Origin: Gammaproteobacteria bacterium
Lineage (GTDB): Bacteria; Pseudomonadota; Gammaproteobacteria; Nitrococcales; Nitrococcaceae
Direction of reading: 5' to 3'
NCBI GenBank assembly: GCA_030433275.1
Contig: JAUILK010000011.1
Coordinates: 1 to 64,000, forward strand
Length of the DNA: 64,000 nucleotides
The notes beneath the pieces are model-generated. The model saw only the letters and a list, made by a program, of their open reading frames with translations, had not been told where the DNA came from and did no database searches. A program made the translations under genes and the position numbers. Below are positions 1 to 64,000 of this stretch, one piece after another; the first letter of the stretch is position 1; each line of letters begins with the position of its first letter.

Positions 1-16
1 GGAGCCAAATGGCTCC
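1..16. repeat. Short perfect inverted repeat at window edge
   Basis: GGAGCC and GGCTCC arms are separated by AAAT. The stem could be the base of a terminator for a gene left of the window, but no T-run follows it. The stretch from here to 263 shows no gene I can support. Confidence 0.3.
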
Positions 17-263
17 GGATAGCAGCGGTCGGTGTCGAAAAACCGAGCATTTTTGCCCTTCCTCTCGTCGAAGATGAACGCTCTTGGTTTCAGGGCCGAA
101 TTGATCAGATGTTCCCTAGCCGGCCACCTACGGCAGCAGCGATATAATGAGTTTCATGCTGAGACGTAACGGAACGCTGCATGAATCCGACCTGAGCCCT
201 TCGGAAAGCTCAGGATAATCTTGCCGAATGGCTCTTAAGATATTAAAATATCGTTATTAGCGC

Positions 264-782
264 TTACGGTTTCGGAGGAAATTTCTCCAAAATTTTTGCC
301 ACCACCTTATTGATTAAGTCTGTCGCTTGTTCTGGGGATGGATTATTCGGCAGTATACTTCTGGCCGTTCCACGCCAGACTAGGTTTTTTGATTTAGAAT
401 CAATAAAATCAACAATAAGCGTGCCTTCCTCATACTGGTAGACATCCACACCACCCATCCCCCATCCGTGCCAACCCAAACCATAACCGTAATTGTTGAT
501 GTCGGTTTTTTGCTGCGCCCCGCTGTGCAAGGCGATCAAAAAATCGGGGTTGGTGCTGAACTTTGAATAGCCTTTAGCGGTTAGTTGGGCATCTAGCGCT
601 TTTTTGACACGTCTTTCGTTGAGTTGACTCATCTTCGACCCCGGATTGCTAGGAAAAAAGTCAAACGTTTTCAATTTGGAGAAATCGAATGCATCATCAT
701 AATCCTGATTGACTTGGATACTTGAGCAACTCAACAAAAAACCCAGCGCACAAACGAAACTGAAAATAATTAGATTCTTCAT
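264..782 (-). CDS. DUF4136-family lipoprotein
   Basis: A 172-residue protein with a lipoprotein signal peptide: a charged start, a hydrophobic stretch, then a lipobox LLSC with the acylated Cys at residue 19. The mature part begins with a short linker and an FDFSKLKTFDF-type segment typical of DUF4136, a family of small envelope lipoproteins of unknown function. It is probably anchored in the outer or inner membrane and faces the periplasm. The gene is visibly richer in A+T than its neighbours and stands alone, so acquisition by transfer is possible. The family assignment is good; the function is unknown. Confidence 0.75.
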   Translation of the reverse strand: MKNLIIFSFVCALGFLLSCSSIQVNQDYDDAFDFSKLKTFDFFPSNPGSKMSQLNERRVKKALDAQLTAKGYSKFSTNPDFLIALHSGAQQKTDINNYGYGLGWHGWGMGGVDVYQYEEGTLIVDFIDSKSKNLVWRGTARSILPNNPSPEQATDLINKVVAKILEKFPPKP

Positions 783-1283
783 AATAAATCCTTATTTGAA
801 TTATCTAATAGCTCGCAGAATTACGAGAACCCTGTTTCCCCCACAAATGTCCCATCATCCTCCAATCCTCGGGTTCTCGCCGATGCAGCTTAATACACGG
901 TACCCGAACGAACATCAGCAATTCCCACGTGAACAATTTCCGCGCACCGGTACGAGAAGTCAACGCAAAGCACCCGTGTCAAGTGCCGGCCTAAGAATCA
1001 TCGAGGCGCAACATTCGGCCAGCGCGTTCCTTCGGCATCAAGGCCGAACGCATCACGCTCGGCACGGCTGCCGCCTAGCAGAGGAAACCGCCGTCGAAGC
1101 ACGCTCACTAACCGGACACTCTATTTCCAAATGTCAACGCCAAACGACCAAGCACAAGGAGACTGCGATTAGCCAAACACGCCGAAGGCCAGTACACGAT
1201 TACCAAACGCAAACGGCCCCGGTATCGACCCTTGCCGCCAGTTCTGCAATTATTAAAGTTTCTACACCGCCTTCGAGCAGCCG
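783..1283. other. Non-coding stretch between divergent genes
   Basis: About 500 bases between the DUF4136 gene (reading left) and the KAS III-like gene (reading right). The first 60 bases are AT-rich and probably hold the lipoprotein promoter. The rest is GC-rich. An open frame crosses it on the plus strand, but its translation is low-complexity, overlaps the lipoprotein start and matches nothing I recognise. It may be decayed coding DNA. Confidence 0.4.
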
Positions 1284-2324
1284 ATGGCCCGCATCGCAAA
1301 CCTGATCGCCACAGGCCGCTGCGTACCGGCACGCCGAGTCACCAACCAAGAGTTGCAGGCTCGCTTCGCCGCCCTGGGGCGAGCCGAGAGCATCGTTAAG
1401 CTCGCCGCGAGCTCCGGTATCCGCCAGCGCTGGTATGCCCCCGGTGATTGGGCCACCTCCGATCTGATCCTGCCCGCCGCCCGCCAAGCCCTGGAGCGTG
1501 CCGGGCGCTCGCCCGAGGAGGTGGATCTGATCATCGTGGGCACGGACTCACCGGACTACCTCACCCCGGCCACCGCCACCGTCGTGCAGGCCAAGCTCGG
1601 CGCGTTCCGCGCCGGCACCTTCGATATCGGCTGTGCCTGCGCTTCGTTTCCAACCGCGCTGGCCGCCGCGGCCGGTATGCTGGCGACCAATCCAGGGCTG
1701 CGCACGGTGCTGGTTGTCGGTGCCTACCTCATGCACCGGCTGGCCGATCCTGAAGATCCCTTGATTTTTCTCTACGGCGACGGCGCCGGCGCGGCCGTAC
1801 TGGAGCCCCGCGACGCATCCGGTTTTCTCGGCAGCGCCTTTCGGGCCGACGGCCGTTACGCTAGGCACTGGGGAATATACGCGGGCGGCACGGCCGAGCC
1901 CGCCTCTGTGGCCGCCGTGCGAGCTGGGCGAACGCGCGTGCGACTCCACGAACGTTACCCCCCCGAAATCAATCAGGAAGGCTGGGTCAGGCTCGTGCGC
2001 ACCCTCGCCGCGCAGTGCGGGTTTCGACTTCAGGATGTCGCGCAGGCGCTCTTCACGCAGATCAATCAATGCACGATTCGGGATGTGTGCGAGACCTTGG
2101 GACTACCGATCGCACGAGCTCATACCGTTATGGACAAATGGGGTTATACCGGCTCGGCCTGCCTACCCATGGCGCTCGATGACGCCATAGAGCAAGGGCT
2201 CATCGGCCCGGGAGATTTGTTGGTGATGGTTGGCTCAGGCGTAGGATACAACTTGGCTGGGGTGGCGTTGCGGTTGACCGAGCATTTGGTGCTACACCGA
2301 GCGCTGAACAACGACCCGGCTTGA
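1284..2324 (+). CDS. 3-oxoacyl-ACP synthase III (KAS III)-like protein, atypical active site
   Basis: A 346-residue thiolase-fold protein of FabH type. The nucleophile Cys is residue 119, in a DIGCACASF context equivalent to the FabH DVAAACAGF. The FLYGDGAGA loop (about 162-170) is also typical. The usual His of the HQAN motif is Thr258 (TQIN), and the usual Asn of GNTSAA falls at Tyr288 (WGYTGSA). FabH needs that His-Asn pair for decarboxylative condensation. This protein may therefore use another acyl transfer, as in KAS III relatives that form esters or make signalling molecules. It stands alone, with no acyl carrier or fatty acid genes beside it. The start lacks a strong ribosome binding site. 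Confidence 0.8.
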   Translation: MARIANLIATGRCVPARRVTNQELQARFAALGRAESIVKLAASSGIRQRWYAPGDWATSDLILPAARQALERAGRSPEEVDLIIVGTDSPDYLTPATATVVQAKLGAFRAGTFDIGCACASFPTALAAAAGMLATNPGLRTVLVVGAYLMHRLADPEDPLIFLYGDGAGAAVLEPRDASGFLGSAFRADGRYARHWGIYAGGTAEPASVAAVRAGRTRVRLHERYPPEINQEGWVRLVRTLAAQCGFRLQDVAQALFTQINQCTIRDVCETLGLPIARAHTVMDKWGYTGSACLPMALDDAIEQGLIGPGDLLVMVGSGVGYNLAGVALRLTEHLVLHRALNNDPA

Positions 2325-2575
2325 AAGCCGGGGAGCCGGTGGGCAACAGCTCCCTACCGTCTCACCAAGTGCTTTATCGTCAGGAAGCGTGCAAACGGCG
2401 AACGACACAGCCGAGCATCGGTACCAGCCGCCCCCGTAAGCGGCTCGCGTAGAACAGCGCATTGCGCCCTTGATAGACCGGTAAATTTCCTCGATCGTGA
2501 GTAATATCCCCCGTATGAGTAGAGCGAGGCGGCATAACAGCTAGGATGGGACACATGGATGGAGGACCAGAAAAT

Positions 2576-5500
2576 ATGAACCAAGGCAGCGATAAAGAAC
2601 GGAAGATCCGCACAATCGAGGCCGTGATTGCACAAGCCCGGGGACACCGACTGAGTGATACGGCGCAGCAAATCGAGAACTTCGTACGCCACTATTTTGC
2701 AGGTGTTGCACCAGAGGATATCGCCATCCGCCGGGCCACCGATCTCTGTGGCATCGCGCGCTCTCACCACAGGCTTGGCTGCACGCGCCTGCCGGGCCAG
2801 CCGTTTATCCACGTCTACAACCCCGTCCCGGAGCAGCACGGCTGGCAGTCCAGCCATACGATTCTCGAGATCGTCACCGATGACATGCCGTTTCTGGTCG
2901 ATTCCGTGTCGATGGCGCTCAACCGCCTCGGGCTCACCATACATCTTGTTATCCATCCGGTGCTGACGGTACGGCGCGATCGCCAGGGCCATCTCCAGCA
3001 GATCTGCGAGCCAACTGAGCAAGCAGCGACCCGGCACGAAGCCTGGATGCACTTCGAAATCGATCGGCAGACCGAGCCGAGATGCCTGGAGGAGATCCAT
3101 CGGGCTACAGCCACGGTGCTCGAGGATGTACGGGTGGCGGTCGAAGACTGGCAGCCCATGCATGAGCAACTCGGCCGGGTAATCCGCACCTTGCAGCGCA
3201 ACCGCCCACCAGTAGAGCCGGACGATCTGGAAGAAATATTGGAGTTCCTGCGCTGGATACGCGATGACCACTTCACTTTTCTAGGTTACCGGCGCTACGA
3301 TTTGTGCCGCAGCCCCACGGGCGATGAGCTGCGCGCGGTTGCCGACTCTGGGCTGGGTCTGCTGCGACAAACGTGTAGCCAACAAGTCTCCAGCAGCTTC
3401 GCGGTACTGCCTGAAGAGATACGCAGCCGCGCCCGCAACCCCGAGCCGTTGATCCTGACCAAATCGAACAGCCGCTCCTCGGTGCACCGTCCCGGCCACT
3501 TGGATTATATCGGTGTTAAACGCTACGACCGCGAAGGCGAGGTAATCGGTGAACACCGCTTCCTAGGTCTGTTCACATCGTCGGCTTATAATCGCAGCCC
3601 GCGCGCGATTCCGTTGTTGCGGCGCAAAGTTGCGTGCGTCCTCGAGCGGGCCAAGCTGCGCCCCAATAGCCACGCCGGCAAGGCCCTCGCCAACATTCTC
3701 GAGACGCACCCGCGTGATGAACTCTTCCAGGCCTCCATTGATGAGCTATACGACATCGCCCTTGGTATCCTGCACCTGCAAGAACGCCAGCGGGTGCGGC
3801 TGCTGGTGCGCTACGATGCCTATCAACGCTTCGTCTCCTGCTTGGTATTCACCCCGCGCGAGCGCTACAACACCGAGATTCGCCAACGCATGCAGACGAT
3901 TTTGCAGGAGGCCTTCGCCGGGACTCAGAGCGAATTCTCGGTACAACTCTCCGAGTCGATGCTCGCACGCATCCACTTCATCGTGCGCCTTACCGAAGCC
4001 GGCCAACCCGATTATGATCACGCGGCGCTGGAGCAAGCGCTGGCCGATACCATGCGATCTTGGCCGGACCGGCTTGCCGAAGCACTACGAGATCATTACG
4101 GAGAAGCGATCGGCAATCGTCTGTTTACTCGCTACGGCAAGGGTTTCAATGCTGCCTACCGGGAGGATACCGACCCACAAACGGCCGTCCATGACATCGA
4201 GCTATTGGAAACATTGCAGCAAGCCGGGCAACTCGCCATTCGCCTGTATCGGCCACCGCAGGCTAGGAAGGGTGTGCTGCGTTTCAAGCTCTTTCATGCC
4301 GAACGCCCGATCATTCTCTCCGACGTGCTCCCCGTGCTTGAGAACATGGGCGTACGAGTCATTAATGAGCGACCGTATGCTATGGAACGCAGCGGCGGTG
4401 GCGTCGCCTGCTGGATCGACGATTTTGGGCTTTGCTATGCGGGCCCGGGTCAGCTGGAGGCCGAGCGTATCCGCGAGACGTTCCAGGAGACCTTCGCCGC
4501 AGTCTGGCGTCGTCAAGCAGAAAACGACGGTTTCAACCGCCTGGTGCTTACGGCGGCGCTCGGCTGGCGGGATATCGTCATTCTCAGGGCGTATGTCAAA
4601 TACCTGCACCAAGTCGGCATGGCATTCAGCCAAAACTATGTCGAGAACACGCTCGCCGGCAACCCCGGGATTACCCTTGAGTTGATCAAGCTTTTTAAAG
4701 CCAGCTTCGACCCCCGCTACCAGGCAGATGAGCGTCCGAAAGCCATCGCCGAGCGAATCGAAGGTTTGCTCGAGGCAGTAGCGAGCCTCGATGAGGACCG
4801 TATTTTGCGGTACCTTCTGGCAGCCATCCAAGCCACTGTACGCACCAATTACTTTCGCACCGACAGCGCGGGCAACCTGCGGGATTTCCTCTCCTTCAAG
4901 CTCCGGCCACAGGCCATCCCTCACATGCCCAAACCAGTGCCAGCCTATGAGATCTATGTCTACTCGCCACGCGTGGAGGGCGTTCATTTGCGTGGCGGAA
5001 AAGTGGCGCGCGGCGGCATTCGCTGGTCGGAGCGGCGTGAGGATTTCCGAACCGAAATTCTGGGCCTGATGAAAGCGCAGATGGTGAAAAACGCCGTGAT
5101 CGTCCCCGTCGGCGCCAAAGGCGGCTTCGTATGCAAAAACCTACCCGATGAGCGGCAGGCGCTGCCCGCAGAAGTTCAAACGTGCTATCGAATCTTCATG
5201 CGCGGGTTGCTGGATGTCACGGACAACATCGACGAAGGTCGTGTGGTACCGCCACCGAATGTCGTGCGCTACGATGAGGACGATCCATATCTGGTCGTAG
5301 CCGCAGACAAAGGAACAGCCCGGTTTTCGGATTTTGCGAATGAAATCGCTGCCGAATACGGTTTTTGGCTGTGCGATGCCTTCGCCTCCGGTGGCTCCAC
5401 AGGCTACGACCACAAGAAAATGGGCATCACCGCCCGTGGCGCCTGGGAGGCGGTCAAGCGGCATTTCCGCGAAATGGGCCGGGATGCGCACAGCGAGCCG

Positions 5501-7456
5501 TTCACCGCGATCGGAATCGGCGACATGTCAGGTGATGTTTTCGGCAACGGCATGTTGAGTTCCGCACAGACACAGTTGATCGCCGCCTTCGATCATCGCC
5601 ACATATTTATCGATCCGAATCCCAACACTGAGTCGAGCTACCTAGAACGACAACGACTGTTCGGTTTGGAGCGCTCGAGCTGGGCCGACTACGATCGAAG
5701 CCTGATCTCGGAGGGGGGCGGCATCTGGTCGCGCCATGAGAAATCCATCACCTTGTCACCGCAAGCACAATCGGCCTTGGCAACCCCCATCGAACGACTG
5801 ACCCCGAATGAGCTGATCAGCACAATCCTGCGTGCGCCAGTGGATTTGCTCTGGAACGGTGGCATCGGCACGTACGTAAAAGCCTCCACGGAATCTCACG
5901 CCGAGGTCGGGGACAAAAGCAACGACGCAGTACGTATCGACGCGGACGAACTGCGCTGTCAAGTGATCGGGGAAGGCGGCAACCTGGGTCTGTCCCAACT
6001 CGCCCGTGTGGAGTACGCGCTCGCTGGTGGCCGCATCAACACAGATGCCATCGACAACTCGGGTGGAGTCGACTGCTCTGATCATGAGGTCAACATCAAG
6101 ATTTTACTTAACCGCGTGGTGGATGACGGGAAACTGACCTTAAAGCAGCGCAACGAGCTGCTCATGGATATGACCGAGGCTGTCGCCGAACTCGTGCTGC
6201 ATGATAATTACCGCCAAACCCAGGGTCTGACGTTATCCCAAGCACGAGCACCGGAACTGCTCGATGAACACTTGCGCTACATGCGCGAACTCGAACGCTG
6301 CGGGCATCTGGACCGCCGGGTCGAGCAACTACCCGATGATGAGGGTGTGGCCGAACGTCAGAAAGCCGATACTGGCCTGACGCGCCCGGAGTTGGCGGTG
6401 CTCCAAGCCTATGCCAAGATCGAGGCCTACGAGGCGATCCTCCACACCAACGAGCTCCATACGGAGCATTTGGCCGGCGAGCTTGAACGCTACTTTCCGC
6501 CACCCTTGCGCGAGCGCTTTCCCGGCCCGCTCGCTAAACACCCGTTGCGTGCGGAAATCATTGCCACCCTGGTGGCGAACCACATAGTCAACCGCATGGG
6601 CAGCACTTTCCTGTTCCGAATTCGTGCCCAAACTGGGGCCAATGCGATCGACGCCGCACAAGCCTATTTCGCGGCCCGCGACATCTACGAATTGCGAGAA
6701 CTTTGGCATGCTATCGACCGACTCGACAACCATGTGCCCGCTCAACTTCAAACCTGCATGCTGCAGCGCCTCAGTGACCTCCAAGAACGCGCCACGCTGT
6801 GGCTGCTGCGTAACTTGCGGGCACCGATCGATATAGGGGAAACCGTAGCTCGGATACGCCCGGCCATTATTCAGCTCAATGACTGGCTCGATGAACTGCT
6901 ACCGGAGGGTGATCGTGCTCGCCTGCATGCTGAAGCAGCTGAGCTGGCCCAAGCCGGAGTGCCACAAACACTCGCGCGCCGGGTGGTTTATCTGGAACCT
7001 CTTTATTCAGCGCTGGATCTGGTCAAAGTCTGCTCGGAGACGAAAGCCAGTCTTGATCGCGCCGCCCGTATTTATTTCAACACGGCGGCCTATCTGGAGC
7101 TGAATTGGCTGCGCGATACTCTAGCGGAATTCAAGGTGGTCGACTCATGGCAGGAGCGTTATCGCGCAGGCCTGGAGGATGAATTCTACGTCCAGCTTCG
7201 GCTATTAACCATGCGTGTGCTCGCCATTCCACTGAGTGGACAAACTTCGGAGGCTCAAGTGGCCCATTGGGCCGGGGAATACGAGGCGCTCGTGATGAAC
7301 TTGCGCCGCACCCTGAACGAGCTCGAGGGCGCCGCGCAGCTGGACCTCGCCATGCTCGGTGTGGCAATCCAGGAATTACGCACAACCGTGCAAGCCGGCG
7401 CGGCTCAGCGCACCTGGCTGACCCGCAAGCCGAAAGCCGAGGCAAGGCGGGCCTGA
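2576..7456 (+). CDS. gdhB: NAD-specific glutamate dehydrogenase, large (180 kDa) type
   Basis: A protein of 1626 residues in the large bacterial NAD-GDH family (Bac_GDH), which oxidatively deaminates glutamate to 2-oxoglutarate and ammonium in the cytoplasm. The long N-terminal part carries ACT-like regulatory regions in this family. The catalytic core lies near residues 805-860: GGKVARGGIRWSER, then MVKNAVIVPVGAKGGF with the substrate-binding lysines. The dinucleotide-binding GIGDMSGDVFGNGML follows near 979-993. I place the start at the ATG at 2576 because GGAGGA (2561-2566) stands nine bases before it. ATGs at 2546 and 2555 are in frame but have no such site. It appears monocistronic, with the esterase gene seven bases downstream. 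Confidence 0.95.
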   Translation: MNQGSDKERKIRTIEAVIAQARGHRLSDTAQQIENFVRHYFAGVAPEDIAIRRATDLCGIARSHHRLGCTRLPGQPFIHVYNPVPEQHGWQSSHTILEIVTDDMPFLVDSVSMALNRLGLTIHLVIHPVLTVRRDRQGHLQQICEPTEQAATRHEAWMHFEIDRQTEPRCLEEIHRATATVLEDVRVAVEDWQPMHEQLGRVIRTLQRNRPPVEPDDLEEILEFLRWIRDDHFTFLGYRRYDLCRSPTGDELRAVADSGLGLLRQTCSQQVSSSFAVLPEEIRSRARNPEPLILTKSNSRSSVHRPGHLDYIGVKRYDREGEVIGEHRFLGLFTSSAYNRSPRAIPLLRRKVACVLERAKLRPNSHAGKALANILETHPRDELFQASIDELYDIALGILHLQERQRVRLLVRYDAYQRFVSCLVFTPRERYNTEIRQRMQTILQEAFAGTQSEFSVQLSESMLARIHFIVRLTEAGQPDYDHAALEQALADTMRSWPDRLAEALRDHYGEAIGNRLFTRYGKGFNAAYREDTDPQTAVHDIELLETLQQAGQLAIRLYRPPQARKGVLRFKLFHAERPIILSDVLPVLENMGVRVINERPYAMERSGGGVACWIDDFGLCYAGPGQLEAERIRETFQETFAAVWRRQAENDGFNRLVLTAALGWRDIVILRAYVKYLHQVGMAFSQNYVENTLAGNPGITLELIKLFKASFDPRYQADERPKAIAERIEGLLEAVASLDEDRILRYLLAAIQATVRTNYFRTDSAGNLRDFLSFKLRPQAIPHMPKPVPAYEIYVYSPRVEGVHLRGGKVARGGIRWSERREDFRTEILGLMKAQMVKNAVIVPVGAKGGFVCKNLPDERQALPAEVQTCYRIFMRGLLDVTDNIDEGRVVPPPNVVRYDEDDPYLVVAADKGTARFSDFANEIAAEYGFWLCDAFASGGSTGYDHKKMGITARGAWEAVKRHFREMGRDAHSEPFTAIGIGDMSGDVFGNGMLSSAQTQLIAAFDHRHIFIDPNPNTESSYLERQRLFGLERSSWADYDRSLISEGGGIWSRHEKSITLSPQAQSALATPIERLTPNELISTILRAPVDLLWNGGIGTYVKASTESHAEVGDKSNDAVRIDADELRCQVIGEGGNLGLSQLARVEYALAGGRINTDAIDNSGGVDCSDHEVNIKILLNRVVDDGKLTLKQRNELLMDMTEAVAELVLHDNYRQTQGLTLSQARAPELLDEHLRYMRELERCGHLDRRVEQLPDDEGVAERQKADTGLTRPELAVLQAYAKIEAYEAILHTNELHTEHLAGELERYFPPPLRERFPGPLAKHPLRAEIIATLVANHIVNRMGSTFLFRIRAQTGANAIDAAQAYFAARDIYELRELWHAIDRLDNHVPAQLQTCMLQRLSDLQERATLWLLRNLRAPIDIGETVARIRPAIIQLNDWLDELLPEGDRARLHAEAAELAQAGVPQTLARRVVYLEPLYSALDLVKVCSETKASLDRAARIYFNTAAYLELNWLRDTLAEFKVVDSWQERYRAGLEDEFYVQLRLLTMRVLAIPLSGQTSEAQVAHWAGEYEALVMNLRRTLNELEGAAQLDLAMLGVAIQELRTTVQAGAAQRTWLTRKPKAEARRA

Positions 7457-7462
7457 ACGACC

Positions 7463-8260
7463 ATGCCCTCTATGCATCATAGAATTCGAATGCATGTCCA
7501 AGCGAGCGGTGCGGGTCCCGCCTTGCTGTTACTCCACGGTCTATTCGGCTCCGGCAACAACTGGAAGCGTCATGCCCGCGAGCTTGCCGAACGCTACCGC
7601 GTGCTCCTTCCCGATCTGCGCAACCACGGCCGCTCCCCGCATGCCCCGAGCATGGATTATCGCGTCATGACCGATGACCTGATCGGCCTGTTCGATGCCG
7701 AAGCGATCGACAAAGTGGCAGTGGTCGGACATTCCATGGGCGGCAAAGTGGCAATGGCGCTGGCCCTCACCCGCCCCGAGCGCGTCGCCGCCTTGATAGT
7801 CGTAGATATCGCCCCCGTTACCTACGGTCGGCATTTGCACGGTTACATCGAAGCCATGCGCCATATGAACTTGGTTGGCATCGGCTCCCGGGCCGAAGCC
7901 GATCAAGCCTTGGCGAGCGCCGTTCCCGAACCCATGGTCCGACAATTTCTGCTGACCAATCTGGAACGTCATACTGAGCATTACCATTGGCGAATCCCAT
8001 TGGACATACTGGCCGATCAGATGCCGTTGCTCGAGGGCTTTCCCGAACTGACACCGAGCTTTGCGGGGCCAACTTTATTCATTCATGGTGGACGCTCGCC
8101 ATATGTTGGCGAGGCTCACCGCGAGATCATCCGACGCCTGTTTCCGCAGGCCGAACTCGCTTGTATTCCCGAAGCCGGACATTGGCTGCACGTGGAAGCA
8201 CCAGAGCAATTTGCCGAGTTGTTGGAGGATTTCCTTGCTCGCATCTCGTTCTCTGCTTAA
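7463..8260 (+). CDS. ybfF: Alpha/beta-hydrolase, YbfF-type esterase
   Basis: 265 residues with an alpha/beta-hydrolase fold. The oxyanion segment is LLLLHGLFGSGNNW, and the nucleophile elbow GHSMGG puts Ser91 at the active site. Asp115 (VVDIAP) and His240 (EAGHWLH) complete the likely triad, in the pattern of E. coli YbfF, an acyl esterase. The natural substrate is unclear. The start lies seven bases after the glutamate dehydrogenase stop, so the two may be cotranscribed. ATGs nine and 27 bases further in are alternative starts. Confidence 0.88.
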   Translation: MPSMHHRIRMHVQASGAGPALLLLHGLFGSGNNWKRHARELAERYRVLLPDLRNHGRSPHAPSMDYRVMTDDLIGLFDAEAIDKVAVVGHSMGGKVAMALALTRPERVAALIVVDIAPVTYGRHLHGYIEAMRHMNLVGIGSRAEADQALASAVPEPMVRQFLLTNLERHTEHYHWRIPLDILADQMPLLEGFPELTPSFAGPTLFIHGGRSPYVGEAHREIIRRLFPQAELACIPEAGHWLHVEAPEQFAELLEDFLARISFSA

Positions 8261-8313
8261 AAACCGTTGCCGTCAGCCGCCCCTTCGACTGGCCCCCGTA
8301 GTCGATCCATCCC

Positions 8314-8319
8314 TATAAT
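8314..8319 (+). promoter_or_regulatory. Candidate -10 element upstream of maeB
   Basis: A perfect TATAAT lies 50 bases before the maeB start. No good -35 hexamer stands at the right distance, so this is only a suggestion. Confidence 0.3.
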
Positions 8320-8368
8320 GATTGGCTCATACCTCTAACGAAGCCACGCCTGGAGAGAGCAGAGCACG

Positions 8369-10657
8369 ATGCCCGAAGACCTGCGCGCCGCCGCTCTCGA
8401 ATACCACCGCCTGCCACAGCCCGGCAAAATAACCGTCACACCATCCAAACCGCTGGCTAATCAACGGGATTTGGCGCTCGCCTATTCGCCAGGAGTGGCG
8501 GCGGCCTGTGAAGCGATCGTCGAAAACCCGAACGCCGCCGCCGAAGTCACGGCTCGGAGCAATCTGGTAGCGGTGATCACCAACGGCACGGCCGTGCTCG
8601 GACTAGGCGCCATCGGGCCGCTGGCGGCCAAACCGGTGATGGAAGGCAAGGGCGTACTCTTCAAAAAATTCGCCGGTATCGACGTCTTCGACATCGAGAT
8701 CGACGAGCGCGATCCGGACAAGCTGGTGGAGATCATCGCCAGCCTCGAACCCAGCTTTGGCGGCATCAATCTGGAGGATATCAAAGCGCCCGAATGCTTC
8801 TATATCGAGCGCAAGCTCAAGGAGCGCATGAATATCCCCGTTTTTCACGACGATCAACACGGCACAGCGATCATCACCGCCGCGGCGATTCATAATGGCT
8901 TGGCCCTGTTGGGGAAACGATTCTCGGAGGTAAAGCTGGTGACCTCAGGCGCCGGCGCCTCCGCCATTGCGTGCCTGGACCTACTGGTAAGCATGGGTTT
9001 GGAGCCCGAAAACGTGATCGCCACCGATAGCAAAGGCGTGATCTACAAAGGCCGCACCGAGTACATGGACGCCCGCAAGGCCCGCTATGCGACTGCTACC
9101 ACCGCCCGCACGCTAACTGAGGCGATCGAGGGAGCGGATATCTTTCTCGGTCTTTCGGCACCGGGGGTGCTGACAGAGGACATGGTCAAGCGCATGGTCA
9201 AAAGACCGCTTATCCTGGCGCTTGCCAACCCGGTACCGGAGATCCTACCGGAGTCCGTCCACACGGTACGGCCGGAGGCGATCATCGCTACCGGCCGTTC
9301 GGATTACCCCAACCAGGTCAATAATGTCCTGTGCTTTCCATTCATTTTTCGTGGCGCCCTTGATGTCGGCGCGACCACCATAAACGAACAGATGAAAAAG
9401 GCCTGCGTAATGGCCATCGCCGAACTCGCCCAAGCGGAATCCTCCGACGTCGTGGTTGCCGCCTATGGCGGCAAACCACTCAGATTCGGCCCGGCCTACC
9501 TCATACCCAAGCCGTTCGACCCACGGTTGATCACCCGCATCGCCCCGGCCGTTGCAAAAGCCGCGATGGAAAGCGGAGTGGCACGGCTTCCCATCCAGGA
9601 CTTCGATGCCTATCGACTGCGACTCAATCAATTCGTTTTCCAATCCGGCCTGGTCATGAAGCCGATCTTCGAGCGTGCCCGCATCGACCCCAAGCGCCTG
9701 GTTTACGGTGACGGAGAAGAAGAGCGCACGCTACGCGCCGTGCAAGTGGTGGTCGACGACGGGCTTGCCAAGCCCATATTGGTAGGCCGGCGGCGCGTGG
9801 TACGCATGCGCGTGAAGCGCCTCGGGTTACGGTTAAAGATGGATCAAGATTTCGAGTTGGTCGACCCCGAGGACGATCCACGCTACCGGGAATACTGGAC
9901 ATTGTATCATTCCATCATGGAGCGCCATGGGGTCACGCCCGACTACGCACGGGCCATTGTCCGCACCCGCAACACCGTGATTGCCGCGCTGATGGTCAGG
10001 CGCGGCGAGGCCGATGCCATGCTCGGCGGCATGATCGGGCGCTACCAACGGCAGATCGGCTACGTCGACCAAGTGCTTGGCAAACGCCCTGGGGTGCGCG
10101 ATCTTGCCGCCATGAGTGTCATCATCTCGCCAAAAGGCGCTTTGTTTCTATGTGACACCTATGTCAATGAGGACCCTACTCCGCATCAGATCGCGGAGAT
10201 GACGGTGCTCGCCGCCGATGAAATCCGACGCTTCGGCCTCATCCCCAAGGTTGCGCTGCTCTCGCATTCGAGCTTCGGTACTTCGCATCTGGCCTCGGCA
10301 ACGAAAATGCGCGAAGCGTTGCCACTGATCGAAGACCGCGATCCGACCCTGGAGGTGGAAGGGGAAATGCACGGCGATGCCGCAATCAATGAACAGATCC
10401 GCCAACGCATCTTCCCCAATTCTCGACTCAAGGGACAAGCAAATCTGTTGATTCTACCTACGCTGGATGCAGCCAATATCGCTTTCAACTTGCTTAAAAC
10501 GATCACCGAATCAGTCTCGATCGGACCCGTATTGCTCGGCGTCGCCAAGCCGGCCCACATTCTTACACCCTCCATTACTGTCCGCGGTTTGGTGAACATG
10601 AGTGCCCTGGCAGTCGTCGATGCCGCCATGCAGGAAACGACCGCCGGTAAGGATTGA
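8369..10657 (+). CDS. maeB: NADP-dependent malic enzyme MaeB (malic enzyme-phosphotransacetylase fusion)
   Basis: 762 residues. The first ~425 form the malic enzyme: LAYSPGVA with the catalytic Tyr near residue 38, a Lys-rich [16 protein letters not shown], and the metal-binding DDQHGTA. The remaining ~335 residues resemble phosphotransacetylase ([16 protein letters not shown], then VINISP-like [12 protein letters not shown]). In MaeB proteins this tail acts as a regulatory acetyl-CoA sensor rather than as an enzyme. The reaction is oxidative decarboxylation of malate to pyruvate with NADPH formation. Length and architecture are normal. GGAGAG precedes the start by a few bases. Confidence 0.96.
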
Positions 10658-10777
10658 GTACACGCACCGGCAAAGTTTCACGGCTGCCGGGGATCACGCT
10701 GTGTGGCCCTTGCCATTGCAGCACCCCCACAACAAGTCATACAGTTACCAGCATCTTTGCCCGTAAGAAGAATGCCG

Positions 10778-11773
10778 ATGACCGAACCACAACGCGCCAC
10801 TGGCGTATTATTGACCAATCTTGGCACACCCGCGGCACCCACCCCGCAAGCGCTGCGCCGCTACTTAGCCGAATTCCTTTGGGATCACCGCGTCGTAGAG
10901 CTGCCACGGCCGCTGTGGTGGCTGGTGCTAAACGGCGTGATCCTCTGGATCAGACCGCGCCGCTCCGCAGCGGCCTACCAACGTATATGGACGCAACAGG
11001 GCTCCCCCTTGCTCACCATCTCGCAACAACAGGCGGCCCGGCTCGCCGAGCGCCTCGAAGGACAGTACTCAAAACAACTTAAGGTTGCTCTGGGGATGCG
11101 CTACGGGCAGCCGTCCATCGAGTCGGCCTATGCGGAGCTGGAAGCTGCCGGCTGTGAGCGCATAGTGGTGCTGCCGCTCTATCCGCAGTACTCGGCAGCC
11201 ACTACGGCCTCGACTTATGACGCGCTCGGAGCGATTCTGCGCAAACGTCGTGTCATGCCGCAGCTGCGCCTACTCCGGGACTACCACGACCACCCGAGCT
11301 ACATCAACGCTCTGGCGGCTTCGGTCCGGGAATACTGGCAGCAACACGGCCGTGGCGAGCGTCTGCTCATCTCCTTCCACGGCATCCCAAAGCGTTACGC
11401 CGAACGCGGCGATCCCTATCCCATTCAGTGCGGGCGCACGGCACGGGCCCTCGCCGAACGGCTGGACCTCGCGAGCGAGGAATGGCAAATGGTGTTCCAG
11501 TCCCGGTTCGGCCCTCAGCCCTGGCTCGAACCTTATACCGATCGTACCTTAGAGCATCTAGCACGCCGTGGAGTCAAGCGCGTAGATCTCATCTGTCCGG
11601 GGTTCGCGGCTGACTGCCTGGAAACACTAGAGGAGAACGACATGCTCAACCACGAGCGATTCTTGGCCGCTGGCGGCAGCGAGTTCCATTATATTCCCTG
11701 TCTCAACGACCGCCCTGACCACATCGACGCGCTGAGCGAGATCATACGAGAGAATCTCGCCGGCTGGTCTTAG
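10778..11773 (+). CDS. hemH: Ferrochelatase
   Basis: About 331 residues. Ferrochelatase inserts Fe(II) into protoporphyrin IX, the last step of haem synthesis. The N-terminus GVLLTNLGTPAAPT is classic. The metal-site His is residue 201 in ISFHGIPKRY, and the partner Glu lies in CPGFAADCLETLEE near the C-terminus. The start at 10778 is preceded by AAGAAG at a seven-base spacing; the frame is open further upstream, but those starts lack a ribosome site. The gene is separated from hemY, hemX and hemC by the lipid locus. Confidence 0.95.
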   Translation: MTEPQRATGVLLTNLGTPAAPTPQALRRYLAEFLWDHRVVELPRPLWWLVLNGVILWIRPRRSAAAYQRIWTQQGSPLLTISQQQAARLAERLEGQYSKQLKVALGMRYGQPSIESAYAELEAAGCERIVVLPLYPQYSAATTASTYDALGAILRKRRVMPQLRLLRDYHDHPSYINALAASVREYWQQHGRGERLLISFHGIPKRYAERGDPYPIQCGRTARALAERLDLASEEWQMVFQSRFGPQPWLEPYTDRTLEHLARRGVKRVDLICPGFAADCLETLEENDMLNHERFLAAGGSEFHYIPCLNDRPDHIDALSEIIRENLAGWS

Positions 11774-11881
11774 CCGCGAGTATTGCACCCAAACATCTTG
11801 CCCCATTTTCTCCTCGCCACATTCCACACGCCTCGTGTGTGTTTTGTCGACGTAACAGCGGCAGCGCGGCGGCTCTTGCCC

Positions 11882-11910
11882 CTGCGGTCCTGCTGTAAGA
11901 GTTTTGTCAC
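11882..11910 (+). promoter_or_regulatory. Candidate PhoB-binding repeats (Pho box) before sulfotransferase operon
   Basis: Seven-base units spaced 11 bases apart: CTGCGGT (11882), CTGTAAG (11893) and TTGTCAC (11904). The last two, separated by AGTT, match the PhoB direct repeat CTGTCAT-N4-CTGTCA[CT] at 11 of 14 positions. They lie about 95 bases before the sulfotransferase start. The match is by eye and unproven. Confidence 0.45.
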
Positions 11911-12005
11911 AGTACCACGCTAGTCTGTGTCCCGATGACATAATACCTACCACGAGCCGTCGCCGACCGCTTACCGCGGCAGCAACGGCCTGTTTGGCTA
12001 GCGAG

Positions 12006-13223
12006 ATGCTACTGACCTTGCTCCGCGATACGCTACGCCGCTACGCGCGGCTTATTGGGGTCACGCTCCGACCGCCGCGCGGTGCGTTCGCGGGCCGAAC
12101 ACTGCGGCACTACGGCGTCGGTTCGATACTGCTAATACTGCTACCCGTGCTGCTTGCCTATCACTGGCTGGGGTTGCTGCTCGATGAGCTGTTGTTCCCG
12201 GGCTATCGGCGGGTACGCATCGAGCGTCCAGTATTCATTATGGGCGTGCCGCGCAGCGGGACAACGGCTCTGCACGAGACACTCGCCGAGGACACCCGGT
12301 TCACCACTTTTCGCACCTGGGAGTGCCTGTTCGCCTTGTCGGTGACCTGGCGCAGACTCTGGCTCGCCGTAGCAGCGTTTGACCGGCGGCTCGGCAAGCC
12401 GCTGAACCGAGCCCTGAACATCCTTGAGCGGCGGGTCTTCAGCGGGCTCAACGCCGTGCACCCCACGACGTTGCGCAGCCCGGAAGAGGACTACTTTGCA
12501 TTCCTGCCGCTTTTGTACTGCTTTATCCTGGTCGTGCCTTTCCCGGACGCCGAATGGCTGTGGCGCTTTGCTCGTTTCGATACCCGCCTTGAGGCGCAGG
12601 AGCGGGATCATCTCATGGCCTATTACCAACGCTGTATCCAACGCCACCTCTACGTCCACGGCCCGACCCGGCGTTTTTTATCCAAAAACGCCTCCTTCGC
12701 GCCGCTGGCGGGTGCGCTTGCCGAGACCTTCCCTGATGCCGCCTTCCTGTGCTGCCTTCGCGAGCCAGCAACGGCCGTATCCTCGCAACTCAGCTGCCTG
12801 GCCGGTCCGCTGCGCAGCCTGCACGGACGCTACTCAAGCGAGTTCCACGTACGCTTGATCGAGCAGTTCGGCTTCTATTACCGGTGTTTGCTAGACAGTC
12901 TCGGCAAACTACCGCCGCGACGGGCGGTGCTGATTCCGGCACCGGCACTGCGACGCCGCCTGGACGAGACAGTGGTGTCGTGCTACGCACGGCTCGGCCT
13001 GGCCATGACTCCCGCGTTCCGCGAGCACCTCCGACACCGGGCCCGGCAGGCCCGGGCAACGCACTCCATGCATCATCACCGCCCAGCCGACTTCGGCCTC
13101 GACCGCGAGGCGCTAGCGGCTCAATTCGCCGACGTCCATCGGCGCTTCGATTTCTCGCGCGACCATCTCTCATCAGACGCTCCGCAGGTCGCCACAACCG
13201 CATCTCGGACCCGATCGTCTTGA
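12006..13223 (+). CDS. Membrane-anchored sulfotransferase
   Basis: About 405 residues from the ATG at 12006. A TTG 102 bases upstream is in frame but overlaps the Pho-like repeats. A hydrophobic segment near residues 40-60 probably anchors the protein in the inner membrane. The PAPS-binding 5'-phosphosulfate loop is GVPRSGTT (82-87), and a later CCLREPATAVSS fits the 3'-phosphate segment. The family moves sulfate from PAPS to hydroxyls of sugars or lipids. The stop overlaps the start of the next glycosyltransferase (TGATG), so the two are translationally coupled. With two glycolipid-type enzymes following, a sulfated glycolipid or surface glycan is the best guess for the product. Confidence 0.82.
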   Translation: MLLTLLRDTLRRYARLIGVTLRPPRGAFAGRTLRHYGVGSILLILLPVLLAYHWLGLLLDELLFPGYRRVRIERPVFIMGVPRSGTTALHETLAEDTRFTTFRTWECLFALSVTWRRLWLAVAAFDRRLGKPLNRALNILERRVFSGLNAVHPTTLRSPEEDYFAFLPLLYCFILVVPFPDAEWLWRFARFDTRLEAQERDHLMAYYQRCIQRHLYVHGPTRRFLSKNASFAPLAGALAETFPDAAFLCCLREPATAVSSQLSCLAGPLRSLHGRYSSEFHVRLIEQFGFYYRCLLDSLGKLPPRRAVLIPAPALRRRLDETVVSCYARLGLAMTPAFREHLRHRARQARATHSMHHHRPADFGLDREALAAQFADVHRRFDFSRDHLSSDAPQVATTASRTRSS

Positions 13224-14353
13224 TGGCGCCGCGCCCGGCACGCCTGCCCTTACGGGTTGTCATCGTCTCGGACGCCGAATCCGAGCGGAACGGAGTTGGA
13301 ACCTATTACCACGACCTCGCTGAGCATTTGGCCACGCGTGTCGACACCGTCACGCTTATCTGCCCTCAAAACAATGAGCGCGCGCTCAAGCAGTGGCTCA
13401 AAATTCCGCTGCCCGGTGACACAACCCAACGCCTCGCGCTTCCTTCGCCGGTGCAGCTGCGCCGCCGGTTGCGCGAGTTGCGCCCACATACTGTAATCAT
13501 AGCGACACCTGGCCCATACGGCTTGATTGGCGCGTACTTCGCGCGGCGCCTTGCCAACCGGCTGATATTCGGCCTGCATACCCACTACGAGGCGCTGAGC
13601 AGCCTTTACTGGGGACCACTGATCGCACATATGAACCGCGCCTGCCTCGCCATGCAAAACCGGCTTCTCGCTCGGCAAGCCGATCATGTGGTGGCGAACT
13701 CTCCAGCCATGTGCACACTGGGCCATCAGTTAGGCAGCCATGCCGTCAGCCTGGTCGGTACGTTGGTACCCGAACCATTCCTGTCACGACCGCCAGCGCC
13801 ATTCGGTAAGGAGCTGCGCCGCATCCTCTTCGTAGGTCGGCTGGCGGCGGAAAAGCGCGTGGATACGGTGCTCGACAGCGCTGCAAAATTGCCTCACATT
13901 CATTTTCGCATCGCAGGAGACGGCCCGCAGCGTGACACCGTGGCAGCGGCGGCGCGATGCCTTCCGAATCTGGAATACCTCGGCTGGCTGCGCCGCAGCC
14001 AGGTGCTTGATGCTCTCGACGAATGCGACATGCTGGTTCTGCCCTCGCGCACCGAGGCGTTCGGCACCGTAGCTCTGGAAGCCTTGGCAAGGGGGCGCGT
14101 CACGCTTGTCTCACAGGGTTGCGGCATCGCCGAGTGGAGCGCGCTCAGCTCGGGACTCTACCGGTTCGCGGATGACGAGCCACTTGTCGCGGCGATTCAA
14201 CGCATCGCGGCGCAGGCTCCTGAAGCGCGCCGGGCACGCGCGACCCACGCCCGGCATGCGGTCGCAGACATGGTCCAGCAAGGCGTGCGAGTCTGGTTGG
14301 ACGTACTCGCGGGCACCGATAAGACGGCGCCCGCGTCCGCCAAGGCATGCTAG
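13223..14353 (+). CDS. Glycosyltransferase, family 4 (GT-B fold)
   Basis: 376 residues. The N-terminal Rossmann half starts VVIVSDAESERNGVGTYYHDL, a GT4-type acceptor-side glycine loop. The C-terminal half has ILFVGRLAAEKRVDTVLD and the E-x7-E donor motif in RTEAFGTVALE. The enzyme probably moves a hexose from a nucleotide sugar to a lipid acceptor at the cytoplasmic face. It begins inside the sulfotransferase stop and overlaps the next gene by seven bases, so the three genes form one tight operon. It resembles the second GT4 at 16085, which suggests two successive or alternative sugar additions. Donor and acceptor cannot be read from the sequence. Confidence 0.85.
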   Translation: MAPRPARLPLRVVIVSDAESERNGVGTYYHDLAEHLATRVDTVTLICPQNNERALKQWLKIPLPGDTTQRLALPSPVQLRRRLRELRPHTVIIATPGPYGLIGAYFARRLANRLIFGLHTHYEALSSLYWGPLIAHMNRACLAMQNRLLARQADHVVANSPAMCTLGHQLGSHAVSLVGTLVPEPFLSRPPAPFGKELRRILFVGRLAAEKRVDTVLDSAAKLPHIHFRIAGDGPQRDTVAAAARCLPNLEYLGWLRRSQVLDALDECDMLVLPSRTEAFGTVALEALARGRVTLVSQGCGIAEWSALSSGLYRFADDEPLVAAIQRIAAQAPEARRARATHARHAVADMVQQGVRVWLDVLAGTDKTAPASAKAC

Positions 14354-15075
14354 CCGCGCTGGTCAGTATCCACGACGTCATGCCGGAGACCCTGGACGAG
14401 GTCACCGGCATTCTCACACGCCTCGTCGTTTGCGGTATCCGCCGCGCGACTTTGTTGGTTGTACCGGGCCGCGCTTGGTCGATTAGCGACATCGCTCGCC
14501 TGCGACGCTGGCAGGAAGCCGGCCACATGCTCGCCGGGCACGGCTGGCATCACCGCATCGAGCGCTTCCCCACCCTGTATGCACGTGCCCACGGCGCCAT
14601 ACTCTCGCGCCGCAGCGCCGAGCATCTCGCTCTCGACGGGCCCGCCATTGCGGCGCTCATGGACACCAACCACGCCTGGTTCGCGCATCAAGGCTTAGCG
14701 CGCCCGTCACTATACGTACCACCGGCCTGGGCACTAGGGAAAATTGGTTACGAACAGCTCGCCGCCCGACCGTTCCGATTCGTGGAAACCCTCGGCGGTG
14801 TGCATGACACTCGCACCCGGCAATTTCACCGTCTGCCGCTAGTGGGTTTCGAAGCTGACACAGCTCTACGCGCTTTACTCCTACGCGCGAGCAACGCCAG
14901 CATGTACCGACTCATCCGGCAACGGCCACTGCGCGTGGCGATTCATCCAGCCGACGGCCGGCTCTATCTTGCCGAGGCACTGACGCAGACTCTTGCCGAC
15001 ATCCGATGGACGCTTAGCTACCCGGATCTCACCGACTGCACTTCGACACAACGCTGCAAAACCGGCCGGCGTTAG
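14347..15075 (+). CDS. DUF2334 / polysaccharide deacetylase-fold protein
   Basis: 242 residues. The start ALVSIHDVMPET gives the metal-binding Asp10 of the NodB-like fold. AGHGWHHR (64-70) supplies the metal His residues, and a VAIHPAD near the end is typical of the family. Related enzymes remove N-acetyl groups from amino sugars, although DUF2334 members are mostly uncharacterised. The gene overlaps the upstream GT4 by seven bases and ends facing the phosphoesterase gene. In this operon it could deacetylate an N-acetylated sugar headgroup before or after sulfation. That is inference from position. Confidence 0.78.
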   Translation: MLAALVSIHDVMPETLDEVTGILTRLVVCGIRRATLLVVPGRAWSISDIARLRRWQEAGHMLAGHGWHHRIERFPTLYARAHGAILSRRSAEHLALDGPAIAALMDTNHAWFAHQGLARPSLYVPPAWALGKIGYEQLAARPFRFVETLGGVHDTRTRQFHRLPLVGFEADTALRALLLRASNASMYRLIRQRPLRVAIHPADGRLYLAEALTQTLADIRWTLSYPDLTDCTSTQRCKTGRR

Positions 15076-15124
15076 CAACGCTTCAGCGAAGCAACCGCGC
15101 CGGGGCGGACCATACGCCAACGGC

Positions 15125-15919
15125 TCAGGCAGCCGCAGGCGAGGCGCGCTCAACGGCTGGTGACTCTTCAAGCCAGTACAGCAGTTCGATCGTGCCGTCG
15201 GCGTGTTCGACCAGCGCCGTACAGCTCTCCACCCAATCGCCGCAGTTACAGTAAGTCACACCCCGCATCTCGCTGATCTCGGCTCGGTGGATGTGGCCGC
15301 AGATGACACCGTCGACACCTCGCTCCCACGCGGCGCGAGCAACCGCATCCCCGAAATTACTGATGTATTGCGCAGCATTCTTGACGCGGTGCTTGAGATA
15401 GCCTGCAAGCGACCAGTGCGGGAAACCCAGCCGCCGGCGGAAGTAGTTTATTACGCGGTTGAGCTGGAGCAGCCTGGAGTAAGCTATGTTGCCAACGACT
15501 GCGAGCAGCGGCGAGCATTGCACCACGCTGTCGAACTGATCACCGTGCAGCACCAGAAACCGGCGGCCACTGGCCGTGGTGTGTACAAGCTTGTTGACCA
15601 CGCGGACGTTGCCGAAGGTAGTGCCACAATGATCGCGCAGCAGCTCGTCGTGGTTGCCCGGCACGTAAACCACATGCGTGCCGCGACGCGCCTTACTAAG
15701 AATTGCGCGTATAACATCGTTATGGGCTTGAGGCCAATACACTCGCTTGCGCATGTACCAAAAATCAACAATGTCGCCGACCAAGTACAGCGTCTCGCAC
15801 TCGATGGTGCGCAGAAACTCCACCAAATGACCCGCCTGGCAACCGGGAAAACCCAGATGCACATCGGAAATCCAAACGCTCCGGTAACGGTAAGCTCGGG
15901 GGTGGCGCACAGTGATCAT
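15125..15919 (-). CDS. plcP: PlcP-like metallophosphoesterase (LpxH-fold family)
   Basis: 264 residues with a calcineurin-like two-metal centre: DVH (Asp19, His21), GDIVD (Asp49), GNHD (89-91), HGDQFD (His125) and GHIH (208-211). The set YRSVWISDVHLG, YWPQAHNDV, LGFPHWSL and GDWVESC is the signature of the group often labelled UDP-2,3-diacylglucosamine diphosphatase. That group includes Sinorhizobium meliloti PlcP, a phospholipase C that cuts phosphatidylcholine and related lipids to diacylglycerol under phosphate starvation. The divergent GT4 next door is the usual partner, Agt. A Pho-box-like repeat lies 76 bases upstream. I prefer PlcP over a lipid A role because of this partner and promoter, but substrate specificity is unproven. 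Confidence 0.78.
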   Translation of the reverse strand: MITVRHPRAYRYRSVWISDVHLGFPGCQAGHLVEFLRTIECETLYLVGDIVDFWYMRKRVYWPQAHNDVIRAILSKARRGTHVVYVPGNHDELLRDHCGTTFGNVRVVNKLVHTTASGRRFLVLHGDQFDSVVQCSPLLAVVGNIAYSRLLQLNRVINYFRRRLGFPHWSLAGYLKHRVKNAAQYISNFGDAVARAAWERGVDGVICGHIHRAEISEMRGVTYCNCGDWVESCTALVEHADGTIELLYWLEESPAVERASPAAA

Positions 15920-15964
15920 GAGGTTTGAGTTCCTCCGCCTGAGATTTTCGATCGCGAGTGTGCG

Positions 15965-15980
15965 CCTGAATCATTTCAGG
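15965..15980. repeat. Perfect inverted repeat in the plcP leader
   Basis: CCTGAA and TTCAGG arms are separated by TCAT, 46-61 bases before the plcP start. It could be an operator or a leader hairpin; nothing decides between them. Confidence 0.35.
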
Positions 15981-15994
15981 AACGTTATCGTCGA

Positions 15995-16012
15995 ATCACA
16001 GTTCGATGACAC
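15995..16012 (-). promoter_or_regulatory. Candidate Pho box facing plcP
   Basis: Read on the minus strand the site is GTGTCAT-CGAA-CTGTGAT. This matches the PhoB direct repeat CTGTCAT-N4-CTGTCA[CT] at 12 of 14 repeat positions with the correct 11-base period. GATAAC at 15989-15984 could be a -10 but is closer to the box than usual. Confidence 0.55.
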
Positions 16013-16032
16013 GTGGCAGAAAAATCATGGGA

Positions 16033-16050
16033 CGGACATACTGCTGTCAT
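16033..16050 (+). promoter_or_regulatory. Candidate Pho box facing the agt-like gene
   Basis: CGGACAT-ACTG-CTGTCAT; the second unit is a perfect PhoB half-repeat and the pair matches 12 of 14 positions. Weaker units in phase flank it (AAATCAT at 16022, ATGCAAT at 16055). It ends 34 bases before the agt start, so any transcript would have a very short leader. Confidence 0.5.
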
Positions 16051-16084
16051 CCGGATGCAATATGGCGTGGCGACAATCGGGCTC

Positions 16085-17125
16085 ATGCAGCGAATCGCTC
16101 TCGTCACGGATGCCTGGCATCCACAGATCAATGGGGTCGTCACAACCCTGCGGCACACCGTGCACGAGCTCAAGCAGCTCGGGCACGAGGTGCAAGTAAT
16201 CCATCCCGGCCAGTTCCGCACCACGCCCCTGCCCAGCTACCCTGAGATCCGGGTCGCCTTACGTCCGGGTCCACGACTCCGGAGGCTGCTGGATACGTTC
16301 GCGCCGCAAGCAATCCACATCGCCACCGAGGGCCCACTTGGCCTTGCGGCACGGCGCTACTGCCGGCGACACGGTTTGTGTTTCACTACCTCGCTGCACA
16401 CGCGCTTTCCAGAATACGTCCGCCTGCGCCTCCCATTCGTGCCGCTGTCCGTGGGCTACGCCTTTTTACGCTGGTTTCACGGCGCTGCCACGCGCACGCT
16501 GGTGAGTAATCCCATGATGGCCGAAGAGATGACCGAGCACGGCATCGCCAACCTTGCGCTCTGGTCTCGCGGCGCCGACACTGAATTGTTCCGCCCCGAC
16601 GACGCCTTCCTCTTGGAGGGAAAACGTCCGATCTTCATGTACGTAGGGCGTGTTGCTCCCGAGAAAAATATCGAGGCGTTTCTGAGTCTTGAGCTTCCGG
16701 GCACCAAATACGTCATCGGCGGTGGGCCCTCATTGGAGTCGTTGCGTCGCCGTTACCCAGAGGTTCACTTCACCGGCTACCGCATCGGCCGCGAACTGGC
16801 GCGCCATATCGCCGCTGCAGATGTGTTTGTGTTTCCCAGCCGAACCGATACGTTCGGGCTGGTGATGCTCGAAGCCATGGCCTGCGGCGTTCCAGTAGCT
16901 GCCTATCCGGTAGCAGGTCCGAACGCCGTAGTGATCGATGGTGAAACTGGGTGTCTCGACGAGAATCTGCAACGTGCCGCACTACGGGCCCTGAAGCTGG
17001 ATCGACGGCGCTGCCGCGAGTTCGCCTGCACACGCTCGTGGCGTGTGACCACCCACGAACTGGTCAATCAACTCGTTCCGACCCGCGCGATCGCGATGGT
17101 TGCAGCAGAGGAATTACAAAGATAA
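16085..17125 (+). CDS. agt: Agt-like GT4 glycosyltransferase (diacylglycerol glycosyltransferase candidate)
   Basis: About 346 residues from the ATG at 16085 (RIALVTDAWHPQINGVV). Further motifs are HIATEGPLGLAAR, the LHTRFPEYV stretch, FMYVGRVAPEKN and a D-x7-E donor motif in RTDTFGLVMLE. This is the subfamily that holds Agrobacterium Agt, which adds glucose or glucuronic acid to diacylglycerol when phosphate is scarce. It is divergent from the plcP-like gene, as in known plcP-agt pairs, and has its own Pho-like repeat. The same subfamily contains mannosyltransferases of the MgtA type, so the sugar is uncertain. An in-frame GTG 72 bases upstream is less likely because it lies before the Pho-like repeat. 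Confidence 0.8.
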   Translation: MQRIALVTDAWHPQINGVVTTLRHTVHELKQLGHEVQVIHPGQFRTTPLPSYPEIRVALRPGPRLRRLLDTFAPQAIHIATEGPLGLAARRYCRRHGLCFTTSLHTRFPEYVRLRLPFVPLSVGYAFLRWFHGAATRTLVSNPMMAEEMTEHGIANLALWSRGADTELFRPDDAFLLEGKRPIFMYVGRVAPEKNIEAFLSLELPGTKYVIGGGPSLESLRRRYPEVHFTGYRIGRELARHIAAADVFVFPSRTDTFGLVMLEAMACGVPVAAYPVAGPNAVVIDGETGCLDENLQRAALRALKLDRRRCREFACTRSWRVTTHELVNQLVPTRAIAMVAAEELQR

Positions 17126-17441
17126 TAGTCAGGCGGATCGCCATCCTAAGCGACGCAGGCTTCAGCAGCTAAGCGCTGCCCGCTGCGGCGGGACGGACAC
17201 AGACTCAATTCCTCGGCAATCGCCTCGCTGAGGAAACGCGCCATACCGATTGTTGCCAAAAACTCGTGCTGAAAGCGCAACAATGGCATCGCGTGATCGA
17301 TCTTTCCAACGCGAACCGGTCGCGGGCCAGGGCCATTTCGCACAAACACACCGGCAGACGCCGCCAGGAAACTCACCCAAGAACCGGTGATGATGGCATA
17401 TCACCTGCCTTGTACACTCAGCCGAGAGGACGAATCGGTCG
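17126..17441. other. Intergenic stretch before the aminotransferase
   Basis: 316 bases with no gene I can support. A 76-codon GTG-started frame on the minus strand (17146-17376) resembles nothing known. GAGAGGA at 17424-17430 serves the next gene. I found no convincing Pho repeat here. Confidence 0.4.
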
Positions 17442-19154
17442 ATGACATCGACAATCTTGGTCTACACGCTGGCAGGCAGCACCGTATTGGCGATTGTGTA
17501 CAAGCTGCAGGCGCGTTTGCGACTGTCCCGTGCGAAACACCCGTCGCTGCAAGGCCACGCCAAGCTAGCTCGGCGGATCGCGCGCCTGGTGCCATTCTAC
17601 GAATATAGCGAACGACGTTTCTTCCAGTGCGACAACGCGCCCGATGAGGTTGCCGCGCGGCGCCGCGCCGACTTCGAGCGCCTCGCCCGGTACTTTCGCG
17701 AGTACGCACCCCAGTCTCTCGAGATGAGCAGCAAACTTCAGTCCAGCCTCTCCGACGCGCTGTTCACCAACGCCTACCGCGTCCCCTTTCAATTTCGCCG
17801 CCACACCCAACGCCACCTGCCAATCGGCGCCGTGGTCGTGGCCTCTGCGGGACGACAGCTCAAGGACCTTGATGGCAACTGGGCGTACGATCTGTCCGGA
17901 TCCTACGGTGTCAACGTGTTCGGCTACGATTTCTACAAAGACTGCCTGGCAAGGGGCATGGCGCGGGCGCAGCCGCTCGGCCCGGTGCTAGGTAGCTATC
18001 ATCCGGTGGTCGCCGACAACGCCAAGCGCCTGCAGCGCATATCCGGCCTGGACGAGGTCTCCTTCCATATGTCCGGAACCGAGGCCGTGATGCAGGCAGT
18101 GCGGCTTGCTCGCTATCACACCGGTCGCTCCCACATGGTCCGTTTCGCCGGTGCCTATCACGGCTGGTGGGACGGCGTGCAAGCCGGCATCGGCAACCCG
18201 CGCCCGGCGCGTGACATTTATACACTCAAAGACATGGACCCCACCAGCCTGAAGGTGCTGCGCACACGTAAAGACATCGCTTGTGTTCTGGTAAGCCCGC
18301 TGCAGGCCCTACACCCCAACAAAGCTGCACCGGGTGACGCCGCTCTGATCAGCAGCGAGCGCGACGCGCACTTCGATCGTGCCGCGTATACCCGCTGGCT
18401 GCAGGCCCTGCGCGAGGTCTGCCGCGAACGCGACATCCCGCTGATTTTCGATGAGATCTTCTCTGGTTTCCGCCTAGCCTGCGGCGGCGCCCAGGAATAT
18501 TTCGGAGTCGACGCAGATCTGGTGGCCTATGGCAAAAGCTTGGGCGGCGGTCTTCCGGTCGGCGTGCTCTGCGGCCAGCGCTGGTTGATGAAACGCTTCC
18601 ACGACAATCGCCCGGCCGACATCTGCTTCGCGCGCGGCACCTTCAACGCGCACCCGTACGTCATGACCTGCATGAATGAGTTCCTACAGAGGCTTGACGA
18701 ACCCGAGGTCAAGAATCACTACGCGCGCGTACACGCGGTTTGGGATGAACGGACTCACGCCCTAAACGAGGTACTGCGCCGCAGCGAGCTGCCGCTGCGC
18801 GTAGTCAATATCGTCTCCGTCCTGACGGTGCTTTACCTGGTTCCAAGCCGCTACAACTGGCTGTTTCAATACTATTTACGGGCGCACGGACTCGCCCTTT
18901 CCTGGACCGGAACGGGGCGTTTAATCATGAGTCATGATTATTCCGAAGCCGACTTCGAGGCCGTCAAGGAACGCTTCGTCGCCGCCGCGCAGGCCATGCA
19001 GGCGGCCGGCTGGTGGTGGCAAAGCCCGGTGTTGACCAATCGGGTCATCAAGCGGCAGGTGCTTGGTGAGATGCTCTCCGCCTGCCTCGGGCGCCGCCGT
19101 ATCTGCGTCAAGCGCCTGTGCCCAACTGAACCACAGCAGCAAAAACCCCGCTAG
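17442..19154 (+). CDS. Membrane-anchored class III PLP aminotransferase (glutamate-1-semialdehyde aminomutase-like)
   Basis: 570 residues, about 130 more than soluble family members. Residues 4-20 form a hydrophobic membrane anchor, followed by a basic linker to about 120. The PLP fold shows SGTEA (211-215), YHGWWDG (239-245), the cofactor-binding Asp337 in IFDEIF, and the Schiff-base Lys365 in VAYGKSLGGGLPVG. The family transfers or shifts amino groups on semialdehydes and ketones. The membrane anchor and the lipid-enzyme neighbours suggest a long-chain or lipid-linked carbonyl substrate, for example to make an aminolipid. It is not the hemL of tetrapyrrole synthesis, given its length and anchor. 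A ribosome site GAGAGGA lies 11 bases upstream. Confidence 0.8.
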   Translation: MTSTILVYTLAGSTVLAIVYKLQARLRLSRAKHPSLQGHAKLARRIARLVPFYEYSERRFFQCDNAPDEVAARRRADFERLARYFREYAPQSLEMSSKLQSSLSDALFTNAYRVPFQFRRHTQRHLPIGAVVVASAGRQLKDLDGNWAYDLSGSYGVNVFGYDFYKDCLARGMARAQPLGPVLGSYHPVVADNAKRLQRISGLDEVSFHMSGTEAVMQAVRLARYHTGRSHMVRFAGAYHGWWDGVQAGIGNPRPARDIYTLKDMDPTSLKVLRTRKDIACVLVSPLQALHPNKAAPGDAALISSERDAHFDRAAYTRWLQALREVCRERDIPLIFDEIFSGFRLACGGAQEYFGVDADLVAYGKSLGGGLPVGVLCGQRWLMKRFHDNRPADICFARGTFNAHPYVMTCMNEFLQRLDEPEVKNHYARVHAVWDERTHALNEVLRRSELPLRVVNIVSVLTVLYLVPSRYNWLFQYYLRAHGLALSWTGTGRLIMSHDYSEADFEAVKERFVAAAQAMQAAGWWWQSPVLTNRVIKRQVLGEMLSACLGRRRICVKRLCPTEPQQQKPR

Positions 19155-19261
19155 CTGGACCACCCCGGACGAGCCTGCCGGCGAAGGCCGCTTCGCGCCG
19201 CTTGTGCATAAGACGAGCGGCGCTCGGTCGGCGGGTCGTGGCAGCTGCCGCTATAAGGTAG

Positions 19262-19903
19262 TCACCCCTCACGGGCCTGGGAGTAGACCGCAAGCGTGCT
19301 GTCCTGGCGCACCTCGATCATGGGATCGATCAGCTCGCCCTTGAGTAAATGCAACGGTGCCTTGTAATAAAGCTTCACATCGTGGAAGGGATCGGTGAGA
19401 ATTTTCAGAAACCAGGCGAGCCCGGTGATTACATCGTAGATGAAAAACAAATGCACAGTGCGGAATACCAGCGCCGCGCCACCCAGGCACAGCCACAGCA
19501 CCGAGAGGTCGTAGAAATAGCCGTATAAATCCCGGTACGGCGTTATCAGACCGAATAGGCTGGGCTCGACTATGAGCACGATCGGTGAAGCGCCCCAGAT
19601 CGAAAGCAACACGATTTTACGCCTGAGATTGTAGCCGATCTTGATCTGCTCCTTGTAATCATGCGTGACACGATTAACCCTGTCATAGCCTTTGGGCTCG
19701 AAGAAAAAGTGCCCGATCTGCCGAGAGCACATGGCTACGATCCAACCGAGCAACGCTGTCACCACCGGATTGATCAGCACATAAGCGTAAGCGGTCAGAA
19801 AGCTTAGTGCGCTCAAAAGGTGTAGAGATTGATTGACGCGGCTGTGGTGATAATAACGATGGTCATCCCAGCGCTGTTCACGGAGTTCATGGAGCAATCT
19901 CAT
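19262..19903 (-). CDS. DUF962 / Mpo1-like integral membrane protein
   Basis: 213 residues with about four membrane segments. The pattern YYHHSRVNQSLHLLS, then W-x-x-A-x5-QIGHFFFEP, gives the conserved His residues of the DUF962/Mpo1 family. Yeast Mpo1 is an Fe(II) dioxygenase that alpha-oxidises 2-hydroxy fatty acids from phytosphingosine; bacterial members are mostly unstudied. The gene is convergent with the aminotransferase and lies just downstream of psd on the same strand. A lipid or fatty-acid oxidation role fits the locus but is inference. The family call rests on the His pattern and topology. Confidence 0.65.
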   Translation of the reverse strand: MRLLHELREQRWDDHRYYHHSRVNQSLHLLSALSFLTAYAYVLINPVVTALLGWIVAMCSRQIGHFFFEPKGYDRVNRVTHDYKEQIKIGYNLRRKIVLLSIWGASPIVLIVEPSLFGLITPYRDLYGYFYDLSVLWLCLGGAALVFRTVHLFFIYDVITGLAWFLKILTDPFHDVKLYYKAPLHLLKGELIDPMIEVRQDSTLAVYSQAREG

Positions 19904-20033
19904 TCTTCGAATCCCTCATCTGGTTTTTGTAAGGCGGTAATTTTCCATTTTCACTGCACTTCAGTTACCAATTTGCGACAATTGAGTTACGGAAATATTT
20001 CGATCGCTGGCCGCGACCGTTTGCTGTTGCTCA

Positions 20034-20909
20034 TCAAGCCCGTGGCTTGAGCAATAACGGCTGCCCCATGCGCACGGTGGCGCCCTTCTGCAGATTGGGT
20101 ACCAGGACGAACCCCGCGCTAGCCAACACGATGATCGTAGAGCCCTGCTGGAAATAACCCATTTCCTCACCGCGCGCATAGCGCCGTCGGCACGGCAAGA
20201 TCCTCGGACCGCGATAGTGCAGATCCAGCGGCAGCTCGAGCCCATGCACCATAATGGTTGCGACGAGAATAGCCGCCACTGGCACTAGCGCGATACAGTG
20301 TGGCGAGCTGCTTAAGTGCAGTTCCAACACAGCACGCTCGTTGCGGCAGTAGAGGCGCTCGATGCACTTCAAGGCTATGGGATTCACATTCCAGGTATCG
20401 CCCGAGACGTAGCGCACCTCGCGCAGACAGCCTGTATCGGGGGCATGAAAGCGATGGTACATGTTAGCCTTGAGCCGCAAGGTCACGAACACGCCATCGC
20501 GATAGCGCTCCGCCAAAACGTCGTCGCCGAGCAGTTCCGGCAGGCTGTAGGGAAATCCCTTGGCCTGGAAGACCTCGGTACCACGAACCGGACCGAACGC
20601 ACCCACCACCCCGTCACAAGGGCTCACCAACACCGCCGGATCGCTGGCTACGGGTCGTGCACCCGGTTTGAGTTCCCGGATGAAACAATCCTGCATACTG
20701 GCGAAACGCGTCTTTCGCGCTTCGTGCAGGCGCAGATCGCCGGCAAAAATCTGCCACACGGCGATGGATACGTATCGCACCAATGGGTTACGCACCCGGC
20801 TGAACCAGCCTATGAACAGCGTAGCGTAGCGGCGCGGGATACGATTGGTAATCAGGAAATTGACGCGCTCGCGGGGCGAGAGCCGGCTTAGGGGCGTTCG
20901 GGTTATCAA
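20034..20909 (-). CDS. psd: Phosphatidylserine decarboxylase proenzyme
   Basis: 291 residues. Psd decarboxylates phosphatidylserine to phosphatidylethanolamine at the inner membrane. SPCDG (96-100) holds the Asp of the processing triad, and MYHRFHAP (150-157) the His. Self-cleavage would occur at Gly256-Ser257 in a QGST motif, giving the pyruvoyl group on the alpha chain. Most members have LGST here, so the Gln is a minor variant. A hydrophobic patch near 206-222 may touch the membrane. Placement beside a phospholipid methyltransferase suggests headgroup processing from PS to PE to methylated PE. Confidence 0.93.
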   Translation of the reverse strand: MITRTPLSRLSPRERVNFLITNRIPRRYATLFIGWFSRVRNPLVRYVSIAVWQIFAGDLRLHEARKTRFASMQDCFIRELKPGARPVASDPAVLVSPCDGVVGAFGPVRGTEVFQAKGFPYSLPELLGDDVLAERYRDGVFVTLRLKANMYHRFHAPDTGCLREVRYVSGDTWNVNPIALKCIERLYCRNERAVLELHLSSSPHCIALVPVAAILVATIMVHGLELPLDLHYRGPRILPCRRRYARGEEMGYFQQGSTIIVLASAGFVLVPNLQKGATVRMGQPLLLKPRA

Positions 20910-21087
20910 CCGGAGCTAACCACCAACAGTTCAAGAAGTAAACGAATAAGCGTAACGTGGTTATGTTACCGCGCTATGACCGCAGCTGCGGCGCATACCC
21001 GCTCCCTACCGCCATCCGCTACAATACGCTCGGCGCCGAGAGCCCACTGGTGCAGCGAGCGCTGTCTGTCGTACAAGGAGAACAAGA

Positions 21088-21624
21088 ATGATCTATTGGG
21101 CTGTCTTGCTCGCCGCCGTATTGCTCAGCTTCGAGCGGCTCACGTACTTTTGTATCTCGCACTACCCGGATTCCTGGCGCACCCTATGCGAGCGGCCCAT
21201 TCTGGGTGTTCTAGGCGGACCCGTTGTCGTCTTGCAAAAACTATTCTACGTTTTCAAGGTAGTGCAGATCGCAGTATTTTTCGGCTGGTGCAGCCTCTTT
21301 AGTAGTGGATTGATTCCCTGGCCCACCGGCACGGCGCTGTCGACCGCCATCGGCGTACTGCTGCTCGTGGCAGGGATGATACTGAACCTTAGCGTGTTCT
21401 ACCGATTGGGCAATACTGGAGTGTTCTATGGCAAACAACTCGGCTTCGATGTGCCGTGGATCGAGGGCTTTCCGTTCTCACTATTCAAACACCCTCAGTA
21501 CATCGGCACTCTGGCGTCGATCTGGGGATTTTTTTTGATTATGCGCTTTCCCCACGAAGACTGGCTGGTGCTGCCCGTACTTGAAACAGCCTACTATGCC
21601 GTCGGTGCCTACTACGAACCATAA
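21088..21624 (+). CDS. Phospholipid N-methyltransferase of eukaryotic PEMT type
   Basis: 178 residues, mostly membrane: helices near 3-18, 50-70, 84-104 and 140-155. The segment NTGVFYGKQLGF, then GFPFSLFKHPQYIGT (127-141), is the S-adenosylmethionine-binding pattern of the PEMT family, and the C-terminus YYAVGAYYEP fits its second motif. Eukaryotic PEMT converts phosphatidylethanolamine stepwise to phosphatidylcholine. Bacterial Pmt enzymes are usually either soluble or a different membrane type, so this form is unusual. AAGGAG directly upstream gives a strong start. It is divergent from psd. The isoprenylcysteine methyltransferase/NnrU relatives share the topology, so the substrate is not certain. 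Confidence 0.7.
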   Translation: MIYWAVLLAAVLLSFERLTYFCISHYPDSWRTLCERPILGVLGGPVVVLQKLFYVFKVVQIAVFFGWCSLFSSGLIPWPTGTALSTAIGVLLLVAGMILNLSVFYRLGNTGVFYGKQLGFDVPWIEGFPFSLFKHPQYIGTLASIWGFFLIMRFPHEDWLVLPVLETAYYAVGAYYEP

Positions 21625-21783
21625 ACTGGCGCGCGAGTTGCCCCCACCCCATTCTCCTGTCTACGCGACTAATGGCTTGCCGCTCGACATACAGTCTATT
21701 TAACTATTTTGTTGTTCTAAACGAAGGCCGTACAAAACGTGGCATACGGGCAATCAAATATACGACGCTTAGACCAAACTGCT

Positions 21784-23058
21784 TCAGAAAGCCGTAGTCT
21801 GTGCGAACGATTCAACCCCCGCTGGAGGCTGAATCTTGGCGAGCTCTACCGACCGGGGCACCAAGTGGCTGCCAGGCTCTTCCCCGAGGGTCTTAGCCAA
21901 AGCACGTCGGTAGCTATCTCGTGCTTTATTCAATTCACCCAGACGGTCATACGTATCCCCTAACAGGCGAAGAATCACCGGCCGCTCGGCCCGCCGAACA
22001 GCGGCCTCCAGGTAACTCCGCGCACTGCCCAACTGCTCACTGCGCAGCGCCTGACAGCCAGCCGCAAAGAGTAAATCCGGATCCTCAGGGTGATCTTTGA
22101 GCCAACGCTCAAGCACCTCGGACGTCCGTGTGGCCGGCTTGAGATCCAACTCGCCATAGACGTTCACTAGGCGCGGATCCCAGGCTTTCTCCAAACCACC
22201 GCGCAACACGTGCTCCGCTTGCTCTGATTGACCTGCATGAATCAGACTCCGAGCATAGAGCGCAACGATCCCCGGGAGCCGTTTCTGCTCCCGCGTCAAA
22301 CTCTGCCAGACGACCTCGATCTGCTGGGGACCCCGTTCAGCGGCGGCCCGCAACCTAGCCTGTGCCGTTCGCACTTCCAGATCCTCCAGCTCCGCATCGG
22401 TTAATACCGCGTTCCTTCTCAAATCGGGCAGCAGTTCCGCCAAACGCTCCCAATCTTGCAGCGCCTCGGCACTTTCGGCAAGCAATCTAAGTGCATGGTG
22501 ATTGTTAGGGGCACGCTCACGGACCCAGTCGAGCTTGGCTATGGCTTGTTCCCACTGCCGGGCTTGCATCTGCATTTGTGCCTGCAACACACCGAGCCCG
22601 ATCTGTGCTCGCTTCTCCCCCGGGGCGGCGAGCTCCAGATATTGATCACGGCTATCCCACGCTCCTTGTCGCTGAGCGGCGATAGCGGCCACCAAATAAC
22701 TCAGTACGGGCAGATCGACCACATCGGCTCCCTGAAGAACCGCCCGCTCGCTCTCCTTGTTGCGTCCCTCCGCCAGCAGCATCAAACTTCCTACCAATTT
22801 CTTTCTGGCTTTGACTCGGCGTCGATTTCCGGCCCACAGCCGGACGCCGGTCGGCATAAACCAGAGCTGCCGAAGCAGCGACCAGAGCGCATTGAGAGCG
22901 AACCAAAGCGCGAGAAAACCACCGGCGAAAACGAACAAGCTCATCTGCACGGTCCAAGGACCGGCCGTAAACAAAGCATAGCCTTTATATTCATTGAACC
23001 ACAGCGCAGCCGCTACGCTGAACAACAGAATGAACAGGATTAAAAACAACCTTTTCAT
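21784..23058 (-). CDS. hemY: HemY-type TPR protein of the haem operon
   Basis: 424 residues: two N-terminal membrane helices (about 3-20 and 40-62), then a basic linker and helical TPR-like repeats to the C-terminus. This is the proteobacterial HemY always found at the end of hemCDXY operons, not the protoporphyrinogen oxidase of the same name. Its exact role in late haem synthesis is unclear. It overlaps hemX by four bases (ATGA), so translation is coupled. Length and topology are normal. Confidence 0.92.
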   Translation of the reverse strand: MKRLFLILFILLFSVAAALWFNEYKGYALFTAGPWTVQMSLFVFAGGFLALWFALNALWSLLRQLWFMPTGVRLWAGNRRRVKARKKLVGSLMLLAEGRNKESERAVLQGADVVDLPVLSYLVAAIAAQRQGAWDSRDQYLELAAPGEKRAQIGLGVLQAQMQMQARQWEQAIAKLDWVRERAPNNHHALRLLAESAEALQDWERLAELLPDLRRNAVLTDAELEDLEVRTAQARLRAAAERGPQQIEVVWQSLTREQKRLPGIVALYARSLIHAGQSEQAEHVLRGGLEKAWDPRLVNVYGELDLKPATRTSEVLERWLKDHPEDPDLLFAAGCQALRSEQLGSARSYLEAAVRRAERPVILRLLGDTYDRLGELNKARDSYRRALAKTLGEEPGSHLVPRSVELAKIQPPAGVESFAQTTAF

Positions 23059-24299
23059 TGGGCACTCCTGAACCCGAGCCGCTCTACCGGAGCCAACAAG
23101 GGGCCGATATCCGGTAATTGAACCGCAACCGGCTCTTCGGCAAGCTCACCGAGCTCACTAATCGTAGCCTCGACCTCTGCGCTTTGCTCATCGAAATACA
23201 GGCCCAACCATTCCCGGACACGCTCCAGGCTCCTCTGATAAAGCGCCTGATCACCTCTCAGAGCGGCGAGTCGCGCGGCCTCGAGCTCGAGCGTAAGATT
23301 TTGGTGCAAAAAAAAGCGCTCTTGCGGCGTCACCAGCGGAACGACTTTGAGATCGCGCGCAACCACCACCAGCCTGGACAGACTGCCTTTCAACTCTTCC
23401 CAGGCATGATTCGCCTGCGCCCGCCAATCCTTATTAACCACTGCTGCGCTTGCGGGGGCACCTGCTGCGGAAGGCTCGGCGCCGGTTCCAACTGCCAACG
23501 GCAGCTCAGGTAAGCGTTCACCGATTTGATGCAAAGCATGGTTGATCTTGGTTCGATCCGGCAACTGAACCTTTAGCAGGCGATCGACGGCTCGTGCTAT
23601 GCCGCGTCGGGCCTCGATGCTCTCGCCGCCGAGATCCGCCAGCAGCTCATCCGCTTTTTTAAGCGCGGCCAACGCCGAGTCTACATCACCGTAAAACCGA
23701 ATCCGGTTTTTCGCCACGAAAGCCAGATAGCCCGCCTCCGACTCGGCCCAAGCGGCTCGCTTGGCCCGGGCGAGTTCATCGAAACGCTGTTTGAGCTGTT
23801 CCGCGTTCTGCTGCAGCTCAGTATCGGCTTGGTGTTGCTTCGCCAATTGCTCCTGCACCTGCGATTGCCTCTGCCCAAGCTCGTTGACGCTCTTATCCAG
23901 GCGCGCCAACGCGGGCTCACCCGAACCAGTGGGGCGCTGCGTAAGTTGCTGGAACTCACTCGACAGGGCCGACAAACGCTCTTGCATCGGCTGGAGATCC
24001 GCCTGCACACTCCCCGCAACGACGTATTGCGACTGCTGCGCCTGCAGACGCCGGTCCTGCTGCCAGAGCCAATAACCACCACCGGCCGCACCTGCTGCAA
24101 CCAGCAGCGCCACGCCGAGCGCAATTCCTGCTAAAGTGCCTCCACTGCGCGCCGGTGGCGCACCGCCGCCATTTCCTTTGGGGCCCGGTGGGGTTGATCG
24201 GACACCGCTGCCGGAACTGCCGCCTTGAGTTGGCGCGGTGCGTCCTGGTGACGCCGATGCGCCCTGCAGGCGCCCCTTATCCGTTTTCTCCTCGCTCAT
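23055..24299 (-). CDS. hemX: HemX, membrane-anchored haem operon protein
   Basis: 414 residues. A low-complexity Gly/Ser/Pro N-terminus of about 52 residues precedes one membrane helix (about 53-77, rich in Ala, Gly and Leu). A long coiled coil (about 80-185) and a helical periplasmic domain follow. Databases often label it uroporphyrinogen-III C-methyltransferase, but no SAM-binding methyltransferase domain is present. It overlaps hemY and is the first gene after a 368-base gap where hemD would be expected. Confidence 0.9.
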   Translation of the reverse strand: MSEEKTDKGRLQGASASPGRTAPTQGGSSGSGVRSTPPGPKGNGGGAPPARSGGTLAGIALGVALLVAAGAAGGGYWLWQQDRRLQAQQSQYVVAGSVQADLQPMQERLSALSSEFQQLTQRPTGSGEPALARLDKSVNELGQRQSQVQEQLAKQHQADTELQQNAEQLKQRFDELARAKRAAWAESEAGYLAFVAKNRIRFYGDVDSALAALKKADELLADLGGESIEARRGIARAVDRLLKVQLPDRTKINHALHQIGERLPELPLAVGTGAEPSAAGAPASAAVVNKDWRAQANHAWEELKGSLSRLVVVARDLKVVPLVTPQERFFLHQNLTLELEAARLAALRGDQALYQRSLERVREWLGLYFDEQSAEVEATISELGELAEEPVAVQLPDIGPLLAPVERLGFRSAQ

Positions 24300-24667
24300 C
24301 TGTCGTCATTCTCTATGCGTGTACATTCCACAGACAGATTGGCCGAATGCCCAGGCCATCACAGCCAGTGCCCAACATCCGTCCGGCCAACCGCCCCCGC
24401 CGTTTGTGGGTTTCGCAACCAAACCGCCGCCTCAGCGGACCCATGCTCGCTAGCGGCAGCAAACGCCGCCCTCCAGTGCATGCGCAGCCCCCTGCCGGGA
24501 TCCCCTTTGCTTGCATAGGTCAAGCGGCATGCGTAACCGATTATGAACCGCAGCCCATCCCTGCGCCACCCGAGATCAGCGCGGGATTTTCGCAACAAGA
24601 TTGACCTGAGCCTAATTTGGCCAAACTCCTTCGCTCAAGTGTAGCCCATCCCTAACGGGGCATGAGG
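24300..24667. other. Gap between hemC and hemX without hemD
   Basis: 368 bases where uroporphyrinogen-III synthase (about 750 bases) normally sits. Several short open frames on both strands cover it, but none resembles HemD or any other protein I know. A promoter for hemX-hemY may lie here. Confidence 0.6.
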
Positions 24668-25597
24668 CTACTCTTCGTCCGTCACCGCCAGCAACTCAGC
24701 CGCACCGCGGGAGAGCAGATCGTCAGCCAATCGCCCACCTAAGTCGACTCCCTCCGCCGCGAGCCCGCGAATCTCACCGCGGAGCACGCAGTTGCCATCA
24801 CGGGAACCGACCAATGCGCGCAACCATATGTCGGACCCATCGAGCACCGCGAAAGCTGCAATCGGCACCTGGCAACTGCCCTCTAGGCGCGCATTAACGG
24901 CACGTTCGGCCACCACCCGCAGATAGCTTGGATAATGAGTCAAGGGGGCAATCAGACAATTGATCTCTGGGTCATCGCTGCGACACTCGATGCCCAAGGC
25001 ACCCTGGCCGACCGCCGGTAGGCTTTGCTCCGGCGTGAGCGTACAACGGATGCGCTCGGCAAGCCCCAAACGACGCAACCCCGCTGCCGCCAGCACGATC
25101 GCATCGAACTCGCCGCTCTCGAGCTTGGCAAGCCGCGTTTGAACATTGCCGCGCAGCGTGCCCACCCGCAAATCCGGCCGTTGAGCCCGCAACTGGCACT
25201 CCCGACGTAGACTGGCGGTACCCACATTCGCCCCGGTCGGCAGCGCCGCCAAGCCCTGGTAACGGCTGGAAACAAAGGCATCGCAGGGATCTTCGCGCTC
25301 GAGCACAACAGGCAGATGCATGCCCTCAGGCAATTCCGCCGGAACGTCTTTAATCGAATGGACTGCGATGTCCGCCCGCCCCTCCCAGATACCACGTTCG
25401 AGCTCTTTGACGAACAGCGCCTTACCACCAATACGCGCAAGCGGCGTATCAAGAATACGATCGCCACGGGTGGTCATGGCGACCAGCTCGACCTCAAGCT
25501 CCGGGTACTGGCGGCGCAACTCCGCCGCTACGTGCTCAGCCTGCCATAAAGCAAGTGGACTCTTGCGCGTGGCGATGCGCAGCCGTCGTCTGGACAT
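24668..25597 (-). CDS. hemC: Porphobilinogen deaminase (hydroxymethylbilane synthase)
   Basis: 309 residues. HemC joins four porphobilinogens into hydroxymethylbilane. Seen are [14 protein letters not shown], catalytic Asp84 in HSIKDVP, the Arg-rich [10 protein letters not shown], and Cys242 (EGSCQVP), which carries the dipyrromethane cofactor. The start at 25597 follows GAGGAATTGC, a good ribosome site. The reading frame stays open 51 codons further upstream, but that extension is the tail of a decayed algR copy, not HemC. The product would need HemD, which is not encoded beside it. Confidence 0.95.
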
Positions 25598-25640
25598 GCA
25601 ATTCCTCAACTTCCAAGCTTCTGGGAAACCGCCGCAACAG

Positions 25641-26062
25641 ACAAGCGCGCAGCAGAATGCGCACCTGCGGCAGATGACACCGACCGACCTTGAGTCGCTC
25701 AGCGCTGCCAAGGAGTACGAAAGAACAACGCCCATCCGGCGCTGCTCCAAGCCTACGAGGCGGACACGCGCGAACCGTGCATTGCGGCGAATGCGCAGGA
25801 ACCGTCAGCGGAATTCCTCCTCTGGCTGGCGCCGAGAATCATCGATGAGATCCTCGCCATCTGCATGTCTAACGATAACGTACTTCTGATCGGCCATGAA
25901 ATAGTGAATGTCGGCGATCACAACAAGCTCGACACCGCGACGACGAAGGTGGCCACAACCGTGGTCGGCGTAAGCGGTTACGATAATCCCCCTGGGCTCC
26001 AAATAATCCAACCACGCGGCAAGCGGTTGCCTGAGTGAAGGCAACGGGGTCATTCTGCCCAC
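25641..26062 (-). pseudogene. Decayed partial duplicate of algR (LytTR response regulator)
   Basis: On the minus strand this stretch aligns with the intact algR at 27313-28050. AAWLDYLEPRGIIVTAYADH matches the middle of the receiver domain, then about 52 residues are missing, then RRRGVELVVIADIHYFMADQ matches the LytTR domain almost exactly. A TGA stop replaces an Arg codon after EEEFR (25805), where the intact copy reads EEEFGRRFLRI. The homology continues past it ([16 protein letters not shown]). The original stop is lost, so the tail reads in frame into hemC. The N-terminal half of the receiver is absent. No product with AlgR function is expected. Confidence 0.88.
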
Positions 26063-26221
26063 ACACTTGACCCAGCCGAATAGGATTATCTAAGTATCCA
26101 ACGATCGAAGGGACGTCCAACCCACTGTCTTGCACCAATAATGTGTTACCTGATGGCAGGCTTTTAAAAAACGCCTTGCAGCGCCGTCAAACACAGCATT
26201 GAACAAGTCACGGAGTTCGGC

Positions 26222-27211
26222 ATGCGCACACTATTCGGTCTGTTAACTATATTCTTTCTGATGAAATCGGCACCGTCTCCCGCCGATTCCGCACGCCTCG
26301 AAATTCAGGAATGGCCGGTACCTTGGCAAAGCAGCCAGCCGCGCGACCCGGATGTGGCACCCAATGGCCACGTTTGGTTCGTGGGTCAGAGTGGCGATTA
26401 CGTCGCCAATTTCGATCCGGCGACGGAAGCCTTCGTAAAAATCGACCTCAAAAAAGGCACCGGACCGCACAATTTAATTGTCGGATCCGAAGGATACATC
26501 TGGTACTCCGGCAACCGCGGCCAGCATATTGGTCGCATCGATCCAGAAACGAGGAAGATCCTGCGCATTGATATGCCGATCGGCGCAGCACGTGATCCTC
26601 ATACGCTGGTTGAGGACGGTCACGGGAATATCTGGTTCACCGTGCAGCATGGCAATTTCATCGGCCGCTTGGACAAGAAAAACCAAAAGATCCACTTGGT
26701 AACGGTCACGACCAAGCGGGCACGACCCTACGGCATCATCAGCGATTCCCAGGGCCGGCCCTGGATTGCTCTGCTGGGTACGAACAAACTGGCGAACGTC
26801 GATCCGAAGACCATGAAATTGACGGAAGTCGAACTGCCGCGCCCGGATGCCCGACCGCGCCGAGTGGCCAGAACCAGCGACGGCCGAATTTGGTATGTCG
26901 ACTACGCCGAAGGCTACCTAGGCAACTACGATCCAGGTACAAAAAAGATCCAGGAGTGGAAGACCCCAAACGAACGCCCAGGCCCATATGCCATGACGGT
27001 AGATGACAAAAATCGAGTTTGGTTCGTGGAGACGATTCCACATCCGAATCGGTTTATCGGTTTTGATCCGGCAACCGAGCAATTCTTCAGCCAGTCAAAT
27101 ATCCCAAGCGGCGGCGGTTCGGTAAGACATATGGTGTTTGACCCACCAACCAACACCATTTGGTTCGGCACCGACACACAACGTCTGGGGCGGGCACGCC
27201 TGCCTGACTGA
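26222..27211 (+). CDS. Secreted beta-propeller protein, virginiamycin B lyase (Vgb)-like
   Basis: 329 residues with a signal peptide of about 23 residues (MRTLFGLLTIFFLMKS, cleaved near PADSA). The rest is repeats of the form P-x4-GxxWFxx, about every 45 residues (NGHVWFVGQ, EGYIWYSGN, HGNIWFTVQ, DGRIWYVDY, KNRVWFVET, NTIWFGTD), which build a six- or seven-bladed propeller. Vgb lyases open streptogramin B rings, but most relatives are uncharacterised periplasmic proteins, and the YncE/SMP-30 class looks similar. I would not infer antibiotic resistance. It sits on the opposite strand between the broken and the intact algR copies, so it is probably inserted DNA. Confidence 0.75.
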   Translation: MRTLFGLLTIFFLMKSAPSPADSARLEIQEWPVPWQSSQPRDPDVAPNGHVWFVGQSGDYVANFDPATEAFVKIDLKKGTGPHNLIVGSEGYIWYSGNRGQHIGRIDPETRKILRIDMPIGAARDPHTLVEDGHGNIWFTVQHGNFIGRLDKKNQKIHLVTVTTKRARPYGIISDSQGRPWIALLGTNKLANVDPKTMKLTEVELPRPDARPRRVARTSDGRIWYVDYAEGYLGNYDPGTKKIQEWKTPNERPGPYAMTVDDKNRVWFVETIPHPNRFIGFDPATEQFFSQSNIPSGGGSVRHMVFDPPTNTIWFGTDTQRLGRARLPD

Positions 27212-27312
27212 GGCGTATTCGCTCTGATTGCATCACTTCGGTAAAGTAGCTACCGTAGTTTACGCACAGCCGGGATAAGCGATTAGCATTATGCGGCTCA
27301 GGTGCAACCTTC

Positions 27313-28050
27313 TCAGACTGAGGCTTCGCGCAGCAAGCTGCGCACCTGCGGCAGGTGGCGTCGACTCACCTCGAGTCGCTCGTCGCTGTCCAGAAGTACG
27401 GCATAACAGCGTCCATCCGGGCGCTTTTCCAGACCGACGAGGCGGCCGCGCGCCACCAGCGCCTTGCGGTGAATGCGCAGGAACCGCCGGCCGAACTCCT
27501 CTTCTAATTGCCGCAGCGAGTCCTCGATGAGATCCTCGCCATCGTCATGCCTAACGATAACGTACTTCTGATCGGCCATGAAATAGTGGATATCGGCGAC
27601 CGCGATAAGTTCGATACCGCGGCGACGCCGACACAGGATGTGTTGGCGACCCCATGCTTCGGAGGGGGGCTGAAGAGTGTCGAGCTGGGCTCGATTGAGT
27701 CGACGCGCCTTGATAAGCGCCGCAGCAAGGCGTTCGCGCCGCACGGGTTTAACCAAATAGTCGATCGCCGCGGCGTCGAAGGCGGCCAGCGCGTGATCGC
27801 CGTAGGCGGTTACAAAAATCACCGCCGGAGGTTGCTCTAGCTGGCTCAAGCGGGCTGCCGCTTGCAGGCCATCGATGCCCGGCATACGGATATCCATTAG
27901 CACGACCTCGGGCTGCCAGCGGCGGCAGCATTGCAGCGCCTCGGTCCCATTCACCGCCTCAGCCACAACCTCGTGCTCGCCCACCGCGCGGACCAACGCG
28001 GACAACCGCCCGCGCGCCGGCTCTTCATCATCGACAATAAGGATCTTCAC
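27313..28050 (-). CDS. algR: LytTR-family response regulator AlgR
   Basis: 246 residues from a GTG at 28050 (VKILIVDDEEPARGR); the frame is open further upstream but gives no receiver-like sequence. The receiver domain (1-118) has acidic residues at 7-9, phospho-accepting Asp53 in LMDIRMPG and Lys in VKPVRR. A linker leads to the LytTR DNA-binding domain (about 140-245) with IHYFMADQKYVIV and RIHRKALV. AlgR-type regulators control surface traits such as alginate, type IV pili and biofilm in Pseudomonas; the targets here are unknown. The kinase gene algZ lies 143 bases upstream on the same strand. Confidence 0.92.
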   Translation of the reverse strand: MKILIVDDEEPARGRLSALVRAVGEHEVVAEAVNGTEALQCCRRWQPEVVLMDIRMPGIDGLQAAARLSQLEQPPAVIFVTAYGDHALAAFDAAAIDYLVKPVRRERLAAALIKARRLNRAQLDTLQPPSEAWGRQHILCRRRRGIELIAVADIHYFMADQKYVIVRHDDGEDLIEDSLRQLEEEFGRRFLRIHRKALVARGRLVGLEKRPDGRCYAVLLDSDERLEVSRRHLPQVRSLLREASV

Positions 28051-28193
28051 CGCACGCCCCCGCCTCCGCTTAACAAGTTGTAGCGCATCACCTTGATTGG
28101 CCACGGATAGAGTCCAGGGCCGATGCCAGCACAGCTGCCTTATCTGACCGGCTGACCTCACGCTATTGGCACTAAATAGGGCGATGCACTACA

Positions 28194-29210
28194 TTAGGCT
28201 CGCCGGTAAGGGAAACGTATCGTCACATGATAGAAACGCTGATCGTCATGGACATACAACTGTCCGCGCCGTGCAAAGGCCAACTGCAGCCGCTCTCGGA
28301 CGTTATCCTGCGCCATACCGAACCCGGCGCGCAGCCGATCACTCGGCCCGGGCGAGGGGTTGCGCACTGTAATAACCACCGCTCCGTTTTCCCTAACACC
28401 GTGAATCGAAAGCACACCGCCCTCCAGGCGAGGCTCGATCCCATGATAGACCGCATTCTCCAACAACGGCTGCAAGGAAAGCGGAGGGATGAGTGCATCG
28501 CCTGGGAGCGCCGCAATATCCCGCTGCAATCTCAATCGGTTCCCCAAGCGTAGCCCCTCCATCCGTAAATAACCGTCCGCCAAAGCGAGCTCCTCAACCA
28601 ACGCGACCAGCCGATCCCGCCGCCCCAGACTGGCCCGGAACAAATCCGCCAGATCCTCCACCAAGCGCTCGGCTTCGGCGGGAGCGCTCGGAATCAAAGA
28701 GGCGATGGTATTGAGGCTATTGAACAGAAAATGTGGGCGGATGCGCGCTTGCAGCGCGTCGATCCGCGCCTCGGCCGTACTCTGGATCCGAATCCGCCAG
28801 GCGTGCTGAACATACATGTAGCGCAGCGCCACAGCAGCGGCGACGGCCGCAACAGCCATGCTGCGCAGTAGAAACTGGAGATGACTGGAACCGATCACAG
28901 GACCGTAAACAAGCCGATAGCCGATCTCACTGACTAGCAGCGTAACACCCAAGATAAGTGCGTAGCTCAAAGCGGCCGCCGCCGTGTTACCTAGCCGGGC
29001 AAGCCAACTCCGCAGCAGACACAGTAGCGCCGCGCTGCACAGGCCGATCCATTGCACGAACAGCGACAAAAGGCTTAAATCCTGCCAAAATCCGCTCCCT
29101 GGCGCGCGCGCCAACACCATCACGAGCACCAACAACTCACCCACGACGACGATGGCGAACACACTGCGAATGGCACAGAAATTGGGCAAAAAACTTTCCT
29201 TGACCGCCAC
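28194..29210 (-). CDS. algZ: LytS/AlgZ-type membrane sensor histidine kinase
   Basis: About 338 residues from the GTG at 29210, which follows GAGGCGGC; the frame is open 22 codons further upstream. The N-terminus (ESFLPNFCAIRSVF) is typical of AlgZ. Four membrane helices fill about residues 14-130. The His_kinase domain has the phospho-acceptor His160 in RPHFLFNSLNTI, then the ATPase part with LLENAVYHGIEP and a glycine-rich GFGMAQDNV. It is paired with algR downstream and divergent from argH, the same order as in Pseudomonas (argH | algZ-algR-hemC). Confidence 0.9.
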   Translation of the reverse strand: MAVKESFLPNFCAIRSVFAIVVVGELLVLVMVLARAPGSGFWQDLSLLSLFVQWIGLCSAALLCLLRSWLARLGNTAAAALSYALILGVTLLVSEIGYRLVYGPVIGSSHLQFLLRSMAVAAVAAAVALRYMYVQHAWRIRIQSTAEARIDALQARIRPHFLFNSLNTIASLIPSAPAEAERLVEDLADLFRASLGRRDRLVALVEELALADGYLRMEGLRLGNRLRLQRDIAALPGDALIPPLSLQPLLENAVYHGIEPRLEGGVLSIHGVRENGAVVITVRNPSPGPSDRLRAGFGMAQDNVRERLQLAFARRGQLYVHDDQRFYHVTIRFPYRRA

Positions 29211-29359
29211 GCCGCCTCGTCTCCTTGAAGCTCGCCACGCATCGAACCGAATCGGCCATGGGCGCTCGAGCCACACCGTGCTTCGGCGCCTCCGGGCGCC
29301 GGAATCGAGATGAAGTTGTTATAGTGTAGCTATTAGCTTGTTCAGCATGAGATTGCACC

Positions 29360-30757
29360 ATGAGCGATAAAAACTCGACCCATGTCTGGGCCGGGCGTTT
29401 CACCGAGGACACCGCAGCTCTCGTGCAGAGCTTCACCGCCTCGGAACACTTCGACCGTCGACTTTACCGCCAGGATATCCGCGGTTCCAAGGCGCACGCG
29501 GCCATGCTCAACCGCGCCGGGATACTCTCCACCGAAGAGTATCAAGCGATTATAGAAGGTCTCAACGAGATCGAGACTGAAATCGAGCGCGGGACCTTTT
29601 TGTGGTCGGCTGCCCTCGAAGACGTGCACATGAACATCGAGGTGCGGTTGACCGAGCGCATCGGCGAAGCCGGCAAAAAGTTACATACGGCTCGCTCGCG
29701 CAACGATCAGGTCGCAACCGACCTGCGCCTGTGGTTGCGCGAAGTCATCGACGAGATCATCGCTTTTCTGCGTACCTTCCAGGGCGGGTTGATCGATCTA
29801 GCCGAAAGGGAAGCAGCAACTCTCATGCCGGGCTTTACTCATCTACAGGTGGCGCAGCCCATTACCTTCGGCCACCACATGCTCGCTTGGTATGAGATGC
29901 TGGTGCGGGACGAGCAGCGATTGACCGACTGCCGCCGGCGAGTGAATGTCATGCCATTGGGCTCCGCGGCCCTGGCCGGCACTACATTTGCCATCGATCG
30001 CGACCAGGTTTGCGCCGAGCTCGGTTTCGAGCGGCCCAGCGCGAACTCGCTGGATGCGGTCTCGGACCGGGACTTCGCCATCGAATTCACCGCCGCTGCC
30101 GCACTCATAATGGCGCATCTATCCCGCATGGCCGAGGAATTGATCCTTTGGGCCTCGCCGCTCGCCGGATTCATCGAGCTGCCCGATCGTTACTGCACCG
30201 GCTCCTCCATCATGCCGCAAAAAAAGAACCCGGACGTTGCCGAACTCGTGCGTGGTAAAACGGCGCGGGTTTATGGTGACTTGCAAGCTCTGCTCACGCT
30301 GATGAAGGGTCAACCGCTCGCCTACAACCGCGATAATCAAGAAGATAAAGAACCGCTGTTCGATACGGCGGACACCCTGCACGCCAGCCTGCGAATCTTT
30401 GCCGAAATGGTACCGACATTGGTCGTAAAACGTGAACGTACCTACCAAATCGCCCGTCTGGGCTTCGCCACGGCAACCGATTTAGCCGATTACCTGGTCC
30501 GCAAGGCCATTCCCTTTCGAGAGGCCCATGAAATCGTAGGCCGCGTCGTGCGCTACGGCATAGAACAGGGGCGGGATCTCGCGGCACTGACCCTAGAGGA
30601 GTTGCGGCGCTTTTCGAACGCTATCGACGGGGATGTCTTTGAGATACTCTCTCTGGAAGGGTCGATTGCAGCGCGTAACCATCTCGGCGGTACCGCACCG
30701 GAGCAGGTGCGCATTCAGGTCCACAAAGCGCGCGCCCGCCTTGGACCAACGCAGTAG
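29360..30757 (+). CDS. argH: Argininosuccinate lyase
   Basis: 465 residues, full family length. ArgH splits argininosuccinate into arginine and fumarate, the last step of arginine synthesis. Motifs are [17 protein letters not shown] (substrate binding), the [10 protein letters not shown] loop and the superfamily signature [16 protein letters not shown] with the catalytic serine loop. The start has only a weak ribosome site. It is divergent from algZ across about 150 bases that must hold both promoters. Confidence 0.97.
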
Positions 30758-30800
30758 CTGGTCGAAATTAGCCTTGGTTGCGGATCGGAGTGACCTCGGC

Positions 30801-31484
30801 TTAGCGCGGCGACTCCGCAAGCACCTGCTGCAGCCAAACGGCGATGGCCTGGATCTCCTCCAAGCAAACCTGATGTCCCATAACGTACCCACGCCACTCC
30901 ACCGGGTAACCGCGCTCCTGCAACCAGCACCGGGCGTACTCGCCGAGTTCGAACGGCAGTACCGGATCTTGGCGACCATGGGCCATGAATATCGGGGTCT
31001 CGGCATTGCCCTCGGCGCGCGATTCGGCCACGGCCCAATGCAGGGGCAGATAAGTCGACAAGCCCATGATCCCCGCCAACCGCTGCGGATAGCGCAGCCC
31101 CGTATAAAGCGCGAGAGCCCCCCCCTGGGAGAAGCCCGCGAGCACGACGCGCTCGGCGGGAACACCCCTCCGGGTCTCCCGGTCGATCAGTTCACGCAGC
31201 CGGCGCTCGCCGTCCTGGATACCCTCTGCATCCTGGGGCGATCCGGCCTCCAGCCCCAGCAAATCGTACCAGGCGCGCATCGCCATGCCGCCATTGATGG
31301 TTACCGGCCGATAGGGTGCGTGCGGAAAGACGAACCGGATTCGTGCCTCCTGGGGGAGGTCCAACTCCGGCACTATGGGCCGGAAATCGCGGCCATCGGC
31401 ACCGAGCCCGTGCAACCAGATCACCGCGGCCTGCGCCTGGTCGCCCGGCTCGACCTCCAAAGTTTCGAGCAGCTTTTCAGTCAT
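30801..31484 (-). CDS. Carboxylesterase / lysophospholipase-type alpha/beta-hydrolase
   Basis: 227 residues of the phospholipase/carboxylesterase (acyl-protein thioesterase-like) family. VIWLHGLGADG is the oxyanion loop, and GFSQGGALAL holds nucleophile Ser119. An Asp in HGRQDPVLP and a His in YVMGHQVCLEE complete the triad. Members cut short acyl esters and lysophospholipids in the cytoplasm. It is convergent with argH, only 43 bases apart. Confidence 0.9.
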   Translation of the reverse strand: MTEKLLETLEVEPGDQAQAAVIWLHGLGADGRDFRPIVPELDLPQEARIRFVFPHAPYRPVTINGGMAMRAWYDLLGLEAGSPQDAEGIQDGERRLRELIDRETRRGVPAERVVLAGFSQGGALALYTGLRYPQRLAGIMGLSTYLPLHWAVAESRAEGNAETPIFMAHGRQDPVLPFELGEYARCWLQERGYPVEWRGYVMGHQVCLEEIQAIAVWLQQVLAESPR

Positions 31485-31565
31485 GCAAAGTTTGTTAACC
31501 TCGCTCGTTCAAAACTCAGACAACTAAAACCCCAAGGGAAAGCGGCTGCGGCACATGCTCGGCAT

Positions 31566-31583
31566 CCCGCTATAATGAGCGGG
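31566..31583 (+). promoter_or_regulatory. -10 element inside an inverted repeat, upstream of lptM-lysA
   Basis: CCCGCT and AGCGGG arms enclose ATAATG, so that TATAAT (31571-31576) spans the loop. It lies 31 bases before the lptM start. A palindrome on the -10 could bind a repressor; no partner is known. Confidence 0.4.
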
Positions 31584-31606
31584 TTAACCGCCGGGGGGTG
31601 AGCTTA

Positions 31607-31753
31607 ATGCTCCCGAGACTCGCTTGGATCGCCCTGCTCACAGCCCTGCTACTCAACACGAGCTGCGGTCTAAAGGGGCCTTTGTATCTGCCCGATCAGC
31701 CCGCCGACAGTGAGCACCCACAGCCTGGTGCATCTGCGCGAGACGACACATGA
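31607..31753 (+). CDS. lptM: LptM (YifL-type) small lipoprotein
   Basis: 48 residues. MLPRLAWIALLTALLLNTSC is a signal peptide with the lipidated Cys at residue 20, followed by GLKGPLYLP, the conserved LptM/YifL motif. In E. coli LptM helps the outer-membrane LPS translocon LptD/E to mature. The stop overlaps the lysA start (ATGA), and this gene stands before lysA in most gammaproteobacteria. The remaining tail is short, acidic and variable. Confidence 0.9.
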   Translation: MLPRLAWIALLTALLLNTSCGLKGPLYLPDQPADSEHPQPGASARDDT

Positions 31754-33015
31754 ACGACTTTACGCTGCACAATGGCGTTCTGCACGCCGAGAATATCGCA
31801 TTGCCGAGTGTGGCGAAACGCTTCGGCACCCCCTGCTATGTCTATTCCCGCCAATCCATTGAGGCCGCTTGGCGGGCCTTCGACGACGCCTTCGCCGGCC
31901 ATGACCACCTCATATGCTATGCCGTCAAAGCCAACTCCAATCTGGCGATCCTCAATTTACTCGCCCGGCTCGGCTCCGGTTTCGATATCGTCTCCGGCGG
32001 CGAACTTGAGCGCGTGCTCGCCGCTGGGGGGGACCCCGCTAAAGTGGTGTTCTCAGGCGTGGCCAAAACCGAGGCGGAAATGCGCCGGGCTTTGGAGGTC
32101 GGTATCCTCTGCTTCAATGTGGAGTCGGAACCGGAACTGGAGCGCTTGGCTACAGTGGCCCGTTCTTTGAACCGACGCGCGCGGATATCGTTGCGGATCA
32201 ACCCCGATGTCGACGCCGACACACATCCGTACATCGCCACAGGACTCAGCGAGAACAAGTTCGGCATCGATATTCACGCCGCCGAGCAGATTTACCGACG
32301 AGCGGCCGATCTACCCGGTATTGATGTTACTGGGGTCGACTTCCACATCGGCTCGCAGCTCACCCGGGTCGAGCCGATTATCGACGCCCTGGAGCGGGTG
32401 TTGGCGCTAATTGATCGACTGCAAGAGATGGGCATCGAGATCAGTCACGTGGATGTCGGCGGTGGCGTGGCCATTCGGTATCGGGACGAGACACCACCGT
32501 CGATTGCCGCCTATGCCCGGCAGCTACTTACCCAACTGGGAAGCCGCCCACTAAGGCTCATGCTGGAGCCGGGACGCGCCATTGTCGGCAATGCCGGCGT
32601 GCTGCTGACCCGGGTGGAATATCTGAAACACACTACGCAGCGCCACTTCGCCATCGTCGATGCCGCGATGAACGATTTATTGCGCCCGGCACTTTACGAG
32701 GCCTGGATGGCGATTGAACCGGTCGTTCCGCGGAACGATGACACCCCGACTCGGCGCTATGACGTAGTCGGCCCAGTCTGCGAGAGCGCCGATTTCCTAG
32801 CAAGGGATCGAGAGTTAGCCCTGGCAGCGGGCGATCTTTTGGTGGTCCGCTCAGCCGGCGCCTATGGCTTCACTATGAGCTCCAACTACAACAGTCGGCC
32901 TCGGCCCGCGGAGCTGCTGGCCGACGGCGAAGCGATCCACCTGATACGTGAGCGCGAACGCACCGAGGTGCTCTGGGCCGGCGAGCGCACAGCAATGCTC
33001 GGACCCGAACGTTGA
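31750..33015 (+). CDS. lysA: Diaminopimelate decarboxylase
   Basis: 421 residues. LysA decarboxylates meso-diaminopimelate to lysine. The PLP lysine lies in CYAVKANSNLAIL (about residue 59). The barrel has DFHIGSQLTRVEP and the glycine-rich DVGGGVAIRY; the C-terminal part has GPVCESADFLARD with the catalytic Cys and a YNSRPRPAELL end. It is translationally coupled to lptM and followed by dapF, giving the last two lysine/peptidoglycan precursor steps. Confidence 0.97.
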   Translation: MNDFTLHNGVLHAENIALPSVAKRFGTPCYVYSRQSIEAAWRAFDDAFAGHDHLICYAVKANSNLAILNLLARLGSGFDIVSGGELERVLAAGGDPAKVVFSGVAKTEAEMRRALEVGILCFNVESEPELERLATVARSLNRRARISLRINPDVDADTHPYIATGLSENKFGIDIHAAEQIYRRAADLPGIDVTGVDFHIGSQLTRVEPIIDALERVLALIDRLQEMGIEISHVDVGGGVAIRYRDETPPSIAAYARQLLTQLGSRPLRLMLEPGRAIVGNAGVLLTRVEYLKHTTQRHFAIVDAAMNDLLRPALYEAWMAIEPVVPRNDDTPTRRYDVVGPVCESADFLARDRELALAAGDLLVVRSAGAYGFTMSSNYNSRPRPAELLADGEAIHLIRERERTEVLWAGERTAMLGPER

Positions 33016-33080
33016 GCACGCACGGTGGCCGGGTTGAATTGCATTTCACTTACCAGCACCGCTGGAGTTACGAATAGAGC

Positions 33081-33914
33081 ATGACGAAGCTACGCTTCAC
33101 CAAGATGCAAGCGCTGGGCAACGATTTTGTCGTAATCGACGCAATGAGCCAGACAGTGGCACTCAACCCTGAACAAATCAGACATTTATCGGATCGACGG
33201 CTTGGCATCGGCTGTGACCAGGTGTTGCTCGCCGAACGGCCACAGCGACCGGATGCCGATATCCGCTATCGCATTTTCAACGCCGATGGCGGCGAGGTCG
33301 AACACTGCGGCAACGGAGTCCGCTGCCTAGCTCGATTCCTTCACGAAAAAGCATTGCTCGAGCTACACGAGCTGCGGGTGGAAACACTCAACGGCCTAAC
33401 CCTAGTGCACTTGTGCGATGATGGCGCAATTGCGGTCAACATGGGGCCACCGATTCTGGAGCCGAAGCGAATCCCCTTTCGCTCGACCGAGCAGGCCCGC
33501 GAATACTCACTCGCGCTTCAGCGCGAGCACGTCACGATTGGCGCCGTATCAATGGGCAACCCCCATGCCGTGTTACAGGTCGATGATATCGATTCCGCAC
33601 CCGTCGACACACTCGGTCCGGCCATCATGCAGCATGAGGATTTCCCGCAACACGTCAACGTCGGTTTTATGCAGGTGGTGAGCCGCGATCGGATTCATCT
33701 ACGGGTCTATGAACGCGGGGCTGGTGAGACGCCGGCTTGTGGGACCGGCGCCTGCGCGGCGGTGGTCTCCGGCCGGTTACGCGGCCTGCTGGATGCCCGG
33801 GTAAAAGTAGATCTTCCCGGCGGGGCGCTGATGATATATTGGCACGGCAGTGATGCATCCGTTTGGATGACCGGGCCAGCCCTAACGGTCTATGAAGGAG
33901 AGATCCGGCTTTAA
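33081..33914 (+). CDS. dapF: Diaminopimelate epimerase
   Basis: 277 residues. DapF converts LL- to meso-diaminopimelate for lysine and peptidoglycan. The two catalytic cysteines are in EHCGNGVRC and PACGTGAC. The N-terminus MTKLRFTKMQALGNDFV is typical. It lies 65 bases after lysA and 118 before the DUF484 gene, the normal order. Confidence 0.97.
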   Translation: MTKLRFTKMQALGNDFVVIDAMSQTVALNPEQIRHLSDRRLGIGCDQVLLAERPQRPDADIRYRIFNADGGEVEHCGNGVRCLARFLHEKALLELHELRVETLNGLTLVHLCDDGAIAVNMGPPILEPKRIPFRSTEQAREYSLALQREHVTIGAVSMGNPHAVLQVDDIDSAPVDTLGPAIMQHEDFPQHVNVGFMQVVSRDRIHLRVYERGAGETPACGTGACAAVVSGRLRGLLDARVKVDLPGGALMIYWHGSDASVWMTGPALTVYEGEIRL

Positions 33915-34032
33915 CGGCATTTCAAACTCGGCCGTGTAGAGTAGCTCACGGGAAAAACCGCTGTCAGCGTTAATCTGAAAGCGGTCGGCTCCGGAGAATA
34001 AAGTAAAACGTGCATACAAGGCGGGGGAATCG

Positions 34033-34722
34033 ATGAGTACACAACGGGCGGAAAGCCTTGACGAGATCCTGATCGCAGAGTACCTGCGGCAGCATCCGGA
34101 TTTCTTCCTCCGCCAACGGGAACTGGTCGCTGAGCTGCGTATCCCGCACGACGTCCGCCCCGCCCGCTCCCTAATCGAATACCAGATACAGCTGCTGCGC
34201 GAGGAAACTGCCCGGCTACATACCCACATGAATGAACTGCTGCGTATCGCGCGCGGCAATGATCGACTCATGCAGCAACTCCACCTTCTGACCCTAGAGT
34301 TGCTCGACGCCGACAGCCTGGAGACGGTTTGCGACGCACTGCGACAAAGCTTGCAACACAGCTTCCATATCGATGCAGTTCATATCATTCTCATAACGGC
34401 GCTACCGGCACAGGCCAACGCATCCGTCTGGCCACCCGACCACCCTGATGCGGCTCGGTTAGCTAAACTTTTTCTTGGTGACCGCCCGATTTGTGGGCAG
34501 CTTAACGACGAAGATATGCGACTTGCATTCGGCGAACTCGCCACCGGCATCAAGTCAGCGGCGCTTATCCCACTAGCCGATGGTGCCACCCAAGGCCTGC
34601 TCGCCATCGGCAGCCACAATCCCGAGCATTACCGCCCCGACCAAGGCACCACATTCTTGCGTCAGCTCGGCGCCCTGCTAGGGCGGGCCATTCAGCGCCA
34701 CTTGCCAGCGAGCCATGCATGA
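34033..34722 (+). CDS. DUF484-family protein
   Basis: 229 residues: a helical N-terminus (ILIAEYLRQHPDFFLRQRELVAEL) and a GAF-like domain from about 80 on. The family is found between dapF and xerC in most gammaproteobacteria, and its role is not established. The stop overlaps the xerC start (ATGA), so the two are made together. Confidence 0.88.
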   Translation: MSTQRAESLDEILIAEYLRQHPDFFLRQRELVAELRIPHDVRPARSLIEYQIQLLREETARLHTHMNELLRIARGNDRLMQQLHLLTLELLDADSLETVCDALRQSLQHSFHIDAVHIILITALPAQANASVWPPDHPDAARLAKLFLGDRPICGQLNDEDMRLAFGELATGIKSAALIPLADGATQGLLAIGSHNPEHYRPDQGTTFLRQLGALLGRAIQRHLPASHA

Positions 34723-35636
34723 ATGATCGGATGGGTTATTGGCTCGAACGGTTCGATGTCCATCTACGCACGGAAAGACGGCTTGCCCGCCTGACTCGGC
34801 AGCATTACCGTCGCGACCTGGAGACATTGGCGGCCTACTGCAGTGGCCTCGGGCTGCGCGGTTGGGAGCAACTCAGCGTCGCGCATATACGCCGCTTTAT
34901 CGCTTGGCGTCACCGCTCTGGTTTGGCGGGCCGGTCCCTACAGCGCACGCTCTCCAGCATCCGCGCACTCTATCGCTACCTCATTCGGGAAGGAGTGACT
35001 CGAGCTAATCACGGCACGGACGTGCGGGCACCCAAAACCACGCGGCGCTTACCCGAGATGTTGGATGTTGATGAAACAGCCCGTCTACTGGCTGAGCCAT
35101 CAGCCTCGGACCCGCTGCGAGTGCGCGATGCAGCCATGTTCGAGTTGATGTATTCCTGCGGCTTACGGCTGGCCGAGTTGGCGAACTTGTCCACCGACGC
35201 CGTCACAGGACGAGAAGCCGAGCTACGGGTAACCGGCAAGGGCCACAAGGTGCGCGTGGTCCCAATCGGCCGTCACGCCCGCTGCGCGCTTCTGCGTTGG
35301 CTTGCGCTGCGCCCTGGATTAGCTCACTCGGGCGAGTCTGCGCTGTTCGTGGCTCGCCATGGTCGAAGGTTGAGCCATAGAGCCATTCAAGTACGCCTGG
35401 AGCGGCTTGCCCAGCGACGGGGCTTGCGCCGGCGTGTGCATCCGCACATGCTGCGCCACTCTTTCGCTTCGCACTTGCTCGAATCGAGCGGTGATCTACG
35501 TGCCGTCCAAGAGCTTCTAGGCCATGCTCAACTTGGCACAACCCAAGTCTATACTCATTTGGATTTCCAACACCTCGCCCAAGTCTACGATGCGGCTCAT
35601 CCCCGCGCCCGGCGCAAACGCCAGGAGCAGGGGTAA
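34719..35636 (+). CDS. xerC: Tyrosine recombinase XerC
   Basis: 305 residues. XerC with XerD resolves chromosome dimers at dif. The N-terminal SAM-like core-binding domain covers about 1-95. The catalytic domain has Arg in YSCGLRLAELANL, Lys in TGKGHKVR, HMLRHSFASHLL (His-x2-Arg), a further His in LLGHAQL and the nucleophile Tyr in TTQVYTHLD. It lies in the standard dapF-DUF484-xerC order, so it is the housekeeping enzyme and not an integron or phage integrase. Confidence 0.95.
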   Translation: MNDRMGYWLERFDVHLRTERRLARLTRQHYRRDLETLAAYCSGLGLRGWEQLSVAHIRRFIAWRHRSGLAGRSLQRTLSSIRALYRYLIREGVTRANHGTDVRAPKTTRRLPEMLDVDETARLLAEPSASDPLRVRDAAMFELMYSCGLRLAELANLSTDAVTGREAELRVTGKGHKVRVVPIGRHARCALLRWLALRPGLAHSGESALFVARHGRRLSHRAIQVRLERLAQRRGLRRRVHPHMLRHSFASHLLESSGDLRAVQELLGHAQLGTTQVYTHLDFQHLAQVYDAAHPRARRKRQEQG

Positions 35637-35822
35637 CGCACGTATTACGGAGCAGCTACCGTTAACAACTCACATACGCCAGCTCAAGGCGTGCGTTAAA
35701 CATCGATAGGCGTTACTTTGAAAATCCAGCCCCCGCCCTTACCTCCATTCCATGTAAGATAGCTTGATCTAAACTGCAGCCGCTGAAGCGGCGCTTGCGC
35801 TGTGTCAAACGAGGTTCCGATC

Positions 35823-36365
35823 GTGAGGCAATTCCAAGGCACAACCATCATCGCGCTACGCCGCAATGGCCACGCTGTGATCGGTGGCGACGGCCAGGTC
35901 ACGCTGGGCGATACCGTCATGAAAGGTAATGCCCGCAAGGTTCGACGGCTTTTTCACGACCGCATCCTAGCCGGTTTCGCCGGCGGAACGGCGGATGCGT
36001 TCACGCTGTTCGAGCGGTTCGAGGGTCAGCTCGAAAAACACCGCGGCAATCTAACTCGCGCGGCCGTCGAGATGGCCAAAGACTGGCGCTCGGATCGGAT
36101 CCTGCGACGCCTAGAAGCTTTGCTGGTGATAGCGGATAAGGAATCGCTGCTCATGCTCTCCGGCAACGGTGACGTAGTCGAGCCGGAACACGACCTGATG
36201 GCAATCGGTTCCGGCGGTGCTTACGCCCGCGCTGCGGCCACGGCGTTGTTGGAAAATACGCAACTCTCGGCACGCGAGATCGTGGAACGATCCCTTAATA
36301 TCGCAGCCGACATCTGCATCTACACCAATCATCACTTAGCCATAGAAGAGCTGGGGGCCGGCTGA
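35823..36365 (+). CDS. hslV: HslV peptidase subunit of the HslUV protease
   Basis: About 180 residues from the GTG at 35823, which ACGAGG precedes by eight bases; another GTG 21 bases upstream is less well placed. Cleavage before the first Thr of GTTIIALRR exposes the catalytic N-terminal threonine. GGDGQVTLG, the Lys in [10 protein letters not shown] and a [14 protein letters not shown] loop are typical. It forms the ClpQ double ring with HslU. TTGAAA and CTCCAT upstream recall a heat-shock promoter, but their 19-base spacing is too long to convince. Confidence 0.95.
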
Positions 36366-36397
36366 GCCAAGCCCTTGCTAGCCGGAGAGTAACCACC

Positions 36398-37723
36398 ATG
36401 TCTGAAATGACTCCCCGGGAGATCGTCCAGGAACTCGACAAGTACATCATCGGCCAGACAAGAGCCAAGCAGGCGGTGGCCATTGCCTTACGCAACCGTT
36501 GGCGACGCATGCAGGTCGATGATGCGCTGCGCGCCGAGATCACACCCAAGAACATTCTGATGATCGGACCGACCGGTGTTGGTAAAACCGAGATCGCCCG
36601 TCGCTTGGCGAAACTCGCTGGCGCACCGTTCATCAAGATCGAGGCCACCAAATTCACGGAGGTCGGCTATGTCGGTCGAGACGTCGAGTCCATGATCCGC
36701 GATTTGGTGGATATCGCCGTTAAGATGACTCGCCAACAAGAAATGGAGAAGGTGACCAGTTCAGCCCTGGACGCCGCTGAAGAGCGTATTCTCGACACGC
36801 TGTTGCCCCGAGCCAGAGGTTTCGGCACGGAGGACGAAAGCACCGATGCCACTCGACAAAAAATGCGCAAGAAGCTGCGGGAAGGCGATCTCGATGAGCG
36901 GGAGATTGAAATAGAGGTGCGCAGCGCGCCTATCGGCATGGAGATCATGGCACCGCCCGGAATGGAGGAGATGACCGGACAGTTGCAAAATATGTTCCAG
37001 AATCTAACCGGGGAGCGCACCCGAACACGCCGCCTGAAGATCAAAGATGCCTGGCGTGTTCTCAAAGAGGAAGAAGCCGCCAAACTGGTCAACGAGGAGG
37101 AGGTCAAGCGCAAGGCACTCGAAGCCGTAGAACAAAACGGCATCGTTTTCCTGGACGAGATCGACAAGGTGGCCAAGCGAGGCGAACACGGCAGCGGCGC
37201 AGATGTCTCCCGTGAAGGCGTTCAGCGCGATCTCTTACCATTGGTGGAAGGCTCTACTGTTTCCACCAAACACGGTATGATCAACACTGACCATATTCTA
37301 TTCATCGCTTCCGGAGCCTTCCACCTGTCCAAACCCTCCGACCTGATTCCGGAGCTTCAGGGACGATTGCCCATCCGGGTGGAACTTGACCCGCTCACCG
37401 TAGACGATTTCGTACGCATTCTCACCGAGCCGGATGCCTCCCTAGTGCGCCAGTATCAAGCGTTGATCGCGACCGAAGGCGTACGGCTGGAATTCACGAC
37501 AGAAGGGGTCGGCCGCATTGCTGAGATGGCCTGGGAAGTTAACGAGCGCACCGAGAATATCGGTGCCCGACGGCTCCATACCGTGCTGGAACGCTTGTTG
37601 GAGAAAGTATCCTACGAAGCCGCCGACCTGGCCGAGGAGATTGTCCGCATTGATGATCATTATGTCGACGAACATTTAGCCGATCTGGCGCGCGACCAAG
37701 ATCTCAGCCGCTATATCCTTTAA
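36398..37723 (+). CDS. hslU: HslU ATPase subunit of the HslUV protease
   Basis: 441 residues. HslU is the AAA+ ring that unfolds substrates and feeds them to HslV. Walker A is GPTGVGKTE (about 58-66), Walker [10 protein letters not shown], and the pore loop GYVGRDV follows the usual order. The C-terminal LSRYIL fits the motif that docks into HslV. It starts 32 bases after hslV, so the pair forms an operon. Confidence 0.97.
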
Positions 37724-37793
37724 CCGCTTCACGCTGGCTCGGTCCGGCCGAGCATACGCCACACTAATAGGCCGAGCGTAGGAACGAGAAGCG

Positions 37794-38192
37794 ATGCGCA
37801 GACCATACAAAACGCAAATCGAGCGCACCCCGACGGATATTCGTCTGCATCGGCGTACCCGGATCCTCGAGGTCTGCTTTGATGATGACAGTCGGTTCGA
37901 ACTGGCTGCCGAGTATTTGCGTGTCTATTCGCCTTCGGCCGAAGTACGCGGCCACGGTCCCGGAGAGCAAATACTGCAACTCGGCAAAGAGAACGTCGCC
38001 ATCACCGCTGTCGAACCGGTAGGGCAATATGCCGTAAAGCTTCTCTTCGACGACGGCCACTGTACGGGGCTATACTCTTGGGCTTTGCTATACGATCTGG
38101 GCACCAATAAAGAACACTACTGGCAGGCCTATCTCGCGGCATTGGAGCAGGCTGGCTGCCCTCGCGATGCCACCGGTAAAGAGGAGTACTAG
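37794..38192 (+). CDS. DUF971 (gamma-butyrobetaine hydroxylase-like N-terminal domain) protein
   Basis: 132 residues. Motifs are RRTRILEVCFDDDSRFELAAEYLRVYSPSAEVRGHG and a late YSWALLYDLG, the pattern of DUF971. In eukaryotic enzymes this domain binds zinc near the N-terminus of carnitine-pathway hydroxylases; the lone bacterial form has no settled role and often sits near hslU and ubiE as here. The stop is two bases before the ubiE start. Confidence 0.85.
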   Translation: MRRPYKTQIERTPTDIRLHRRTRILEVCFDDDSRFELAAEYLRVYSPSAEVRGHGPGEQILQLGKENVAITAVEPVGQYAVKLLFDDGHCTGLYSWALLYDLGTNKEHYWQAYLAALEQAGCPRDATGKEEY

Positions 38193-38194
38193 CG

Positions 38195-38959
38195 GTGTCG
38201 AGCGAGCATCCGCCAACGCCGGAGGAAACGCACTTCGGCTTTCAAAGTGTGTCGACGACGGAAAAAACGCGTCGGGTAGGCCAAGTGTTCGAGTCCGTAG
38301 CACAACGCTACGATGTCATGAACGATCTGATGTCGCTCGGCCTGCATAGGCTGTGGAAGCAACAGGCGCTGCGATTCGCGGGGTTGCGCCCCGGGCATCG
38401 AGTGCTGGATCTGGCAGCCGGAACCGGCGATTTGAGTCGATCGATCGCCAACCGAATCGGCCCAAACGGGCTCCTGGTTGCCTGCGACATCAATCCCGCC
38501 ATGCTCACCCTGGGGCGAGATCGCCTGACCGATGCCGGTGTCGTCGGCAATATAGGCTATGCAATTGCTGATGCAGAGCGTCTGCCGTTCCCTGACCAGA
38601 GTTTTGAGCGGGTCACCATCGGCTTCGGCTTGCGCAACTTCACACACAAGGAACGCGCCCTGGAGGCCATACGACGCGTGCTGCGGCCGGCAGGCCGAGC
38701 CATCATATTAGAGTTTTCATCGCTTTATATACGACCGCTGCGACCGCTCTACGATCTCTACTCCTTGCGCTTTTTGCCTCTTTTAGGACGATTCGTCGCC
38801 CGGGATCAGGACAGTTACCGCTATCTTGCCGAATCCATCCGCAGACACCCCGATCAACAAACCCTCAAAGCCATGATGGAGGCGGCGGGGTTCGAGGACT
38901 GCGACTATGTCAATCTCTGTGGCGGCTTGGTCGCCGTGCATCGCGGGCACGTATATTAG
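38195..38959 (+). CDS. ubiE: Ubiquinone/menaquinone C-methyltransferase UbiE
   Basis: 254 residues from a GTG preceded by GAGGAG. The SAM-binding VLDLAAGTGDLS (about 68-79), a motif with CDINPAML, and AIIGFGLRN-like TIGFGLRNF are the UbiE/COQ5 signature. It methylates the quinone ring in ubiquinone synthesis, and menaquinone if that is made. It forms an operon with ubiJ and ubiB. Confidence 0.96.
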   Translation: MSSEHPPTPEETHFGFQSVSTTEKTRRVGQVFESVAQRYDVMNDLMSLGLHRLWKQQALRFAGLRPGHRVLDLAAGTGDLSRSIANRIGPNGLLVACDINPAMLTLGRDRLTDAGVVGNIGYAIADAERLPFPDQSFERVTIGFGLRNFTHKERALEAIRRVLRPAGRAIILEFSSLYIRPLRPLYDLYSLRFLPLLGRFVARDQDSYRYLAESIRRHPDQQTLKAMMEAAGFEDCDYVNLCGGLVAVHRGHVY

Positions 38960-38971
38960 GCTATTAGACGC

Positions 38972-39622
38972 ATGGCATTCACAGCGCTGGCCCAACAACC
39001 CGTTCAAGAAACCCTGCTACGCGCGCTCGAGGCAGCTATTAATCGTCTGTTGGCCGCGGACCCGGTAACGCCGCGGCGGCTCAGGGAGCTCGCAGGCTAT
39101 CGTTTAAGCGTGGAACTCACCGAGTTCGAGTTCAATTTTGTCATCTTGTTCAACGAGACAGGGCTTCGACTCATCCCACCGGCATCGGTTAATGACGCGG
39201 GCGCACCGACGGCTCGGATACGCAGCAGCTTCCTCGGTCTACTAGGGCCGGCTATCTCGGCCGATCGCCGCGGTACCCAAATCGAATTCTCAGGCGATGT
39301 CGGGATCGCAGAAGACGCACGCCGACTGTTCGCCGATCTCGAGGTGGATTGGGAAGAGCAGCTCGCGCAGTTCACCGGCGACATCGTAGCGTATCAGCTG
39401 GGCCAAGCAATTAGAGGCTCCACCGCCTGGCTGCGCCGCTCTGGCAGATCCGTGCTGCACACGCTCGGCGAATACGTCACCGAGGAGCGTCGGGACTTAC
39501 CCGCCGCCGCCGAGGTGGACATCTTTCTCACTGAGGTGGATCGTTTGCATCGAGATGTAGAGCACCTTGGCGCACGCATACGGCGGCTGCAACAGAATTT
39601 CGACTGCGGGGCGGTGCGGTGA
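38972..39622 (+). CDS. ubiJ: UbiJ, SCP2-domain ubiquinone assembly factor
   Basis: 216 residues: an N-terminal SCP2-like lipid-binding domain (about 20-125) and a C-terminal helix with coiled-coil character (IFLTEVDRLHRDVEHLGARIRRL is its core). UbiJ binds ubiquinone intermediates and, with UbiK, scaffolds the aerobic Ubi complex. It lies between ubiE and ubiB as in E. coli and overlaps ubiB by four bases. Confidence 0.92.
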   Translation: MAFTALAQQPVQETLLRALEAAINRLLAADPVTPRRLRELAGYRLSVELTEFEFNFVILFNETGLRLIPPASVNDAGAPTARIRSSFLGLLGPAISADRRGTQIEFSGDVGIAEDARRLFADLEVDWEEQLAQFTGDIVAYQLGQAIRGSTAWLRRSGRSVLHTLGEYVTEERRDLPAAAEVDIFLTEVDRLHRDVEHLGARIRRLQQNFDCGAVR

Positions 39623-41289
39623 GCATTCGACCCGGACAATTATTGCGTCTCATCCATATCAATTTCATCCTCATCAAGCATGGGCTGGATGAGGTCATTC
39701 TAGCCACCCACCTATTCCGTCCCCTGCGTGTGTTCGGCTATCTGATGCCCTGGCGCTGGATCCCACGGCAACGCCGGCCTAGAAGCCAGCGCATCCGTAT
39801 GGCCCTGGAGGACCTGGGGCCCATCTTCGTCAAATTCGGCCAGATACTCTCCACCCGTCGTGACCTACTGCCACAGGATATCGCCCAGGAGCTCTCTTAT
39901 CTCCAGGACCGAGTGCCATCCTTTCCCGGCGCAGTTGCACGCCGCATCATTGAGCGCGCTTATAATCAGCCCCTAGAGGAGGTGTTCGATCAGTTCGAAG
40001 CCGAACCGCTGGCCTCCGCCTCTATCGCGCAGGTCCATGCCGCCCGTCTAAAAGATGGCCGCGAGGTGGTGGTCAAAGTCGTGCGCCCCGGTATTGAGCG
40101 AGTGATCAGCCGCGATCTGCAGCTCCTTTACACTATTGGCTCACTCGCCCAGCGCTATTGGCCGCAGGCGTATCGTCTGCGCCCGGTAGAAGTGATCCAT
40201 GAATTCGATAAAACCATTCACGACGAATTGGACCTCATGCGCGAGGCAGCCAATGCCTCCCAGCTACGCCGCAGCTTCAAAGACTCGAACCTCATCTACG
40301 TACCCGATGTCTATTGGCCCGGCACCCGCACCAATGTCATGGTCATGGAACGCATCCGGGGCATCCCCATCAGCGACCTCGATCAACTCAAAGCCAACGG
40401 CATCAACCTCAAAGCGCTAGCTGAACGCGGCGTGGAAATTTTCTTCACACAAGTCTTCCGGGACAGCTTTTTCCATGCTGATATGCACCCCGGAAACGTC
40501 TTTATCGATCCCAATCACACAGAGGAACCGATGTACATCGCCGTGGATTTCGGCATCATCGGTACACTAAATCCCGTTGACCACCGCTACCTTGCAGAGA
40601 ATTTCCTAGCTTTCTTCAACCGCAACTATCGCCGCGTGGCCGAATTGCATATAGAGTCCGGCTGGGTTCCCGCCGGGACGCGCGTGGACGAGTTCGAAGC
40701 GGCGATACGCACCGTCTGCGAGCCCATATTTCAGCGGCCACTCGGCGAAATCTCATTTGGGTCGCTGCTGCTCAGACTCTTTCAGACCGGTCGCCGCTTT
40801 AACATGGAAATTCAGCCACAACTGATTTTGCTACAGAAAACTTTGCTGAACATCGAAGGAATGGGCCGGCAACTCTACCCAGAACTCGATCTATGGGCTA
40901 CGGCCAAGCCCTACATGGAGCGTTGGATGCGCGAGCAGCTTGGCATCCAGGCGCTGCTGCGCAGCATTCGCCATGAGCTCCCCAGCTGGGGTCGGGAGCT
41001 ACCGGCTTTGCCGGGGCGGCTTGCGCGGGCGATGGAGCAAATCGCTGATGGAAGGCACCAAATCGATGGCTTGGAGCGCGAGATTCAAGCTATGCGTCTA
41101 GTGCTCAAAACCAACAGTCGGCGAACCTTCGCCGCCATCCTTGGCGCGGCTCTCGTGGTCTCGGCGTTCCTCACCATTGCCTTGGACGGCTACACGCCAA
41201 CCATGGCGGCGGGCGCGCCGCTGTTAAGCTGGATTCTCGGTGGCCTCGGCACAGTGATTTGGCTCTTCGCCTGGCGTGGAACAACTTAG
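39619..41289 (+). CDS. ubiB: UbiB, atypical kinase-like ubiquinone biosynthesis protein
   Basis: 556 residues. The N-terminal KxGQ motif in FVKFGQILSTRRDLLP is unique to the ABC1/ADCK/UbiB family. The Ala-rich loop SASIAQVHAARL, catalytic HADMHPGN and the metal Asp in AVDFGIIG follow. Two C-terminal membrane helices (about 500-550) anchor it to the inner membrane. It uses ATP to help extract or present coenzyme Q precursors. It starts with GTG inside the ubiJ stop. Confidence 0.96.
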   Translation: MSIRPGQLLRLIHINFILIKHGLDEVILATHLFRPLRVFGYLMPWRWIPRQRRPRSQRIRMALEDLGPIFVKFGQILSTRRDLLPQDIAQELSYLQDRVPSFPGAVARRIIERAYNQPLEEVFDQFEAEPLASASIAQVHAARLKDGREVVVKVVRPGIERVISRDLQLLYTIGSLAQRYWPQAYRLRPVEVIHEFDKTIHDELDLMREAANASQLRRSFKDSNLIYVPDVYWPGTRTNVMVMERIRGIPISDLDQLKANGINLKALAERGVEIFFTQVFRDSFFHADMHPGNVFIDPNHTEEPMYIAVDFGIIGTLNPVDHRYLAENFLAFFNRNYRRVAELHIESGWVPAGTRVDEFEAAIRTVCEPIFQRPLGEISFGSLLLRLFQTGRRFNMEIQPQLILLQKTLLNIEGMGRQLYPELDLWATAKPYMERWMREQLGIQALLRSIRHELPSWGRELPALPGRLARAMEQIADGRHQIDGLEREIQAMRLVLKTNSRRTFAAILGAALVVSAFLTIALDGYTPTMAAGAPLLSWILGGLGTVIWLFAWRGTT

Positions 41290-41393
41290 CCGCATCCCTG
41301 CTGATTATTCCATGCTTTATCGGGGAGAGAAGGTAAGAGAACTTTTACGCATACTAACGCGTGCGCGGCAGAATCCCGACCGGACTCTGATCT

Positions 41394-41960
41394 TTAGCGA
41401 TATTGCAACTGCTCGCTCGGGCGCTGTAGCGGCGCTTCCACCTCACTCGCCACGCGTTCGCCCAGCAGCAAGGCTATGAGGTTCAGCGCAAAATCGAGTG
41501 CCGTGCCTGGACCACGCGACGTCACCACCTGGCCGTCCACCACAACAGCCGTCGTCTCGTAGTTCACACCCTCGACCTGATCCAGAAACCCCGGGAAGCT
41601 GGTGACACGCCGTCCTGACAGCAAACCAGCCTCCGCCAGCACCTTAGGTGCGGCACAGATCGCCGCAATATAACGTCCGCTATCCGCCTGCCGACGCAGC
41701 AACCGACGAAGACGTGCGTCGGCCTCCAACCGGGCAGCACCGCCCGCCCCTCCAGGCAAAACGATCATCTCGAAGTTCTCCTCGAGCACCGCATCGAGCG
41801 TCACATCCGGAACCAAGACGACCCCTCGGCTCGCTTTCACCGCACCCTCAGCCAAGCCAGCAACCACAACTTCGATGCCCGCCCGGCGCAGCAGATCGAT
41901 TACCGTCACCGCCTCGAGTTCTTCGCAACCCTCGGCGAGCGGCACAAGGACACGGACCAC
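41394..41960 (-). CDS. yajL: DJ-1/PfpI-family protein (YajL/ThiJ-like)
   Basis: 188 residues of the DJ-1 superfamily. LVPLAEGCEELEAVTVIDLLRR holds the conserved Glu beside the active site, and Cys102 in YIAAICAAPKVLAEAG is the reactive nucleophile. E. coli YajL protects proteins against oxidative and carbonyl stress; its biochemical activity is debated. The gene is convergent with ubiB and isolated. Confidence 0.9.
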   Translation of the reverse strand: MVRVLVPLAEGCEELEAVTVIDLLRRAGIEVVVAGLAEGAVKASRGVVLVPDVTLDAVLEENFEMIVLPGGAGGAARLEADARLRRLLRRQADSGRYIAAICAAPKVLAEAGLLSGRRVTSFPGFLDQVEGVNYETTAVVVDGQVVTSRGPGTALDFALNLIALLLGERVASEVEAPLQRPSEQLQYR

Positions 41961-42089
41961 GCCTTTTAATTACCTCCCGTTGCCGCACCAGCAATTTGGC
42001 GAGTACACCGCCCTATTATTGAACGCTTAACCAGCGCGCCGCTACGGTGCAGCAAGGCTTATCCTGCACATCGCGGCCAGCACTCCACA

Positions 42090-43403
42090 CTAACCCGCGT
42101 TGCGTTTTAAAATAATCAACCCCTTGAGCAGATTCAAAGCCTCTGATAGCGCATAATCTTGACTGGCGAGATTTTTCTTGCCCGAGGAAGCGCCATTTTT
42201 CTGCCCCGACTTGGTATTCTGACCATTAAGTAAGTGGCGGCTGAGGTCCGCCTCGGTCAGCATGCCCACACCGCTATCGCTTGCTTTAGTAACTTTGAGG
42301 TGAGCCAAAACAACATCGGGCGCAATGCCTTCCGCCTGAATGGAACGCCCGCTGGGGGTATAATAGCGTGCCGTAGTGAGCTTAATGGCGGCACCGTCGC
42401 GTAGTGGCAAAATAGTCTGTACCGAGCCTTTGCCGAAAGTCTTGCTGCCCATGATCACCGCGCGCTTGTGATCCTGTAGCGCACCGGCAACGATCTCTGA
42501 GGCAGAAGCCGAGCCACCATTGACAAGCACAACCATGGGGGCGCCGGCGATAAAATCGCTTGGAGTGGCGCTAAAACTCATATCGGCACTGTCGATACGC
42601 CCCTTCGTATAGACGATCCGCCCTTTGGTGAGAAAATCGTCAGCGACCTCCACCGCCGCATTGAGAACGCCACCAGGATTATTGCGCAAATCCAGCACCA
42701 AACCGTGCAACTTACCGTCGCTCTGCTGCTTCAAGTCATCGAGTGCAGCGAGTACGTCTTCCCCAGTATGGGACTGAAATTGGGTAATGCGCAAATAGGC
42801 AAAGCCGGGCTCCAATATTCGAGATTTGACACTGTCAACCTTGATCACGGCGCGCTTAATCGTCACGTCGAACGGTTTGTCCTCGCTCTCCCGAACTACC
42901 GTCAGTTTGATGGTCGTCCCCGGTTTGCCACGCATCACGCTCACCGCATCGCCCAAAGTCATCCCTTTCACCGGTTTTCCGTCGATGCGGATGACCAGGT
43001 CACCGGGTTGGATGCCCGCCCGCGCGGCCGGCGTGTCATCGATGGGAGCAATCACCTTGACGAAGCCATTCTCCATCCCAACCTCGATACCAAGCCCCCC
43101 GAATTCACCTCGCGTCCCCACTTGCAGGTCTTGATATTCTTTTTTATCCAGGTAGGCTGAATGCGGATCCAGGCCCGAGAGCATACCTCGGACCGCATTC
43201 TCCAACAGCGTTTCATCCCGCACCGACTCGACGTAATCCTGTTTGACACGAACCAGCACCTCGGTGAAGGTACGCAGTTCATCCAACGGCAATTCCGCTT
43301 GTGGGGCCCGTTGAGCGCACGCGCTCTGACCGAACGCGACGAAAAATCCGAGCACAGTGCCGACGCACAGCGCATACAGGAACTTGGTGACTCGCATATC
43401 CAC
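42090..43403 (-). CDS. ctpA: C-terminal processing peptidase (S41 family, PDZ)
   Basis: 437 residues: a signal peptide or anchor (about 1-30), a PDZ domain near 95-175 (GGLGIEVGMENGFVKVIAPI), then the S41 core. The catalytic Ser is in GGSASASEIVAGAL, and the Lys 25 residues later is in GSKTFGKGSVQ. Such periplasmic proteases trim C-termini and control peptidoglycan hydrolases. It lies directly after envC on the same strand, a common pairing that links cell-wall hydrolase activation with its proteolytic control. Confidence 0.95.
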   Translation of the reverse strand: MDMRVTKFLYALCVGTVLGFFVAFGQSACAQRAPQAELPLDELRTFTEVLVRVKQDYVESVRDETLLENAVRGMLSGLDPHSAYLDKKEYQDLQVGTRGEFGGLGIEVGMENGFVKVIAPIDDTPAARAGIQPGDLVIRIDGKPVKGMTLGDAVSVMRGKPGTTIKLTVVRESEDKPFDVTIKRAVIKVDSVKSRILEPGFAYLRITQFQSHTGEDVLAALDDLKQQSDGKLHGLVLDLRNNPGGVLNAAVEVADDFLTKGRIVYTKGRIDSADMSFSATPSDFIAGAPMVVLVNGGSASASEIVAGALQDHKRAVIMGSKTFGKGSVQTILPLRDGAAIKLTTARYYTPSGRSIQAEGIAPDVVLAHLKVTKASDSGVGMLTEADLSRHLLNGQNTKSGQKNGASSGKKNLASQDYALSEALNLLKGLIILKRNAG

Positions 43404-43450
43404 TCTCTATGTAGACGTCTATCGCAACGCTAACAACGACTCGCCACAGC

Positions 43451-44608
43451 TTAACTATGCTGCCCTACAGGCCGCAGCCAAGCGAGCGGGTTTTCGGGTT
43501 TACCACGCACACGCACTTCGAAATAAAGCCCCGCACGGCTCTCTCCACCGCTTAGGCCCACCGTGGCGATTACCTCTCCGGCCTCGATCCAATCACCAAC
43601 CCCTTTGTATAGGGATTGATTGTGGCCGTACAGAGTCATATAACCCCGACCGTGATCAATAATTAGCAGCAGCCCAAGACCACGCAGCCAATCGGCAAAA
43701 ACCACCCGTCCACCCGCAACAGCGTGCACGGCGCTGCCCTCCGCCGCCGCAATAAACACACCTTGCCAAAGCACCCCGACATCGCGCTTGGCACCATAAC
43801 GAGAGGCCAGTTTACCCGTCAGAGGCCAAGCCAACTGCCCTTTGCGAATTCCAAACGGCCGTTCATCCATATTATCGGCGGAAATATCGGCCAGTGTACG
43901 CAAGCGCTGTACTAATTTCGTCAACTTCGCCGCGTCGGCTTGCAAGCGCTGCAATCGTTGCCCTTGATCGACCATATGCCGACGCAACTGCCGCAGCAAC
44001 ACAGTCCGTTGCTGGCGATCATGCTGCAAACCCTTTTGCTGTAAAACACGCTGCCGCTTGAGTTCACGCAGTTGCGCGAGCTCAAGACGCAACTTCTGCT
44101 TGAGCGAGTCCATCGATTGCAACGTCTGCACGGCCTCCTGGATACGCCGGCCGCGTTCTTGGCGGAGATATTCATAGTAGACTTGCACCCGTTCCAGGCG
44201 GTTCGGATCTTCCTGGTTCAGGAGAAGACGCAAATACTGATCACGGCCAAGCGCATAGGCTTCGACGATCTCCCGCGCTAAATACGCGCGCTGCTGCGCA
44301 AGCCGCCCGGAGTTGCGCTCATAGCGAGCCCGTAGCTTGGCAATGCGGTGGCGATGTGCCTGAGCCGTAATCTCCAACTCATGTACACCAGCGGCCGCCC
44401 CGCCAATGTCCTTATCAAGGCGCCGCAACTGCCGCGTAAGACTGTCCTCACGCCGCTGCTCACCGCGTAACTCGTTACGGATACCGGCAATCTCCGCGTG
44501 CAACTTCTCAAGCCGTTCGGCTTTGCTATGATACCCTTCGCCAGCGGTGGTATCCGTGAACAGAAACAAGGCCAGTATGGCCGTTATCAAAGCGGCCCAC
44601 GATTGCAT
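43451..44608 (-). CDS. envC: EnvC-like murein hydrolase activator
   Basis: About 385 residues from the ATG at 44608, which gives a clean signal peptide (MQSWAALITAILALFLF); a GTG eight codons upstream is also possible. A long coiled coil fills about 25-240. The C-terminal LytM/M23 domain is degenerate: H-x3-D is replaced by Gln and Phe (WQGVFIAA), and the HxH motif reads YFE after Leu. That loss is typical of EnvC, which activates the amidases AmiA/B during septation instead of cutting the wall itself. Confidence 0.93.
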   Translation of the reverse strand: MQSWAALITAILALFLFTDTTAGEGYHSKAERLEKLHAEIAGIRNELRGEQRREDSLTRQLRRLDKDIGGAAAGVHELEITAQAHRHRIAKLRARYERNSGRLAQQRAYLAREIVEAYALGRDQYLRLLLNQEDPNRLERVQVYYEYLRQERGRRIQEAVQTLQSMDSLKQKLRLELAQLRELKRQRVLQQKGLQHDRQQRTVLLRQLRRHMVDQGQRLQRLQADAAKLTKLVQRLRTLADISADNMDERPFGIRKGQLAWPLTGKLASRYGAKRDVGVLWQGVFIAAAEGSAVHAVAGGRVVFADWLRGLGLLLIIDHGRGYMTLYGHNQSLYKGVGDWIEAGEVIATVGLSGGESRAGLYFEVRVRGKPENPLAWLRPVGQHS

Positions 44609-44823
44609 GCAATATGATCTCTGCTCAGACACCCTTGACAGTACATTTCATCACCGGCTGGCAACAGTATAATGCCCAGTTTAGCAATCCCCGTAGAGCA
44701 GCCGAAACAAGTCGGCTGGCACACAGATACATCGAGCTACGGGTAAAACTGTCTGCGCGGGTGGTTTGCACGTGCAATGGCCGGTGGCCGTCCTTTCAGC
44801 ATTAACGAGCCCAAAGATCGCCT

Positions 44824-45249
44824 ATGGAGCACTTGTTTGAATTTGTCGGCAACCACTGGGCGCTTTTTACCGCGCTCGTGGTGATCACAATAGCCATTAT
44901 TGCCAATGAGGTGCTTCTGCTGCTCCAGGCAGGTCACGCATTGGAACCGGAACAAGCGACTCAATTGTATAACCGAGATGACGCCGTATTCATCGATCTG
45001 CGTGGCGAAAACGCTTACTTGACGGCCCATCTGCCAGGCGCCGTAAATTTGCCGTTCGCCCGCCTGGAGCACCAAACGGAAAAACTCAAACAATACGCCG
45101 GACGTCCTGTGATCCTCTATGACGAGTCCGGTTATCAGGCCCGCAAAGCCGGATCGAAGCTCAAAAAACTGGGTATGGAAAACGTGTATCAACTAAGAGG
45201 CGGCCTCGACGCTTGGCGAGGCGCCGGATTACCTACGAAGAGCAAGTAG
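44824..45249 (+). CDS. Membrane-anchored rhodanese-fold protein lacking the catalytic Cys
   Basis: 141 residues: a membrane helix (about 13-35) followed by a single rhodanese domain (VFIDLRGENAYLTAHLPGAVNLPF). The active-site loop, normally starting with the persulfide Cys, reads LYDESGYQARK, with Asp100 at the Cys position. The whole protein contains no cysteine, so it cannot be a sulfurtransferase. Family members of this YibN type lie before grxC-secB in many relatives; grxC is absent here and secB follows at once. A protein-binding role is possible. Confidence 0.85.
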   Translation: MEHLFEFVGNHWALFTALVVITIAIIANEVLLLLQAGHALEPEQATQLYNRDDAVFIDLRGENAYLTAHLPGAVNLPFARLEHQTEKLKQYAGRPVILYDESGYQARKAGSKLKKLGMENVYQLRGGLDAWRGAGLPTKSK

Positions 45250-45289
45250 GGCTTGCCGATTGCGATAAATAAAGGGAGTGTAACGAAAC

Positions 45290-45769
45290 ATGGCTGAAGT
45301 AGATGCCACCACCCGAACAGGCGAAGCCCAGCAGCAGTTCATCATTCAAAAAGTATATCTCAAGGATGCCTCTCTGGAGATACCCAACGCCCCGCAAATC
45401 TTTCGCTCGGAATGGCGCCCGCAAGTTAACGTCGAGTTGAATACCGCACACGGCGCGCTCGATGAAAGCGCGTATGAAGTGGTCGTCACCGTCACGGTAA
45501 CCACCAAGCTCGATGATAAGACGGCTTATCTCTGCGAGGTTCATCTAGCTGGAATTTTCACCATCGGCGGATTCGATGCTCGGACGCTGGATGGTCTGCT
45601 CGGCAGCTATTGCCCCACCATCCTGTTTCCCTATGCTCGCGAAGCCATATCCGATCTCTCCAATCGAGCCGGTTTCCCAGGTATAGTCCTGGCGCCGGTG
45701 AATTTCGACGTCATCTACGCCCAAAAGCAAGCCGAGCAACAGCAGCGCCAGGCGGGCGAACTCCAGTAG
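45290..45769 (+). CDS. secB: Protein-export chaperone SecB
   Basis: 159 residues, full length. SecB keeps preproteins unfolded and hands them to SecA. QQQFIIQKVYLKDASLEIPNAPQIF (start of the first strand) and the C-terminal LLGSYCPTILFPYARE are diagnostic. It is followed eight bases later by gpsA, the usual pair. Confidence 0.97.
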   Translation: MAEVDATTRTGEAQQQFIIQKVYLKDASLEIPNAPQIFRSEWRPQVNVELNTAHGALDESAYEVVVTVTVTTKLDDKTAYLCEVHLAGIFTIGGFDARTLDGLLGSYCPTILFPYAREAISDLSNRAGFPGIVLAPVNFDVIYAQKQAEQQQRQAGELQ

Positions 45770-45777
45770 GGCGGCTC

Positions 45778-46782
45778 ATGCAGCATTCCGACCCGATCAG
45801 CGTCGTCGGCGCGGGCTCTTGGGGAACCGCTCTCGCACTGGTTCTCGCACGCAACGGTTACCGCGTTTACCTCTGGGGTCATAACCCCGAGTACATACAA
45901 CGCATGTCGCGGGAGCGCATCAACCCCCGCTATCTCCCGGATGCACCGTTCCCAGCCGAGCTGCAACCGGTCGCCGAACTGGAAGTCGCCCTACGTGACG
46001 TGCGGGAGGTGCTGGTGGTGGTCCCCAGCGCCGTCTTCAATCGGGTGCTCGAACAAATGGCGCCACTGCTTGCCGAGCAAGCCCGAATCACCTGGGCAAC
46101 CAAAGGACTCGATGCCGATACGGGAAACCCTTTGCATTGCACGGCCGAGCGCCTTTTGCCGGGGCGTCCCCTGGCCGTGCTCTCGGGTCCGAGTTTCGCG
46201 CGAGAGGTCGCCCAAGGGCTCCCGACCGCTGTCACCATAGCCTCACGAAACTCAGCATTCGCCCAGGAAATTGCCAGTGCCTTTCATAACGAGACCTTCC
46301 GTGTCTATACCAGCAACGACGTGCTCGGAGTGGAACTCGGGGGTGCGGTGAAAAACGTGCTGGCCATTGCCACCGGCATTGCCGACGGACTCGGCATGGG
46401 CGCCAATGCCCGAGCAGGTCTCATTACACGCGGCCTGGCCGAACTGCGCCGCCTTGGCCAAGCGATGCAGGCCCGTTCAGAAACTTTCATGGGACTTTCC
46501 GGCATGGGGGATCTCATACTGACGTGCACCGACGATCAATCCCGCAATCGCCGAATGGGCCTTGCCATAGGCCGGGGTCTACCGGTCGCGCAGGCCTTGC
46601 GGCAAATCGGACAAACCGTGGAGGGCCTGCAAACCACTGCAGACGTCCACCGCTTGGCAAAGCGAAAGGGCGTCGAGATGCCCATTTGCGAGCAGGTTCA
46701 TCTGGTCCTGTCGCACCAACTCACCGCAAAGATGGCCGCCGCCAACCTGATGCTCCGAGAACGCAAGTCAGAACTGGATTGA
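45778..46782 (+). CDS. gpsA: Glycerol-3-phosphate dehydrogenase [NAD(P)+]
   Basis: 334 residues from the ATG at 45778; the frame is open further upstream but overlaps secB. The dinucleotide loop is VVGAGSWGTALAL. The catalytic Lys is in GGAVKNVLAIATGIADG. GpsA makes sn-glycerol-3-phosphate for phospholipids and acts before plsC in that pathway. It is coupled closely to secB. Confidence 0.97.
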   Translation: MQHSDPISVVGAGSWGTALALVLARNGYRVYLWGHNPEYIQRMSRERINPRYLPDAPFPAELQPVAELEVALRDVREVLVVVPSAVFNRVLEQMAPLLAEQARITWATKGLDADTGNPLHCTAERLLPGRPLAVLSGPSFAREVAQGLPTAVTIASRNSAFAQEIASAFHNETFRVYTSNDVLGVELGGAVKNVLAIATGIADGLGMGANARAGLITRGLAELRRLGQAMQARSETFMGLSGMGDLILTCTDDQSRNRRMGLAIGRGLPVAQALRQIGQTVEGLQTTADVHRLAKRKGVEMPICEQVHLVLSHQLTAKMAAANLMLRERKSELD

Positions 46783-46829
46783 AGGCAATGTGCCCTTTTG
46801 TATTGCGGGGCAATGGCTACCGGAGCTTG

Positions 46830-47339
46830 CTACAACGGCTTCTGCGTTCCGGCAAAACCGAACTGCCGCCAGGCCTCGAAAACGGTAACGGCTACGGCAT
46901 TGGAGAGATTGAGACTGCGGTTCCCAGGCACCATCGGCAGACGCAAAACGGTTTTTGGATCGAAGGCATCAAGCAGGTTTTGTGGTAGACCGCGGCTTTC
47001 AGAACCAAACAATAAAGCGTCACCGGGCTGAAAACGAACCGCGTGAAAAAGCCGCCGCGCGCCGGCGGCAAAAGCGAATATCCGCATCGGCTGCACCGCG
47101 TGGCAGAAAGCGGCATAGTCGGCATGCTCTGCTACCCGAACGTATTCCCGATAATCCAATCCCGCGCGGCGCAAGCGCCGATCGTCCATATAGAAACCAA
47201 GCGGGTGAATCAAATGCAACCGCATACCGGTATTAGCACAGAGCCGGATCACGTTGCCCGTGTTAGCGGGAATCTCCGGTTCGAACAGGACGACCTCCAG
47301 CAAGGAGGTGTTTTCAACGGCATGCTTGCGTTCCATCAT
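46830..47339 (-). CDS. trmL: tRNA (cytidine/uridine-34 2'-O)-methyltransferase TrmL
   Basis: 169 residues of the SPOUT superfamily. [29 protein letters not shown] and [14 protein letters not shown] form the trefoil-knot SAM site. TrmL methylates the wobble ribose of tRNA-Leu species. The start ATG overlaps the stop of the upstream DUF99 gene by four bases, which implies coupled translation. Confidence 0.95.
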
Positions 47340-47902
47340 ACTCGTTGTTTAGACCACCCGCCGGCGAGCGCGCTAGCAATAAGATGAGCGGTACGTAACG
47401 GCTCCGGGATCCGGCTGTGCAAGCCAAAGCGCTTGAGTATGTCCTGCGCCTGCACCAACGTCAGCCCTACGCGTTGGACATAAACCGTGCCCAGTGGCTC
47501 CATGGGCCCCAGCCGTTCGATGAGTTGCCATTTCCGCCGCCCGCCCGACACCCGCTGTAACAAGGCTTCCCGGATAGCCGGCCAATTCGGCCTGTGTCGA
47601 GCGACGACCAACACCGGGAGCCCGAGCGCTTCGGCCAACTGCCGGACATCGACCACATTAAAGCCGGCCAACGCCACCCCTTGCAGCAAAATGCACTGCA
47701 GTTGCGGCGCAAAGCGCGATTCCCGCACCATCCGCACCAGCTCCCGGGTGGCGTTAGCACCGTCGCGACGAACCCGTCCAGATAAAACCCCCTCTAGCCG
47801 GGCTCCGCTGAAAACAGCACCAACAACGGTCACATCGCCGCGATACTCTCTCGCGAACGGGGCGTCGTCAAAACCAACCATGTGCGATAACCGTCCCGGC
47901 AC
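47336..47902 (-). CDS. DUF99-family protein (endonuclease V-like fold)
   Basis: 188 residues from a GTG with GAGGTGG a few bases upstream. [20 protein letters not shown] and [15 protein letters not shown] are the DUF99 pattern; later [23 protein letters not shown] is also typical. DUF99 is common in archaea and scattered in bacteria, and structural classification relates it to endonuclease V, but no function is established. Coupling to trmL (four-base overlap) hints at a nucleic-acid role. The Asp residues at the start (FDD) could be metal ligands. Confidence 0.78.
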
Positions 47903-47974
47903 CTTGCGCCACCTCTAATGCGAAGAGCCGTCCCTGCGGCAAGCATCCACCCCAGCGGCGACCGCAAAGTCATA

Positions 47975-48838
47975 CTAGGCGCTCGGAACAGCGGCTGCCT
48001 CCCCACGGGCAATGGGACGGCTCGGATCTCTTATCCACTCGCTCCAGGAACCGGGGTAGAGCCGCATCCCGGACCACCCTGCATACTCCAATGCTAAAAC
48101 GTGATGACACGCCGTAACACCCGAGCCGCACATCGCGACCAACTCGGCGGCACCGCCGGTTGCCAGTAGCTCGCTCCAGACCACTCGCAACGAGTGCGGA
48201 TCGAGGAAACGGCCATCCGGGCCTAAATTGTCAGGGAAGGGCCGATTGTAAGCCCCTGGGATATGTCCGGCGACCGGATCGATGGGCTCCACATCGCCCC
48301 GAAACCGTTCGACGACCCGAGCATCGATGATCCGATAGCACGTGCGCTCACGGGAGAGAGTATCGACATCGATCGTCGGCATCACCCCGGCTCGACCCTG
48401 GAAATCGGCCAACCGTTGCTGCGGTCTAGCACGGCTGATCGGATAACCCAGCGCCTGCCAGGCGAGGAAGCCACCGTCGAGAACCGCCACGGCTTCATGA
48501 CCCAGCCAGCGCAATAGCCACCACAATCGGGCAGCAATGGCACCGGGACCGGCATCGTAAGCCACCACCTGGGTGGCATTGCCAATCCCTTGGCCCGCGA
48601 GCCAATGCATGAGAGCGTTGGCATCCGGAAGCGGATGACGGCCGCTGTGTGCCGTGGTCGGGCCGGATAGATCTTGCTCGAGGTGCGCGTAGTGCGCACC
48701 TGGAATGTGCGCCATCGCATAGGCGCGAGGACCGGCTTCCTCGTCGGTCAAATCGAAGCGGCAGTCAATAACGGACCAAGCAGGATCGGCGAGATGCTCA
48801 GCCAAGGCACTGACCGGAATCAATGTATTCCAGACCAT
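47975..48838 (-). CDS. sseA: 3-mercaptopyruvate / thiosulfate sulfurtransferase
   Basis: About 287 residues from the ATG at 48838, preceded by AGGGAG at six bases. There are two rhodanese domains. The first is non-catalytic (VIDCRFDLTDEEAGPRAY). The second has the active loop CGSGVTACH, the CG[ST]GVTA signature of mercaptopyruvate sulfurtransferases. It moves sulfur from 3-mercaptopyruvate or thiosulfate to thiophilic acceptors in the cytoplasm. Confidence 0.92.
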   Translation of the reverse strand: MVWNTLIPVSALAEHLADPAWSVIDCRFDLTDEEAGPRAYAMAHIPGAHYAHLEQDLSGPTTAHSGRHPLPDANALMHWLAGQGIGNATQVVAYDAGPGAIAARLWWLLRWLGHEAVAVLDGGFLAWQALGYPISRARPQQRLADFQGRAGVMPTIDVDTLSRERTCYRIIDARVVERFRGDVEPIDPVAGHIPGAYNRPFPDNLGPDGRFLDPHSLRVVWSELLATGGAAELVAMCGSGVTACHHVLALEYAGWSGMRLYPGSWSEWIRDPSRPIARGEAAAVPSA

Positions 48839-48971
48839 TTTGCGCTCCCTTTGCGGCCGAACCCGGCAACAAACACGCCGGTACACAACGCCATACGGCC
48901 ATCACCCGACGGCCAGTTGCGGAATCGCGAGCCCATGCTCGCTTCCAACATTCGTTGCGCACCCAGTTCCA

Positions 48972-50369
48972 TCAAACACTGAGTTGCAGCTCTTTGATTT
49001 TTCGGGTCAACGTATTACGGCCCCAGCCAAGCAAACGCGCGGCATCCTGTCGACGACCACCGGTGCGCCGTAGCGCAGCCTGAATGAGTACGCGCTCAAG
49101 CCTTGGCAGAGCGTCGGCCAGCGCACCGGGAGCCATCTCGCTGGCGCGTTGCTCGGCCCAGCAGGCCAGAAGAGACTCCCAATCGTTCGCGGTTTCAATC
49201 TGGCTGGGCTCGCTTCTAAGCTCGGCAGGCAAGTCTTCCAACTCTATGTCCTGGCTGCTGGCCATCACAGTGAGCCAGCGGCAGGTATTTTCCAGCTCCC
49301 GCACGTTGCCCGGCCAGGGTTGCTGCATGAAGTAACGTTCCACCGCCGGCGAGAGCTTCTTGGGCTCCACCTTGAGTTCGCGCGCAGCACGAATAAGGAA
49401 ATGCTCTGCCAGAGCCGGAATATCGCTGCTGCGCTCGCGCAGAGGGCAGACGTGAATCCGAATCACATTCAGGCGATGGAAAAGATCTTCGCGAAATAAC
49501 CCCTCCTGAACCCCGCGCTTCAGATCCTGATGAGTTGCCGCGATAATCCGTACATCCACCCGCAAGGGGGTAAGCGCCCCCACCCGGTAAAATTCGCCGT
49601 CGGCCAGCACGCGTAGCAGCCGAGTCTGCAGCTCCGGTGGCATATCGCCAATCTCGTCGAGGAACAGCGTCCCACCATCGGCCTGTTCGAAGCGCCCCCG
49701 CCGACTCTGATGCGCGCCAGTAAAGGCGCCTTTCTCGTGGCCAAATAGCTCCGACTCCATAAGGTCTCGGGGAATGGCCGCCATGTTGAGCACGATGAAG
49801 GGATTGTCGGCACGCGGGCTGTGTCGATGCAAGGCTCGCGCTACCAACTCCTTGCCCGTTCCCGACTCTCCATTAATCAGCACCGTAATGTTGGAACGGG
49901 AGAGGCGCCCGATTGCGCGAAACACCTCCTGCATTGCCGGCGCTTCACCAATGATCTCCGGAGTGTAGCGGCGCGAGTAGCGGGTAGGGGCCGCCGCCCG
50001 AGCGGCAGCGATGGCACGCCGAACCAGAGCGACCGCGTCGTCCGTGTCGAAAGGCTTGGGCAGATACTCGAATGCCCCCCCCTGATAAGCAGCGACTGCG
50101 GCGTCCAGATCCGAGTGGGCTGTGATTACGATCACCGGCAATTGCGGCCAACGCTCGTGCACATCTCGCAACAGCGCCAAACCATCTGGACTCGGCATCC
50201 GGATATCGGTTATGAGAACATCAGGTCGGCTCCGATCGAACGCAGCCAGTGCCTCGCGGCCGCTCTCAAAAGGAACGGCCTGCATCCCAGCTTTTTCCAA
50301 AGCGCGGGTGAGCACCCAGCGAATGGAGCGATCGTCATCAACCACCCAGATACGCGGCAACTCACTCAT
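48972..50369 (-). CDS. ntrC: Nitrogen regulator NtrC (NR-I)
   Basis: 465 residues from the ATG at 50369 (GAGGAACACA upstream); it overlaps ntrB by eight bases. The receiver domain has DDD (11-13) and phospho-Asp55 in ITDIRMPS. The sigma-54 AAA+ domain has Walker [15 protein letters not shown], the GAFTGA loop in [12 protein letters not shown] and [11 protein letters not shown] Fis-type helix-turn-helix ([20 protein letters not shown]) ends the protein. It activates glnA and nitrogen-scavenging genes when glutamine is low. Confidence 0.97.
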
Positions 50370-51420
50370 TGTGTTCCTCGATCGGCAACCATACGGTGAA
50401 CACCGTGTGCCCCGGTTCACTCGTGCATTCGATGAGCCCACCGTGTTGGTAAAGCAGCGTCTGAGCGATGCTTAGGCCAATCCCTCGGCCCTGTGCGCGA
50501 TCGCTAGCCACTGGATAGAAGATCGTGTCCTGGCGCTCCACCGGAATTCCGCAGCCATCGTCAATGACTTTGATGCAGGCCACCAACCGATGCTCCGCCT
50601 CTCCGATCGTAAAACGGCGTTGCGCACGAGTGTACAATGTGATAAGACCAGTTTCACCGACCGCCTGGAGCGCATTTCGCACCAGATTGAGCAGCACCTG
50701 AATGAGTTGATCCGGCGCCGCCTGGAGGAGCGGAATGCTCGGATCGTAGTCGCGCACGATCGACACCCCCGTGGGGGCTTCGGCCTGAACCAGATGCCGA
50801 ACATGCTCTAGCACTTGGTGAATATTGGTGGGGCAATGGCGTCCACGAGCATCGGGGCCAAGCAAGCCGTCCACTAGGGCGCGCAAGCGATCGGCCTCCC
50901 TGATAATCACTTGCGTGTATTCCTGCTGGCCTGGCTCGAGCAACTCCTGCTGGAGCAACTGGGCCGCTCCGCGCAGCCCGCCAAGTGGATTTTTGATCTC
51001 ATGGGCCAGATTGCGGATGAGCTCACGGATGGCGCGATTCTGTGCAATAAGCTGGTTTTCCCGGGAGATCCTCAGATGATGATCCAGTTGGTCCAACTCC
51101 AAGAGGATGCGCCCGTGCGCCAGCGGCGTGATAGCGCAATTGACAGTCACCGTGCGCCCGCTGCCGACAACGATACGGTGTTCACGTTGCGTGTAAGCGC
51201 CCTGCCGCTCCAGCGCCAATCCAATACCCCGCTCGAGGGTAACAAGGCTCGGCACCATTCGCGCGAGCTCTATACCGATCGCCTGACGGGCACTGATCTG
51301 CAGCAAACCCTCGGCCGCGGGGTTGAGATAGCACACGGTGCGATCACGCTCGAGCAACACGACACTTGTGCTCAGCAGCCCCAGCATTTGATCGCCGATC
51401 GGAGTCAAACTCTTATTCAT
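50362..51420 (-). CDS. ntrB: Nitrogen sensor kinase NtrB (NR-II)
   Basis: About 352 residues from the ATG at 51420; an ATG nine bases upstream is equally possible. There is an N-terminal PAS domain (VVLLERDRTVCYLNPAAEGLL), a HisKA box RNLAHEIKNPLGGLRGAAQLL-like segment with the phospho-His, and the ATPase domain with LLNLVRNALQA and GRGIGLSIAQTL. No membrane helices, as expected for cytoplasmic NtrB. It lies between the DUF4124 gene and ntrC, downstream of glnA on the same strand: a glnA-x-ntrBC order. Confidence 0.96.
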   Translation of the reverse strand: MNKSLTPIGDQMLGLLSTSVVLLERDRTVCYLNPAAEGLLQISARQAIGIELARMVPSLVTLERGIGLALERQGAYTQREHRIVVGSGRTVTVNCAITPLAHGRILLELDQLDHHLRISRENQLIAQNRAIRELIRNLAHEIKNPLGGLRGAAQLLQQELLEPGQQEYTQVIIREADRLRALVDGLLGPDARGRHCPTNIHQVLEHVRHLVQAEAPTGVSIVRDYDPSIPLLQAAPDQLIQVLLNLVRNALQAVGETGLITLYTRAQRRFTIGEAEHRLVACIKVIDDGCGIPVERQDTIFYPVASDRAQGRGIGLSIAQTLLYQHGGLIECTSEPGHTVFTVWLPIEEHNE

Positions 51421-51547
51421 GCTCAGCATTGACCGCCCACAGGCCAAAGTCCATCCTGCACCCTCGCGAGTCCACGCGGGCTCTAGAGGGATCTTTCGTT
51501 CACCCTTGCCCCAGGGAGCCAGCCGTTAACCACGCCCTTGTTTGGTG

Positions 51548-52093
51548 CTATAGCCGGCGAGGCGGTTTATTGGCCGGAATATTCACGGAAGGGCGATGCA
51601 TATAGAAGGTAACGGGATCGGCTCGCGCAACAGCCTCGCCCCCTTTGTCCTCGATTACAGCGCCGATTGTATGCGTGCCCCGCTCGACCTCGTAGAGTTC
51701 GGCTGTAGCGCCGTTAAGCGCAGCCGTATCCACCAGCTGGCCATCCAACAATATCCGAATACGATCCCCGGCGCGCAATTCAGGCTCGATCCTAAAACGC
51801 ACGACCACAGTACCCGGATTGTTGCGGACAGTGGCCTCAGCGTGCGGCTCAACGATGCCAAACTGCGCGTAGCCTTTCGTCTCCGAGCTCGTCTGGGGCG
51901 CGGTAGAAGGCGCTTCTTCAACCGGCGGCAAGCTAATTACCGGCGGTTGCTCCAAATCCAACCGCTTGGCACCGGCATGCGGGTTATCGGAGAAATGCAC
52001 CCCCTCATTCTCATCCGTCCACTTGTACACGACGGCCCCAACGGGCAGCGCCGCTAACAGAAACAGCACGGCACTTGCCACAAATTGCTTCAT
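51548..52093 (-). CDS. DUF4124-domain secreted protein
   Basis: 181 residues. A signal peptide (about 1-20, cleaved near VGA) leads into the DUF4124 motif VVYKWTDENEGVHFSDNP. A Pro-rich linker (about 50-75) and a C-terminal beta-rich domain (FRIEPELRAGDRIRILLDG) follow, the latter like small immunoglobulin-type folds. The family is periplasmic and of unknown function, and often stands between glnA and ntrB in gammaproteobacteria, as here. Confidence 0.85.
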   Translation of the reverse strand: MKQFVASAVLFLLAALPVGAVVYKWTDENEGVHFSDNPHAGAKRLDLEQPPVISLPPVEEAPSTAPQTSSETKGYAQFGIVEPHAEATVRNNPGTVVVRFRIEPELRAGDRIRILLDGQLVDTAALNGATAELYEVERGTHTIGAVIEDKGGEAVARADPVTFYMHRPSVNIPANKPPRRL

Positions 52094-52258
52094 TCCGCCA
52101 CCACTCCAAGAGTCTTAATGGGGTCGTTTGATCGTTCTGTAACGGCCGCCGCCCAGGCCTACTTAACATGTTATCCAATCACATTTTCGGGCTGACCGGT
52201 TCCCTCACCTCAACCACGCCCTCTCTCGCGCAATCGGCCCAACAGCCAACTTGAAAGC

Positions 52259-52277
52259 GCTGAAGGGCCGCTTCAGC
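52259..52277 (-). terminator. Hairpin directly after glnA stop
   Basis: GCTGAAG and CTTCAGC arms with a five-base loop begin right at the glnA stop on the minus strand, followed by GCGCTTTC. The T-run is weak, so attenuation rather than full termination is possible. Confidence 0.5.
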
Positions 52278-53693
52278 TTAAACGCTGTAATACATATCGA
52301 ACTCGACAGGATGCGTTGTCATCCGCAGGCGCTGGACTTCATCCATCTTCAGCGCCAAGTACCCATCGATGGCATCATCGGTAAATACACCACCGGCTTT
52401 GAGAAACGCACGATCCTGATCCAGGGCCTGCAGCGCTTCCTCCAGGGAAAACGCCACTTTGGGGATTTCCTTTTCCTCCTCCGGGGGCAGATCGTAGAGA
52501 TCCTTGTCCATGGCATCACCCGGATGAATTCTGTTTTGAATCCCATCCAGCCCAGCCATCAACATGGCCGCAAAAGCGAAGTACGGGTTCGCGGTAGCAT
52601 CCGGGAACCGCACCTCGATGCGCCGCGCTTTGGGATTTGAGACCCATGGGATGCGGATCGAGGCCGAGCGATTACGAGCGGAGTAGGCCAACAGCACGGG
52701 CGCCTCGAAACCGGGCACCAAACGTTTGTAGCTGTTAGTGGCCGCGTTGGTGAACGCATTCAACGCCTTGGCGTGCCGAATGATGCCGCCGATATAGTAC
52801 AGCGCCATCTCGGACAAACCACCGTAGCGGTCACCGGCGAACAGGGTCTCACCAAGCTTGGCGATGGATTGATGCACATGGCAACCGTTGCCGTTATCCC
52901 CCACCAAAGGCTTGGGCATAAAAGTCGCTGTCTTACCGAAAGCGGCCGCGACATTGTGCACGCAGTACTTATACGCTTGCAGTTCGTCGGCTTTTTTGAC
53001 CAAGGTAGCAAACTTGGTGCCGATCTCGCCCTGGCCGGCCGTTGCGACCTCGTGATGGTGCACCTCGGTAACCAACCCCATCTCGGCCATGGCCTGGCAC
53101 ATGGCGCCACGGATATCGTGCAGCGCATCAACCGGTGGCACGGGGAAATACCCCCCCTTAATTCCCGGACGGTGCCCCATATTGCCGTCCGGATAGATTC
53201 GCTCCGAATTCCAGCGCGCCTCTTCGGAGTCCACCTTGCAAAAGCTGCCGCTGATATCGGCGCCCCAGCGGACATCATCGAAGATAAAGAACTCGGCCTC
53301 CGGGCCGAAGTAAGCCGCATCGCCGATGCCGGTGGCTTTCAAATAGGCCTCGGCCCGCCGCGCCAGGGAACGGGGATCACGCTCGTAGCCTTGCATGGTG
53401 CTTGGCTCGATGACATCACAAATGAGATTGAGCGTTGTCTCATCGAAGAAAGGGTCAAGTACTGCCGTGGCAGGATCCGGCAGCAAAATCATGTCGGACT
53501 CCTGGATACCCTTCCAACCGGAGATCGAAGAGCCATCGAACATTTTACCGCTTTCGAAGAGATCCTCATCGACGCAGTGCGAGGGAAGGGTGAGATGCTG
53601 CCATTTGCCGCGCGTGTCCGTAAATCGCAGATCCACGAACTTGACCTCTTTGTCCTTGACCATCTTCAGCGCGTCATCAGGTGTACGAACCAT
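52278..53693 (-). CDS. glnA: Glutamine synthetase, type I
   Basis: 471 residues, full dodecameric GS-I length. GlnA makes glutamine from glutamate, ammonium and ATP. The metal and substrate motifs [19 protein letters not shown], and [10 protein letters not shown] are intact. Tyr400 in [11 protein letters not shown] is the adenylylation site used by GlnE. GGAGG lies eight bases before the start. Upstream are a good sigma-54 promoter and NtrC-like sites. Its partner regulators ntrB and ntrC lie downstream. Confidence 0.98.
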
Positions 53694-53759
53694 TAATCGA
53701 CCTCCACGGTGAATGCTGCATAGATTTACAGATCATCCAAGAATTCGCCCAAAATTAGG

Positions 53760-53774
53760 GCATGAATCGTGCCA
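53760..53774 (-). promoter_or_regulatory. Sigma-54 promoter of glnA
   Basis: On the minus strand TGGCACG-ATTC-ATGC matches the -24/-12 consensus TGGCACG-N4-TTGC at all but one base, with exact spacing. The -12 GC lies about 67 bases before the glnA start. Confidence 0.75.
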
Positions 53775-53859
53775 TATACCAAAAACCCGCCGCCCCAGCG
53801 TCACCTCTAGCAATCGCTGCGGTTACGGCAAGGCATCGCCGCCCACAATAGAACCAAAC

Positions 53860-53906
53860 TGGTGCAAAAAAACCATCAAACGCACCAATATTGGGCTTAT
53901 GCACCA
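53860..53906. promoter_or_regulatory. NtrC-like binding sites upstream of glnA
   Basis: Half-sites TGGTGC (53860), GCACCA (53882) with an imperfect partner TTGGGC after ATA, and GCACCA (53901). The NtrC consensus is GCACCA-N3-TGGTGC. They lie about 90-140 bases upstream of the sigma-54 promoter, the normal enhancer position. Confidence 0.55.
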
Positions 53907-53940
53907 AACTCGCTCAATTTTTCAAACACCCACCCGTTCA

Positions 53941-54513
53941 TCAATGCCGACGACAACCACCACCGGTGGCGACGAGCGTGGCGTCGGTGTAGTGTCGCAA
54001 AACACGACGGGCAAACGCGCTGTCCGTCTCGAGTGAAAGCTCAGCCGCCTGCAGCGCCGTCATAGCAGGGGCGTCATTTTGCTGCCGAACGGCGCGCAAC
54101 ACATCCATCAGCACAACAAAGGTATGCGCCAAAGCATGGAAAAGCTCGGCGCTATCGGCATACGGTGCGCCGGCCAAATCATCGTAGGCCGAGCGCCCGA
54201 GATCGACGAAATAGCTCAACCCCACCCGGCGGCGCTCCGCCTGCTCTGGAAACAACCCAGCGAAGATGAGGCACTGATCGCCGACTTCCTGCAGACTATC
54301 GCGGCGCACCCGACCCCGATTCAACAGGCCGTGCAGAAACTTGAGAGCCAGAACCGATCGCATCAACTCCGGACGCCGCAAATAGCGCATGAGCAAAAAC
54401 ACGAGATAGCTTTCGCGCTGCTCATCGAGCGCGCACTCGGCACGGCAAGCCGCCTCGGTCACCACACGATGCCACACCGCCATGGCACTCGGCTCAAGGA
54501 TCAACCGGCTCAT
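53941..54513 (-). CDS. Conserved hypothetical protein, divergent from glyQ
   Basis: 190 residues from the ATG at 54513, which GGGAGG precedes at a good distance. The protein is helical, with SYLVFLLMRYLRRPELMRSV, then a conserved-looking VGDQCLIFAGLFPEQAERRR and VGLSYFVDLGRSAYDDLA. I recall similar proteins in other gammaproteobacteria but know no function or named domain. No signal peptide is seen. A histidine/glycine-rich tail ends it. An open frame on the other strand is a shadow. Confidence 0.75.
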   Translation of the reverse strand: MSRLILEPSAMAVWHRVVTEAACRAECALDEQRESYLVFLLMRYLRRPELMRSVLALKFLHGLLNRGRVRRDSLQEVGDQCLIFAGLFPEQAERRRVGLSYFVDLGRSAYDDLAGAPYADSAELFHALAHTFVVLMDVLRAVRQQNDAPAMTALQAAELSLETDSAFARRVLRHYTDATLVATGGGCRRH

Positions 54514-54594
54514 CACCCACCTCCCGATTTTACCAACCACTCATATCTATATAGGGTATCGGCGCGCCGGGGGAAATATTTGCGAATTTGGCCG

Positions 54595-54625
54595 CTTACA
54601 TCGTGTGAACTAGACCCACTATAAT
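54595..54625 (+). promoter_or_regulatory. Candidate sigma-70 promoter of glyQS
   Basis: A perfect TATAAT at 54620-54625 with CTTACA at 54595-54600 (19-base spacing, slightly long), about 70 bases before the glyQ start. Confidence 0.4.
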
Positions 54626-54696
54626 CCGATACTTAGTGCAGCCATCAGGAAAATTGCGCTGCAACCAAATCCAGGGACTGAAACAACGAGCCGAGC

Positions 54697-55593
54697 ATGA
54701 TAACTTTTCAAGAGCTGATCTTCGCGCTACAACGCTACTGGGCACAACGCGGATGTGTAATATTGCAGCCACTCGACATGGAGGTGGGTGCGGGCACATT
54801 CCATCCGGCGACCTTTCTGCGCGCGCTCGGCCCCGAGCCCTGGTACGCCGCCTATGTCCAACCCTCCCGCCGTCCTCAAGATGGCCGCTACGGCGACAAC
54901 CCTAACCGACTGCAACACTACTATCAGTTTCAGGTCGTACTCAAACCCTCTCCTGCAGACATCCAAGAGCAGTACCTCGGATCGCTTGAGGCACTTGGCG
55001 TTGATCTCACCGTCCACGATATTCGTTTTGTCGAGGATGACTGGGAATCGCCCACGCTCGGCGCCTGGGGGCTGGGCTGGGAAGTCTGGCTCAATGGCAT
55101 GGAAATCACCCAGTTCACCTACTTCCAGCAAGTGGGCAGTCTGGACTGCCGACCGGTGACAGGGGAGATCACCTATGGGCTCGAGCGCATAGCCATGTAT
55201 CTACAAAACAAGGAGAGCGTATTCGATCTGATCTGGACTACGGGTCCCACAGGCTCGGTGTCATACGGTGACGTATTCCTGCAGAACGAACGGGAAATGT
55301 CAGAATATAATTTCGAGCAGGCTGGCGTCGATGCCCTATTCAACTGGTTCGACGTCTGCGAGCTTGAGAGCAAGCGGCTAGTAGAACTCGGACTACCGCT
55401 GCCGGCCTACGAGATGGCGCTGAAAGCCTCACACACTTTCAATTTGCTGGAAGCGCGTCACGCGGTATCGGTAACCGAACGCCAGGGCTACATACTGCGT
55501 CTGCGGGCCCGTGCGCGTGCCGTGGCCGAAGCCTACTTCGCATCCCGCGAGGCACTGGGCTTTCCCCTGCTCGATGTAACCAAGGAAGGCTAG
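54697..55593 (+). CDS. glyQ: Glycyl-tRNA synthetase alpha subunit
   Basis: 298 residues. The alpha chain holds the class II active site that activates glycine. [22 protein letters not shown], motif 2 near [21 protein letters not shown] and the [19 protein letters not shown] stretch are typical. It partners with GlyS, which starts five bases after its stop, in an alpha2-beta2 enzyme. Confidence 0.98.
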
Positions 55594-55597
55594 AAGC

Positions 55598-57706
55598 ATG
55601 AACCACGCGCATCGTGATCTGCTGGTGGAACTGGGTACCGAGGAGCTACCCCCAAAGGGGTTGCGCCGCTTGATGGAGTCATTTGAAAGCCAAATCATCG
55701 CCGGATTGAATCAGGCGGAGCTACCCCACGCCGAACACCGCTGCTTCGCCACCCCACGCCGTTTGGCCGTATTGGTACGCTGCGTCGCGCTGCAGCAACC
55801 AGCCCGCCAAATCGAACGCAAAGGCCCGGCTTGGTCAGTAGCCTACGACACTGCCGGTCAACCGACCCAGGCCGCGCTCGGCTTCGCCCGTTCCTGCGGT
55901 GTCGAAATCGAACAACTCTGCCGGCTGGAGACCGCAAAAGGGGTGTGGCTCGGCTATCGCGGCACCGAATCCGGCCGCACAACGGCGGAACTCCTCCCCA
56001 AAATAATAGCCCAAGCGCTTACGCGCTTACCTATAGCAAAACGTATGCGCTGGGGTAAAAGCCAGGCCGAGTTCGTTCGACCTGTGCACTGGTTGGTATT
56101 GATGCTCGGTGAGGAGGTCGTGCCAGCCACACTCTTAGACACCGCCAGCGGCAATACCAGCCGTGGCCATCGCATTCATCACCCACAACCGATCCCGCTA
56201 CGGAATCCGCTCGAATACAGCGATCGATTGCGCGAGAAAGGCTGCGTCATCGCCGATTTCGAGGCGCGTCGTGAGCGGATCCTAAGCCAGGTCACGCAAT
56301 GTGCCAAGGCACTCGGCGCACAAGCACTATGGGACGATGCCCTGCTCGATGAGGTTACGGCATTAGTGGAGTGGCCGGTCGCATTAGCAGGCAGCTTCGA
56401 TGAGACCTTTCTAAGGGTACCTGCAGAGGCGCTCATCTCCAGCATGCAAGGCCACCAGAAATATTTTCCCTTGCGGAGCAAGTCCGACGCGGGTTTGCTG
56501 GCACGCTTCATTACGGTGGCCAACCTAAAAAGCCAGGATCCGGCCCAGGTAATTGCCGGTAATGAACGGGTTATTCGGCCACGATTAGCCGATGCAGCTT
56601 TTTTCTGGGACCAAGATCGTCGGCGCTCGCTGGCTGAACGCATCCCACAGCTCAAGAATGTTTTGTTTCAAAAACAATTGGGCTCTTTGTTTGATAAGTC
56701 TGCCCGCGTCGCTGCGCTTGGACGGCATTTTGCCGACGACTTCAGCGTCGTGGGCGACCAGATCGAGCGGGCGGCATGGCTTTCCAAAACCGACTTGCTC
56801 ACTGATATGGTCGGCGAGTTCCCGGAACTACAAGGCGTGATGGGCCGCTATTATGCCGTGCATGATGGTGAGGACGAGGCGATCGCGCACGCCCTCGACG
56901 AGGCTTATCGGCCACGATTTGCAGGGGATGCAATCGCCCCAAGCTCGCTTGGACAACTGTTGGCGATAACAGAACGTGCCGACACACTGATCGGTATATT
57001 CGCTCTGGGAAAAGCCCCTACTGGAGCAAAAGACCCGTTCGCGCTTCGTCGCGCGGCACTCGGCTTATTGAGAACTTGCATAGAAGGACAGCGCTCGATC
57101 GATCTTGAGGCACTCTTTCGCTTGGCCGCCGAACTGATGCCTACCGAGATTCATGCAACGCGCCAAATACAGCCCGTACTGCAGTTTTGCCTGGAGCGCC
57201 TGCGCGGCCTCTACCTCGAGCGCAACCACCCCGGAGAACTGTTCGAGGCGGTACGCGCGCTAACCCAGCAAAAACGCCTGATCGTCGACCCGTGGGATTT
57301 CCACCGCCGTGTCATGGCCTGCGCCGAGTTCGTACAATTGCCGGAGGCCACTAGCCTGGCGGCATCGAACAAACGCATCCATAATATTCTGCGCCACGCT
57401 GATGCGAGCGATCAGCCGTTCCCACCGGTCGACCCAGAGCACCTTGAGTATCCGGAGGAGCGGCAACTTTATGAGGCAGTCAATGCACTCGCCACCGAAG
57501 TCGAAAATCGGGTAAATACCGGAGAATACACTGCGGCGCTTCGGCATCTCGCTATACTGCGCGAACCGATCGACCGTTTCTTCGATGCGGTTTTGGTCAT
57601 GGCCGATGAGCCGCGCGTACGGACCAATCGGCTTGCCTTGCTTACCTGTGTCTCAGAACTTTTTCTCAGCGTTGCGGATGTGGGTTGGCTGCCCACTGGA
57701 GAATGA
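55598..57706 (+). CDS. glyS: Glycyl-tRNA synthetase beta subunit
   Basis: 702 residues, normal length. The beta chain recognises tRNA-Gly. LLVELGTEELPPKGL opens the protein; SMQGHQKYFPLR and the HD-like DLLTDMVGEFPELQGVMGRYYA segments are diagnostic. A C-terminal anticodon-binding domain of DALR type (about 590-690) closes it. It is coupled to glyQ and followed by gmhB four bases later. Confidence 0.98.
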   Translation: MNHAHRDLLVELGTEELPPKGLRRLMESFESQIIAGLNQAELPHAEHRCFATPRRLAVLVRCVALQQPARQIERKGPAWSVAYDTAGQPTQAALGFARSCGVEIEQLCRLETAKGVWLGYRGTESGRTTAELLPKIIAQALTRLPIAKRMRWGKSQAEFVRPVHWLVLMLGEEVVPATLLDTASGNTSRGHRIHHPQPIPLRNPLEYSDRLREKGCVIADFEARRERILSQVTQCAKALGAQALWDDALLDEVTALVEWPVALAGSFDETFLRVPAEALISSMQGHQKYFPLRSKSDAGLLARFITVANLKSQDPAQVIAGNERVIRPRLADAAFFWDQDRRRSLAERIPQLKNVLFQKQLGSLFDKSARVAALGRHFADDFSVVGDQIERAAWLSKTDLLTDMVGEFPELQGVMGRYYAVHDGEDEAIAHALDEAYRPRFAGDAIAPSSLGQLLAITERADTLIGIFALGKAPTGAKDPFALRRAALGLLRTCIEGQRSIDLEALFRLAAELMPTEIHATRQIQPVLQFCLERLRGLYLERNHPGELFEAVRALTQQKRLIVDPWDFHRRVMACAEFVQLPEATSLAASNKRIHNILRHADASDQPFPPVDPEHLEYPEERQLYEAVNALATEVENRVNTGEYTAALRHLAILREPIDRFFDAVLVMADEPRVRTNRLALLTCVSELFLSVADVGWLPTGE

Positions 57707-57710
57707 ATCC

Positions 57711-58256
57711 ATGGCGCGGCAGCTAATCGTCCTTGATCGGGACGGGGTAATCAACTGGGACTCGGAAGCTTATATCAAAAGCCCTGCAGAATGGCGTCCC
57801 CTCCCCGGTAGCCTTACCGCGATCGCCCGGTTATCGGCAGCGGGATACGCGGTGGTGATATGCACCAATCAATCCGGCCTCGCACGCGGTTTGTTCTCAT
57901 TGCATGATCTAAGTGCGATCCACGCACACATGGATCGTGCCGTTCGCGCGGCCGGTGGTCGGCTAACCGCCATTTTCGTCTGCCCGCACGGCCCAACCGA
58001 TGGATGCCCGTGCCGCAAGCCGCTTGCGGGGTTATTACGGGGTGTCGAACAATACTTCGGAATATCTCTGCGCGGCCAACCGGTCGTAGGAGACAGCGCC
58101 CGCGATCTTGAGGCCGCCCAGCGAGTCGGAGCTCGCACCATTTTGGTGCGTACCGGCAATGGTGAGCGCACATTGACAAACAAAATAGCCAAGCCATCTG
58201 AAGTTTACCCAAACCTTGCCGCACTCACCGAGTGCTTACTCAAGGAGACCCGATAG
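57711..58256 (+). CDS. gmhB: D-glycero-beta-D-manno-heptose-1,7-bisphosphate 7-phosphatase
   Basis: 182 residues from the ATG at 57711; the frame is open further upstream inside glyS. HAD-superfamily motifs: LDRDGVIN with the nucleophile Asp, CTNQSG, Lys in CRKPLAGLL and GDSARDLEAAQRVGA. The zinc loop CPHGPTDGCPCRKP is the GmhB mark. It makes heptose-1-phosphate for the LPS inner core. It sits in glyQ-glyS-gmhB-plsC order. Confidence 0.95.
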   Translation: MARQLIVLDRDGVINWDSEAYIKSPAEWRPLPGSLTAIARLSAAGYAVVICTNQSGLARGLFSLHDLSAIHAHMDRAVRAAGGRLTAIFVCPHGPTDGCPCRKPLAGLLRGVEQYFGISLRGQPVVGDSARDLEAAQRVGARTILVRTGNGERTLTNKIAKPSEVYPNLAALTECLLKETR

Positions 58257-58259
58257 GCG

Positions 58260-59024
58260 ATGACCAGCCACTACACGCGCTCTGTGCAGGGCAGCCTGAT
58301 CCGAGGGGTTATCTTTCATATCGGCCTGGGGCTATCCGTAGGTCTTTGGGGAATTCCCAGCCTGCTCAGTTTCCCCCTTCCTTACCGCGCCCGCTACTGG
58401 ATCATTAGCCGTTGGAGCCTATGGGCCATCTGGTGGCTGCGAATCACCAATGGGGTTCGCTGGGAGGTAGAGGGATTAGAGAATATTCCCGCCCAAGCCG
58501 GCATAGTCATGTCCAAACATCAATCAACCTGGGAAACGCTTGCCTTGCAAGGCTGGTTCCAACCCCAAACTTGGGTTCTCAAACGTGAACTTATGTGGCT
58601 GCCAGTTTTCGGATGGTCACTTTCCCTTCTTCGACCCATAGCGATCAACCGCCATGCCGGTCGCTCGGCCATACGGCAAATCATCAAACAAGGCCGAGCC
58701 AGATTGGCCGCAGGTAGCTGGGTGGTCGTATTCCCAGAGGGCACACGGATCCCTGCCGGCGATAAGGGCCGTTATCGTTTGGGCGGTGCCGTGTTGGCCT
58801 GTGCCACCGGAGCCAAAGTCGTGCCCGTTGCGCACAACGCCGGCGAATTCTGGCCCAAACACGGTTGGCGGAAACGCCCGGGTTGTATCCGGGTGCGCAT
58901 CGGCGAGCCGATTGAAACCCGCGACCTACAACCGGAACAGCTAATGGCCCAAGTTGAAACTTGGATCGAAGGGCAGATGCCTACTTTATCGCAACAACGC
59001 ACCCTTCGGGTTGAAACAGCTTAG
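58260..59024 (+). CDS. plsC: 1-acyl-sn-glycerol-3-phosphate acyltransferase
   Basis: 254 residues with one or two N-terminal membrane helices (about 15-35 and 45-60). The acyltransferase box reads KHQSTWET, H-x4-E rather than the commoner H-x4-D, a variant known in this family. FPEGTR follows near residue 160. It acylates lysophosphatidate to phosphatidate. AAGGAGA lies upstream. gpsA, psd and this gene are the general phospholipid enzymes in the window. Confidence 0.93.
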   Translation: MTSHYTRSVQGSLIRGVIFHIGLGLSVGLWGIPSLLSFPLPYRARYWIISRWSLWAIWWLRITNGVRWEVEGLENIPAQAGIVMSKHQSTWETLALQGWFQPQTWVLKRELMWLPVFGWSLSLLRPIAINRHAGRSAIRQIIKQGRARLAAGSWVVVFPEGTRIPAGDKGRYRLGGAVLACATGAKVVPVAHNAGEFWPKHGWRKRPGCIRVRIGEPIETRDLQPEQLMAQVETWIEGQMPTLSQQRTLRVETA

Positions 59025-59071
59025 CAGGCCATAGCCATATATCGCCCTTTCGGACGGCCGCCCTGTTTGGC

Positions 59072-62592
<3,521 letters not shown>

Positions 62593-62679
62593 CGGTGTTT
62601 GGTTTATTCCAATAGTCAATATGATGTTATTGATCCAGCACTTGCTTAACAGGCCGTGCTAATCGCACGGTTATACCCA

Positions 62680-63780
62680 TTACAGCCTTAACGGCATCAC
62701 CACATATTGGCAGTTGTCATCACCAGTTCCACGCAATAAAGCACTGCTGTTGGCGTCGGTTAGGAAGATCTCTACGGTTGAGTCCTCAATCGCGGCAAGC
62801 GCATCCAGCAAGTAACTTGCATTGAAGCCGATTTCGAAGGCTTCTCCGTCGTAGACCACGGCAAGTTCCTCTTCGGCTTCTTCTTGATTTGGGTTATTGG
62901 AGCAAATGCGTAAGTACTTGCCGCCGAGAATAAAACGGACTCCATGCAATTGCTCATTGGAGAGAATGGCAGCTCGGATCAAGGCTTGTCGAATGGCCTG
63001 GCGTTCGACCTGCACGCAACCACCGCTTCGTTTCGGGATTACTCGCTGATAACTTGGAAACCGGCCGTCGATGAGTTTGGTCGTAAAACGAACGTCCGAC
63101 CATGTGGCGCGGATGTGATTATCACCGAGCTCGAGCTGCAGCGCCTCGTCGCTATTGGTTAAAAGCCGTAATAATTCCTGTATGCCTTTACGCGGCACAA
63201 TAACCTGTTTCGTCTCCGTCAGTGGAAGCTCCGTTACCATCTCGGCAAGCGCGAGCCGATGCCCGTCAGTGGCAACGGCGCGCAAACAATACGGCTCAAG
63301 CTCTAACAAAAGCCCGTTAAGATAATAGCGAACATCCTGCAAGGCCATAGCAAAGCTGGTGCGATCAATGAGCCAGTGCAGATGCGCTTGTGTGAGCTCC
63401 AGATTTTGGGTTTGCCCTGTTTCTTCAATTGTCGGGAAGTCGTTGGTCGGAAGCGTGGCGAGCGAAAATCGGCTGTGGGGGAGCTGTAGTGCGATGTGAT
63501 TGTCGCTCAAACTGACATGGATACTGGAGTTCTCCGGTAGATTACGGACAATATCCAGGAGCTTTCGTGCCGGTAGTGTTGTTTCTCCCGCTTGCGTGAG
63601 CTTGGCCTGGACGTGGGTTTGAATCCCGACCTCCAAGTCAGTCGCCGTAAGCGAGAGTCTTTGATCTCGTGCCTCAAGCAGTATGTTTGCCAGTATCGGT
63701 AAGGTTTGGCGACGTTCTACAACGCCGATAATGGATTGTAGCGCTTTGAGTAAGGCGGTTCTCTCGACGTCGAACTCCAT
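62680..63780 (-). CDS. dnaN: DNA polymerase III sliding clamp (beta subunit)
   Basis: 366 residues from the ATG at 63780 (MEFDVERTALLKALQ); a TTG four codons upstream is also in frame. The clamp has the three repeated domains, with ILANILLEARDQRLSLTATDLE in the first and the C-terminal YVVMPLRL that forms the partner-binding pocket. It is followed by recF, 87 bases downstream. Confidence 0.98.
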   Translation of the reverse strand: MEFDVERTALLKALQSIIGVVERRQTLPILANILLEARDQRLSLTATDLEVGIQTHVQAKLTQAGETTLPARKLLDIVRNLPENSSIHVSLSDNHIALQLPHSRFSLATLPTNDFPTIEETGQTQNLELTQAHLHWLIDRTSFAMALQDVRYYLNGLLLELEPYCLRAVATDGHRLALAEMVTELPLTETKQVIVPRKGIQELLRLLTNSDEALQLELGDNHIRATWSDVRFTTKLIDGRFPSYQRVIPKRSGGCVQVERQAIRQALIRAAILSNEQLHGVRFILGGKYLRICSNNPNQEEAEEELAVVYDGEAFEIGFNASYLLDALAAIEDSTVEIFLTDANSSALLRGTGDDNCQYVVMPLRL

Positions 63781-63944
63781 GGCAGCATCCAATTAAATAT
63801 TAATGTGAATAAATATCTTTTTGTGATTATTAGTCATGGACCAATATTGGGATAACTCAGATTTTGATATCTATTTTAATGGCTTAGCTCAAAAATCTGA
63901 TGGGGAAAACCCGCGGATGTCCTGTGTTTATGAGGAGGATATCC

Positions 63945-63953
63945 TGTGGATAA
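63945..63953 (-). promoter_or_regulatory. DnaA box
   Basis: TGTGGATAA on the plus strand, the exact complement of the strong DnaA box TTATCCACA. Confidence 0.75.
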
Positions 63954-63990
63954 AATCTAAATTTTGGAATCTTTCTGAGTAATACACAGG

Positions 63991-63999
63991 TTATCCACA
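63991..63999 (+). promoter_or_regulatory. DnaA box
   Basis: Exact TTATCCACA at the window end, 46 bases from the first box and in the opposite orientation. Confidence 0.75.
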
Positions 64000-64000
64000 T

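Follow-up and report, generated by a model that had tools for sequence, protein, structure and literature searches.

In Pseudomonas aeruginosa, the gpgSDF system contains a GT4 glycosyltransferase and a DUF2334 protein that form an experimentally established pair of GlcNAc-lipid synthase and deacetylase, the nearest such pair to the genes described here, and that make GlcN-PG (PMC12713373). The GT4 gene is followed within a single operon by the gene for the DUF2334/COG3233 deacetylase. A second relevant system is lipid remodelling by PlcP and Agt, a Pho-controlled phospholipase C and a GT4 enzyme (PMC4796936, PMC8528852), which together make phosphate-free glycolipids (PMC4796936). Here we analyse a 64 kb stretch of DNA (the window) in which the GT4-DUF2334 order of gpgSDF recurs at 13223-15075, with a sulfotransferase (ST) gene in front of it and plcP and agt adjoining; the GT4-DUF2334 order is also present in 66 further loci.

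All three genes of the block lie on the + strand: ST, a putative PAPS-dependent sulfotransferase (12006..13223), the GT4 glycosyltransferase (13223..14353), and the DUF2334 protein, a predicted COG3233-type N-deacetylase with a CE4-like fold (14347..15075). The preliminary description had reported that these genes overlap, and they do: the ST stop and the GT4 start share TGATG (13221-13225), and the GT4 stop (14353) overlaps the DUF2334 ATG (14347) by seven bases. The convergence that it noted is equally clear, with the block separated by about 50 bp from the gene of a PlcP-like calcineurin-type phosphoesterase, predicted to be a phospholipase C (15125..15919, - strand); the gene of an Agt-like GT4, the partner of plcP (16013..17125, + strand, start probably at 16088), then diverges from the plcP-like gene.

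The calls of a sulfotransferase, a glycosyltransferase and a deacetylase-fold protein were upheld by Pfam and, for ST and DUF2334, by AlphaFold models. ST matches PF13469 (E 1.8e-18), and its AF2 model (pLDDT 93.5) has as its top Foldseek match the Mycobacterium tuberculosis STF1 structure 2zq5 (E 4.4e-11). STF1 and the mycobacterial STF9 (2z6v) are the closest solved folds and align over the full length, but with only about 20% identity, and neither structure record names a substrate. In the homologue alignment G80, P82-S84, T86, R252 and S260 are invariant; they belong to the 5'-PSB motif GVPRSGTT and the 3'-PB (R252/S260). On the strength of fold and motifs, we predict that ST is a PAPS sulfotransferase of the Sulfotransfer_3 type, and the source genome encodes an APS kinase (208.5 bits, contig C93) for the supply of PAPS. 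The true start is probably the ATG at 12006, because homologues align from there and the TTG at 11904, which we rejected as a start, falls inside the Pho-like site described below. The claim that ST is membrane-anchored remains no more than plausible: it has an N-terminal helix of 31 residues, whose mean hydropathy over 19 residues exceeds 1.6 in all but three of the 62 homologues (59), although parts of the core come close to this hydrophobicity.

The GT4 protein matches several GT4 families (PF00534/PF13692/PF13439). A profile search against the PDB returned generic GT-B matches only, so neither donor nor acceptor can be inferred, and the sugar specificity of this enzyme is not readable from its sequence. 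DUF2334 matches PF10096 (E 1.3e-11), and its AF2 model (pLDDT 93) resembles CE4 deacetylases in Foldseek (E 3e-6), as well as NDST1 (8cd0). H9-D10, H65, H69 and H200 are invariant, with H9 replacing the D usually found at the CE4 base position. The protein is therefore best described as a predicted CE4-type deacetylase with a NodB-like fold and a putative D-H-H metal triad.

The three genes form a conserved module. Their order is kept in 66 of the 73 evaluable loci outside the window, in Gamma- and Alphaproteobacteria, Desulfobacterota and Verrucomicrobiota, and the identity matrices of the three proteins co-vary (Mantel p 0.001). At least three lineages have ST and GT4 fused into a single ORF: Spiribacter-type genomes and one MAG each of Thiorhodovibrio and Halothiobacillus. 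Within the family of the source organism, ST was found in 18 of 23 genomes; four congeners are without the block, which is therefore not essential within the genus.

The preliminary description had also proposed a Pho repeat upstream of the operon. This candidate, CTGTAAG-AGTT-TTGTCAC (11893..11910, + strand), lies about 96 bp 5' of the likely ST start, with a weak -10-like TAGTCT 10 bp further on (11921-11926). Plain mismatch counting left it unremarkable, at 4 mismatches to two copies of CTGTCAT, and even matches with 3 mismatches occurred at chance level; that search was therefore dropped in favour of matrices. A matrix derived from 18 pstS promoters in the source organism's family, the window being left out, ranks the site first among all window positions on both strands (17.3 bits), making the candidate the best match in 64 kb to an independent standard. 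A literature-consensus matrix also ranks it first, at 17.1, against 18.4 for the phoB site and 17.5 for the pstS site of the same genome, which encodes both PhoB and PstS. Further Pho-like sites precede plcP (GTGTCAT-CGAA-CTGTGAT, 15995..16012, - strand, 13.3 bits, rank 5, two consensus mismatches) and lie at the Agt-like GT4 (16033-16050, 12.9 bits). Elsewhere, the block is preceded by a site scoring above the 95% intergenic null in 25 of 77 loci, and within the family by one above the 99% null in 7 of 17, and none of 200 permuted matrices equalled this enrichment; about two thirds of the blocks had no such upstream site. Judged by matrix score, a predicted Pho-type box is commoner upstream of the block than chance would give.

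The PlcP-like protein matches PF12850/PF00149 and falls far under the LpxH cut-offs. It and the Agt-like enzyme appear to represent a clustered PlcP and diacylglycerol glycosyltransferase; this describes the neighbours of the block, to which the block is an addition. The plcP-agt pair is conserved in four relatives (G002, G005, G007, G022). The preliminary description had suggested a search of genomes for the block together with plcP, and the search bears out the association. Within the family, plcP occurs in 17 of 18 genomes with the block and in 1 of 5 without it (p 0.0027); in a sample of the class Gammaproteobacteria the counts are 8/9 and 95/360 (p 2e-4). Across phyla, 36 of 50 block-bearing genomes have plcP (p 6e-10, uncorrected for ancestry), although outside Gammaproteobacteria the association has no matched block-less control behind it, just these 50 block-bearing genomes. 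The 14 block-bearing genomes without a PlcP match include Halomonas-type and Granulosicoccus genomes. The only phosphorus-related genes among the general neighbours of the block were plcP, in three loci, and a PhnD-like gene in a few. Where plcP adjoins the block it does so in three differing arrangements; in G002 (L040/L116), plcP-gtrA-ST-GT4-DUF2334 stand in a row on one strand, and a second plcP adjoins agt.

To account for these patterns, we propose that the block is a PhoB-controlled route to a sulfated hexosaminyl-diacylglycerol, a reading to which we give slightly better than even credence. Gene order, conservation, folds, motifs, Pho-site enrichment and the co-occurrence and adjacency of plcP were computed directly; no lipid was measured, and the acceptor, sugar, step order, sulfation site and role are inferred. 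Under phosphate starvation, PhoB would turn on plcP, agt and the ST-GT4-DUF2334 operon. Diacylglycerol, released by PlcP or by general lipid turnover, would receive an N-acetylhexosamine, probably GlcNAc, from GT4, and the DUF2334 enzyme would then take off the acetyl group. A membrane-associated ST may next use PAPS to sulfate the sugar, either at the amine or at a hydroxyl, yielding a phosphate-free charged lipid that, in many lineages, could be moved across the membrane by a GtrA-type protein of the same operon. The phosphate-linked glycolipid suggested at the outset thus gains support from the Pho sites, the co-occurrence and adjacency of plcP, and the established role of a GT4-DUF2334 pair in making GlcN-PG (PMC12713373), although these do not establish that the product is a lipid, phosphate-free or sulfated. 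Since its amine may be free or sulfated, the product could be zwitterionic instead of simply anionic. A more specific version, in which DUF2334 and then ST act as a split bacterial counterpart of NDST and make an anionic, phosphate-free N-sulfoglucosaminyl-diacylglycerol under PhoB control, a membrane lipid of a new class, is held only tentatively and is rather unlikely as it stands; the evidence for N-sulfation is limited to weak NDST fold matches, found among the lesser Foldseek hits of both the ST and the DUF2334 models.

Because gpgSD acts on phosphatidylglycerol, the acceptor of the block may itself contain phosphate. The block would then decorate phosphatidylglycerol, proceeding as in gpgSDF from GlcNAc-PG to GlcN-PG and on to a sulfated GlcN-PG, and would serve to tune the charge of the cell surface during phosphate or salt stress instead of saving phosphate. 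The models of the GlcNAc-PG families do match the window proteins, weakly but really, and the named isolate genera that carry the block are all, as we understand their habitats, marine, saline or soda-lake, where charged lipids matter. However, the scores are far under the equivalog cut-offs (45.7 bits against 480 for GT4 with the GlcNAc-PG synthase model NF053787, and 54 against 280 for DUF2334 with the deacetylase model NF053788), and PhoB control and plcP linkage suit the removal of phospholipids better than their decoration. We consider this alternative unlikely.

The block could also decorate an undecaprenyl-linked sugar that GtrA flips and that is then joined to a surface glycan (O-antigen, exopolysaccharide or glycoprotein), which would so acquire a side chain of sulfated amino sugar. 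GtrA-type proteins such as GtcA are known partners in multi-component systems of cell-surface glycosylation (PMC7389260), and a gene for a GtrA-type membrane protein (PF04138) lies directly 5' of the block in 17 distinct loci, in many overlapping or abutting the ST start. Most blocks, including that of the window, nevertheless have no adjacent GtrA gene. A location mainly near capsule or O-antigen genes would have refuted the glycolipid reading of the preliminary description, but none were found among the first upstream and two downstream neighbours, and the neighbour survey showed no recurring gene next to the block for a GT-C transferase, a polymerase, capsule or O-antigen; GtrA excepted, the flanks vary and consist of otherwise unrelated household genes. 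The plcP and Pho links would also be left unexplained, and we regard a surface glycan as quite improbable. A soluble glycoside, assembled like bacillithiol or mycothiol and then sulfated, for instance as an osmolyte in the saline habitats of the block, would follow the known two-step logic of a BshA/MshA-type GT4 plus a deacetylase, and BshA is among the weak PDB profile matches, but it has very little to recommend it, as the DUF2334 family differs from BshB/MshB and has a CE4-like fold, the hydrophobic helix at the N terminus of ST and the neighbouring GtrA point to a substrate in the membrane, and an osmolyte would not be expected under PhoB control.

The sulfated hexosaminyl-diacylglycerol remains our preferred reading. 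To our knowledge, bacterial phosphate-free stand-ins for acidic phospholipids are few, namely sulfoquinovosyl- and glucuronosyl-diacylglycerols. If the proposal is correct, the sulfated amino-sugar cassette is a separate solution, found among marine and saline bacteria from several phyla, and one clade each of the DUF2334 and Sulfotransfer_3 proteins gains a function. Such a lipid could account for unidentified glycolipids in phosphate-poor waters, with ST-GT4-DUF2334 as a direct marker for lipidomics and metagenomics. The sulfated amino-sugar lipid that these three genes probably make is, as far as our literature search goes, previously undescribed: the search, confined to open-licence PMC papers, yielded no matching report of a sulfated glycolipid under phosphate limitation, and within the same limits the earlier statement that no pathway with this exact gene set has been described still holds.

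Several known systems share features with the block. The gpgSDF operon also carries a membrane translocase gene, where relatives have GtrA upstream, but it differs in its YbhN-type flippase, its phosphatidylglycerol acceptor and its lack of a sulfotransferase; in the window ST stands in place of a third gene of the GpgF/YbhN type, and no YbhN-type gene recurs among the neighbours listed. The hexSDF operon of Clostridioides difficile likewise joins a glycosyltransferase, a deacetylase and a flippase in making an amino-sugar glycolipid, but the annotations differ, with HexS listed as an enzyme of the MGDG-synthase type and HexD as a polysaccharide deacetylase; the operon lacks a sulfotransferase and answers to the two-component system HexRK instead of PhoB (PMC10128005). 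The products of PlcP-Agt remodelling, MGDG and GADG, contain neither amino sugar nor sulfate, and no sulfotransferase is mentioned for any of the six plcP neighbourhood types in the published descriptions (PMC4796936, PMC8528852). NDST1 of heparan sulfate synthesis also applies a CE4-type deacetylase and then a PAPS sulfotransferase to GlcNAc, but it is a single bifunctional eukaryotic protein that acts on a polysaccharide and has no close sequence relation to the block. The gpgSDF/hexSDF operons and the PlcP-Agt system, with a sulfotransferase in neither, are the closest known logic for this module.

In the window, hemH (10703-11773, plus strand) precedes three overlapping plus-strand genes, encoding a PAPS-type sulfotransferase (ST, likely 12006-13223, the start being uncertain), a GT4 glycosyltransferase (GT4, 13223-14353, with a TGATG overlap) and DUF2334, a predicted CE4-like N-deacetylase (14347-15075, with a seven-base overlap). 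The block converges on a plcP-like gene for a predicted phospholipase C (15125-15919, minus strand), beyond which an Agt-like GT4 gene (agt) diverges from plcP. This arrangement confirms the preliminary description, with which our enzyme predictions for the three genes agree. ST-GT4-DUF2334 is a module. ST is present in 18 of the 23 genomes sampled from the window's family (Arhodomonas aquaeolei and Spiribacter salilacus among them), with GT4 directly after it in all 18 and DUF2334 following, barring one contig cut short and a second ST-GT4 copy in genome G018. That copy (L030, contig C3) is a fused gene without DUF2334; a complete block lies elsewhere in the genome. A single reading frame of 727-809 aa combines ST and GT4 in Spiribacter-type genomes, and the fusion also occurs in two more lineages, a Thiorhodovibrio MAG and a Halothiobacillus MAG.

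Scoring 80 loci from a scan of GTDB genomes with separate profiles for the three proteins, we found the ordered, same-strand block in 66; seven were interrupted by contig ends, and seven had ST or ST-GT4 without the remaining genes. Carriers include Halomonas/Vreelandella, Aidingimonas, Marichromatium, Thiococcus, Rhabdochromatium, Rhodospira, Roseospira, Granulosicoccus, Desulfobacterales and Opitutales, and those isolates that have names come, as far as is generally known, from marine, hypersaline or soda-lake habitats. The pairwise identity matrices of ST, GT4 and DUF2334 co-vary (Mantel p 0.001), which shared ancestry is expected to explain in part. At nine loci (L087, L093, L098, L118, L120, L130-L133) we found ST homologues with no GT4 or DUF2334 alongside, some apparently from freshwater or wastewater-type samples, judged by record titles.

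The candidate Pho repeat claimed upstream of ST (CTGTAAG-AGTT-TTGTCAC, 11893-11910, plus strand) is unremarkable under simple mismatch counting. We therefore used a matrix built from Pho sites in the pstS promoters of 18 family genomes, leaving out the window's site; these sites were chosen with a consensus, which leaves the matrix short of fully blind, although it draws on no block promoter. On this measure the site ranks first of all window positions on both strands (17.3 bits), with the sites ahead of plcP and agt fifth and sixth. Between plcP and agt (15995-16061), Pho-like sites lie in both directions, among them a plus-strand set in a 7-4-7-4-7 pattern. When the region ahead of the block is compared with the upstream regions of other genes, 7/17 family loci score above the 99% level and 16/60 non-family loci above the 95% level; when the comparison is restricted to intergenic upstream regions of similar G+C, 25 of 77 score above the 95% level, where 3.9 are expected. 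The separation from controls (AUC 0.656) compares with 0.485 +/- 0.037 for column-permuted matrices, none of 200 doing as well. The binomial p-value is too small because the loci are related, but a chance origin is unlikely because the enrichment is spread over phyla.

The search for the block together with plcP bore out the proposed association: plcP occurs in 17/18 block-bearing versus 1/5 block-less family genomes, in 8/9 versus 95/360 of the class sample, and in 36 of 50 block-bearing genomes reached through their loci, without correction for ancestry or habitat. It is not required, since some carriers, including Halomonas-type and Granulosicoccus genomes, lack it. One nearly complete Spiribacter-type genome (G014) has neither block nor plcP, and no PstS match there passes the applied cut-off; the pattern would fit a joint loss of the phosphate-stress set. 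In three family genomes plcP adjoins the block, in three arrangements: convergent in the window, divergent in G013, and as first gene of a one-strand plcP-gtrA-ST-GT4-DUF2334 series in G002 (L040/L116), with a rough chance expectation of 0.1 adjacencies among about 70 genomes. The other of the two plcP paralogues in G002 adjoins agt; each plcP there thus has its own glycosyltransferase, which suggests that the block's GT4 uses diacylglycerol as its acceptor. The main rival acceptor is PG, which has a precedent in gpgS. Separately, plcP and agt belong to a cluster in the window (15125-20909) that also encodes a class III aminotransferase of unusual type (570 aa), an Mpo1-like protein and a PS decarboxylase and is shared with two relatives, G005 (L169) and G002 (L168); the aminotransferase and Mpo1-like protein may also be part of lipid remodelling.

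The AlphaFold model of ST (pLDDT 93.5) is closest among solved folds to Mtb STF1 and M. avium STF9, and its PAPS-binding residues are invariant, as also are H152 and E160-E161-D162, of unassigned role; the window's own genome encodes an APS kinase as PAPS source. The DUF2334 model (pLDDT 93) falls nearest to CE4 deacetylases, with invariant metal-triad residues and H200. The NDST1 deacetylase domain is also among its matches, and a reading of DUF2334 and ST as a split, lipid-directed NDST remains open. In all nine divergent DUF2334 loci examined elsewhere in the class (L189-L197), a GT4 gene directly precedes DUF2334, the same order as in gpgSD, which suggests that DUF2334 generally partners lipid GT4 enzymes. 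A GT4-DUF2334 pair of the block's clade occurs without any ST in G379 (L216), consistent with sulfation being a last, dispensable step; upstream of this pair lie, by eye, ABC transporter genes of branched-chain amino acid type.

Recurrent neighbours of the block are few. One stands out, a membrane protein of GtrA type (PF04138) that accounts for 15 of 65 upstream genes scanned; a profile search places it immediately before ST in 17 distinct loci, and the two genes often overlap at the ST start. A role in capsule or O-antigen synthesis, which would have undermined a lipid pathway had the block lain mostly beside such genes, finds no support, as the neighbours examined include no recurring gene for capsule, O-antigen or a polymerase. 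PhnD-like phosphonate-binding protein genes, called by eye from one sequence, lie 5-7 kb or less from the block in Rhodospira, Roseospira and Vreelandella (L058, L065, L103).

Taken together, Pho control, plcP, GT4, N-deacetylase and sulfotransferase (with GtrA where present) are most simply interpreted as a phosphate-starvation route to a sulfated hexosaminyl-diacylglycerol, a product that we infer without lipid data. Pho control would switch the pathway on during phosphate starvation, and plcP, GT4, the N-deacetylase and the sulfotransferase, perhaps with GtrA, would then yield the lipid. Sulfate on the amine would make it anionic; if the sugar kept a free amine and carried the sulfate on a hydroxyl, the lipid would be zwitterionic. 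Sequence cannot discriminate the two. The earlier statement that no pathway with this gene set is described still stands for the accessible open-licence PMC literature, in which we found no description of the combination, its Pho control or the implied lipid class. Every step except sulfation has precedents, in gpgSDF (PMC12713373), hexSDF (PMC10128005) and PlcP-Agt (PMC4796936, PMC8528852). The component types are already known, and what would be new is their combination, its Pho control and the lipid class that it implies.
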